A stretch of 37,005 nucleotides of DNA, taken from IMG/VR virus record IMGVR_UViG_3300020420_000037, positions 1 to 37,005 of that record. One strand, 5' to 3'. Within the stretch, counting starts at the first letter, position 1. Every line of letters begins with the position of its first letter. The position numbers were made by a program, and so were the translations under genes. Below are positions 1 to 37,005 of this stretch, piece by piece. Origin of the DNA: a virus. The notes below the pieces were generated by a model, which was given only the letters and a program-made list of their open reading frames with translations, was not told where the DNA came from and made no database searches.

Positions 1-230
1 CTATAACTTTTTCAGAAACAACAAGTGTATTAACAAACGCATCACAAGCTAACTGTACTTTAAATAGCTCAACAGGTGTAATTACAACAACAGATTTTGG
101 TGGGTCGTCTACGACAGCTACGACTTACAACTTTACAATTAGAATAACAGATGCCGAAGGTCAAACAGCAGATAGAAACTTTAGTTTAACTTCTAGCTTC
201 GGTGCAACAGGTGGAGGACAATTTAACTAA
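1..230 (+). CDS. Tail/adhesin protein, C-terminal fragment (5' end cut by contig start)
   Basis: Open in the frame beginning at base 3 and ending at TAA 228-230, which overlaps the ATG of the next gene. The translated tail (…TFSETTSVLTNASQ… to …GATGGGQFN) is a close variant of the C-terminus of the 288-residue protein at 36101-36967. On the circular map it occupies the same place, directly before the LamG/SPRY gene. It looks like an Ig-like beta domain. Up to base 191 it differs from the other copy at many, often synonymous, positions; from 192 on it is identical. It is therefore most likely a strain variant of the same gene joined at the contig end rather than a second gene. Confidence 0.7.
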   Translation, partial: ITFSETTSVLTNASQANCTLNSSTGVITTTDFGGSSTTATTYNFTIRITDAEGQTADRNFSLTSSFGATGGGQFN

Positions 231-268
231 TGGCTAATACAAGATTAACAAGAACACCAAGTTCAGCA
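192..268. repeat. 77-bp direct terminal repeat, left copy
   Basis: Identical to 36929-37005, base for base, across the stop of one tail gene and the start of the next. The base just before each copy differs (t191 against a36928). It indicates circular closure of the assembly or terminal redundancy. A length of 77 also equals a common assembler k-mer, so it may be an assembly signature rather than a biological end. Confidence 0.85.
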
Positions 269-1573
269 AGTAATAGAAAAACATTTACAATTTCACTTTG
301 GTTTAAAATAGGTAGACACCCATTTACTGAAGGTGGAGGTGGAGACTCAAGAGAATTAATTGGTCAGACTTCTAGTAGTTATTTTAGATGTATACTTAAA
401 TCAGATGAAACAATGAGAATTTATGATCAGTCTGGTTTTAATTTTATTACTAATAGAAAGTTTAGGGATAAATCTGGTTATTATCATTTAGTTATCAGAG
501 TTGATACAACTCAATCTACTGCAAATGATAGAGTTAGAGTATATATAAATGGTGTTGATGAACGAACAGTAGGTGCTTATTCAACAGATACAGCACCCTC
601 ACAAAACCAAGATTTAGCTTGGAACACAACAAGTGTTCATCAAATAGGTGGACATAGTAATAATTATGATTATTTTAGTGGAGTAATATCTCATATTCAT
701 CATTGTGATGGTCAAAGTTATGCACCAACAGCATTCGGTTCTGTGGATAATGTGAATGGAGAATGGAAAATAAATACTTCTCCAAGTGTAACTTATGGAA
801 CTAATGGTTTCTTTATTTTAAAAGATGGTAATTCAGTAACAGACCAATCTGGTAATAGTAATAACTGGACAGTTGCAAGTGGTACACTTACAAAAACAGA
901 AGATTGTCCAAGTAATGTTTTTGCTACATTTAATCCATTATTTACACAACAAGCACCAACCACTACAAATATGGGTAATACAAGAATAGATCAAAGTTCA
1001 TCTGCTTGGAGATCAAGTTTAACAACTATCGGAGCATCTTCTGGAAAATATTATGCAGAATTTAAAGTTGGAACTATCTCTAGTAGTTCTCCATATAAAT
1101 TTAATCAAATTGGGGTTGTAAATGAGGATATAATAAAAGGTTCGGCAAGTGATTTTATTTATGTTGGATATAATAATTATGGTTGGGGTTTAAATTGGAA
1201 TGGTGATCTTTATCATAATGACTCAAATCTAAGTGGTAGTTTTAGTTCTTTTACTACAGGAGATATTATTTGTGTTGCAATGGATTTAGATAATTTTAAA
1301 GCATACTGGAGAAAAAACAATAGTGCTTGGATGAATAGTGGCGACCCTACTTCAGGTTCAACAGGAACAGGAGCAATTTCATTAGATACAGGTAAAACTT
1401 ATTTTTTTGGTGCATCTGTATATGGTAATGAATGTTTTGCAAACTTCGGCAACGGATATTTTGGAACAACAGCAGTATCTAGTGCAGGAACTAACGCAAG
1501 TGGCAATGGAATATTTGAATATGATGTACCAACTGGCTTCACAGCTTTATCAACAAAGGGGTTAAACGAATAA
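230..1573 (+). CDS. Tail adhesin with LamG-like and SPRY-like domains
   Basis: 447 residues starting at ATG 230, which overlaps the upstream stop. Residues about 18-190 have the pattern of a concanavalin/LamG jelly-roll (FTISLWFKI near the start, an RVYINGV strand, a final QIGG…YFSGVISHIHHCDG segment). Residues about 255-415 look like a SPRY/B30.2 domain (GKYYAEFKV, GDIICVAMDLDNFKAYWRKN, GKTYFFGASVYGNECFANFG). Both folds commonly bind sugars or surface proteins in marine phage tail proteins. It lies between other fibre genes, so a role in host-surface recognition is likely. The first 13 codons are repeated at the right end of the contig. Confidence 0.75.
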   Translation: MANTRLTRTPSSASNRKTFTISLWFKIGRHPFTEGGGGDSRELIGQTSSSYFRCILKSDETMRIYDQSGFNFITNRKFRDKSGYYHLVIRVDTTQSTANDRVRVYINGVDERTVGAYSTDTAPSQNQDLAWNTTSVHQIGGHSNNYDYFSGVISHIHHCDGQSYAPTAFGSVDNVNGEWKINTSPSVTYGTNGFFILKDGNSVTDQSGNSNNWTVASGTLTKTEDCPSNVFATFNPLFTQQAPTTTNMGNTRIDQSSSAWRSSLTTIGASSGKYYAEFKVGTISSSSPYKFNQIGVVNEDIIKGSASDFIYVGYNNYGWGLNWNGDLYHNDSNLSGSFSSFTTGDIICVAMDLDNFKAYWRKNNSAWMNSGDPTSGSTGTGAISLDTGKTYFFGASVYGNECFANFGNGYFGTTAVSSAGTNASGNGIFEYDVPTGFTALSTKGLNE

Positions 1574-1574
1574 T

Positions 1575-2612
1575 ATGGCATACACAACAATTAATAAATC
1601 TACAGATTATTTTAATACTAAAACTTATAGTGGAACTGGTTCAAGTCAATCTATAACAGGCATAGGTTTTGAGCCATCATTTACATGGATAAAACATAGA
1701 GAAGATATATCTAATCAAATGCTTACGGATAGTGTTAGAGCTGCAACTAAAACATTACACTCTCAAAATACAGATACTGAAAGCACAGATGCACAAGCAT
1801 TAAAATCATTTGACAGTGATGGTTTTACAGTAGGCACAGACACTGATGTTAATGGTACTGGTGCAGCAGGAATTGTAGCATGGAATTGGAAAGCAGGAAC
1901 AACATCTGGATTATCTGGTGGAACAATAACCCCATCTAGCTACAGCATCAATGTTCAAAGTGGTTTCGGAATATATAAATATGTCGGAAATGGAAATAGT
2001 GTAGCCACTATTTCACATGGCTTAAACTCAATTCCAAAAATGATTATAATAAAAAGACTTGATACAGCAGATCAATGGTGTGTATATCATTACGATGTAG
2101 GGAACACTAGACGATTACGATTAAATAGTAATGATTATTATGGTACAGGATCAGGATATTGGTACAATACTTCACCAACTTCATCTGTATTTACCATTGG
2201 AAATTCAAGTGAAGTTAATAGTAGTGGTGGTTCTTATATAGCATACTGTTTTTGTGAAAAAGTTGGTTATAGCAAGGTGGCCTCTTATAGAGGGGATGGT
2301 CAAACAACACCAAGATTTATATATACTGGAATGAAACCTGCTTTTCTTTTAATAAAAAGATATGATAGTTCAGGAGATTGGCAACTTGTAGATAATAAAA
2401 GAGATATAGACAATCCAACAAATAAAACTTTATTTCCTAATTTATCAAATGCAGAGGATAGTGGGGATAGATGCGATTTACTTTCAAATGGTTTTGCTAT
2501 TAGAAGTAATACTGGAACTTGGAACGCATCATCAAGTGCAAATTATATTTATATGGCATTTGCCGAAGCACCATTAGTAGGTTCAAACAACATACCATGT
2601 ACAGCTAGATAA
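1575..2612 (+). CDS. Tail adhesin, DUF7483-like
   Basis: 345 residues, one base after the previous gene. The segment TGIGFEPSFTWIKHRE followed by GFTVGTDTDVNGTGAAGIVAWNWKAG is typical of the DUF7483-type domain in marine phage tail proteins. The pattern recurs in degenerate form in the second half (GLNSIPKMIIIKRL and GMKPAFLLIKRYDSSGDWQLVDNKRD), so the protein appears to be built of related beta modules. No catalytic signature is visible. By position it is a receptor-binding or fibre-accessory protein. The family assignment rests on pattern memory, and the function is inferred from the neighbourhood. Confidence 0.65.
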   Translation: MAYTTINKSTDYFNTKTYSGTGSSQSITGIGFEPSFTWIKHREDISNQMLTDSVRAATKTLHSQNTDTESTDAQALKSFDSDGFTVGTDTDVNGTGAAGIVAWNWKAGTTSGLSGGTITPSSYSINVQSGFGIYKYVGNGNSVATISHGLNSIPKMIIIKRLDTADQWCVYHYDVGNTRRLRLNSNDYYGTGSGYWYNTSPTSSVFTIGNSSEVNSSGGSYIAYCFCEKVGYSKVASYRGDGQTTPRFIYTGMKPAFLLIKRYDSSGDWQLVDNKRDIDNPTNKTLFPNLSNAEDSGDRCDLLSNGFAIRSNTGTWNASSSANYIYMAFAEAPLVGSNNIPCTAR

Positions 2613-2614
2613 TT

Positions 2615-2941
2615 ATGGCAAACTCATATAGATTTTTAGGTAAAGCTTTAGCTACTGCATCAGAAACCACTTTAGTAACTGCTGCAAGTAACGAAACTAT
2701 AATTATTAAATCTATTAGAATTACAAATAATACTGGTAACACACCAACTGTATCTATGGATGTTTTAGATAATTCAGCTAGTGCAGAATTTACAATATTT
2801 AACACAAAATCACTTACAGCAAATAATTCAGAGGAGTTGTTAAGTGTGCCTTTAGTTTTAGAAAACTCAGATGCACTGAAAGCAACGATTAGTTCAACAG
2901 ATAGTGTTCACATAGGAATAAGTTATTTGAGCATTACATAA
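2615..2941 (+). CDS. Small beta-rich virion-associated protein
   Basis: 108 residues of alternating beta-type sequence (NETIIIKSIRITNNTG, VHIGISYLSIT) with no cysteine and no membrane segment. The stop overlaps the next start (TAATG). Small beta proteins of this kind sit between fibre and ejection genes in many marine podoviruses and are probably structural or decoration proteins. No specific family recognised. Confidence 0.6.
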   Translation: MANSYRFLGKALATASETTLVTAASNETIIIKSIRITNNTGNTPTVSMDVLDNSASAEFTIFNTKSLTANNSEELLSVPLVLENSDALKATISSTDSVHIGISYLSIT

Positions 2942-3384
2942 TGAATATAGTACAAATACCAACATCTAATCTTAATGATGTTTGGAATTTAGTTAAAAAA
3001 GATATTGCAGATGCTTTATCATACTCAGGAAGTTACACTGATAGTGATTTTGTTTTAGAACAATTAAAAGAAAAAAAGTTTCAGCTGTGGATTCTTTGGG
3101 ATAAATCTAAATCAACAACCATAGACAAATATTATGGAGTTGTTGTAACAGAAATAATCCAAAGAAAATTAAAAAGATCTTGTAACATTTTTATAGTTAC
3201 TGGTCGTCATAGGCAAAAATGGCAACACTTAGTTAGTGAATTAGAGAAATTTGCTATAGATAATAATTGTGATTGCATGGAACTTTTTGCTAGACCAGGT
3301 TGGGATAAAATAATGCAAAAATTAAATTACAAAAAAACACATATAGTTTTAGAAAAACAACTTAATAAAAAGGAGAATGATTAA
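2941..3384 (+). CDS. GNAT-like acetyltransferase-related phage protein
   Basis: 147 residues. The layout resembles a GNAT fold: an N-terminal helical part (VWNLVKKDIADALSYSG), a central strand region (KYYGVVVTEIIQ, NIFIVTG), a helix (HLVSELEKFAIDNNCDCMEL) and a C-terminal FARPGWDKIMQKLNYKKTHIVLEK stretch like the last beta strands of acetyltransferases. Similar short proteins lie between tail and ejection genes in marine phages. A clear acetyl-CoA loop (Q/RxxGxG/A) is absent; only RHRQKW is found there, so enzymatic activity is doubtful. Confidence 0.5.
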   Translation: MNIVQIPTSNLNDVWNLVKKDIADALSYSGSYTDSDFVLEQLKEKKFQLWILWDKSKSTTIDKYYGVVVTEIIQRKLKRSCNIFIVTGRHRQKWQHLVSELEKFAIDNNCDCMELFARPGWDKIMQKLNYKKTHIVLEKQLNKKEND

Positions 3385-4088
3385 TGTCATTTGGTGGTGG
3401 AAATAGTGGTGGTGGATCACAGTTACAAACTGTAAATCCTTATGATCCAGCAAGACCAGCTTTGAATCAAATAATTTCAGAAGCAGGTAATTTATATAAT
3501 CAAGGTGTAGGAGCTGCTGGATATGTTGCACCCTCACAACAAACAACAACAGGATTAGCTGCACAAGAACTTATGGGAACTGCTGCTAACCAACAGTTAT
3601 CTGATACATTATCAGGTAAATTTTTAAATCCTTTTTTATCTCCATTACTACAAGGTGCAGGTGCAGATGTAGCAACTGCAATCAATACAGAATTTAGTGG
3701 TGCTGGTAGAACACCAGGATCTCCGATGAATCAACAACAAATAATAGCAGGAATAACAGATGCAGCTTTACCTTTAGCTTTTGATTCTTATGAAAGAGAA
3801 AGACAAAGACAATTAGCTATAGCAAGTTCTACACCAACTTTAGTTCAGACAGGACAACAATTAGAAAATATTGAAAGACAGAGAAACCTAGCACCTTTCG
3901 CTTCATTACAACAATATAGTAGTTTGATAAATCCTATAGCTAGTGGATTTCCAGTACAAACAGGATCAACACAAACCTCAGCTAACCCTGTAACTACTGC
4001 TTTAGGTGGTGCATTAATTGGATCAAGATTTGGTGGCGTAGGAGCTGCACTAGGTGGAGGTTTAGGATTTTTAGGAGGGTTACTATAA
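3384..4088 (+). CDS. Putative DNA-ejection / internal virion protein (gp7-like)
   Basis: 234 residues. Starts with a Gly/Ser-rich head (SFGGGNSGGGS), followed by an Ala/Gln-rich helical middle with ERERQRQLAIA. It ends in a Gly-rich hydrophobic tail (GGALIGSRFGGVGAALGGGLGFLGGLL) that could insert in a membrane. This layout is common in the first of the ejection proteins downstream of fibre genes in P22-like phages. The stop overlaps the next start (ATAATGG). Role inferred from composition and position only. Confidence 0.55.
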   Translation: MSFGGGNSGGGSQLQTVNPYDPARPALNQIISEAGNLYNQGVGAAGYVAPSQQTTTGLAAQELMGTAANQQLSDTLSGKFLNPFLSPLLQGAGADVATAINTEFSGAGRTPGSPMNQQQIIAGITDAALPLAFDSYERERQRQLAIASSTPTLVQTGQQLENIERQRNLAPFASLQQYSSLINPIASGFPVQTGSTQTSANPVTTALGGALIGSRFGGVGAALGGGLGFLGGLL

Positions 4089-4198
4089 TGGATAAGTTAA
4101 AAAAAATAATTTTTGATATAGAAGTTGATATAGATAGAAGATCATCAAAATATATCATGTTAGTATTTATTCTAAGTATAATTGGAATTATATTTTAA
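4088..4198 (+). CDS. 36-residue single-pass membrane peptide
   Basis: ATG 4088 overlaps the upstream stop (TAATG), and its own TAA overlaps the next ATG at 4198. The product starts MDKLKKIIFDIEVD and ends in one transmembrane segment (YIMLVFILSIIGIIF). Tight overlap on both sides is the main evidence that it is translated. Function unknown. Confidence 0.5.
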   Translation: MDKLKKIIFDIEVDIDRRSSKYIMLVFILSIIGIIF

Positions 4199-5202
4199 TG
4201 GAAAAAGATTACGCAGTTCAAGGTGGTGTTAAAAATTATTTAGGTAAAACAGAAGAAGTTACTGCACCTAAGTTTTGGAAATCATCCCCAGATAGTCCAG
4301 AAACTGAATTAGCATATATTACAAATGCTGAGAAAGGATTATTGTTAGAAGCTAATTTACATGGTTCTTTGTTAGACAATAAGCCTAATATTGGTGCATC
4401 TGGTATATTAAGTTTTGATGGTTTTGGTTCAACAGACTCAAGTCAAAACAGAGCTGGTGGAGATGTATCAAGAGATATGGATAGAGGAAGAGATGATAGT
4501 GAATCAACCTCAAGTGGGGGTGGAACTACAACTGCATTTCAAGGTACACAAAGTAATCAATTTAATACTGCTATGTCAGAGTCTCAACAAAAGACAGCTG
4601 TAGCTCAAAACATAGTTGATCTAGTGGATCAAGGAATTAATATCAATGATGCTTTAACTGGTAAAACAACTTTTGAAAGATTGACAGGTTCACCATTTTT
4701 TACTGCTAATGCTATAAGAGAAGTATTATCACCTTTTGCAAATTCTGCTAATAAAAAAAGACGAAATGATTTTATGACAACTGCAATGATAAAAGAATAT
4801 GAACTTGGAAGTGGTTTAAATTGGAATCCTAATGGTGTAATTGTAGAGGGATCACCAGAATATAATTATTTATTTAACGAAACAAATTATAAAGATACTA
4901 TTTCAGACAGTTCCAACAATAATAATACTAGTGGTGGTGATACAAATAATGTAGTTACATTTGATAATCCAGAAGATTTTGCAACAGTTCAAACAAACGA
5001 AAATTCTATGGTAAATGATTATTTTAAAAATACAAATAATCTTGGAATATCAAAAAATTTTTTAACGTCTTATGATCAAGCAAAATCTGATTTAGCAAAA
5101 AAACTTAATATGACACCTACAACTAACCAATTAGGTTATAATTCAAATATGACTACAAGTAATATTTATTATAACTATCTTAAAGAACAAGGATTAATAT
5201 AA
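4198..5202 (+). CDS. Internal virion / ejection-type protein
   Basis: 334 residues, hydrophilic, rich in Asn, Ser and Thr. A low-complexity stretch lies around residues 75-110 (runs of SSGGG and DRGRDDS), followed by helical regions and an Asn-rich linker near 240. No enzyme motif found. It is the second of four large genes between fibre and lysis genes, where P22-like phages keep proteins ejected with the DNA. Stop and next start overlap. Function is inferred from position. Confidence 0.5.
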   Translation: MEKDYAVQGGVKNYLGKTEEVTAPKFWKSSPDSPETELAYITNAEKGLLLEANLHGSLLDNKPNIGASGILSFDGFGSTDSSQNRAGGDVSRDMDRGRDDSESTSSGGGTTTAFQGTQSNQFNTAMSESQQKTAVAQNIVDLVDQGININDALTGKTTFERLTGSPFFTANAIREVLSPFANSANKKRRNDFMTTAMIKEYELGSGLNWNPNGVIVEGSPEYNYLFNETNYKDTISDSSNNNNTSGGDTNNVVTFDNPEDFATVQTNENSMVNDYFKNTNNLGISKNFLTSYDQAKSDLAKKLNMTPTTNQLGYNSNMTTSNIYYNYLKEQGLI

Positions 5203-6281
5203 TGGCAGAATCACCATTTAAAGGTTTACTTTATTCACCAGAGGTTTTGGGGGGTATAGGTTTACTTACAGCAGGATTATCAGGTCAAAATCCAGGAGCT
5301 GCACTTCCTAACCTAATTCAAGGCATGAAAACAGCTTCTATGTTTAGCACTATGGAAGAAGAAGAGGAAAAAAGAAAATTAATAAAAGAATATGCTGATC
5401 AAGTACCTGAGCAAGATAAAAAATTATTTAAAGCATTTCCATTAGAATATTTAAAGAAAAATGAATTTGCTACACCTAAAGCTGCAAATTTTTCAACATT
5501 TATAAATGCAGATGGTGATAAACAAACAATAAATATTTCAACAAAAGATGGTTTAGCAAAAGCAACAGAATTAACATCTAAAGGCTATAATGTAATTTCA
5601 CAAAGTATAGCTGGTAAAAGCACAGCAGATGTTCTTGGTAAATCTAATCAAACTAAATTAGGTGATACAATTATTAAAGGTGAAAACCTTTTGTCTAATC
5701 TTAAAAGACAAGAATTACTTTTTGATCCTGAGTTTTTATCTATAGATGGTAAAGTAAAATTTGAAGTTTTAAAACAAAAAGACAAGTTAGCTAATCTAAC
5801 AGGTAAAACATTAAGTCAAGAAGAAAGAGGCTATGTAAATAGATATTCAACTTGGCTACAAACTAATCAGCAATACTTTAATGATTACAGAAAATCAGTA
5901 ACTGGGGTTGCAGCTGGTGAAAAAGAAATAGGTTGGATTCAGGAGTCTATTCCAAGTGATAAAGATACACCACAAACATTTAAAGCAAAACTTAAAAACC
6001 AAATAGTTATTCAACAAAAATTAATAGCAAATGCTCAAGAATTTTTAGCAACTAAGGGTAAAGCAGCAACTGATGATAATGGGGTTTACACAAAAGAATA
6101 TCTTAATTTTATTAAAGGAAAAGTTAAACCAACTGGTGAAATGATAGAAAATCTTCTTACAAGTTATAAGTTAGATGGTTATGCAGATGATGTTGTTGAG
6201 AAACTTTTAGACGATGAATACAAGGGTATTGATTGGAGAAATATTTTTGAAACTTATTACAATGCTAAAAAAGGATTATAA
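5202..6281 (+). CDS. Internal virion / ejection-type protein
   Basis: 359 residues. The N-terminus has a hydrophobic Gly-rich stretch (GGIGLLTAGLSGQNPGAALPNLIQGM), followed by a charged coiled region (MEEEEEKRKLIKEYADQV). A long helical body follows, with RYSTWLQTNQQYFNDYRKSVTGVAAGEKEIGWI. That last segment recurs in marine phage virion proteins of unknown role. It lies inside the same block as the genes on both sides. Confidence 0.5.
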   Translation: MAESPFKGLLYSPEVLGGIGLLTAGLSGQNPGAALPNLIQGMKTASMFSTMEEEEEKRKLIKEYADQVPEQDKKLFKAFPLEYLKKNEFATPKAANFSTFINADGDKQTINISTKDGLAKATELTSKGYNVISQSIAGKSTADVLGKSNQTKLGDTIIKGENLLSNLKRQELLFDPEFLSIDGKVKFEVLKQKDKLANLTGKTLSQEERGYVNRYSTWLQTNQQYFNDYRKSVTGVAAGEKEIGWIQESIPSDKDTPQTFKAKLKNQIVIQQKLIANAQEFLATKGKAATDDNGVYTKEYLNFIKGKVKPTGEMIENLLTSYKLDGYADDVVEKLLDDEYKGIDWRNIFETYYNAKKGL

Positions 6282-6283
6282 TT

Positions 6284-8308
6284 ATGACAGCAGTAAGTGA
6301 ATTTTTACAAAATTTTAAGCCAGAAGAATATTTAAAAGAAGAAGAACAAAAAAAAATATTAAATGAAGAATCAAAAGTAAAAGAAACTGGATCACCAGAT
6401 AATCTTACAAATTTAGAAGTAGCAGAAGATACAGCTGCATCTCTAGGAGTAGGTGCTGCCAAAGGAGTTACTTATGTAGTTGATCTACCTTTTTATTTGG
6501 TAAATGCTATTGACTCAGGTAAAGATTTTGTTTTTGATAAAGCTGCTGAAGCTATGGGTTTTACAAGCGATGAAGCTACTGAGATGAAATCTGATGTAGA
6601 GATTGGTTTAGAAAAAGCAGATAAATTTTTACCTGGAAAATATATTAGAGATAATTTTTTAACTTATGAAAGTAAATCTAAGTTAGGTGATTATGCCATG
6701 ACTATTGGTGAGTACGCTGCACCTGGTGGACTTTTAGGTAAGACTGCAAAAGCTAAAGCATTGTTTACTGGTACAGGAGCTGCTAGTGGTACAGTAGATC
6801 AATTAGTAACCAACACTACAGGAGGCGAAACTGCTGGAACTGCTGTTGGTGTAGGAACAAATTTATTGTTAGATTTGTATCAACTTAAAAAAGGCAACCT
6901 TGCAGTTTTAAGTAAAGACTTATTACCATCAAAAACTGTTTTAGAAAAAGCAAAAAAAATACAAAGTGATGCAAAAAAAATAGATAAAGATTTTAATTTA
7001 TCAGCAGCAGAAGCTACAGGGTCAGGTTCAGTAAAAGCAGCAGAAACAAATGTTCAATCCACTATAGTTGGTACAAAAGTAATGGATAAATTTTGGACTG
7101 AAAGACCAGATAAATTAAAAATATTTATTGAAAAATGGGGAAAACAAAATGGTATTATAATACAAAATAGAAATTTTGTTTCTGATAAAGATTATTATAA
7201 CCAATTAAAAAAAGCTGCTGTTGCCTTATCATCTCAAAGAAGCACAGCTTGGGTTAGAGCTGGTGGTGGTAATTTAAAAAATTTTTTCTATGATTCACAA
7301 AAAGTTGATAATCTAGTTATACAATGGAAAAATTTAGCAAAGGATTTAGACGCATCTGATGCAAAAACAATTTTACAATTATCTAAAAAATTACAACAAT
7401 CAAAAGGTAATGGTCAATCTATGCACCAAGTGTATAGAGAAATTAGAGATCTTTTTTATCAAACAACAGGTGTTGGTGTTAAAGCATCCGATGTAATTGC
7501 AGTTAAAAAATATAAAAGTATGGCAGACAGTTTGAATACTTTAATGAGTACCAACAAAGATTATGTAAAAGCTCAAAAAGCTTATATTAAATATAATGAT
7601 GAATATGCAAAACCAATTACTAAAGGTTCTGTAACAGAATTATTTAAAAGTTTAGAAAAAGCTAAAGTAGCAGAAGATGTGAATAAAATAGGTACTATGT
7701 GGAAGTTTTTAGAAACTAAAGCAGCACCATCAGATATAATTGCTATGGCCAAATCATTAAATAAAAGTGGTGTAGCAAATTCTTTTGAAAATGTAGTAAC
7801 TGGTTACATTAATAATGCTTTTATCAAATCACAGTCAAAACATTTAGATAGAGGTTTAAGTCAAGGTATAATTTTCCATGATGCAATAATGAAAGACCCT
7901 AGACAAAAAGCTAATTTAGCACAAATGCTGTTTGAGCTATCCAAAAGAAAAGATCCATCAGTTAAATTAGCTGATGTTAAAAATGCTGTAAATTCTTTTG
8001 CAAATATTTTAAAAGCAACTGGACAAGGTGGTAAAGTTGGATCACAAACTGCAAGTAATTTATTATTCAAGGAACAAGCAAGTAAAAACAAAGTTGATTT
8101 TGTATTAAAAGGTTTTCCTCTAAAAGATGGTTTTGTAAATTGGTACAATGACAGAACTTTTTCTAAAAATTCTGAAATTATTGCAAAGGCACTTACAAGC
8201 GATAAAGGAATACAAGCTTTTATTAATTTAACACAAGACTGGAAAGACTATAATTCAGCAATAGCATTGTTGAGAGCTGTAACAGTTGGTGCAGGACAGC
8301 AGGAATAA
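6284..8308 (+). CDS. Large internal virion protein (ejection protein candidate)
   Basis: 674 residues, the largest protein of this block. An acidic N-terminus is followed by amphipathic, Ala/Gly-rich segments around 60-90 and 140-200 (VGAAKGVTYVVDLPFYLVNAI, ALFTGTGAASGTVDQ). A long Lys-rich helical region makes up the rest. This arrangement, Ala/Gly-rich then long helices, is like proteins that form a channel during DNA ejection. No lytic transglycosylase motif is visible, so cell-wall cleavage cannot be claimed. Confidence 0.55.
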   Translation: MTAVSEFLQNFKPEEYLKEEEQKKILNEESKVKETGSPDNLTNLEVAEDTAASLGVGAAKGVTYVVDLPFYLVNAIDSGKDFVFDKAAEAMGFTSDEATEMKSDVEIGLEKADKFLPGKYIRDNFLTYESKSKLGDYAMTIGEYAAPGGLLGKTAKAKALFTGTGAASGTVDQLVTNTTGGETAGTAVGVGTNLLLDLYQLKKGNLAVLSKDLLPSKTVLEKAKKIQSDAKKIDKDFNLSAAEATGSGSVKAAETNVQSTIVGTKVMDKFWTERPDKLKIFIEKWGKQNGIIIQNRNFVSDKDYYNQLKKAAVALSSQRSTAWVRAGGGNLKNFFYDSQKVDNLVIQWKNLAKDLDASDAKTILQLSKKLQQSKGNGQSMHQVYREIRDLFYQTTGVGVKASDVIAVKKYKSMADSLNTLMSTNKDYVKAQKAYIKYNDEYAKPITKGSVTELFKSLEKAKVAEDVNKIGTMWKFLETKAAPSDIIAMAKSLNKSGVANSFENVVTGYINNAFIKSQSKHLDRGLSQGIIFHDAIMKDPRQKANLAQMLFELSKRKDPSVKLADVKNAVNSFANILKATGQGGKVGSQTASNLLFKEQASKNKVDFVLKGFPLKDGFVNWYNDRTFSKNSEIIAKALTSDKGIQAFINLTQDWKDYNSAIALLRAVTVGAGQQE

Positions 8309-8514
8309 TGGCTACACAATCACAAAAAAATTCTGAACAAATTATAAAATTACAAGGTGAAATCAAACTAATACACAACAAGATTTCGGTAATAAAGGAT
8401 AATCATTTGGCACACTTAGATATTAAAGTGAGCAATGTTTATAAACTTCTATGGGCAGTAGGTCTAGTAAGTCTAAGTTCCTTAATAAGCTTAGTGGTCA
8501 ATCTGCTAAGTTAA
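8308..8514 (+). CDS. Coiled-coil plus membrane-anchor protein (XhlA-like)
   Basis: 68 residues. Residues about 5-45 form an amphipathic coiled helix (SEQIIKLQGEIKLIHNKISVIKD). Residues about 47-67 are one transmembrane segment (LLWAVGLVSLSSLISLVVNLL). This layout matches XhlA-type lysis-associated proteins. The following gene begins inside its 3' end, 64 bases upstream of this stop. Confidence 0.55.
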   Translation: MATQSQKNSEQIIKLQGEIKLIHNKISVIKDNHLAHLDIKVSNVYKLLWAVGLVSLSSLISLVVNLLS

Positions 8515-8810
8515 GCACAAATATTAAAGGCACAATTGCAGAATATCAAGAAATTGTAAATTTAAGTCGAAGAGGATTATGGGTGGCAAAAGCTTGTGAT
8601 CCACAATGTCCGTTTGATTTAGTGACTGTTACACCTGATGGTAAAATAGAATTACTTGATATTAAAACAAACACATACAGAAAAAAAAATTACATTTGTA
8701 AACAAGGTTACACAAGAAACACTGTGGGCAACCCAATTGGGAGAACACCAACAAAAAAACAAAAAAAATTAGGTATAAAAATTTTAATGGTAGATCATTC
8801 AAATGATTAG
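8451..8810 (+). CDS. Putative small PD-(D/E)XK-fold nuclease
   Basis: 119 residues, overlapping the previous gene in another frame. The core reads GTIAEYQEIVNLSRRGLWVA…CPFDLVTVT…GKIELLDIKTN. A conserved Glu in the first helix, then FDLV, then DIKT, is the spacing of restriction-endonuclease-like enzymes (E … D … D/ExK). The C-terminus is basic. No start codon closer to the domain is obvious, so ATG 8451 is kept; a shorter product from a non-ATG start is possible. Its place among lysis and virion genes is unusual for a nuclease. Confidence 0.5.
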   Translation: MGSRSSKSKFLNKLSGQSAKLSTNIKGTIAEYQEIVNLSRRGLWVAKACDPQCPFDLVTVTPDGKIELLDIKTNTYRKKNYICKQGYTRNTVGNPIGRTPTKKQKKLGIKILMVDHSND

Positions 8811-8821
8811 GGAGTTTTTTT

Positions 8822-8899
8822 ATGAATTACTATTTTACAGGTATTTTAATAATTATGATTATATTATTAGCAATACTTGGCAACCCAAGTAACTATTAA
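8822..8899 (+). CDS. 25-residue membrane peptide
   Basis: ATG 8822 follows AGGGAG with a short T-rich spacer, and its TAA overlaps the ATG of the next gene. The product is one hydrophobic helix (ILIIMIILLAILG) between short polar ends. It could be a minimal holin-like or lysis-accessory peptide, but only size, hydrophobicity and location support this. Confidence 0.45.
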   Translation: MNYYFTGILIIMIILLAILGNPSNY

Positions 8900-9267
8900 T
8901 GAAAAATTTTAAATTAAATTCTGAAACTGGTATTCAACTTCCAGCAAAAAATTTAATAGCTATTGTAGCTGGTGCAGTGATTGCAACCATAAGTTTTTTT
9001 GAATTAGAAAATCGTATTGGTAGCTTAGAGACAAGTAGAGAATTATTTGAAGCTGATCTATTAAAAAAATCTCAGCAATTACCAACTGATCAAGAACAAT
9101 TTATGTTGCTTGAACACATAGCATCACAAGTAGAGAATATTCAAAAAGAAATGGAAACGATGAGAAATAATAACGTAAATATAAATTACGCTATGAAAGA
9201 TATTGAAAAAATTAAAGATAAATTAGAAAGGCTTTCAGATAAAGTTAGAGCTAATGGGAGTCATTAA
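8899..9267 (+). CDS. Membrane-anchored coiled-coil protein, possible lysis accessory
   Basis: 122 residues. One transmembrane segment at about 18-36 (NLIAIVAGAVIATISFF) is followed by a long charged helix to the C-terminus (VENIQKEMETMRNN…MKDIEKIKDKLERLSDKV). The topology is that of an inner-membrane protein with a periplasmic or cytoplasmic coiled coil, as in i-spanin-like proteins, but no o-spanin partner was found. Stop and next start overlap. Confidence 0.5.
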   Translation: MKNFKLNSETGIQLPAKNLIAIVAGAVIATISFFELENRIGSLETSRELFEADLLKKSQQLPTDQEQFMLLEHIASQVENIQKEMETMRNNNVNINYAMKDIEKIKDKLERLSDKVRANGSH

Positions 9268-9479
9268 TGCAGGAAATGGTCATAGCTTTACTTCTCTTAG
9301 TCAATAATGAAATAAAAGAGGCAAGACTGCAAACAGATTTAAGTTCATGCCTTAAAGGTAAGAGAGTTGCAAACAGGGATGTTTCTAGCAATATTGAATA
9401 TAGATGTATCCAGACACTTGCAGAGTTAGAAAAAAATTTAGATGGATCATTTTCAATAAAAAAACTTATTGTTAAATGA
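9267..9479 (+). CDS. Small protein with hydrophobic N-terminus
   Basis: 70 residues. The first residues (MQEMVIALLLLVNNEI) form a short hydrophobic stretch that may be a weak signal or anchor, and the rest is hydrophilic with two cysteines (SSCLKG, YRCIQTL). The start overlaps the previous stop (TAATG). No family recognised. It sits just before the Cys/His-rich peptide and the lysozyme. Confidence 0.45.
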   Translation: MQEMVIALLLLVNNEIKEARLQTDLSSCLKGKRVANRDVSSNIEYRCIQTLAELEKNLDGSFSIKKLIVK

Positions 9480-9625
9480 TTAAGAAAAAAATAACACACA
9501 ACAAAAAATGTAAAAGCTGTCATTGTGATTGTCATTGCAACGATACGTTTCACACACATCACTGGGATGGTGATTTATGCACTTGTGAGGATTGTAAATG
9601 TACGAAGAAGTCAAAGAAGAAATAA
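9476..9625 (+). CDS. 49-residue Cys/His-rich peptide, likely metal-binding
   Basis: ATG 9476 overlaps the upstream TGA, and the frame ends at TAA 9623-9625, 28 bases into the lysozyme gene in another frame. The product has eight Cys and six His in 49 residues (KCKSCHCDCHCNDTFHTHHWDG, then LCTCEDCKC) between lysine-rich ends. Cys-x2-Cys-x-Cys-x-Cys spacing suggests zinc or other metal binding. No known family recognised. Since both start and stop are overlapped, translational coupling to the lysozyme is possible. Confidence 0.55.
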   Translation: MIKKKITHNKKCKSCHCDCHCNDTFHTHHWDGDLCTCEDCKCTKKSKKK

Positions 9626-10029
9626 AAGCCTGTGAGGGTTATGTAAATAAAATTTATAAATGTAGTGAGGGATTTGATACTATTTTTTATGGACATAAAA
9701 TTACACCTGATGATAATTATGAACATGGTGTTGAGTACCCAAAAGAAATGGGTGAAAAAGTTTTTGAAAAAGATTTTCAAACAACATTAGATGCAGCAGA
9801 AAGATTGATTGCTGACAGACCAATTAACAATACAGCTAAAGAAGTTATTATTAACATGGTTTACCAAATCGGTGAGGGTGGTGTAAGCAAGTTCAAGCAA
9901 ATGTGGAAAGCTTTAGATAAAGAAGATTATGGTGAAGCTAGTTTTCAGATGCTTGACTCACTTTGGGCAAAACAAACACCTAACAGAGCAAACAAACTAG
10001 CAGCTAAAATGAGGAGTGCAAAATTATAA
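9598..10029 (+). CDS. GH24 lysozyme (endolysin)
   Basis: 143 residues of T4-lysozyme type, cleaving the glycan strands of peptidoglycan at lysis. The catalytic region at 11-33 reads ACEGYVNKIYKC…FDTIFYGH. Glu13 is the acid, Thr28 matches the conserved Thr, and the middle residue nine after the Glu is Cys22, giving the E-8aa-D/C-5aa-T triad in its Cys form. The C-terminal half has the family pattern (VIINMVYQIGEGGVSKFKQMWKAL, then W…PNRA). No signal peptide, so export depends on a holin. The stop overlaps the ATG of the holin-like gene. Confidence 0.88.
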   Translation: MYEEVKEEIKACEGYVNKIYKCSEGFDTIFYGHKITPDDNYEHGVEYPKEMGEKVFEKDFQTTLDAAERLIADRPINNTAKEVIINMVYQIGEGGVSKFKQMWKALDKEDYGEASFQMLDSLWAKQTPNRANKLAAKMRSAKL

Positions 10030-10385
10030 TGTGGTTAGCTTTACTTAAAAATCCTTTAACAAAACTTGTAGCAGAAAAAACTATTGGTGCAGTTACACAT
10101 AAATTAAAAAAAGATCAAATAGTAAGAGAAAGAGAAATTGAAAATGCAAAGAATGTAGATATACAATCTTTAAAATCATCTGATAACTCATTAAAGGATG
10201 AGTGGTTAGTAATAGTATTTTCTTTAATTTTTATCGGACATTTCATTCCTGTACTACAAGACGCTATGCAAAGAGGTTGGGAAATTTTAGGTACAGCAAA
10301 TGATTATTTCTGGATTGTAATTTTGACTATAGTTGGTGGATCGTTTGGTTCATCTTCTATTACAAAATTTATTAAAAAAAAATAG
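10029..10385 (+). CDS. Holin, 3TM / gene-transfer-release type
   Basis: 118 residues directly after the lysozyme. A helical N-terminus with charged KLKKDQIVREREIENAKN is followed by DEWLVIVFSLIFIGHFIPVL as a first clear membrane span and FWIVILTIVGGSFGSSSITKF as a second. The order and the EWL / GW landmarks fit the PF11351-type holin family common in marine and GTA-like phages. It would open the inner membrane to release the lysozyme. The family call is from memory of the pattern; the membrane topology is directly visible. Confidence 0.7.
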   Translation: MWLALLKNPLTKLVAEKTIGAVTHKLKKDQIVREREIENAKNVDIQSLKSSDNSLKDEWLVIVFSLIFIGHFIPVLQDAMQRGWEILGTANDYFWIVILTIVGGSFGSSSITKFIKKK

Positions 10386-10595
10386 ATGTCTGACAACCTA
10401 GATTTGATTAACGAATATAAAGAACAAGTTCGTATATTAAAACAAGAAGTAGCTGAGCTGCAAGATGCAGGAAAGTCTAAGGACTCAGCTAACAAAAGAT
10501 GTTTACAAAAATTAGAACATTCACAATTAGATTTAGAAGAAGCTAAAAAAAAAATTTCTGAATTAGAAACAAAATTAACAAAGAAAGATGATTAA
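10386..10595 (+). CDS. Coiled-coil protein of the lysis region
   Basis: 69 residues, nearly all charged helix (YKEQVRILKQEVAELQDAG, then LDLEEAKKKISELETKLTKK) with heptad spacing of Leu/Ile/Val. Starts immediately after the holin stop, and its own stop overlaps the next ATG. No membrane segment. Its role is unknown; it could bind the holin or form a scaffold. Confidence 0.5.
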   Translation: MSDNLDLINEYKEQVRILKQEVAELQDAGKSKDSANKRCLQKLEHSQLDLEEAKKKISELETKLTKKDD

Positions 10596-10834
10596 TGAAT
10601 TTTGCACTAGGCATAATAATATGTTCTGCTGTAGCGAACACTTGCTTACCACCATATAAATATCCTGATTTATTTGTAGATGGATATTCTTGTATGGTTG
10701 CAGGTAATTATGAATCTATCTCAGCACTTGAAGCCATAGGTTATGAAGAGGTTAATAAAAATAAAATCTTTGTAAAATTTATGTGTACTGAGCTACAAAC
10801 AGTTTCACCAGATAAACCAAAGGTAAAAGCATAA
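10595..10834 (+). CDS. Secreted-type small protein
   Basis: 79 residues. The N-terminus MNFALGIIICSAVANTC has the form of a signal peptide or lipoprotein-like leader, with little positive charge. The mature part (SISALEAIGYEEVNKNKIFVKFMCTEL) has a pattern seen in small phage proteins next to lysis genes. Three cysteines after the leader region could be oxidised in the periplasm. An outer-membrane (o-spanin-like) role is possible but unproved. Confidence 0.5.
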   Translation: MNFALGIIICSAVANTCLPPYKYPDLFVDGYSCMVAGNYESISALEAIGYEEVNKNKIFVKFMCTELQTVSPDKPKVKA

Positions 10835-11082
10835 TGGCGACTCCTTTATGGCAAACAAAAGCTGGTAAATCTAAATCTGGTGGTCTTAATGCAAAAGGCA
10901 GAGCATCATATAATAGAGCTACTGGTGGTAATCTTAAAGCACCCACTAAATCAAAAACATCTAAAAGACGTAAAGCTTTCTGTTTGCGTATGCTAGGCAT
11001 GAAAAAAAAACTTACATCAAAGAAAGTAGCAAGAGATCCTAATAGTAGAATTAACAAGGCACTTAGAAAGTGGGATTGTTAA
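10834..11082 (+). CDS. DUF6321-like small basic protein
   Basis: 82 residues, strongly basic. The sequence opens PLWQTKAGKSKSGGLNAKGR, then SYNRATGGNLKAP, then RRKAFCLRMLGMKKK and ends LRKWDC. This ordered set is the DUF6321-type pattern known from cyanophages and other marine phages, function unknown. Overlaps the previous stop (TAATGG), and the next gene starts one base after the stop. Nucleic-acid binding is likely from charge only. Confidence 0.65.
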   Translation: MATPLWQTKAGKSKSGGLNAKGRASYNRATGGNLKAPTKSKTSKRRKAFCLRMLGMKKKLTSKKVARDPNSRINKALRKWDC

Positions 11083-11304
11083 ATGTTTAAAAAAGTATGG
11101 AAAAAAACTAACATCATAGTTGATGTTGGTAAATGTAAGTATTGTTCAAGCTCTATTGTAAATACAGACTCATTTGTAAGTTTCTATCCTAAAGGTCATG
11201 CACATTATGAGTGTATGAAAAAGGATGATGATTTAAGAGAAAAAACCTTAAACACAATTACACAACAAATAGATTATGAACTAAAAAAGGAACAACATGG
11301 CTAA
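11083..11304 (+). CDS. Small zinc-ribbon-like protein
   Basis: 73 residues. CKYC near residues 18-21, then a His and Cys later (GHAHYEC at about 38-44), makes a C-x2-C … H-x3-C arrangement that could bind one zinc ion. The C-terminus is a charged helix. Overlaps the next gene by eight bases. No family recognised. Confidence 0.5.
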   Translation: MFKKVWKKTNIIVDVGKCKYCSSSIVNTDSFVSFYPKGHAHYECMKKDDDLREKTLNTITQQIDYELKKEQHG

Positions 11305-11443
11305 CGTACCAACAAACAAAAAATTATACTCAAAGGTTAAGAGTGAAGCAAAAAGAAAATTTAAAGTTTATCCCTCAGCTTATGCTAACGCATGGTTAGT
11401 AAGAACTTATAAAAAAAGAGGTGGTGGATATAGGACTACATAA
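11297..11443 (+). CDS. 48-residue basic protein, DUF5872-like
   Basis: ATG 11297 lies just after AAAAGGAACAAC, and TAA 11441-11443 overlaps the next ATG. The product contains KLYSKVKSEAKRKFKVYPSA then YANAWLVRTYKKRGGGY. This motif is recurrent in small phage and algal-virus proteins of the DUF5872 kind. Next to the DUF6321-like and KRKYPKC-containing genes it forms a typical small gene cluster. Confidence 0.6.
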   Translation: MANVPTNKKLYSKVKSEAKRKFKVYPSAYANAWLVRTYKKRGGGYRTT

Positions 11444-11706
11444 TGGCTAGATCAGGTGGATTAAATAAATGGTTCAAACAAAACTGGGTGGACATTGGAT
11501 CAAAGAAAAAAGATGGATCGTTTGCAAAATGTGGAAGATCTAAACAAAAGGCAGATGCCAAACGTAAATACCCAAAATGTGTTCCACTTGCAAAAGCCAG
11601 GAGTATGTCAGCTGCACAAATTAAAAGTGCAGTATCAAGAAAGAGGAAAGCACAACGCAGAGGCAACTCTGGTGGTAAACCAATAAATGTAAAAACAATC
11701 GTATAA
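11443..11706 (+). CDS. Small basic phage protein with KADAKRKYPKCVP motif
   Basis: 87 residues, basic. Starts GGLNKWFKQNWVDIGSKKK, then CGRSKQKADAKRKYPKCVP and ARSMSAAQIKSAVSRKRK. This is a well-conserved architecture in marine phages of unknown function, usually next to the DUF5872-like gene found just upstream. The two conserved Cys could bind metal. The start overlaps the stop of the previous gene. Confidence 0.65.
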   Translation: MARSGGLNKWFKQNWVDIGSKKKDGSFAKCGRSKQKADAKRKYPKCVPLAKARSMSAAQIKSAVSRKRKAQRRGNSGGKPINVKTIV

Positions 11707-11716
11707 GGAGAATAAA

Positions 11717-11911
11717 ATGGCAGATTTTTTAAAGAAAAACTTTAAATCTATGAATATGTCAGATGAAGAGAAAGAAAAAATGAATAAAAAAATTAAACAA
11801 TTAAGTGGTGCAGCTGTAAGTGAAGCAGAATTAAAGTTCTTTAAAAAAACATTGCCTGGCTCAATGACATCAGTAATTGGTTTAGAAAAATTATTAGAAG
11901 AAGATAAATAA
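11717..11911 (+). CDS. Small helical protein at end of late gene block
   Basis: 64 residues preceded by a clear AAGGAG site (AAGGAGAATAAAATG). Helical and charged, with repeated lysine and glutamate (MSDEEKEKMNKKIKQL). No family recognised. It is the last rightward gene before the attachment region, and transcripts leaving it would meet the terminator at 12203-12241. Confidence 0.5.
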   Translation: MADFLKKNFKSMNMSDEEKEKMNKKIKQLSGAAVSEAELKFFKKTLPGSMTSVIGLEKLLEEDK

Positions 11912-11942
11912 TTACCGAATAGGAATACCTGCTTTTTGAGTA

Positions 11943-12005
11943 GGTATAGTTCTAGCTTTAGCTAGTGGGTAAGGGTGGGTATAGAATCAATTGGTATAGG
12001 TATAA
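11943..12005 (+). repeat. Left group of GGTATAG arm-type repeats
   Basis: GGTATAG at 11943-11949, 11978-11984 and 11993-11999, plus a near copy GGTATAA at 11999-12005. They lie upstream of the attP core on one side. Short repeated heptamers flanking a core are the usual form of integrase arm-binding sites. Function is inferred from location and density. Confidence 0.5.
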
Positions 12006-12071
12006 TTGGACTTTGAATTTGTCATGTTATAGTATTGATTCTAGAGAAAGATAAAAAACAACAATTGTGAT

Positions 12072-12078
12072 CTATACC
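12072..12078 (-). repeat. GGTATAG repeat, leftward copy near attP
   Basis: CTATACC on the plus strand, the inverted form of the heptamer repeated at 11943-11999. A similar CATACCA follows at 12084-12090. It lies about 60 bases from the tRNA-like core. Confidence 0.4.
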
Positions 12079-12137
12079 AATAACATACCAAGTAGCAGTT
12101 TTGCTAATAATAATAAGAGTAATTTTATTGTTGTTAG

Positions 12138-12178
12138 TGATTACAAATCAATTGCTCTACCAGCTGAGCTACAAGGGC
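12138..12178 (-). other. attP core: 5' half of tRNA-Thr(TGT)
   Basis: Read on the minus strand, these 41 bases are a canonical tRNA 5' half: acceptor strand GCCCTTG, TA, D-stem GCTC and GAGC with loop AGCTGGTA, A, anticodon strand ATTGA, loop TTTGTAA (anticodon TGT, Thr) and the first three bases of the 3' anticodon strand, TCA. After this the sequence no longer pairs and leaves the tRNA. No T-arm or 3' acceptor strand is present. A partial tRNA next to an integrase gene is a standard sign of the phage attachment site. This one carries the 5' part of the gene, where most elements carry the 3' part. Confidence 0.8.
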
Positions 12179-12190
12179 AGACTGAAAAAG

Positions 12191-12219
12191 CTTATATATA
12201 TAGCCGAATTGAATCGCAA
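12191..12219 (-). promoter_or_regulatory. Minus-strand promoter reading into the attP tRNA half
   Basis: On the minus strand, TTGCGA (12214-12219), a 17-base spacer and TATAAG (12191-12196) form a sigma70-type promoter. The tRNA 5' end lies 12 bases after the -10, so transcription would start about five bases before it. After integration the phage lies upstream of the rebuilt tRNA-Thr gene and this promoter could drive it. Predicted from sequence only. Confidence 0.5.
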
Positions 12220-12241
12220 GATTCTTTTCGGCCTTTTTTTT
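12203..12241 (+). terminator. Intrinsic terminator, rightward
   Basis: GCCGAA (12203-12208) pairs with TTCGGC (12227-12232), then a TT/TT internal loop, then GAATC (12211-12215) with GATTC (12220-12224) around a GCAA tetraloop. It is followed by C and eight T (12234-12241). A strong rho-independent terminator that would stop late-gene transcription before the integrase operon and shield that operon in the prophage. Confidence 0.8.
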
Positions 12242-12272
12242 ATGCCCAAAATATAGCAAGAATCGGTTCAAT

Positions 12273-12304
12273 CTATACCTATTCTATACCCAAGCTGCCT
12301 ATAC
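12273..12304 (-). repeat. Right group of GGTATAG arm-type repeats
   Basis: CTATACC at 12273-12279 and 12284-12290, spaced 11 bases (about one helical turn), with a shifted CCTATAC at 12298-12304. Together with the left group they flank the tRNA-like core and are the best candidates for integrase arm sites. One rightward copy at 12380-12386 lies in the spacer of the integrase operator. Confidence 0.5.
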
Positions 12305-12363
12305 TTTTTAAATACCCAGAACAAAATGATTGGGAAATAAGGAAAATAACACCAATTGATTTC

Positions 12364-12392
12364 TTGCAACATTGTTATAGGTATAGTATAAC
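12364..12392 (+). promoter_or_regulatory. Integrase operon promoter
   Basis: TTGCAA (12364-12369), 17-base spacer, TATAAC (12387-12392). The same two hexamers with the same spacing occur before the metalloprotease gene at 18642-18670. Expected start about 12399, giving a short leader with AGGAGAGAG before ATG 12423. The -10 is inside the right arm of the operator 12373-12393. Confidence 0.6.
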
Positions 12393-12393
12393 A
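12373..12393. promoter_or_regulatory. Operator dyad at the integrase promoter
   Basis: TGTTATA-N7-TATAACA, a perfect dyad with a spacer of GGTATAG. It covers the spacer and -10 of the promoter, so a bound repressor would block it. The two arms and spacer length are identical to the operator at 18613-18633. A weaker overlapping dyad (TAGTATA-N7-TATAACT) starts at 12384. Confidence 0.65.
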
Positions 12394-12422
12394 TAGTTAT
12401 AACTTATAAAAGGAGAGAGAAA

Positions 12423-12758
12423 ATGAAAAATAAATGGTTCTACTATCCAAGCTTTTTATCAAAGCAAGGATTATTGTTTAAAGCTGCTAAAGAAATTATG
12501 TTTAGAGGTTCTAAATATTCTTATCCTAGAAAAGCTTTTGTAAAAGTAAATTTATTTAAACAAAATGCTTTCACTAAAATTCCGAAATCTATGGGTGGTG
12601 GTAAACAAACTCATGGTTCAGATTTTGGTTCATGGGGTATTGTCAATCATCTTATTGAAGAAGATAATCCAGGAATTTACATTTATTATAGAAGTCTAGC
12701 TAATTCTATAATTTCTAAAAAAAATAAATTTAAACAATTAAGATTGGAGTTAAAGTAA
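12423..12758 (+). CDS. Unknown protein before integrase (possible directionality factor or accessory)
   Basis: 111 residues, AGGAGAGAG upstream, and its stop overlaps the integrase start (TAATGG). Basic and aromatic-rich (MKNKWFYYPSFLSKQ, KYSYPRKAFVKVNLFKQNAF), with a Gly-rich stretch SMGGGKQTHGSDFGSWG. No HTH or membrane segment is obvious. Being first gene of an operator-controlled operon with int suggests an accessory such as an excisionase, but no such family is recognised. Confidence 0.55.
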   Translation: MKNKWFYYPSFLSKQGLLFKAAKEIMFRGSKYSYPRKAFVKVNLFKQNAFTKIPKSMGGGKQTHGSDFGSWGIVNHLIEEDNPGIYIYYRSLANSIISKKNKFKQLRLELK

Positions 12759-13906
12759 TGGAACTACAAATAAAACCAATTACAAAAAATGGTAAGAGGA
12801 TCTATAGATATTCTTACTTTGGCTTAGATGGTAAAGTTAAATTTATATCTAATAAAAGCAAATCAGTTGTTGAAGCTTTAGCTAAAGAAAAATTAAATGA
12901 TGTTGGAATATTTAAAACATCATCATCACAAATTTTTCTCAGTGAGGCTAATCTTAGTTTTATGAAACATCAAGATTACAAAAGAGCTGAAAGCAAAATA
13001 GGTACGTCTGCTATAGATGGTTATAGTAGCTTCTATCTTAATCACATTCTGCCTCACTTTGGTAACACTGATATTAGACTTATAGATAAAGATAAGATTT
13101 TTAATTTTATTGATTTTTTAAAAAATAAAATTGTAAACAATCAGATCAACTCTGATACTGCTAGAAAAATCTTTAATACACTTAGTCTTATTATACAGCA
13201 CCAGGTTGATATAAATAAATTATCTAAAAATGTGTGCAAAGATAAAGATTATCTTAAAACTATAGTTACATCTAAAAAAGTAGCTAAACCTATAGATTTT
13301 GATGATTGGTCGTTAGATAAGGTTGCTAACATTGTTAGTGATATAAGTAATCCAATGATAAAAATTATGTGTATGGTTATGCTTGAAACTGCTGCTAGAC
13401 CCAGTGAAGTCAGAGCTTTAGATAGAAAGAGTTTATTATTTAAGAGTAATATACCTATGATTAAGTTTGACAAAGCAGTCAAAGCAAAGAAAAAATTAGG
13501 TGGCACAAAAACTGTTAATGGTGTCAGAACTATGGTCATTTCTAGTGGGTTAAAAGATAAACTTACTGAATATGTTAATTCTTTGCCTAACAAACAAAAT
13601 AGCTTATTTCTTAATAGCAAGGCTAAATATGTATGTATAGAAGCGATTATAAGCCACTTAGAGAGGGCATTAGCTAAGAATAGGGTACAACTGCCCATAG
13701 ATAGGAAGTCGTACTTTTTTAGGCATTATACAGCTACTTACTGGGCATATACTAAGAAATACAGCAATGCTTTAGACTTAGCCAGAGCTTTAGGTGATAA
13801 GGATATAAACTTTGTCCAGGACACTTACATCAAACCATTTCAATCTAATGGTGATGAAGTACAGAACATTGATTATCAAAACAAACATTATAATTGGAAT
13901 AAATGA
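12758..13906 (+). CDS. int: Tyrosine-recombinase integrase
   Basis: 382 residues, inserting and excising the phage at the tRNA attachment site. The N-terminal arm-binding part (ITKNGKRIYRYSYFGLDGK) and the SAM-like core-binding domain (about 64-160) precede the catalytic domain. Visible residues: Arg214 in LETAARPSEVRAL, a Lys near 251 in GGTKTVNG, FFRHYTATYWAY (Arg322), LGDKDI, and Tyr357 in VQDTYIKPF as nucleophile. Two usual histidines are replaced: the box II HxxR position is Tyr319, and LGH is LGD (Asp347). It is tightly coupled to the upstream gene and next to attP. Confidence 0.88.
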   Translation: MELQIKPITKNGKRIYRYSYFGLDGKVKFISNKSKSVVEALAKEKLNDVGIFKTSSSQIFLSEANLSFMKHQDYKRAESKIGTSAIDGYSSFYLNHILPHFGNTDIRLIDKDKIFNFIDFLKNKIVNNQINSDTARKIFNTLSLIIQHQVDINKLSKNVCKDKDYLKTIVTSKKVAKPIDFDDWSLDKVANIVSDISNPMIKIMCMVMLETAARPSEVRALDRKSLLFKSNIPMIKFDKAVKAKKKLGGTKTVNGVRTMVISSGLKDKLTEYVNSLPNKQNSLFLNSKAKYVCIEAIISHLERALAKNRVQLPIDRKSYFFRHYTATYWAYTKKYSNALDLARALGDKDINFVQDTYIKPFQSNGDEVQNIDYQNKHYNWNK

Positions 13907-13965
13907 TTGAAGCTATTATTATTATAGAATTAGTGGTATTAAGTTATTATTTAATTAATAATTAA
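13903..13965 (+). CDS. 20-residue hydrophobic peptide after integrase
   Basis: The ATG at 13903 overlaps the integrase TGA (ATGA). The peptide MIEAIIIIELVVLSYYLINN is a membrane-helix-like string. The overlap hints at translation, but so short a frame in AT-rich DNA could be chance. Confidence 0.25.
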   Translation: MIEAIIIIELVVLSYYLINN

Positions 13966-13977
13966 TAGGGAAAGAAA

Positions 13978-14184
13978 ATGAGTAAATTTGTTAGAACTTG
14001 CACACATGATGATATAGAGTTGGTTGATGGTGAATGTTTAGATTGTAAAACATTAGAAAAAATCTCTAAAAATTTTCCAAAAAAATTTAATACAAGTAAT
14101 AAAAAAAGAAAAACTGCAACTATTACTTATTCACTAAAAACTTATGATGAAATAAAAGCAGCATTAAAAAATGGAGAACATTAA
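13978..14184 (+). CDS. Small Cys-containing protein, unknown
   Basis: 68 residues with AGGGAAAGAAA before ATG. The N-terminus has C-x12-C-x2-C-type cysteines with a His (TCTHDDIELVDGECLDCKT), a possible zinc-binding knuckle. The C-terminus is basic (KKFNTSNKKRKTATITYSLKTYDEIKAALKNG). It ends exactly where the leftward operon's last gene ends, so the two operons converge here without a gap. Confidence 0.5.
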   Translation: MSKFVRTCTHDDIELVDGECLDCKTLEKISKNFPKKFNTSNKKRKTATITYSLKTYDEIKAALKNGEH

Positions 14185-14355
14185 TCATTTAAACCAATAC
14201 TTATCAAAGTTCTCTTTATTATAAGGAACTACATCCCATTTAATTTTTCTTTTGATACTTTTTTTTGCAAATTCTTTTGCTTCATTTTCTAAAGCAAACA
14301 AAGTGTTACTAAAGCTAGTAAATTTATCTTTAGGTTTCCATATAACAAAATACAT
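14185..14355 (-). CDS. 56-residue basic protein at end of leftward operon
   Basis: Start at ATG 14355 gives MYFVIWKPKDKFTSFSN… and …EAKEFAKKSIKRKIKWDVVPYN. A longer frame (to 14469) would read through the terminator hairpin and overlap the XRE gene, so the short start is preferred. This ATG follows the terminator's T run immediately, leaving no room for a ribosome site or promoter, which makes expression uncertain. No family recognised. Confidence 0.4.
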   Translation of the reverse strand: MYFVIWKPKDKFTSFSNTLFALENEAKEFAKKSIKRKIKWDVVPYNKENFDKYWFK

Positions 14356-14383
14356 AAAAAAAAGGGGGAGATTTCTCTCCCCC
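14356..14383 (-). terminator. Intrinsic terminator, leftward
   Basis: On the minus strand GGGGGAGA, a GAAA tetraloop, TCTCCCCC (stem at 14364-14371 and 14376-14383) and eight T (14356-14363). Strong rho-independent terminator. It would end the leftward operon after the XRE gene. Confidence 0.85.
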
Positions 14384-14431
14384 ATTACACAACAAATAAT
14401 ATAAGAGCATATAGCTCCTATAGTTTCACAT

Positions 14432-14836
14432 TTAATGACACTTACTTTTTGTATTGATCCCAAACTCATTATTAGAGGGAGCTATTGGGTTATTATTTGG
14501 AGAAGTGTCTTGCCCTAATAATTCTGTCAAATTTATATCTTCAAGAAAATAAGTAATTGGTTTTCGAAAAAAAGCTGCAATGATTAATAATTTAGGTAAG
14601 CTACAACCATTACCACCTTTTTCATATTTTTGGATTTGTTGGAACGTTACACCTAAACATCTTGCTAATCTTGATTGTGTAACTAATTTTTTTACTGGTT
14701 TATAAGTTCCTTTAAATTCTCCATCAACAATTTCTTTAACATAAGCAAAATGATTTAATCTACAATGCTTTATTTTTTTTCCTACAGCTTTTGCAATCTC
14801 AACTTCATAATCTGTTTTTGATTTACTCAGTGCCAT
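14432..14836 (-). CDS. XRE-family HTH transcription regulator
   Basis: 134 residues. The helix-turn-helix is clear at about 53-75: TQSRLARCLGVTFQQIQKYEKG, followed by LPKLLIIAAFFRKPITYFLED, the usual XRE continuation. No protease domain, so it resembles Cro or a short repressor. GGAGAGAAAG lies before the ATG. A palindrome (14861-14876) lies in its upstream gap and may be its own operator. It is the last gene before the leftward terminator. Confidence 0.8.
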   Translation of the reverse strand: MALSKSKTDYEVEIAKAVGKKIKHCRLNHFAYVKEIVDGEFKGTYKPVKKLVTQSRLARCLGVTFQQIQKYEKGGNGCSLPKLLIIAAFFRKPITYFLEDINLTELLGQDTSPNNNPIAPSNNEFGINTKSKCH

Positions 14837-14904
14837 CTTTCTCTCCTTTTTTTTATGCAGACTCTAGGCCTACAGTTTATTGCAACTTTTAAGTTAGTTA
14901 GTAA
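14837..14904 (-). promoter_or_regulatory. Leader of the XRE gene with palindrome at 14861-14876
   Basis: The palindrome reads ACT-C-TAGGCCTA-C-AGT, symmetric at 14 of 16 positions. It lies about 25 bases before the XRE start, between two leftward genes, where an extra promoter would be expected. The GC-containing centre stands out in AT-rich DNA. No convincing -35/-10 pair was found. Confidence 0.4.
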
Positions 14905-15099
14905 TTAAGTTTGTGCATTAATGAATTTAGAGTCTTCATTTTCAACGCAAACAATTTGTCTATAAATTTTGACATACTTTTTAAAAGCTTTTAGAGAATT
15001 AACACATTGCCTATTATTAGTTTTAGGCTTTTGCATAATCTCACTATGCAGCTTATCTAGTCTGTCATATCTTCTTAATAGACTATTACTTTTTGCCAT
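14905..15099 (-). CDS. Small basic protein, unknown
   Basis: 64 residues, basic and helical (SLLRRYDRLDKLHSEIMQKPK, ALKAFKKYVKIYRQI style). Overlaps the upstream gene by 14 bases in another frame. No motif recognised. Part of the leftward operon. Confidence 0.45.
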   Translation of the reverse strand: MAKSNSLLRRYDRLDKLHSEIMQKPKTNNRQCVNSLKAFKKYVKIYRQIVCVENEDSKFINAQT

Positions 15100-15274
15100 C
15101 TTTAGTTGTTCCTTTGTTAAGTTTAATTCTTGAGCTATCTAATTTTAGACCAAGAACTGTAACCCTAGCGTTATCACTAGGACTATTTGATTTTGCAGCT
15201 ATTTCTGCATTGTCAAATTCTTCATCAACTCTGAAATTTGCTTCATAAAAACTTTCCTTAATAACTCTGATCAT
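15086..15274 (-). CDS. Small protein, unknown
   Basis: 62 residues. Acidic first half (DEEFDNAEIAAKS) and a Lys-rich end. Overlaps its upstream neighbour by four bases (ATGA) and its downstream neighbour by 14, so it is probably co-translated. No family recognised. Confidence 0.45.
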   Translation of the reverse strand: MIRVIKESFYEANFRVDEEFDNAEIAAKSNSPSDNARVTVLGLKLDSSRIKLNKGTTKDGKK

Positions 15275-15582
15275 CTTCTAAAATCCATAGTTGAATATGT
15301 TTTATTTACTTTTAATTTAGAAATAATTTTTAATTGATCTTTGTTCAGTTCTATATTTCTATGAGCTTGGTTGCCTTTGCCAATAAAACCTAATTTATAA
15401 AACTCAGCAATCAAAGCACCAGCTCTTGCTCTACTAAAATTAAATTTTGTACCAATCTCTTTATAGGTTGGTGCATAACTATAATTTTCTATAAAATTTT
15501 TAATAAAATTCAGTACATCTAATTTTATTTGGCTTAGATATACATGACCATTACCATTACTTTTACCATTACCATTTTTCAT
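15271..15582 (-). CDS. LexA-type winged-helix DNA-binding protein without protease domain
   Basis: 103 residues. Residues about 18-80 (LDVLNFIKNFIENYSYAPTY, then KEIGTKFNFSRARAGALIAEFYKLGFI) match the LexA N-terminal DNA-binding domain. The autoprotease half (Ser/Lys dyad) is missing. The N-terminus is low-complexity KNGNGKSNGNGH. Likely a small transcription regulator within the leftward operon. The start overlaps the previous stop by one base. Confidence 0.65.
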   Translation of the reverse strand: MKNGNGKSNGNGHVYLSQIKLDVLNFIKNFIENYSYAPTYKEIGTKFNFSRARAGALIAEFYKLGFIGKGNQAHRNIELNKDQLKIISKLKVNKTYSTMDFRR

Positions 15583-15875
15583 TATTTATTATCCTTAAAT
15601 AAATTTGTTACATTTGCTGGTGTATCTTTTAAATCAGCACCCTCTGTCTTAAATGTTTTTAGATAATTAATTAATTTTTGATTAAACCAATTGCATTTTT
15701 CTAAATCCATAATAGCTTTGTCCAAAGACTGACCCCCCTTAGCACCAAATCTACTTAGATACTTCATTGCAGACCCTCTTAAAAAACCTATGTTTTCTTC
15801 TGGAGTCATTTGACTCATAATGGCATCACAGGTTTGTATTGATTTCTGATAATGAGGGGGGTTTTTACTTTCCAT
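15582..15875 (-). CDS. DUF3310-like protein
   Basis: 97 residues. NPPHYQKS…DAIMSQMTPEENIGFLRGSA, then MKYLSRFGAKGGQSLDKAIMDLEK, is the DUF3310 pattern found in many phages, often called a nucleotide kinase-like or SaV-like protein. The true function is not established. It sits between the DNA-binding and recombination genes of this operon. Confidence 0.75.
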   Translation of the reverse strand: MESKNPPHYQKSIQTCDAIMSQMTPEENIGFLRGSAMKYLSRFGAKGGQSLDKAIMDLEKCNWFNQKLINYLKTFKTEGADLKDTPANVTNLFKDNK

Positions 15876-15876
15876 A

Positions 15877-16098
15877 TTATTTTGCTATTGGGTCTTGTAG
15901 TTTTATATTAATATCTGGTTGTCCAGACTTAGCTGGGTCAGTTCCTTTTTCAGTATTAAGCCAAGCCGAAGCATTTTTCTTAACACCATTAATTGTTACA
16001 TTGCCTGTATAATGTGGATAAGATTTACCAGGTTGATCATTTTTCTTAGCTTCTCTTTTCCATAACGCACCAGAATTATCAAATTTATTATCTGCCAT
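15877..16098 (-). CDS. Small phage protein, possible OB/ssDNA-binding type
   Basis: 73 residues. NSGALWKREAKKNDQ, then YTGNVTINGVKKNASAWLNT is a pattern common in small phage proteins beside recombination genes, resembling DUF736-like or single-strand-binding folds. It is next to the annealing-protein candidate, which it overlaps by 11 bases. Binding activity is only inferred. Confidence 0.5.
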   Translation of the reverse strand: MADNKFDNSGALWKREAKKNDQPGKSYPHYTGNVTINGVKKNASAWLNTEKGTDPAKSGQPDINIKLQDPIAK

Positions 16099-16735
16099 TT
16101 GTTCCTCTTGATTGTATTTGTGATTTTAGTTTGTTGTATTCTGTATCTACTCTTAACTGTTGTATTGCATCAGTTGCTATTAATAGAATTTCTTTTTTAT
16201 ATTCTTCTTTGATAGGAGTTAAATTTTTTTCAAAATAATTTGGTGATTTAGAATGTTTGGCTACAGATTGTAACTGAGCAATCCAATTATCAGCAATAAC
16301 ATTAATAGGAAGATCTCCATTTGTAGTAATAGTTTCAACAACATTTGGTTTTATATTTTGTGCAGGTTTTTTAAGAAATTGCTCCATTTCCTCAGCAGTA
16401 GCTATTTCATCACCAAAGAAGCCAAGTATTGATAAACCTCTGCCGATAGCAACTGTTTGTTGTTTTTCAAATTCTTTATCAAAATCTTTGGTTTGTTTAC
16501 TTTCACCAACACTAACTAATTTATCATCTATATAAATGTTTGCTTTAAATTTATGTAATTTATCAGACAGCTCTGTGCTTTCTGTTTGTATAGATATTCT
16601 TTCACCAAAATATTCTCTTACAAATTTTAATCTATATGGAACTGTTAAGTATTTACCTTTTGCACCTAACTTTGCGTAATCATCTTCATCAATTGTATCT
16701 CTAAATTTTTTTATTGCATCTGTTAATGTTTTCAT
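16088..16735 (-). CDS. Putative single-strand annealing protein (Rad52/Erf-like)
   Basis: 215 residues. The first 125 residues fit phage annealing proteins: GKYLTVPYRLKFVREYFGER, a strand pair with YIDDKLVSVGESKQ, then EKQQTVAIGRGLSILGFFGDEIATAEEMEQF, like the AxGRALALLGF helix of Rad52/Erf/Sak families. The second half is a helical variable tail. Together with the nearby exonuclease it would form a two-component recombination system. No direct family hit could be checked, so the assignment is moderate. Confidence 0.6.
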   Translation of the reverse strand: MKTLTDAIKKFRDTIDEDDYAKLGAKGKYLTVPYRLKFVREYFGERISIQTESTELSDKLHKFKANIYIDDKLVSVGESKQTKDFDKEFEKQQTVAIGRGLSILGFFGDEIATAEEMEQFLKKPAQNIKPNVVETITTNGDLPINVIADNWIAQLQSVAKHSKSPNYFEKNLTPIKEEYKKEILLIATDAIQQLRVDTEYNKLKSQIQSRGTNGR

Positions 16736-16947
16736 TTCTCTCCTTTTAATTGTTTTATTTGTTCTGTTAGCTGACCATTTATTTTTTGATGATTAGACTC
16801 CATTTCAGTGAGTCTTTTATTTTCATCTTCTAATTTTTCGATAACTTTATCTTGATTTAAAATTGTTGCATTTTTAAAAACTAATTTTTCTATCAAATCT
16901 TTTTTGTCTAAAGTTTCGTAATGATCAATTAAATCTTTAAAGTCCAT
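16732..16947 (-). CDS. Small coiled-coil protein
   Basis: 71 residues, nearly all heptad helix (NQDKVIEKLEDENKRLTEME, INGQLTEQIKQLKGEK). Overlaps the exonuclease by 11 bases and the annealing protein by four. It lies between the two recombination genes, so it may bridge or regulate them. No family recognised. Confidence 0.5.
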   Translation of the reverse strand: MDFKDLIDHYETLDKKDLIEKLVFKNATILNQDKVIEKLEDENKRLTEMESNHQKINGQLTEQIKQLKGEK

Positions 16948-17809
16948 AAAAGCTCCTAAACATTTTAACTATTTCCTGGTCTATACCTTTCCACCAAAAA
17001 CCATCTTTACGAATTTCTGAGAGATCTGGTTTACATAACATTGCCAAAACCTTTTTATCTCCATCTGCTAATTCTAATTTTTTTTCCCAACACTTTTGAT
17101 ATAAAACAAGTTCCTCATAATAAAACTGTAAGCTTTCTTTTCTTAACTCAACACAGTTTTCTGGTGTAAAAATTATTCTATCGCTTTCACTGGCATAAGT
17201 TAAAAATGGTTTATGTGTTGGTAATAATTTAGAGTACAATGCAATTTGTAAACAGTCTGAATGAAACGGAACTTTTGGACATTTTTTTTTACTATAACTA
17301 AAACCTTTCTTAGTTTTTGTAAGTGTGCCAAACACATTTTTAATATCACCAAAATCAGTTTGACCAACAATATCTACATAAGCCAAAAAATAAGTTGTAA
17401 TACCATCTGCCCAATGAGTGAATTCTAATTCAGATTGCCACTTTTGTTTTGCCAACTCATCTATATTTGCTAAATGATTTGAAACTAATGGCTTTAAATT
17501 TTTTATAATAAAATCAAATTTTATTTTATCTTTTTCATCAAGAGCCTGGTAATCATCTATTTTTTTTTGAAGAGCTTTAGCTGCTTGTTCATAGTCTAAA
17601 TTTTCACATTTTATCTTTTGAACTATCTCATGTGCAATTTTTCCTCCCTCAAAGGAACAATTACTTGGTAAATTAGCTTTCTGTTGAGGTGTTAGTAAAA
17701 TGTAGTTTCTAAATCTTATATCGTCAGGATAAGTGTTTTGGCTTTTAGATGTATGAGCCAAATTAAATTTTTTATAGCAATCTCCTAAAATTTTAGGGTG
17801 ATTCGTCAT
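16937..17809 (-). CDS. PD-(D/E)XK exonuclease (RecB/Cas4-like)
   Basis: 290 residues. First gene of the leftward recombination operon. Motifs in order: GGKIAHE (His60), YVDIVGQTDFGDIKN with Asp146, Asp155 and Lys157, and QIALY (Gln188, Tyr192), the H-D-DxK-QxxxY signature of the RecB/Cas4/AddB nuclease group. It probably makes single-stranded DNA ends for the annealing protein two genes downstream. The ATG lies eight bases after a -10-like TATAAC and has no ribosome site, so translation may be leaderless. Two operator dyads lie directly upstream. Confidence 0.8.
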   Translation of the reverse strand: MTNHPKILGDCYKKFNLAHTSKSQNTYPDDIRFRNYILLTPQQKANLPSNCSFEGGKIAHEIVQKIKCENLDYEQAAKALQKKIDDYQALDEKDKIKFDFIIKNLKPLVSNHLANIDELAKQKWQSELEFTHWADGITTYFLAYVDIVGQTDFGDIKNVFGTLTKTKKGFSYSKKKCPKVPFHSDCLQIALYSKLLPTHKPFLTYASESDRIIFTPENCVELRKESLQFYYEELVLYQKCWEKKLELADGDKKVLAMLCKPDLSEIRKDGFWWKGIDQEIVKMFRSFYGL

Positions 17810-17869
17810 ATAAGAATGTTATAACTATATTATAATGAAAAGCAACAGTGTTATAGTCTATCTATAACC
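17810..17869 (-). promoter_or_regulatory. Promoter and two operators of the leftward recombination operon
   Basis: Two dyads of the 21-bp operator: 17817-17837 (TGTTATA-N7-TATAATG, 12 of 14 arm bases) and 17849-17869 (TGTTATA-N7-TATAACC, 13 of 14), 32 bases apart, about three helical turns. On the minus strand TTGCTT (17840-17845), 16 bases and TATAAC (17818-17823) form a promoter whose -10 lies in the first dyad. The second dyad touches the repressor stop codon. Confidence 0.6.
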
Positions 17870-18576
17870 TATTTTTGAGTCCAGGAATTATCGTTTGGAA
17901 ATATAACACCCTCAATCTTAGATGAAGCATCTATGGTAATATTTGTAACGATTTCTTTAACTTTTTGATCTCCAATTAAAGATCTATCCTCAATATTATA
18001 AGTGCCATCTGCTTGTGGTATTAAGAAACCCCAATATATTTTTTTGGTTTTCTTTTGTCTAACTACTGCTGGACTGTAATTTGCTGAAAGATTTATTTGT
18101 GTTAAAGGCTTAATAAATCGTACTGCATTTTTTAAATATCCTTGTTTATTAGTGATAAATACATAACCACCCCAAATTTGAGAAACTTTTAAAAACCATT
18201 TTTCATCCTTATTATATGGCCTTATTTGACCATTTCTTAGAAATTCACCAATACCTTTAATTTTTACATCTGGTGTTATGAAATATGTTGATGGTATTAT
18301 TTTTGCATTTCCAAAAGCTTTTTGATTAAAATATTTTGAAAATAATTTTGATAATTCAAGAAGTCCAAAATTACTGGGATCATCTACACCTTTATTAATT
18401 AATCTTGACCACTTAACTTTCCAATTTGCAAAAGTTTTACTGTCTTTACCAAGTGTTTCTCTAAGTAATTGATCTCTTGAAATATTGTGTAGTTTTAGTT
18501 GTTCATCTAGCTTTTCTTTTTGAAAAGTTGTTTCTTTCATAACTGACATAACTTGTATTGCATCTACAGTAACCAT
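17869..18576 (-). CDS. Putative phage repressor (HTH-like N-terminus)
   Basis: 235 residues with a strong AAAGGAGG site six bases before the ATG. The N-terminal part (EKLDEQLKLHNISRDQLLRETLGKDSKTFANWKVKWSRL) has a weak helix-turn-helix look. The C-terminal half is beta-rich (VSQIWGGYVFITNKQGYLKNAVRFI, KKIYWGFLIPQADG) without the S24-peptidase Ser/Lys motif. It is flanked on both sides by the same operator dyad and is divergent from an early gene, the classic place for a master repressor. No sequence family is recognised, so its repressor role is inferred from context. Confidence 0.55.
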   Translation of the reverse strand: MVTVDAIQVMSVMKETTFQKEKLDEQLKLHNISRDQLLRETLGKDSKTFANWKVKWSRLINKGVDDPSNFGLLELSKLFSKYFNQKAFGNAKIIPSTYFITPDVKIKGIGEFLRNGQIRPYNKDEKWFLKVSQIWGGYVFITNKQGYLKNAVRFIKPLTQINLSANYSPAVVRQKKTKKIYWGFLIPQADGTYNIEDRSLIGDQKVKEIVTNITIDASSKIEGVIFPNDNSWTQK

Positions 18577-18605
18577 TTTAACCTCCTTTATAATAATTGT
18601 CTATT

Positions 18606-18634
18606 ATCATATTGTTATACTTATATTATAACAA
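18606..18634 (-). promoter_or_regulatory. Repressor gene promoter with operator in its spacer
   Basis: On the minus strand TTGTTA (18629-18634), 17 bases and TATGAT (18606-18611). The perfect operator TGTTATA-N7-TATAACA (18613-18633; extended arms ATTGTTATA/TATAACAAT 18611-18635) covers the spacer and most of the -35. Occupied, it would shut this promoter, pointing to autorepression. The expected start leaves a leader of about 22 bases containing AAAGGAGG. Confidence 0.6.
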
Positions 18635-18641
18635 TAACCAA

Positions 18642-18670
18642 TTGCAACATAAATAACTATTAGTTATAAC
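18642..18670 (+). promoter_or_regulatory. Rightward early promoter
   Basis: TTGCAA (18642-18647), 17-base spacer, TATAAC (18665-18670), the same hexamers and spacing as the integrase promoter. A TATAACA half operator covers the -10, and the full operator ends eight bases upstream. The ATG at 18682 is 11 bases after the -10, with no ribosome site, so the mRNA would be nearly leaderless. Confidence 0.6.
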
Positions 18671-18681
18671 AAAGTTATTTT

Positions 18682-18999
18682 ATGATTCTAAAAGAGATAA
18701 AATATCGTAATTTTAAGGTAAAAATTGTTAAATTAGCTAGGAAAGACGCCAAAAAAGAGAATATCTATGGGTACTATGATACCGATAAATCTATCATAGC
18801 AATCCAGGAAGATCTAAAAAAAATTACTTTACTTGATACTTTGCTCCATGAAATAGCTCACATGATAGCTCACAAGTCATCGATTCGTTTAAAGAATCTT
18901 GGTGAGGAGGGTGTAGCATTATTTATTGGATCTGAGTTTTCTAAAATATTTTTACAAAATCCCAAATTAATAACTTTCATAAAAAGGTGTACCAAATGA
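18682..18999 (+). CDS. HExxH metalloprotease-like protein
   Basis: 105 residues, first rightward early gene and divergent from the putative repressor. The zinc motif HEIAH is at 56-60 in a helix LLDTLLHEIAHMIAH, and a Glu pair follows at 76-77 (NLGEEGVALFIG), fitting the third ligand of gluzincin-type or ImmA/IrrE- and SprT-like proteins. The N-terminal half is a small beta region (YYDTDKSIIAIQEDL), as in these families. It could cleave a regulator, perhaps the divergent repressor; that is an inference. Its stop overlaps the next start (ATGA). Confidence 0.65.
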   Translation: MILKEIKYRNFKVKIVKLARKDAKKENIYGYYDTDKSIIAIQEDLKKITLLDTLLHEIAHMIAHKSSIRLKNLGEEGVALFIGSEFSKIFLQNPKLITFIKRCTK

Positions 19000-19094
19000 C
19001 AGCTGCTTATGGATTTGGAATGTTTGCCTATAGCATGATCTGCTTGATGATAGGTCTTGCAATAATTTATGTAGTTTTGAGGAATTTAAAATGA
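18996..19094 (+). CDS. 32-residue single-pass membrane peptide
   Basis: ATG 18996 overlaps the upstream TGA, and its own TGA overlaps the ATG at 19091, two ATGA junctions in a row. The product (FAYSMICLMIGLAIIYVVL as the core) is one membrane helix with a basic C-terminus RNLK. The double coupling supports translation. Function unknown. Confidence 0.5.
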   Translation: MTAAYGFGMFAYSMICLMIGLAIIYVVLRNLK

Positions 19095-19321
19095 AAACTT
19101 TTTTGTTTTTAGTTTTGCTTACACAACAGGGTTTACATTACGAAAAAATTCATATTAAAAATTATACAAGTTGTGATGACGCTTATAAGAGCAAAGCTAT
19201 CTGGTATGACAACCCTAAATTTAAAGACGGAAATGGTCAGCTTTGGGGTTTTCATATTTACAAAAATAAACCAATCGTAGCCTCTTTTTGCAAAGACCAG
19301 GATGGTAACTGGTTACTATGA
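19091..19321 (+). CDS. Small secreted-type early protein
   Basis: 76 residues. The N-terminus MKTFLFLVLLTQQG resembles a short signal peptide. The remainder, with KNYTSCDDAYKSKAIWYDNP and VASFCKDQDGNW, carries two cysteines that could pair in the periplasm. Similar short proteins occur in early operons of marine phages without known role. Overlaps the next gene by four bases. Confidence 0.5.
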   Translation: MKTFLFLVLLTQQGLHYEKIHIKNYTSCDDAYKSKAIWYDNPKFKDGNGQLWGFHIYKNKPIVASFCKDQDGNWLL

Positions 19322-19827
19322 TTGAAATTAAATTAGATTTATACGATTTGATGGCAGCTTCACAAACTGGATTACTTAGAGTTTATGAGTCATTAAGATT
19401 AAAACAAGAATGGGGTCATAATTACAAAGGTACAGTAAATGATCAAATAGCTAAATCTATTAGTGGTGCTTGTGCAGAACTTGCAGTGTGCAGATACCTA
19501 GATACTGCATTTAACTTTCATGTAAATCATGGATCAAATCCAGATATTATTTGGCATGATACAAGATTACAAGTTAGATCTCAGCTGCCAAAAAAACATA
19601 ACAGTTTGATTATTAGACCAAAAGGCAGCAAACAAAATGAAATTTATGTTTTGGTTATTGATAAGACACCAATTTTTGAGCTGCAAGGATTTATAAATAG
19701 CACTCATGTATTAGGCACAGAACATTTTCTAACTAATTTTGGCATTGCTGACAGACCAATGGTTCATTCTTTAGGCATAGAAAAATTAACACCAATAAAA
19801 TTTTTGAAAGATGGAGCATGGAATTAG
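19318..19827 (+). CDS. Putative PD-(D/E)XK-fold nuclease, unknown role
   Basis: 169 residues. The pattern SGACAELAVCRYLD, then PDIIWHDTRLQVRSQ, then LIIRPKGSKQNEIYVLVID resembles the Glu helix, D and QxR/ExK strands, and final strand of restriction-endonuclease-like folds. The usual Lys is Arg here (QVR), so catalysis is unsure. The last strand ends VHSLGIEKLTPIKF. It precedes the methylase gene and might be linked to it. Confidence 0.45.
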   Translation: MIEIKLDLYDLMAASQTGLLRVYESLRLKQEWGHNYKGTVNDQIAKSISGACAELAVCRYLDTAFNFHVNHGSNPDIIWHDTRLQVRSQLPKKHNSLIIRPKGSKQNEIYVLVIDKTPIFELQGFINSTHVLGTEHFLTNFGIADRPMVHSLGIEKLTPIKFLKDGAWN

Positions 19828-19979
19828 ATATGTATGGTGATCCTGTAAAAAAATGTTGTATTAAAGATTGTACTACAGGAGCTGTTTTATCAGAAAATGG
19901 CAGACACTATTGCCCAGACCATTATGCAGAACGAATATTAGAAATTCCTTTGGATAAATTAGGTGATGAAGATGATTAA
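19818..19979 (+). CDS. 53-residue Cys/His peptide (zinc-finger-like)
   Basis: ATG 19818 lies in the end of the previous gene and TAA 19977-19979 overlaps the methylase start. The product has KKCCIKDCTTG and GRHYCPDHYAERI, i.e. C-x3-C … C-x2-H, a likely zinc site, then an acidic end DKLGDEDD. No family recognised. Overlaps on both sides support translation. Confidence 0.5.
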   Translation: MELDMYGDPVKKCCIKDCTTGAVLSENGRHYCPDHYAERILEIPLDKLGDEDD

Positions 19980-20505
19980 ATTACCTAACAAAAAATATAA
20001 AATTATTTACGCAGATCCAGCTTGGACATTTAAAACATGGTCAAAAAAAGGCAATGGAAGATCACCTAAATATGATTTGATGACGATTGAAGATATAAAA
20101 AAAATGCCAGTAAATAATATTGCAGATAAAAATTGTATATTATTTATTTGGGTTACTTACCCATTGCTTAAACAAGGTTTAGACACAATTGAAGCTTGGA
20201 ATTTTAAATACAAAACTTGTGGCTTCAGTTGGATTAAGAAAAATAAAAAATCAGACAGCTTATTTTGGGGTTTGGGTTACTACACAAGATCTAATAATGA
20301 AATTTGTTTATTGGCCACAAAAGGCAGTCCGAAAAGAATATCAACAAGAGTCCACCAGGTAGTGCTTGATAAGGTCAGAGAACACAGCAGAAAACCTGAT
20401 TGTGTTAGGGAAAAAATCGTACAGCTTTGTGGTGATTTACCTAGAATTGAACTCTTTGCCAGACAAAAAGTTGATGGATGGGATTGCTGGGGTAACGAAG
20501 TATGA
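19972..20505 (+). CDS. MT-A70-family adenine methyltransferase
   Basis: 177 residues from ATG 19972 (ATG 19966 and GTG 19963 are also in frame); AGG lies about eight bases before ATG 19972. The catalytic DPPW motif is present as DPAW near residues 15-18 (IIYADPAWTF). MT-A70 features follow: MTIEDIKKMPVNNIADKNC…FIWVTYP, WNFKYKTCGFSWIK, LGYYTRSNNEICLLATKG, SRKPD, and ELFARQKVDGWDCWGNE at the end. It would methylate adenine at N6, probably in phage DNA to evade restriction or to regulate. Confidence 0.9.
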   Translation: MIKLPNKKYKIIYADPAWTFKTWSKKGNGRSPKYDLMTIEDIKKMPVNNIADKNCILFIWVTYPLLKQGLDTIEAWNFKYKTCGFSWIKKNKKSDSLFWGLGYYTRSNNEICLLATKGSPKRISTRVHQVVLDKVREHSRKPDCVREKIVQLCGDLPRIELFARQKVDGWDCWGNEV

Positions 20506-20891
20506 AATATTTTGAAAAATTTGACAAAGATTTAATTAATAACAAAAACTTAAATAGCCATGAAAAGCTAATCTATGTTATTTGCAAATCCTTTGAATTT
20601 GCACCTAATGGTTGCCGAATATCACATAAATACTTGATGAAAAGAACTGGTATTAAAACTGTGGCTACACTTACTAAGTGTCTTGATAGACTACAGCTTT
20701 TTGGCTTACTTGCTAGAAAACAAATTAACAATGGCACTAATCATTATGTTTTTGAGAAAAATTTGATGCAAGATTATATACAACACAATCTTAATAAGCG
20801 AAGAAAAATTAAATTATCTAAAAATAAACAACAAAAGAATTATGCAATACATGATCGAAAAGTTATTCACATAGTTACTAACAAGAAATAG
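20502..20891 (+). CDS. HTH protein, possible replication initiator
   Basis: 129 residues. NNKNLNSHEKLIYVICKSFEF…CRISHKYLMKRTGIKTVATLTKCLDRLQLFGLLARKQ matches the winged-helix HTH_36-type domain of plasmid and phage replication proteins and related regulators. The C-terminus is very basic and lacks a helicase-loader domain. Two direct repeats lie just downstream, as in an initiator plus origin. It overlaps the methylase stop by four bases. Confidence 0.6.
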   Translation: MKYFEKFDKDLINNKNLNSHEKLIYVICKSFEFAPNGCRISHKYLMKRTGIKTVATLTKCLDRLQLFGLLARKQINNGTNHYVFEKNLMQDYIQHNLNKRRKIKLSKNKQQKNYAIHDRKVIHIVTNKK

Positions 20892-20897
20892 TTGGAT

Positions 20898-20930
20898 GTA
20901 TCAAAAACTTTATTTGGGAGTATCAAAAAC
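20898..20930 (+). repeat. Two iteron-like direct repeats
   Basis: GTATCAAAAAC at 20898-20908 and again at 20920-20930, 22 bases apart (two helical turns). An AT-only stretch around 20950-20962 follows (ATATATATATAT). This arrangement, after an HTH protein gene, is a candidate replication origin. Only two repeats are visible, so it is tentative. Confidence 0.35.
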
Positions 20931-20974
20931 CATACTTAATATAGAACTATATATATATATCTATAGGGTTATTA

Positions 20975-21190
20975 ATGACTAAGTTTATTGATCCTAAAAT
21001 AATTCAAAAAGAATTATCTAAATTAATTAAGAATACTAATTTTAACTATTTTAAAGCTAAAGAAAGTAGAATTAAAAATAGAAAACAACATGATTTAAAC
21101 AAACAAATAAAACATAAACAAAAAACATTAAGCAAAGATAGATTTACACAATACATACAGGGATTGTATAAGAATAATGATAACAATTAG
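20975..21190 (+). CDS. Small basic protein
   Basis: 71 residues, Lys/Asn rich with a helical charged region (ELSKLIKNTNFNYFKAKESR, KQIKHKQKTLSKDRF). Overlaps the next gene by 14 bases. No family recognised; probably binds nucleic acid. Confidence 0.45.
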   Translation: MTKFIDPKIIQKELSKLIKNTNFNYFKAKESRIKNRKQHDLNKQIKHKQKTLSKDRFTQYIQGLYKNNDNN

Positions 21191-21593
21191 ATTAACTACA
21201 GAAGAATTAGATAGATTTTTAGGTATTGCAGCATTTGTAGATAGTAAACTTCCAGCACCTAAAAAACCATTATGTTCTACTAATTTTCAAATGATAGATG
21301 TATCACCAGATAAAAATTCTTATAAAGATTCGGTAGCCACACCTGCTAAACCAAGAATTATTCCAACATCCAAGCAACTTACAATATATGATTTTGTTTT
21401 ATTACTTCTAATAGATGTTGGGGCTGAGGACAGAGAATTAATTTATTTAAGAAACTTTCCACATAGATCTTTTAGGCAGCTCAAAAGATTTTACATCGGA
21501 GATAGCCATGAAAAAATAAGGTATTTATATCACAGAGCATTAGTCCAAGCTTGTGAAATTGCTAATAAAAATTTAAAAAAATATTTGCAATAG
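21177..21593 (+). CDS. Regulator-like protein with sigma-region-4-like HTH (DUF6362-like)
   Basis: 138 residues. The N-terminal half is extended and Pro-rich. The C-terminal half, VGAEDRELIYLRNFPHRSFR…GDSHEKIRYLYHRALVQACEIAN, looks like a sigma-70 region 4 or DUF6362 type helix-turn-helix with DRELIYLR and an EKIRYLYHRAL recognition helix. Placed at the junction of the early and late genes, it may activate late transcription. It ends the early operon. Confidence 0.5.
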   Translation: MITIRLTTEELDRFLGIAAFVDSKLPAPKKPLCSTNFQMIDVSPDKNSYKDSVATPAKPRIIPTSKQLTIYDFVLLLLIDVGAEDRELIYLRNFPHRSFRQLKRFYIGDSHEKIRYLYHRALVQACEIANKNLKKYLQ

Positions 21594-21676
21594 GTTTGAC
21601 AAGTTATCAAAAAAGTAAGAAAAAAAAATTATACTCAATTTAAGTGTTTTTTTATAAAACTCTTTTTTTAAGTTTG

Positions 21677-21742
21677 AATCATAATGTGGGGTGGTTATCC
21701 CTTTCTTTCTTTCTCTCTCTTAGGTTACACCCCACTATGATT
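21677..21742. other. Long hairpin with pyrimidine-rich loop
   Basis: AATCATA (21677-21683) and GTGGGGTG (21686-21693) pair with CACCCCAC (21728-21735) and TATGATT (21736-21742), 15 base pairs with a two-base bulge. The 34-base loop holds the run CTTTCTTTCTTTCTCTCTCTT. No U tract follows on either strand, so it is not an ordinary terminator. It could be a structured RNA or the target of a DNA-binding protein. Confidence 0.6.
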
Positions 21743-21902
21743 ATTTATGTTCGATTGGCTTAAAATCATGTAATTTAAGCTTTTTTAACTGTTTCCTATT
21801 TTTTAATGCTGATTTAAACTTCTCTCTGTTTTGATAGTATTTAACAATAGGAAATTTATACATAACAATAGGAGTTTGCAGTATTTTATTTTTATTAAAC
21901 AT
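21741..21902 (-). CDS. 53-residue basic protein on the opposite strand
   Basis: Leftward frame from ATG 21902 with GGAGAG six bases upstream (minus strand) to TAA at 21741. The product opens MFNKNKILQTPIVMYKFPIV, then KYYQNREKFKSALKNRKQLK, and is highly basic. The good ribosome site is the main support. It is the only leftward gene in this part of the map. Function unknown. Confidence 0.5.
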   Translation of the reverse strand: MFNKNKILQTPIVMYKFPIVKYYQNREKFKSALKNRKQLKKLKLHDFKPIEHK

Positions 21903-21918
21903 ATATCTCTCCTTGATT

Positions 21919-21939
21919 CGTTAGAATCGGTTTATAACA
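21919..21939. promoter_or_regulatory. Degenerate copy of the 21-bp operator
   Basis: CGTTAGA-N7-TATAACA, 12 of 14 arm bases of the consensus. Lies between the leftward 53-residue gene and TerS, where divergent promoters are expected. A small dyad GATTC-GTTA-GAATC overlaps its left side. A weak match; could be chance. Confidence 0.3.
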
Positions 21940-21989
21940 TTATTAAACACTATCACTAACAGTATTACAACCTTTAATAAGTAAGAAAT

Positions 21990-22409
21990 ATGGCTAATAA
22001 AACTAAATACAACAAGACTTTAATCAAAGAAATACTCTCAGAACTAGCTGTTGGTAAATCTATAAGAAGCTGCTTATCACCTATCAACAAAGCTATTGAT
22101 AGACCATGTTGGGAAACATTTAGATCCTGGATGAGGAAAGACCCAGAATTAAGGCAACAATATGAAGATGCTAAAACAGATGGTATTGAATATTTATTAT
22201 CTGATGCACAAGATTTATTGAACGAAAGTATTGAGAATAGTAAATTCAAAGAGAAAACAGATTTAGGTCAGACTCATTTAATTAAATCATTTGTTGATTT
22301 AAGTAAGTGGAAATCTGAACGAATTGCACCCAAATATTATGCAAAAAGGGATGCAACAACATTAAATTTTGATAAAAATACACCACTTGTAGTTAAGTGG
22401 GATAAATAA
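21990..22409 (+). CDS. Terminase small-subunit-like protein
   Basis: 139 residues. The N-terminal HTH-like region (YNKTLIKEILSELAVGKSIR…RPCWETFRSWMRKDPELRQQYEDAKTDGIEYL) fits small terminases of the Sf6/phage type, which recognise the packaging site. The C-terminus (SFVDLSKWKSERIAPKYYAKRDA) is the conserved kind of tail in TerS proteins. It is separated from TerL by a 346-base gap and a small gene. Confidence 0.7.
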   Translation: MANKTKYNKTLIKEILSELAVGKSIRSCLSPINKAIDRPCWETFRSWMRKDPELRQQYEDAKTDGIEYLLSDAQDLLNESIENSKFKEKTDLGQTHLIKSFVDLSKWKSERIAPKYYAKRDATTLNFDKNTPLVVKWDK

Positions 22410-22755
22410 CAACGCAACAAAAGTATTGATATTGCTAGGATTAGTGTAAGATTTTGTATCTGGCAGACAAAACTAGCACAGTAATCTATATAGGAATTTT
22501 GTATAAATGTTCTTGGTTTGTTCTTAGAATAATTCTAAATTACAAAATATTACAAGCTCATCTATACCGAAACTATACCAAGTAATAAAAATTATTATTT
22601 ATCAAGGTTAATTTACTAAACCAATTGATTACCAATCATTTTTAGTTCTAAACCTGGATTTTGGGGGGTTTTTATCGAAGCCATACCCCAAAGCTGCATA
22701 GGCAAGTAAAAAAAAACTTAGGGATGGTACACACAAATAAATAAAGGTTTTTGAT
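22410..22755. other. Non-coding gap in the terminase module
   Basis: 346 bases without a credible gene. Contains the perfect dyad TTAGAAT-A-ATTCTAA (22524-22538), two CTATACC motifs 11 bases apart (22562-22568 and 22573-22579, the inverse of the attP heptamer) and a G/C-rich dyad (GGGG…CCCC about 22665-22690). It may be a packaging site, a late promoter region, or an ancient copy of attachment DNA; none can be decided from sequence alone. Confidence 0.5.
22524..22538. promoter_or_regulatory. 15-bp perfect dyad upstream of late genes
   Basis: TTAGAAT-A-ATTCTAA, symmetrical at all seven positions of each arm. Position between TerS and TerL genes suggests an operator for late expression or a terminase-binding site. 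No matching copy noticed elsewhere. Confidence 0.35.
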
Positions 22756-22947
22756 ATGTTTGATTATGACGATGGACAAAAAGGATATTCAGCTGTGATT
22801 TACATTATGGAGTCTACTAACAGTGTTGTAGTACACTTTGGTGGTTTCAATGATTTGACTGAATGTAAATATTTTAGCCATCATATTATGGATGATCTTG
22901 GAATAGAAAACTTATTGAACGTACCTCAAGGAGTCACAATACATTAG
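22756..22947 (+). CDS. Small acidic protein before TerL
   Basis: 63 residues starting MFDYDDGQKGYSAVIYIMES, then VHFGGFNDLTECKYF. ATAAAGG lies upstream of the ATG. Alternating beta strands with one Cys. No family recognised; similar tiny genes often precede TerL in marine phages. Confidence 0.5.
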   Translation: MFDYDDGQKGYSAVIYIMESTNSVVVHFGGFNDLTECKYFSHHIMDDLGIENLLNVPQGVTIH

Positions 22948-22963
22948 GGGGTTTTGTTTTAAA

Positions 22964-24235
22964 ATGGCAAACATTGTCATTCCATACAAGCCAAGAGAAT
23001 TACAAAATTTTTTGCACAAAAAAATTGATAAGCACAGATTTAGTGTTTTGGTTCTACATCGTAGAGCTGGAAAAACTGTAATGTGCATAAATCATATCCT
23101 AAGGGCAGCACTTATTAACACCATGCCAAACCCTAGATATGCTTTTATATCACCAACATTTAAACAGGGTAAGGCAACAGCTTGGGATTATATAAAACAG
23201 TATGCCGAAAAAATACCTGGTACTAAGTTTAACGAAAGTGAACTAAGGTGCGATTTACCAAATGGTGCAAGGATAACTATTTTAGGTGCTGAGAATGATC
23301 AAGCACTTAGAGGAATTTATTTAGATGGTTGTGTATTTGATGAAACTCAAAACATAAGACCAACATTGTTTCCAGAGGTAATAAGACCAGCTTTAGCTGA
23401 TAGAAAAAATGCTTGGTGTATATTTATAGGTACACCAAAAGGCAGAAATTATTTTTACGAATTATACGAACAAGCAAAAGAAAACAAAGATTGGTATGCT
23501 TGTGTGTTTAAAGCAAGTAATACAAAAATTTTAGATCAAGACGAATTAGATGCTGCGAAAGCAGTAATGTCAAAAGATTTATACGATCAAGAATTTGAGT
23601 GTAGTTTCCAAGCTGCTATCACTGGATCATATTATGGTGCTATCTTAGAGGGTCTAGCAAAGGATGGTAGAATTACCAGTGTGCCATACGATGAAAACCT
23701 GGATGTTGAAACCTGGTGGGATTTAGGTCTTAATGATTCAACGTCTATTTGGTTTGTGCAAAAGTACAAAGGTGAAATTAGATTAATAGACTATTATGAA
23801 AACAGTGGATATGGTTTAGATCATTATTCAGATATTTTAAATCAAAAAGATTTTGAATATTCTAAACATATATTCCCACATGATGTCCAGGTTAGAGAAA
23901 TAGGTAATTTTGGAAAATCAAGGTTAGAAAGTTTATTAGAACTAGGAATAGCTGGTGAAGTAGCTCCAAAACTGTCAATAGAAGATGGAATAGAAGCTGT
24001 ACGGAAAGCATTGACAAATTGTTGGTTTGATAAAGAAAAATGCAAAACAGGTATTGAGTATTTAAAAGCTTATCAAAAAAGGTGGGATGATAAAAACCAA
24101 TGCTTTAAAAATAAACCCATGCACAATTTCGCATCCCATTGTGCTGATAGTTTTAGAACTGGGATAATCGGACAGGGTGCTGAAATTTCAGATTGGAAAA
24201 AACAAGTTCCAGTAGATACAAATTATATAGTTTAA
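22964..24235 (+). CDS. terL: Terminase large subunit
   Basis: 423 residues. The ATPase domain has Walker A HRRAGKT (32-38), Walker B YLDGCVFDE (119-127) and the coupling motif FIGTPKG (154-160). The nuclease domain begins near WWDLGLND (Asp253) and includes IDYYE, FPHD and CADSFR as further acidic metal ligands. This is the DNA-packaging motor. GGGGG lies upstream of the ATG, and the portal gene begins two bases after the stop. Size and motif forms fit terminases of marine podoviruses. Confidence 0.93.
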   Translation: MANIVIPYKPRELQNFLHKKIDKHRFSVLVLHRRAGKTVMCINHILRAALINTMPNPRYAFISPTFKQGKATAWDYIKQYAEKIPGTKFNESELRCDLPNGARITILGAENDQALRGIYLDGCVFDETQNIRPTLFPEVIRPALADRKNAWCIFIGTPKGRNYFYELYEQAKENKDWYACVFKASNTKILDQDELDAAKAVMSKDLYDQEFECSFQAAITGSYYGAILEGLAKDGRITSVPYDENLDVETWWDLGLNDSTSIWFVQKYKGEIRLIDYYENSGYGLDHYSDILNQKDFEYSKHIFPHDVQVREIGNFGKSRLESLLELGIAGEVAPKLSIEDGIEAVRKALTNCWFDKEKCKTGIEYLKAYQKRWDDKNQCFKNKPMHNFASHCADSFRTGIIGQGAEISDWKKQVPVDTNYIV

Positions 24236-24236
24236 T

Positions 24237-26429
24237 ATGGCAGAAAAAGTTACAGACGAAAAACTAAGAGGTATAATAAATTCAGAGATTAATAACTCTA
24301 TAGGTTTTATGGGAAGCAATCTAACTTCTCAAAGAAAAAAATCTATGGAATATTACATGGGTGAAAAACTTGGCACTGAGATAGATGGAAGATCTCAGGT
24401 GGTTAGTACCGATGTTGCTGATACTGTTGAAACAATATTACCTAACTTATTAAGAATTTTTACAGCTAGTGATCAGGTGGTAAAATGTGAGCCTGTTAAA
24501 AGCGAAGATGTGCCTTTGGCAGAACAAGCTACTAATTATATAAATTACATATTTAATAAAGATAATAATGGTTTTAGTATTTTATATACCTGGTTCAAAG
24601 ATGCACTTTTAGAAAAAAATGGAATTGTAAAAGTTTTTTGGGATGACAGTTTAAGTGTAGAGCAAGAAACTTATGAAAATTTAAACGATGAGGAATATCA
24701 ACTATTACTTGATGATGACAATGTTGAGATAGTTGAGGAAACTTCAGAAGTTGATGAAAGCATGAGAGAAGCAATGAATCTTGTTGCAGCTCAAGCAGAA
24801 GCACAAGGTGAAGTTATAGGTGATGAGCCTGTGCCAATGCTTCATAATTGTATCATCAAAAGAACATCAAAAGGTGGCAAAGTAAAAATTGAAAATGTTC
24901 CACCAGAAGAATTTTTAATACAAAGAACTGCAAAATCTATAGAAAGTGCAAACTTTGTAGCTCATAGAGTTTTAAGAACTAGATCAGATCTTATTGAAAT
25001 GGGTTTTGATCCAGAAATAGTAGAAAATTTACCTACATCAAATAATATTATTTTAAATGATGAAAGATTGACTAGATTTTCTGACATTGATCAATCACCT
25101 TTTAATAATGCTCCAGATGAAACTACACAAGAAGTAGAAATCTATGAGTGTTATGTCAAAGTAGATATGGATGGTGATGGTATTGCAGAACTGAGAAAAG
25201 TTTGTGTAGCAGGTGAAAGTGGTTATGAAATATTATCAAATGAAAGTTGTGATAATATTCCATTTTGTTCTTTAACACCTATTCCAATGCCACACAGATT
25301 TTATGGAAGATCTGTTTCTGAATTAGTAGAAGATGTTCAGCTTATCAAATCTACTGTAATGCGTCAGTTATTAGACAATATGTATTTGACTAATAATAAT
25401 CGTATGGCAGTTATGGATGGTATGGTTAATCTTGATGATTTACTTACATCAAGACCAGGTGGTGTTGTTAGAACTAAACAACCACCAAACCAAGTAATGA
25501 TGCCAATGCAATCACAAACGATTTCGCAACAGGCCTTTCCATTATTAGAATATTTAGACACTGTAAGAGAAACAAGAACTGGTATTACAAGATATAATCA
25601 AGGTTTAGATGCAGATAGTTTAAATAAAACTGCAACTGGTGTTAATGCAATAATGACTCAATCGCAAATGCGAATGGAGCTGATTGCTAGAGTTTTTGCT
25701 GAAACTGGTATCAAAGATCTATTTAGACGAATATTTGAGCTTACTTGTAAATATCAAGATAAAGAAAGAATTGTAGAATTAAATAATCAGTTTGTACCAG
25801 TCAAACCTACTGAGTGGCGAAACAGATTTAATATTAACATTACTGTTGGTTTAGGATCAGGTTCTAAAGAACAACAAATAATGATGTTAAATAATATTTT
25901 AGAAAGACAGCTTCAAGCTTTCCAATTGCAAGGCAATAGAGAGTTTCCAATGGTTAGTCTTAAAAATATTTATAATAGTTTAGCAAAAATTATAGAAAAT
26001 GCTGGTTTAAAAAATGTTGAGAATTACTTTGTAAATCCTGACATGGGTAAAGGTATGGTTACACCTCCACCTCCACCACCATTAACACCAATTGAAAAAA
26101 TTGAATTTAGAAGAATTGCTAGTGAAGAACAAAGAAAAGTTGCAGAGCTAGAAATCGAATTGAAAAAAGTAAAATCTGAAAATGCAGAAATTTTATTTAA
26201 TAATGAAATAAAAATTAAAGAATTAGAATTAAAATACAATGCACAATTAGACTCACAACAAATAAAGGCAGATGCTGAACTAAATAAAATGCTTGTAGCA
26301 GAGTCTACAAAAGATTTTAGAAAAGCTGCTGAGGAATCACAACAACTCCAGGATGAGATCAGAGGATTGTATGGACAAGGATCAAGAGGGCAAACTCCAA
26401 GACGAAGTGAGCCAGGCGAACAAAGCTAA
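24237..26429 (+). CDS. Portal protein, P22 type
   Basis: 730 residues, the length of P22-family portals. Landmarks: SQVVSTDVADTVETILPNLLRIF in the N-terminal part, NGIVKVFWDD, the central VPPEEFLI and MPHRFYGRSVSELVEDVQLIKSTVMRQLLDNMY regions, then NQGLDADSLNKTATGVNAIM in the crown-proximal part. The end is a long charged helix with a Pro run (PPPPPPLTP) and ERKV-type repeats. It forms the DNA channel of the head. It ends within the following gene. Confidence 0.9.
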   Translation: MAEKVTDEKLRGIINSEINNSIGFMGSNLTSQRKKSMEYYMGEKLGTEIDGRSQVVSTDVADTVETILPNLLRIFTASDQVVKCEPVKSEDVPLAEQATNYINYIFNKDNNGFSILYTWFKDALLEKNGIVKVFWDDSLSVEQETYENLNDEEYQLLLDDDNVEIVEETSEVDESMREAMNLVAAQAEAQGEVIGDEPVPMLHNCIIKRTSKGGKVKIENVPPEEFLIQRTAKSIESANFVAHRVLRTRSDLIEMGFDPEIVENLPTSNNIILNDERLTRFSDIDQSPFNNAPDETTQEVEIYECYVKVDMDGDGIAELRKVCVAGESGYEILSNESCDNIPFCSLTPIPMPHRFYGRSVSELVEDVQLIKSTVMRQLLDNMYLTNNNRMAVMDGMVNLDDLLTSRPGGVVRTKQPPNQVMMPMQSQTISQQAFPLLEYLDTVRETRTGITRYNQGLDADSLNKTATGVNAIMTQSQMRMELIARVFAETGIKDLFRRIFELTCKYQDKERIVELNNQFVPVKPTEWRNRFNINITVGLGSGSKEQQIMMLNNILERQLQAFQLQGNREFPMVSLKNIYNSLAKIIENAGLKNVENYFVNPDMGKGMVTPPPPPPLTPIEKIEFRRIASEEQRKVAELEIELKKVKSENAEILFNNEIKIKELELKYNAQLDSQQIKADAELNKMLVAESTKDFRKAAEESQQLQDEIRGLYGQGSRGQTPRRSEPGEQS

Positions 26430-26664
26430 AGAACTTTTTGACAACCCTTTATTAAAAGAAAGTTTTGAAAAATTAAAAAATCTTTATGCAACCAGTTTAT
26501 TTAATACTGGTGCTAAAGAAACTGAAACTAGAGAAAAACTCTGGTTAGCTTACAATGTAGTGGGCAAAGTAGAACAAAATTTATTAGAAATGATTGATAC
26601 AGGTAAACTTGCTAACAAACAGTTAGAAGATTTTCGTAAAAATATCAAAGATAAAAAATTCTAG
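26371..26664 (+). CDS. Small helical protein between portal and scaffold
   Basis: 97 residues from ATG 26371 (AGAGG five bases upstream); an ATG 18 bases earlier lacks spacing from its AGG. Overlaps the portal end by 59 bases. Helical with ETETREKLWLAYNVVGKVEQNLL, a pattern common in genes at this place in marine P22-like phages. Role unknown. Confidence 0.55.
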   Translation: MDKDQEGKLQDEVSQANKAKELFDNPLLKESFEKLKNLYATSLFNTGAKETETREKLWLAYNVVGKVEQNLLEMIDTGKLANKQLEDFRKNIKDKKF

Positions 26665-26723
26665 TCAAATGATTAGGATAAGCCAACCTAACACAACAGG
26701 AGCTTAACTAAAAAGGAAAAAAT

Positions 26724-27770
26724 ATGTCAGACAATCAAGCCAATCCACTAAAGGAAGCTGAAACTGATGTGCAAAAAGCACAAAAAGCAATTAGTGGTTT
26801 ATTAAATCCGTTGAATCCAAAGGAAGAGGAAACGATTGGACAACAACCACCACCAAAAGAAGATGAAAAACAAAATTCTTCTGAGCCTACACAAGAGGAA
26901 TCTCAAGAAGATCAACCTCAGGATCAGGAAATAAGTGAGGAAACTGAATCGCAAGAAGAAGTTTCTGAGCAAGAAGTATCTCAAGACGAAGAACAAATTG
27001 ATACTCAAGAGAAACAAGATTCCCCATTGCATAAAGTTAAAGTCAATGGACAAGAATTTGAAGTTACCCTTGATGAGTTGAGAAATGGTTACTCAAGAGA
27101 TGCAGATTACAGACGAAAGACAGAGGAATTGTCTTATGAAAAGAAACAATTTATGTCAGAGTCTGAAAAGCAACGACAAGACTATTCTGCAAAGCTTAAT
27201 GAAGCCAGTCAGATGTTGTCTTTGGCACAACAACAGCTCAATGCAGATATTAATTCTGCTGATTTAGAGAAGTTGTATGAGGAAGATCCAACAGAAGCTG
27301 CAAGGATTGAACATAGGTTACGAAAAAAGCAAGAAAAAATAAATTCTGCTGTAGCTAAAAACCAATCTGAGCAAAAAAGACAGTTTGATAGCTTTTTAAA
27401 AGATCAACAAATTAAATTGGTAACAAAAATGCCAGAATTTAAAGATCCAGATAAAGCTAGTAAGCTAAAATCTTCTATGAAATCTACTTTAAACTTTTAT
27501 GGTTTTAATGATCAAGAAGTTGCACAAGTTTATGATCATAGAATAGTAATGTTGGTAAACGATGCTATGAAATTTCGTAATTTACAAAAAGCAAAACCAA
27601 ATATTGCTAAAAAAATTACAAAACCTGGCAAAGTTTTTAGTTCTGGTGTCAAACAAACAAAATCTGATGTAACTCTGAAAGCAAGAAAGGATAAGTTGAG
27701 TCGACTAAAGAAAACTGGCAGTCATAAAGATGCTGCAAGTATTTTTTTAGACATGATTAACAATAAATAA
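26724..27770 (+). CDS. Scaffolding protein
   Basis: 348 residues between portal and capsid, the usual scaffold place. The first 100 residues are very acidic (runs of EE, QE, ESQE). Near 105-150 lies VKVNGQEFEVTLDELRNGYSRDADYRRKTEEL, the short motif found in many scaffolds of SU10/roseophage-type phages, then a long coiled helix and a basic C-terminus (KARKDKLSRLKKTGSHK) that could bind the coat. AAAAAGGAAAAA precedes the ATG. Confidence 0.8.
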   Translation: MSDNQANPLKEAETDVQKAQKAISGLLNPLNPKEEETIGQQPPPKEDEKQNSSEPTQEESQEDQPQDQEISEETESQEEVSEQEVSQDEEQIDTQEKQDSPLHKVKVNGQEFEVTLDELRNGYSRDADYRRKTEELSYEKKQFMSESEKQRQDYSAKLNEASQMLSLAQQQLNADINSADLEKLYEEDPTEAARIEHRLRKKQEKINSAVAKNQSEQKRQFDSFLKDQQIKLVTKMPEFKDPDKASKLKSSMKSTLNFYGFNDQEVAQVYDHRIVMLVNDAMKFRNLQKAKPNIAKKITKPGKVFSSGVKQTKSDVTLKARKDKLSRLKKTGSHKDAASIFLDMINNK

Positions 27771-27788
27771 CTCAAAAGGAGATAAATT

Positions 27789-28745
27789 ATGGCTCAGGTA
27801 ACTGGAACATATAGCGTTTATGACGCAAAAGGTTTGAGAGAAGATTTATCAGATATAATCTATTCAATCTCTCCAACTGATACTCCATTCATGTCAGGTA
27901 TCGGCAAAGAAAAAGCAACTGCTGTATTGCATGAGTGGCAAACTGATAGCTTAGCGTCTGCTGTAGCTAACAATGCACAGATTGAGGGTGATGAGATTGG
28001 TTTCTCTGCACCATCATCTACAACAAGAGTAAGTAACAGAACTCAGATTTCAAGAAAATCTGTAATCGTTTCTGGTACATTAGACTCTGTTTCAAAAGCT
28101 GGTAGAAATAATGAATTAGCTTACCAAATCTCAAAAGCTTCAAAAGAGCTTAAAAGAGATATGGAAAGTTCATTAACTGCTAACAACTCACCTGTTGTCG
28201 GTAACGACTCTACTGCAAGAGAACTTGCTGGACTAACTGGTTGGATACAACAAAACAACGATGCAGCATCAGACGGAGCAAATGGTCAAGTATCTGGAAG
28301 TGATGTTCCTGGTACAGCTAGAACTGATGGAACTCAAAGAGCTTTCACAGAATCTCAACTAAAAGCAGTAATTAAAAAGTGTTGGGACGAAGGCGGAGAC
28401 CCAAATATGATCATGCTTGGTTCATTCAACAAACAAGTGCTATCTGGTTTTACAGGTGGATCTACAAGATTTGATCCTGCTGAAAACAAAAGATTAGTAG
28501 CTGCTGTTGATGTTTATGAGTCTGATTTTGGTGCAATGACTGTTGTACCTAACAGATTCCAAAGAGCTAGAGATGTATTTGTTTTACAACCAGATATGTT
28601 TGCAACAGCTTTCCTAAGAGATTTTCAACTTATGGATCTTGCAAAAACTGGTGATGCTACAAAACAAGCATTATTAGCTGAGTACACACTTGTTTCTAAA
28701 AACGAAAAAGCAAGTGGTGCTATCTTTGATGTAACAACATCATAA
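27789..28745 (+). CDS. Major capsid protein, SU10/DUF5309 type
   Basis: 318 residues. The opening GLREDLSDIIYSISPTDTPF, then HEWQTDSLAS, and later ISRKSVIVSGTLDSVSKAG and ELAGLTGWI are typical of the DUF5309 capsid family with an HK97 fold. AAAAGGAG lies before the ATG. Codon use is less AT-extreme than in neighbours, as expected for the most expressed gene. The hairpin at 28757-28778 follows. Confidence 0.9.
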   Translation: MAQVTGTYSVYDAKGLREDLSDIIYSISPTDTPFMSGIGKEKATAVLHEWQTDSLASAVANNAQIEGDEIGFSAPSSTTRVSNRTQISRKSVIVSGTLDSVSKAGRNNELAYQISKASKELKRDMESSLTANNSPVVGNDSTARELAGLTGWIQQNNDAASDGANGQVSGSDVPGTARTDGTQRAFTESQLKAVIKKCWDEGGDPNMIMLGSFNKQVLSGFTGGSTRFDPAENKRLVAAVDVYESDFGAMTVVPNRFQRARDVFVLQPDMFATAFLRDFQLMDLAKTGDATKQALLAEYTLVSKNEKASGAIFDVTTS

Positions 28746-28756
28746 TCATTTTAATT

Positions 28757-28778
28757 ATAGGGGGAGCAATCCCCCTAT
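28757..28778. terminator. GC-rich hairpin after capsid gene
   Basis: ATAGGGGG (28757-28764), loop AGCAAT, CCCCCTAT (28771-28778). No long T run follows, so it may be a weak terminator or an mRNA-stabilising hairpin for the capsid message. Confidence 0.5.
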
Positions 28779-28847
28779 ATTCAATTAACATTTTGTTTGG
28801 TCTTTGAAGTCAATGACGGAACGAAGCAAATAAATAGGAAAATAAAC

Positions 28848-29192
28848 ATGAGAACTTTAAACGATTATTTTTTAGAAATGCACTTAGATGATGTTTCAAC
28901 AGCAGGAACTGTAAGAGTTGCTGTGCCTGATGGTGGTAAAGTAATTAAAATTACTTCTGTATTAGGTGGAACAATCGGAACTGCTGATGCAGTATGTACT
29001 GCAAAAGTTGGCACTACTAACATGACAGGTGGTACAATTACCATTGCTAATGGAAGTGGAGCTGGTGCAATTGATTCTTGTGAGCCTACTGGTGCTAACG
29101 AAGTTATAGAGGGTGATTTTATTGCCATCGAAACTAATGGTGCATCTACAGGAACACATTCTGCACACTTTACAGTGGTCATCAGAAGATAA
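28848..29192 (+). CDS. Head decoration-like protein
   Basis: 114 residues from ATG 28848, with AGGAAAATAAAC upstream; a TTG 51 bases earlier has no ribosome site. Beta-rich with Gly/Thr repeats (VAVPDGGKVIKITSVLGGTIG, GDFIAIETNGAS). Follows the capsid gene, which is where decoration proteins occur. No family is certain. Confidence 0.55.
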   Translation: MRTLNDYFLEMHLDDVSTAGTVRVAVPDGGKVIKITSVLGGTIGTADAVCTAKVGTTNMTGGTITIANGSGAGAIDSCEPTGANEVIEGDFIAIETNGASTGTHSAHFTVVIRR

Positions 29193-29198
29193 AAAAAT

Positions 29199-29232
29199 TT
29201 GGGGGATCTTGCCTAGTCGGTACTTCCCCCAA
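29199..29232. terminator. Hairpin after decoration-like gene
   Basis: TTGGGGGA (29199-29206) pairs with TCCCCCAA (29225-29232), loop of 18. The T run is on the minus-strand side (AAAAAAATT before it), so as a terminator it would work leftward; rightward it may only modulate. Confidence 0.4.
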
Positions 29233-29262
29233 GTACACAACAAAATTTAAAGGAGAAAAACT

Positions 29263-29367
29263 ATGCCGATGGTTGGTAAAAAGAAATTTGCTTATACAAA
29301 AAAAGGTAAAATGGCAGCTAAGAAAGCTGCTAAAAAAATGGGCAAAAAAATTAAAATAAGAAAATAA
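29263..29367 (+). CDS. 34-residue Lys-rich protein
   Basis: ATG 29263 after AAAGGAGAAAAACT. The product MPMVGKKKFAYTKKGKMAAK, then repeats of KKAAKKMGKKIKIRK, is almost all lysine and alanine. Like histone tails, it probably binds nucleic acid. The ribosome site and downstream coupling support it. Confidence 0.6.
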   Translation: MPMVGKKKFAYTKKGKMAAKKAAKKMGKKIKIRK

Positions 29368-29369
29368 TA

Positions 29370-29480
29370 ATGAAACACAAAATGAAAGGTAAAGGAATTC
29401 TTACTGCAAAGCAGAGAACTTTACCTAAAAAACTTCAAGCTAAGATTGTTAAATCTAAGATGAAAAAGAAAAGAAAATAA
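29370..29480 (+). CDS. 36-residue basic protein
   Basis: ATG 29370 two bases after the previous stop. MKHKMKGKGILTAKQRTLPK, then KLQAKIVKSKMKKKRK. Very basic. Companion of the neighbouring Lys-rich protein; role unknown but likely packaged DNA or RNA binding. Confidence 0.55.
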   Translation: MKHKMKGKGILTAKQRTLPKKLQAKIVKSKMKKKRK

Positions 29481-29496
29481 TAAGGAGAAAACTAAG

Positions 29497-29772
29497 ATGG
29501 CTTATAATTATGGATTATTTCCAATTAAGACACAAAAGGTTACATCAAGTGGATCAAGTGCTGCAACAACTGACGCTGTATTAGCTCATACTCAGTTTGT
29601 TAGAATTGTAGCTTCTGCTAATGGTCATGTTGCTTTTGGTGCATCACCAACTGCTACTACATCATCAATGTATATACCTGCTAATGATATTGAGATAATC
29701 AAAATTAGACCAGGTGAAAAAGTTGCATTTATCGGCAGTGGCGATCTTTATGTTACTGAGTTAAGTGGCTAA
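29497..29772 (+). CDS. Small beta-rich head protein
   Basis: 91 residues with AAGGAGAAAACTAAG before ATG. Beta pattern TQFVRIVASANGHVAFGASP, then SMYIPANDIEIIKIRPGEKV, resembles small decoration or stabilisation proteins found among head genes. No precise family recognised. Confidence 0.55.
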   Translation: MAYNYGLFPIKTQKVTSSGSSAATTDAVLAHTQFVRIVASANGHVAFGASPTATTSSMYIPANDIEIIKIRPGEKVAFIGSGDLYVTELSG

Positions 29773-29899
29773 ACGTAAATTCGTACATTTTGTTCCAAGA
29801 CCAAAACCTAAAAAATTAAGAAAACATAAAAAACGTCTTAACAAAAGTGAAAAACGAAATAAAAAACTTACTAGGTACAAAGGGCAAGGTCGTAGATGA
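29765..29899 (+). CDS. 44-residue basic protein, GTG start
   Basis: GTG 29765 overlaps the upstream stop by eight bases, and the stop overlaps the next ATG (ATGA). MAKRKFVHFVPRPKPKKLRK, then KRLNKSEKRNKKLTRYKGQG. This FVPRPKPKKR… pattern is known in marine phage head regions, unknown function. No ATG fits. Confidence 0.6.
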   Translation: MAKRKFVHFVPRPKPKKLRKHKKRLNKSEKRNKKLTRYKGQGRR

Positions 29900-30231
29900 C
29901 TAAAATTGTTGAAAACAATGGTTTGGTTAGTGAAACTTTTACAAGCACTGAAAAAGGTGTTGTCCAGGAAAGAAAGATTAATCATAAGCCTATCTTAGAA
30001 CACAACAAAAAATTATATACACAAAATGATGGGTATAGTGCAGATAAAAGCTTAAAAAGAATTGCTTCTATACCTGTTATTATTTTAGAAATATGGGCAA
30101 AAGAATATAACAAAGATCAAAACAATGGTAATTGGTTTGCTTTACCAAAAGACGTACAAACCAAAATACTCAAAGAAAAATTAAATAGTTCTGATTATAG
30201 ATATTTTAGAACTGCACCAGGTAAATTTTAA
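29896..30231 (+). CDS. Head/tail region protein, unknown
   Basis: 111 residues, coupled at both ends. A regular fold with LKRIASIPVIILEIWAKEYN, then NWFALPKDVQTKILKEKLN and DYRYFRTAPGKF. This C-terminal RYFRTAPGKF is recurrent in small head-associated proteins of marine podoviruses. Role unknown. Confidence 0.5.
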   Translation: MTKIVENNGLVSETFTSTEKGVVQERKINHKPILEHNKKLYTQNDGYSADKSLKRIASIPVIILEIWAKEYNKDQNNGNWFALPKDVQTKILKEKLNSSDYRYFRTAPGKF

Positions 30232-30905
30232 TGGCACTTACAAATTATACAGCACTAAAAACATCAATTGCTAACTGGTTAAACAGATCAGATTTAACAT
30301 CTGAGATAGCAGATGATTTTATAGTATTAACAGAAGCTGATTTTAATTCAAAATTAAGAGTAAGAAAAATGATAGCTTCTGCTGATATAACTATTAATGC
30401 AGAAACTGCTGCTTTGCCTACAGGTTTTTTACAAGTAAGAGATTTTTTTATATTAAGTGGTAATACTAAGTATCCTTTAAGATATATGACTCCACCACAA
30501 ATGGATCAAGTCAAAGGAACATCAACTACAGGAATTCCTCAAGCTTATACAATTCTTGGAGATAATTTTAGATTTATGCCAAAACCAGATAATACTTACA
30601 CTGGTAAATTAAATTTTTATAAAAAATTTGATGCTTTATCAAATAGTAATACAACTAATTTTATTTTAACAGATCATCCTGCAATTTATTTGTATGGATC
30701 TTTATTTCATGCTGCTAATTTTTTAGGTGGTTACAATCCACAACAGATACAAACATGGCAACAAATGTATGCTACAGCTTTAGAAAGATTAGAATTAAAT
30801 GATAGAGAAGATCAATTTAGTGGATCTCCTTTACAAATAAGAAGTGAAGATACAATAGCATCACCATTTAAAAATGGTTTTACATCAACAACTAATTCGG
30901 CTTAA
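30231..30905 (+). CDS. Head-to-tail adaptor
   Basis: 224 residues. The start TNYTALKTSIANWLNRSDLT, then IADDFIVLTEADFNSKLRVRKM, is the phage-adaptor pattern (gp4-like/SU10 adaptor) and continues with LPTGFLQVRDFFI and FRFMPKPDNTYTGKLNFYKKF. It would sit under the portal and link it to the tail hub. The hub gene follows immediately. Confidence 0.75.
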   Translation: MALTNYTALKTSIANWLNRSDLTSEIADDFIVLTEADFNSKLRVRKMIASADITINAETAALPTGFLQVRDFFILSGNTKYPLRYMTPPQMDQVKGTSTTGIPQAYTILGDNFRFMPKPDNTYTGKLNFYKKFDALSNSNTTNFILTDHPAIYLYGSLFHAANFLGGYNPQQIQTWQQMYATALERLELNDREDQFSGSPLQIRSEDTIASPFKNGFTSTTNSA

Positions 30906-30907
30906 TT

Positions 30908-32374
30908 ATGCAATTACCTTTTGGAGAATGGCTTCCAGATCAACCTGAACACTTAAATCCAGGTGCAACAGTAGCAACGAATGTGTATCATGCACAAACA
31001 AGTTACAAACCAGTTAAAGGTTTGGTTGCTTATAGCTCAAACAATATTCTTAAAAATGCAAAAGGTGCAGGAAGTTTTAGAAATAATACGAATACTGTTT
31101 TTACATTTGTTGCAACTAAAACAGATATATTCCAACTTTCAGCAGGTACTTTTACATCAAGAAAGAGTGGATTGACTGGTGGTGATACAGATTTTTTTAC
31201 ATTTACTCAGTTTGGTAATCATGTAATTGCAAGTAATGGTGTAGATGCACCTATGTATTATTTAATGGGTACTTCTACAAATTTTGCTACACTTCAAAGT
31301 ATAGCAACAAGTGGAACTGTACCATTATTTAGAACCAGTGGTGTCATAAGAGATTTTTTAGTTACAGGTAACATTAGTAATGCACAAAACAGAGTTGCTT
31401 GGTCAGGTTTAAATGATATTTCAACTTGGGAAGCAGGAATTAAATCAAGTGACATACAAGATATGCCTGGATCAGGTGGACAGGTTGTGGCCATAACGTC
31501 AGGTGAAGTTGGTTATGTATTTAGGCAAAATCAAATAGTTCGTATGGATTTTGTCGGTGGCAATGTCGTATTCCGATTCAGTGTTATATCACCGAATAGA
31601 GGAGCTGTGTATGGACAAACAGTTTGTCAAGATAATAGACAGATATTCTTTTATGCAGACGATGGATTTTTTCAAATTAATGGTGATCAGATATTACCTA
31701 TAGGATCTGAAAAAGTTAATAGATTTTTTGATAGTGATTTAAACAAAGCATTTAGTGATAGAATTGCTGCTGCTGTAGATCCTTTTAATACTTTGGCTAT
31801 TTGGTTATATCCAAGTAAAAACAATCCAGGTAACACTACAGGTATTTGCGATAGATTATTAATTTATAATTATGTAACTCAAAAATGGTCAATTGCTAAT
31901 GTATTAGCATCACAAATTTTTGAACAATTCGTTACTATTAATACTGTTGAATTGATGGATTTAATATCTGAAAACCTTGATGATATTAATATATCATTAG
32001 ACACACCTTATTGGACTCAAGGCCAATTATATTTAGGTGCTATTAATGAAAATTTTAAAGCTGCTATATTTTCTGGAAAAAATTTAGAAGCTGAACTTGA
32101 AACAAAAGAAACAGAATTATTTCCTGGATCAAGAGCAAACATTACAAGTGTAAGACCAATTGTAGATGCAACATCAAATGTTGTAATTAAAACAAGAGAT
32201 AAACTTGCAGATACAGTAACTTTATCTAATCCAAGTACAATTAACAGTACAGGAATTGCACCAGTAAGACAATCAGGCAGATACTTTAGAGCTAATGTAA
32301 AAATTCCTGCCGAAAGTGTTTGGACAAACGCACAAGGAATAGATTTAACTGCTTCACCAGGAGGCACAAGATAA
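30908..32374 (+). CDS. Tail hub / DNA stabilisation protein (gp10-like)
   Basis: 488 residues after the adaptor. Begins MQLPFGEWLPDQPEHLNPGA, then TNVYHAQTSYKPVKGL, typical of gp10-like tail hub proteins. Repeated beta-propeller-like strands follow, such as VAWSGLNDISTW, VGYVFRQNQIVRMDFVGG, NRGAVYGQTV, and DRIAAAVDPFNTLAIWLYPS. It closes the tail after packaging. Stop and next start overlap by one base. Confidence 0.75.
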   Translation: MQLPFGEWLPDQPEHLNPGATVATNVYHAQTSYKPVKGLVAYSSNNILKNAKGAGSFRNNTNTVFTFVATKTDIFQLSAGTFTSRKSGLTGGDTDFFTFTQFGNHVIASNGVDAPMYYLMGTSTNFATLQSIATSGTVPLFRTSGVIRDFLVTGNISNAQNRVAWSGLNDISTWEAGIKSSDIQDMPGSGGQVVAITSGEVGYVFRQNQIVRMDFVGGNVVFRFSVISPNRGAVYGQTVCQDNRQIFFYADDGFFQINGDQILPIGSEKVNRFFDSDLNKAFSDRIAAAVDPFNTLAIWLYPSKNNPGNTTGICDRLLIYNYVTQKWSIANVLASQIFEQFVTINTVELMDLISENLDDINISLDTPYWTQGQLYLGAINENFKAAIFSGKNLEAELETKETELFPGSRANITSVRPIVDATSNVVIKTRDKLADTVTLSNPSTINSTGIAPVRQSGRYFRANVKIPAESVWTNAQGIDLTASPGGTR

Positions 32375-32520
32375 TGAGTGATAAAATAGATATAGATAAT
32401 GTTCGTTATTCATTTGAAGCTCAAGAATTATTTCAAAGACAAGTAGAGGAAGCAGTAAACACATTAATAAATAAAAATAATACTGAAAACGATAAGGCTT
32501 TCAGTTGGTTTATGAATTAG
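32374..32520 (+). CDS. 48-residue acidic helical protein
   Basis: ATG 32374 overlaps the hub stop; a frame extending upstream to 32320 lies within the hub and is not preferred. Product: MSDKIDIDNVRYSFEAQELF, then QVEEAVNTLINKNNTE…FSWFMN. Small proteins of this kind lie between hub and fibre genes. Role unknown. Confidence 0.5.
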   Translation: MSDKIDIDNVRYSFEAQELFQRQVEEAVNTLINKNNTENDKAFSWFMN

Positions 32521-32528
32521 GAGAATAG

Positions 32529-34784
32529 ATGGCAGGTATAAAAGATTATTCAACAACCCAAGCTAATAACACATCTTTAAATGGTATAAATACAGCAGAG
32601 GGAATGTTACCTAGTGATTTGAATAATGCGATTAGAGCATTAATGAAAAACACAAGAGAATGGTACAACGATGCTCAGTGGGTTATTTATGGTGATGGAG
32701 ATGGAGCTTTTGTTAGTGCTTATGCAAGTGCAAGTTCATTTACAATTAATGGTGTAGATGTAACTGCATTTTATCACACTGGTCGGAGAGTAAAAATTGT
32801 AGGATCAAGCACAGGAACTGTCTTTGGAACTATTTCAAGTTCATCTTTTTCAACAAACACTACAGTAAACGTAACTTTAGATAGTGGCACATTACAAAGC
32901 GAAACCTTAGTTATTTATTTAGCTATTTTAACTCAAACTGGTAACTCAATACCAACAAATGTTATCGGTGCAGATAATTTAAAATCAAATGCAGTAACAG
33001 CTGCTAAGTTTGCTGATGATTCTGTCACTAATGCAAAAATCGCAGACAATGCAGTTCAAGCAGCACAAATAAATGCAAATGCAGTTACTGAAGCAAAAAT
33101 AAATGCAGGTGCAGTTACCAATACAAAAATTGGAGCTGATGCTGTTAATGGTGATAAAATTGCAGATGATAGTATTGACTCAGAACATCTAGTTGATGGA
33201 TCAATAGACACAGCTCACATAGGAGATAACCAAGTAACTCTTGCTAAGATTGCAGATGCAACGATTGTAACTAACTCAGAACAATCTGGCCATACACCAG
33301 ATGATAATACTTTTTATACAACCTCTGCTGCTGACACTAGATTTCTAAATAAAGACACATCTGAATTAATTAACTCTGGTCAATCCTGGACAAGCAATGA
33401 TAATTTTATTGCAACAACAGGAGCTATAGATGCTAGAGTAGTTGATCTTGTAGATGACGTTGGTGGCTTTGTACCAATAGCTAATGAAACAAGTTTTCCT
33501 AACACAAACCCAGATGTAAATAATGGTGTTGGAACTATTGTCAGTGTTCAAGCACTTGCAAGTTCTCATACAGCAAACAGCTCTGGTGTTGTAACAATTT
33601 CTAATGGCACAGTTGGTAATTCAACTGTAACATTAAATAATTGTGGTGCAAACGCATCATTACCAGCAGGATTTGGTATTTTAGTTGAGTCTACAACTAC
33701 ATTACACACTTACAATTTTCATAGATTAGTTCCAAAAGCAACAGAAGTTACAACTGTTGCAGCTAAAGCAACTCAAATAGGATTATTAGGAACAGCAGAT
33801 GCAGTTTCAGATATGAACACTTTGGGTACTGCTCAGACTGTATCTGATATGAATACACTTGCAGGAATAAGTGGTTTAAATTCTCTTGCATCAAACTCTG
33901 CAAATGTAACCACTGCTGTTAATAATTTAAGCTCAATAAATAATTTTGCAGAGGTTTATAGAATAGGATCATCAAATCCAACATCTAGTAATAATGCTGG
34001 AGATCTTTTTTTCAACACTAGTACGAATACCCTACTGGTTTTCAATGCTAGTTCTGGAATTTTTCAAAATGCAGGGAGCAGCGTTAATGGCACTCAAGCC
34101 AGGTTTAAATATACTGCATCTGGTGGACAAACCACTTTTAGTGGCAACGATGATAACGGACAGAGTCTTTTATATGATGCAAATTTTGCCGATGTATTTT
34201 TGAATGGTTCTAAGCTTGTAAACGGAACTGATGTAAATGTAAGCACAGGTAATTCTGTGGTTTTGACTGTAGCAGCTCAAGCTGGTGACATTATTGATAT
34301 TGTGGGAACAGGAACTTTTTCAGTTTCATCAATACCTGCAACAGCAATAACAAGTGGTACTTTACCAGTTGTAAGAGGTGGTACAGGACTTTCAACTTTA
34401 GGAAGTGCAAATCAAGTTCTTAAAGTGAATAGTTCGTCTAATGGATTAGAATATGCAACGATACCTGGATTTGGTGGAATTCTTGCAACATCTGGTGGTG
34501 GTACAGGACTTAGCTCATTAGGCTCACCAGGACAAGCTTTGGTTGTGAACTCAAGTGGTAATGCACTTGAATATTCAAATGCTTCTTCAGCAGAAATTTA
34601 TGGATTTGTATTAACAGATACAGATGGTGATGGTGTGTTAGACACACTACAAGTAACAACAACAAATGGTGGTGCAGATGATATTGATGCAGCTACCTAT
34701 GCGTCATTTGATGATGTCATTTACGCATCAACAGGATTTAGTTGGTCATTAAATAGTAATGGTAACTTAATCGCAACTATATAA
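32529..34784 (+). CDS. Tail fibre / tailspike protein with repeats
   Basis: 751 residues with TTAGGAGAATAG before ATG. N-terminal virion-binding part (MAGIKDYSTTQANNTSLNGI, SDLNNAIRALMKNTREWYND). Residues about 150-245 are repeats of the kind AVTxAKIxxNAVxxxxIxAxAVT, which form trimeric fibre stems. Near the end lie two copies of RGGTGLSTLGSANQVLKVNS/GGGTGLSSLGSPGQALVVNS. The C-terminus is a short beta domain with a calcium-like DTDGDGV motif. It probably binds the host receptor. Confidence 0.8.
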   Translation: MAGIKDYSTTQANNTSLNGINTAEGMLPSDLNNAIRALMKNTREWYNDAQWVIYGDGDGAFVSAYASASSFTINGVDVTAFYHTGRRVKIVGSSTGTVFGTISSSSFSTNTTVNVTLDSGTLQSETLVIYLAILTQTGNSIPTNVIGADNLKSNAVTAAKFADDSVTNAKIADNAVQAAQINANAVTEAKINAGAVTNTKIGADAVNGDKIADDSIDSEHLVDGSIDTAHIGDNQVTLAKIADATIVTNSEQSGHTPDDNTFYTTSAADTRFLNKDTSELINSGQSWTSNDNFIATTGAIDARVVDLVDDVGGFVPIANETSFPNTNPDVNNGVGTIVSVQALASSHTANSSGVVTISNGTVGNSTVTLNNCGANASLPAGFGILVESTTTLHTYNFHRLVPKATEVTTVAAKATQIGLLGTADAVSDMNTLGTAQTVSDMNTLAGISGLNSLASNSANVTTAVNNLSSINNFAEVYRIGSSNPTSSNNAGDLFFNTSTNTLLVFNASSGIFQNAGSSVNGTQARFKYTASGGQTTFSGNDDNGQSLLYDANFADVFLNGSKLVNGTDVNVSTGNSVVLTVAAQAGDIIDIVGTGTFSVSSIPATAITSGTLPVVRGGTGLSTLGSANQVLKVNSSSNGLEYATIPGFGGILATSGGGTGLSSLGSPGQALVVNSSGNALEYSNASSAEIYGFVLTDTDGDGVLDTLQVTTTNGGADDIDAATYASFDDVIYASTGFSWSLNSNGNLIATI

Positions 34785-34805
34785 AAAAAAAGGAGAAAAT
34801 AAATT

Positions 34806-35804
34806 ATGGCTACAATAGACATAGGAAAAATTGCTTTTACGCAAAAGGGTACTTGGTCTAGTTCTACTGCTTATATTGCAAAAGATGTGGTTCAATACAC
34901 TGATAATGGTGAAACATCATCTTATGTTGCCGTAGCAAACTCAACTAATCAAGCACCTGCAACTAATGGTACAATTAACACAAGTAATTGGAACATTTTT
35001 GCAAAAGGATCATCAATCGGCAGCACTAATCAAGGAACTTGGTCAAGCTCAACTGCTTACAATAAAAACGATATTGTTCAATACGACTCAGATGGAACAC
35101 ACACATTTGTTGCTGTGCAAGGTTCAACAAACCAAGCACCTCAGACAACTGGTGTTGTCAATACTACTTATTGGACTAAACTAGCATCTGGTGTTGCAGG
35201 GTCAGGAAACGTAGATGTCCTTGCTTCAGTTGATGCAAGTTCAAGTGCATCATTATCAATAGATGGATTTTTTAATGATGCAATTTATGGACATTATAAA
35301 ATTGTTCTTCAAAACATAGTTTTTAGCACAAATACGTATGTTCGTATGAGAGCATTAGATAGTTCTGGTGAAATTTCATCAAATGTTTATGGAGGTGTTA
35401 AACATGTATTCACTGATTACTACGATGGAGCAGGATATTATCATGTAAGGAGAGAAAATGCACCTGTATTTGGATATACAAGTGGATTTGATAATCTTCT
35501 TGAGATTGGTAGGACGGAAAAATCAAGTCGAAGTCAGTATCAATACAAATCTTCACAAACTGGTCACAATATGAATGGCACAATAGAACTTCCTAGTGCA
35601 GGTCATACTAATAATATTCATGGGTCTTACAATATATCGCATAGAGGTGGAGATCCAGCAAATGGTGGAAGTAGATTTGCAGGAACTCATGAAGATAGCC
35701 ATTTTTCAATAATTACTACAACAGCTATTACTGGTTGGAAACTATATCCTGGTTCAGGAACAATTACCTCTGGTCGAATGACTTTGTATGGATTTAAAAA
35801 ATAA
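34806..35804 (+). CDS. Fibre/adhesin with tandem carbohydrate-binding modules
   Basis: 332 residues, AAAGGAGAAAATAAATT before ATG. Two tandem copies of a chitin/CBM5-12-like module: KGTWSSSTAYIAKDVVQYTD…NQAPATNGTINTSNW (about 14-62) and QGTWSSSTAYNKNDIVQYDS…NQAPQTTGVVNTTYW (about 77-122). A beta domain follows. This module binds sugars in phage fibres and chitinases. It follows the main fibre gene. Confidence 0.75.
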   Translation: MATIDIGKIAFTQKGTWSSSTAYIAKDVVQYTDNGETSSYVAVANSTNQAPATNGTINTSNWNIFAKGSSIGSTNQGTWSSSTAYNKNDIVQYDSDGTHTFVAVQGSTNQAPQTTGVVNTTYWTKLASGVAGSGNVDVLASVDASSSASLSIDGFFNDAIYGHYKIVLQNIVFSTNTYVRMRALDSSGEISSNVYGGVKHVFTDYYDGAGYYHVRRENAPVFGYTSGFDNLLEIGRTEKSSRSQYQYKSSQTGHNMNGTIELPSAGHTNNIHGSYNISHRGGDPANGGSRFAGTHEDSHFSIITTTAITGWKLYPGSGTITSGRMTLYGFKK

Positions 35805-35814
35805 GGAGTAAAAT

Positions 35815-36036
35815 ATGGCACATCATAAAAAAATAACACCAAATGGTATTATTGAACAAGAAGTAACACAAGCTGAAATTGATGCTTTAAATGCTGAAAA
35901 TGAACAAGCTGATGCAAGTTCACTTGAAGCTGATAGACAAGAACAAGAGCAAAAAGATTTAAAAGCTAGTGCTAAAGCAAAGTTAATAGCAGGAGAGCCA
36001 TTGACTGAAGCTGAAGCTGATCAAATAATATTGTAA
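35815..36036 (+). CDS. Small acidic tail accessory protein
   Basis: 73 residues, TAAGGAGTAAAAT before ATG. Begins MAHHKKITPNGIIEQEVTQA, then EIDALNAENEQADASSLEAD, and ends LIAGEPLTEAEADQIIL. Charged helix of the kind found after fibre genes (possible chaperone or tail-assembly protein). The end motif GEPLTEAEADQII is frequent in small phage proteins. Confidence 0.6.
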   Translation: MAHHKKITPNGIIEQEVTQAEIDALNAENEQADASSLEADRQEQEQKDLKASAKAKLIAGEPLTEAEADQIIL

Positions 36037-36041
36037 TTTAT

Positions 36042-36065
36042 AGGCTAGGTTTAAATATCTAGCCT
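36042..36065 (+). terminator. Intrinsic terminator-like hairpin
   Basis: AGGCTAG (36042-36048) pairs with CTAGCCT (36059-36065), loop of ten, followed by TTACAAATTTTTT. A moderate rho-independent terminator between the fibre and next adhesin gene; read-through is likely since no promoter is obvious downstream. Confidence 0.65.
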
Positions 36066-36100
36066 TTACAAATTTTTTAAAAAAAAAGGATAATCAAATA

Positions 36101-36967
36101 ATGTCTAAATCAAGGACTCTTGGAAACATTGTATCTGGAAGTGGATCAACTTTAGATGGAGCTGTAGTTGTAAAAGGTGATGGCTCATCTACAGATGGAG
36201 CTATTAGATTAAATTGTTCTCAAAATTCACATTATGTAGAATTAAAATCACCAGCTCATGCAAGTTATGCAGGAAACATTTCATTTACTTTACCTACTAA
36301 CACAGGTACGAATGGACAATCTTTGATTACAAATGGTTCTGGTGTTTTAAGTTTTGCAGATGTTTCAGAAACTAAACCAACAGTATCAAATGTATCTCAA
36401 ACAATTGCACCTGCAACAGCAACCACTATAAGCATTACAGGAACAAATTTTGTTTCAATACCACAAGTTGATTTTGTGAACGGATCAACAGGAGCTATCA
36501 CAGTTGCCAACACAATATCATTTACAAATGCTACAACGCTTTCTGTCAATGTAACTTTAGCAGCTGGTAACTATTATGTAAGAGTTGAGAATCCTAATGG
36601 TTTAGCTGGAAGATCTACAAATAATATTATTACTGCATCTACAGCTCCAAGTTTTTCTACAAACGCAGGATCACTAGGAACAATTGCAGGAAATTTTTCA
36701 GGCACAGTTGCAACGATTGCAGGATCATCAGATAGTGCTATCACTTTTTCTGAAACAACAAATGTTTTAACAAACGCATCACAGGCAAACTGTACTCTAA
36801 ATAGCTCAACAGGAGTTATTACAACATCAGATTTTGGCGGTTCATCAACTACCCCACAACTTTACAATTTTACAATACGAATAACAGACCAAGAGGGTCA
36901 AACTGCGGACAGATCGTTTAGTTTACAATCTAGCTTCGGTGCAACAGGTGGAGGACAATTTAACTAA
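36101..36967 (+). CDS. Tail adhesin with Ig/IPT-like domains
   Basis: 288 residues, AAAGGATAATCAAATA before ATG. N-terminal fibre-like part (HYVELKSPAHASYAGNISFT, LPTNTGTNGQSLITNGSGVL), then an IPT/TIG-like domain at about 88-180 (KPTVSNVSQTIAPATATTIS, LAAGNYYVRVENPNGLAG), then an Ig-like domain to the end (STGVITTSDFGGSSTTPQLY, ITDQEGQTADRSFSLQSSFG). Its end repeats at the left end of the contig with strain-type differences. Confidence 0.7.
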   Translation: MSKSRTLGNIVSGSGSTLDGAVVVKGDGSSTDGAIRLNCSQNSHYVELKSPAHASYAGNISFTLPTNTGTNGQSLITNGSGVLSFADVSETKPTVSNVSQTIAPATATTISITGTNFVSIPQVDFVNGSTGAITVANTISFTNATTLSVNVTLAAGNYYVRVENPNGLAGRSTNNIITASTAPSFSTNAGSLGTIAGNFSGTVATIAGSSDSAITFSETTNVLTNASQANCTLNSSTGVITTSDFGGSSTTPQLYNFTIRITDQEGQTADRSFSLQSSFGATGGGQFN

Positions 36968-37005
36968 TGGCTAATACAAGATTAACAAGAACACCAAGTT
37001 CAGCA
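36929..37005. repeat. 77-bp direct terminal repeat, right copy
   Basis: Same as 192-268, covering the stop of the Ig-like adhesin and the first codons of the next gene. Upstream of it the two ends differ by many substitutions over about 190 bases. Confidence 0.85.
36967..37005 (+). CDS. LamG/SPRY adhesin, first 13 codons (cut by contig end)
   Basis: Repeats the start of the gene at 230-1573 (MANTRLTRTPSSA), beginning in the TAATG overlap after the upstream gene. It shows that the gene order continues from the right end into the left end of the window. Confidence 0.75.
   Translation, partial: MANTRLTRTPSSA

Follow-up and report, generated by a model that had tools for sequence, protein, structure and literature searches.

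A candidate pelagiphage attachment site made of the 5′ half of SAR11 tRNA-Thr(TGT), with a putative promoter and terminator cassette

Overview

Next to its tyrosine integrase gene, the viral DNA analysed here (the window: the whole 37,005-nt stretch of the IMG/VR record IMGVR_UViG_3300020420_000037) contains the front half of a SAR11 tRNA-Thr(TGT) gene. We consider it likely that this is the attP of a temperate pelagiphage, at which integration would rebuild the host tRNA-Thr behind phage DNA and a phage cassette would act as both promoter and terminator. The target is the front of an apparently single-copy, essential tRNA gene, so that integration would be survivable only if the element brings a working promoter. 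This requirement appears to be readable in sequence: the cassette survives a change of target from tRNA-Thr to tRNA-Asn, and the rebuilt host genes now rely on upstream DNA of foreign origin. Prophages are seldom observed in SAR11, which would thereby gain a mapped integration hot spot, and with it a test bed for phage takeover of the transcription of an essential host RNA.

In the proposed mechanism, the integrase encoded from position 12758 would recombine the 41-bp tRNA-Thr(TGT) 5′ half with the host tRNA-Thr downstream of rlmB. Strand exchange would probably occur in the symmetrical anticodon stem-loop (ATTGA TTTGTAA TCAAT), a crossover position that agrees with the anticodon class recognised among tRNA att sites (Islander, PMC4383910). 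At one end of the integrated element, the native host promoter would be left with a useless displaced 5′ half; at the other, phage DNA would precede a rebuilt, complete tRNA. The cassette that separates core and int would then have two functions: minus-strand TTGCGA-N17-TATAAG would transcribe the rebuilt tRNA, and an overlapping hairpin followed by T8 would stop plus-strand transcription before int. We infer that this exact phage integrates in this manner.

The probable attP core and its setting

The core (GCCCTTGTAGCTCAGCTGGTAGAGCAATTGATTTGTAATCA) is read on the minus strand from 12178 to 12138 and corresponds to positions 1–41 of tRNA-Thr(TGT), that is, the acceptor 5′ strand, the D arm, the anticodon stem-loop with TGT and three bases of the 3′ anticodon strand. 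The initial annotation of this DNA had described a tRNA 5′ half with anticodon TGT ending three bases past the anticodon loop, and its coordinates hold to the base. No complete tRNA was found by ARAGORN in the 37-kb window. A host tRNA-Thr(TGT) sharing the 41 bases, which that annotation had proposed to seek in SAR11 genomes, was found there, with an identity block of 41/41. Scanning for the exact 41-mer returned 32 viral contigs of IMG/VR and at least 119 stretches of bacterial contigs, nearly all from Pelagibacteraceae among the matches listed. In the SAR11 stretches, ATAGGTCCGCGGTTCGAATCCGTGCGGGGGCA normally comes next and completes tRNA-Thr(TGT), the host 3′ half being ATAGGTCCGCGG. Of 399 host-genus genomes, 272 contain a degenerate form of the core, in nearly every case as a single copy. 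Chance is ruled out for the core, because the exact 41-mer both starts complete SAR11 tRNA-Thr(TGT) genes and recurs among these viral contigs. Two MAG contigs labelled Flavobacteriales/Flavobacteriaceae (L079 and L109) carry the SAR11 tRNA-Thr 5′ half together with a SAR11-type upstream region, and are probably mis-binned SAR11 DNA.

The core and its neighbourhood comprise the following features:

11943 to 11999, plus strand: three GGTATAG arm-like sites (11943, 11978 and 11993) left of the core, part of a repeat cluster
12072 to 12078, minus strand: fourth left GGTATAG arm-like site, same cluster
12138 to 12178, minus strand: very likely attP core, tRNA-Thr(TGT) 5′ half identical to the SAR11 attB; exact match to complete SAR11 tRNA-Thr genes, at which ARAGORN calls tRNA-Thr(tgt)
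12273 to 12290, minus strand: two right GGTATAG arm-like sites (12273 and 12284), same cluster
12380 to 12386, plus strand: third right GGTATAG arm-like site, same cluster
12423 to 12758, plus strand: 111-aa ORF directly 5′ of int, without family match; a small ORF lies at the same place in relatives L004 (5882–6241) and L032
12758 to 13906, plus strand: tyrosine integrase, 382 aa; PHROG 1 integrase (6.6e-32), PF14659 (SAM-like N domain) above cut-off, PF00589 weak; relatives adjoin tRNA 5′ halves
14432 to 14836, minus strand: HTH_3 repressor-like protein of the lysogeny module; PF01381 (2.4e-6)

GGTATAG occurs 13 times in the window against 2.5 expected, and its copies are clustered, with 7 in the 444 bp around the core (four to the left and three to the right) versus 6 across the rest of the 37 kb. 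It is also frequent around att in the related contigs L164, L157, L178, L007 and L194. The repeats resemble arm-type integrase sites, and we infer for them a role in integrase binding. Given the seven arm-like repeats flanking the core and the adjoining integrase gene, the 12138–12178 region is very likely attP. Residues R214, R322 and Y357 of the integrase are invariant in an alignment of 12 sequences. In this family, Y319 also replaces the histidine usual in HxxR and D347 the histidine usual in LGH, both invariant in 12/12 aligned sequences. The 111-aa ORF preceding int could possibly encode an excisionase or an att-linked regulator.

Terminase, SU10-type portal and SU10-type capsid place the phage near HTVC106P and HTVC010P, the nearest cultured relative being HTVC106P (terminase 61%, capsid 56%). 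On its gene content, the window is a predicted temperate HTVC010P/HTVC106P-like pelagiphage with related terminase, portal and capsid; HTVC106P is without an annotated integrase, whereas the window phage has a tyrosine integrase. This integrase had no match at 1e-5 among cultured phage records, and blastn of the att region against cultured phages returned ordinary phage-borne tRNAs. Positions 1–120 of the window resemble coding sequence near 36880–37005 (ORF 36101–36967), which suggests either that the genome is circularly permuted or that the two ends of the record nearly repeat each other.

Integrase relatives and target switch

Relatives of the integrase were collected at 40 to 92% identity. 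Every tRNA fragment recognised near one of them is a 5′ half, antisense to int and upstream of it; some of the contigs end too near int to tell, and about 20 with longer upstream DNA show no fragment recognisable to the search pattern. The tRNA-Thr(TGT) 5′ half is the commonest. In L214, L215, L217 and L232, the 5′ half derives instead from tRNA-Asn(GTT), with the same boundaries, and finds an exact match in 5 of the 8 SAR11 genomes tested; L232 retains the window's own TTGCGA...TATAAA block before its Asn half. Two other relatives, L004 (6731–6805) and L032 (5137–5211), have a complete tRNA-Thr(TGT) at attP, behind the same promoter-like block. The 3′ half of this tRNA is unlike that of SAR11 and is absent from all host loci fetched, so that integration of these phages would leave two complete tRNA genes.

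Such whole genes raise the alternative that the 41 nt in the window are the remnant of a phage-encoded translation tRNA-Thr rather than an attachment site, two relatives having the entire tRNA at this very place. We regard this as highly improbable: the fragment ends just past the anticodon loop and is identical to the host gene, the integrase and clustered repeats adjoin it, the switch to tRNA-Asn keeps the same boundaries, and the fetched host loci do not contain the 3′ half seen in L004 and L032.

A promoter-like block overlapping a terminator-like hairpin

On the minus strand upstream of the core, TTGCGA (12219–12214) is separated by a 17-nt spacer from TATAAG (12196–12191), which lies 12 nt from base 1 of the tRNA; these positions agree with those first annotated. 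The elements of the block are:

12191 to 12196, minus strand: −10-like TATAAG, 12 nt upstream of tRNA base 1; TATAA invariant at −18 to −14 in 18 distinct att regions
12203 to 12241, plus strand: intrinsic-terminator-like hairpin and T8 (stem 12203–12232, T8 12234–12241); fold −16.8 kcal/mol, z −3.75
12214 to 12219, minus strand: −35-like TTGCGA, 17 nt upstream of the −10; TTG--A invariant while the hairpin loop around it changes

Among att regions that share the window's hairpin type (18 distinct ones), TTG--A and TATAA, 17 nt apart, are invariant; most of these type-I upstream regions are closely similar, with an effective number of about 4. Across the changing loop, TTG--A takes the forms TTGCGA, TTGCAA and TTGAAA. 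Distinct phage upstream regions, whatever their type, have T at −1 (24/24), whereas positions −2 to −5 vary; neither TATAA nor the −1 T is part of the hairpin. The loop region contains the complement of the −35, and part of the conservation of the block is explained by the hairpin alone. With its strong plus-strand hairpin followed by T8, the block in addition resembles a terminator that would act on transcription crossing the core in the direction of int.

Generic sigma-70 scores for the window block were no better than chance (p = 0.046 with a different best pair, dinucleotide shuffles), and a promoter scan of the window listed none at TTGCGA-N17-TATAAG. Native SAR11 tRNA promoters were also no better than shuffles (p 0.15–0.73), which renders this scoring uninformative; conservation was therefore used as promoter evidence.

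It could be argued that attP is as described but that the upstream block serves only as a terminator, together with integrase-binding DNA, the rebuilt tRNA being expressed by read-through or from a cryptic promoter. The strong hairpin with its T8 tail, the hairpins of other sequence found at the same place in the L017 and L027 att types and the non-significant promoter scores would all accord with such a role. However, TATAA and the −1 T are invariant despite lying beyond the hairpin, TTG--A persists as the surrounding loop varies, and L004 and L032 retain a complete tRNA behind the block. Moreover, int in the window and the ORF adjoining a rebuilt SAR11 tRNA (L175, see below) run away from the tRNA, leaving read-through without an obvious source. 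We consider a terminator-only block distinctly unlikely. The initial annotation had the phage seemingly giving the tRNA a new promoter, a proposal supported by conservation, by the whole tRNA-Thr behind the same block in relatives and by a fossil junction in a host genome, but not by sigma-70 scoring. Taken together, this points to a phage that very probably brings its own promoter and so keeps the rebuilt tRNA gene working.

Rebuilt tRNA-Thr genes in SAR11

The native SAR11 gene order is rlmB, promoter and tRNA-Thr, and 94/94 native upstream regions contain the promoter motif TTGAT[AT], whose first base falls at −36 to −38 in cluster representatives. About one-fifth of the fetched SAR11 loci have foreign DNA upstream of a complete tRNA-Thr. 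At about 10 of these, the native promoter and a displaced 5′ half still stand beside rlmB, the displaced half being mutated in L040, L116, L137 and L052. This is the layout expected from the earlier proposal that integration rebuilds the complete tRNA behind phage DNA with loss of the host promoter. TTGAT[AT] is found in 21 of the 23 foreign upstream regions, and in 8 of 10 cluster representatives against a shuffle mean of 0.71 and maximum of 6. As read from the sequences of these loci, SAR11 tRNA-Thr is repeatedly rebuilt with foreign DNA upstream.

The SAR11 single-cell genome RIS_SAG_23 (L052/L175) has foreign DNA upstream of the sole intact tRNA-Thr(TGT) copy found, and another copy could lie in unassembled DNA. 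The upstream region in L052 aligns to the hairpin/promoter region of phage contigs L017 and L214 with a score of 32, versus 19 for the best of 200 shuffles. This suggests an attR-like fossil junction from which the phage genes are gone; for this phage family, no other locus comes nearer to a junction. RIS_SAG_23 has a second recombinase (G002 C39, L252), which was set aside; it sits on a separate contig and appears to belong to a different integrase type. L019 and L031, considered as phage–host tRNA junctions, were rejected as other tRNA-carrying contigs.

The initial annotation had also called for a search for prophage junctions, which yielded this one fossil with phage-family upstream DNA and no intact prophage. 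Integrase relatives were found in none of 399 host-genus or 387 family genomes (overlapping samples, many partial), the same search recovering 4/4 phage records as a positive control, and no viral contig was found in which the phage block is fused to a SAR11 tRNA 3′ half. These results bear on another scenario, in which the tRNA 5′ half is kept for recombination during lytic infection without stable lysogens, and promoter supply would rarely matter. The lack of an integrase prophage in the SAR11 genomes sampled accords with it, as do the T7-like cyanophages P-SSP7 and S-TIP37, which share this type of att: they insert at tRNA-Leu, as proved by PCR, with stable lysogens not found (PMC8776855), and the same could hold here. 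Conversely, the phage has an HTH repressor-like gene, its promoter-like motif is conserved, and the L052 fossil suggests that at least one such event was inherited. We view an exclusively lytic use of the site as somewhat unlikely, and favour integration by a temperate phage that supplies the promoter of the rebuilt tRNA.

Comparison with known systems

Front-half attP sites are known already from marine cyanophages, and such 5′-half sites have been recognised as a minority type. Zhao and Williams (2002, J Bacteriol 184:859) reportedly described an element, not a SAR11 phage, that supplies the 5′ part of its target tRNA. The usual integrating elements carry the 3′ end, as had been assumed at the outset: they make up 3,760 of 3,919 Islander islands, the remaining 159 being of the 5′-fragment kind (PMC4383910), and 5′-distal tRNA use is described as ‘considerably less frequent’ (PMC6563490). 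In the 5′-fragment islands the element supplies the target tRNA 5′ part, as here, but these are not SAR11 phages. In the T7-like cyanophages P-SSP7, P-SSP2/P-SSP3 and S-TIP37, attP is likewise the first half of a host tRNA, in their case tRNA-Leu, up to the anticodon loop, with a tyrosine integrase adjacent (PMC8776855). The P-SSP7 sequence contains GGGAGTGTGGCGGAATTGGTAGACGCGCCGGACTTAAAA, and TATAAT lies upstream of the tRNA half in both P-SSP7 and P-SSP2/3. These phages differ from the window in virus group and tRNA, and their att follows int in the same orientation, whereas that of the window precedes it and is antisense.

Essential host tRNA function is also kept after integration in the tRNA-dependent lysogeny of Fionnbharth and other actinobacteriophages, in which the phage supplies a promoter measured with a reporter (PMC10865867). 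In that system, however, a whole phage tRNA complements the host tRNA, which is not rebuilt, and the core is ~10 bp, whereas the window is without a complete tRNA and its 41-bp core would rebuild the host gene from both halves, which sets it apart from tRNA-dependent lysogeny. Among SAR11 phages, HTVC011P/Fonsiphage (HTVC019P group III) replace the disrupted host tRNA-Leu(TAG) by their own copy (PMC6811365), and HTVC011P has a full tRNA-Leu beside int. A complete tRNA is what L004 and L032 carry, whereas the window has a 5′ half and belongs to a different virus family.

The window, its relatives, the SAR11 islands described below and L052 all fit a predicted 5′-half (reversed) tRNA integrator, in which the element carries the 5′ half and the tRNA is rebuilt behind element DNA. 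As far as the literature shows, what looks new is that this pelagiphage family has a conserved, putative promoter/terminator cassette, that the cassette persists when the tRNA target changes, and that SAR11 contains promoter-swapped tRNA-Thr loci.

Integrase-less cargo islands at tRNA-Thr

Eight SAR11 islands of 2.5–6.3 kb lie at tRNA-Thr (L169, L171–L174 and L249–L251). They are bounded by tRNA-Thr 5′ halves and give the rebuilt tRNA a TTGATT promoter-like region. Their ends are conserved over ~118 bp on the left and ~145 bp on the right, both sharing a CACCGACnAGAAnCCGACAGATT-like motif, while their cargo is unrelated (ABC transporter and GDSL esterase, TctABC, type III restriction-modification-like genes, and a beta-barrel-like protein). 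No tyrosine recombinase was found inside the eight islands, and those found in the same genomes are located elsewhere and are XerC/D-sized. A helper phage was sought in viral contigs with the island type-B promoter, left end and right end, and none was found. We tentatively put forward, as quite possible though not probable, that SAR11 tRNA-Thr(TGT) is a promoter-swap hot spot common to temperate pelagiphages and to integrase-less islands, whose conserved ends would provide arm-like repeats and a replacement tRNA promoter and which a phage integrase would mobilise in trans. If this is true, the islands represent a new satellite-like cassette class in the most abundant marine bacteria. Two ORFs near the rebuilt tRNA (L170, 1477–2355; L173, 5863–6270) have a common signal-peptide-like start, MKKLLGIVVL, and then differ, a pattern suggestive of cargo exchange downstream of a shared leader.
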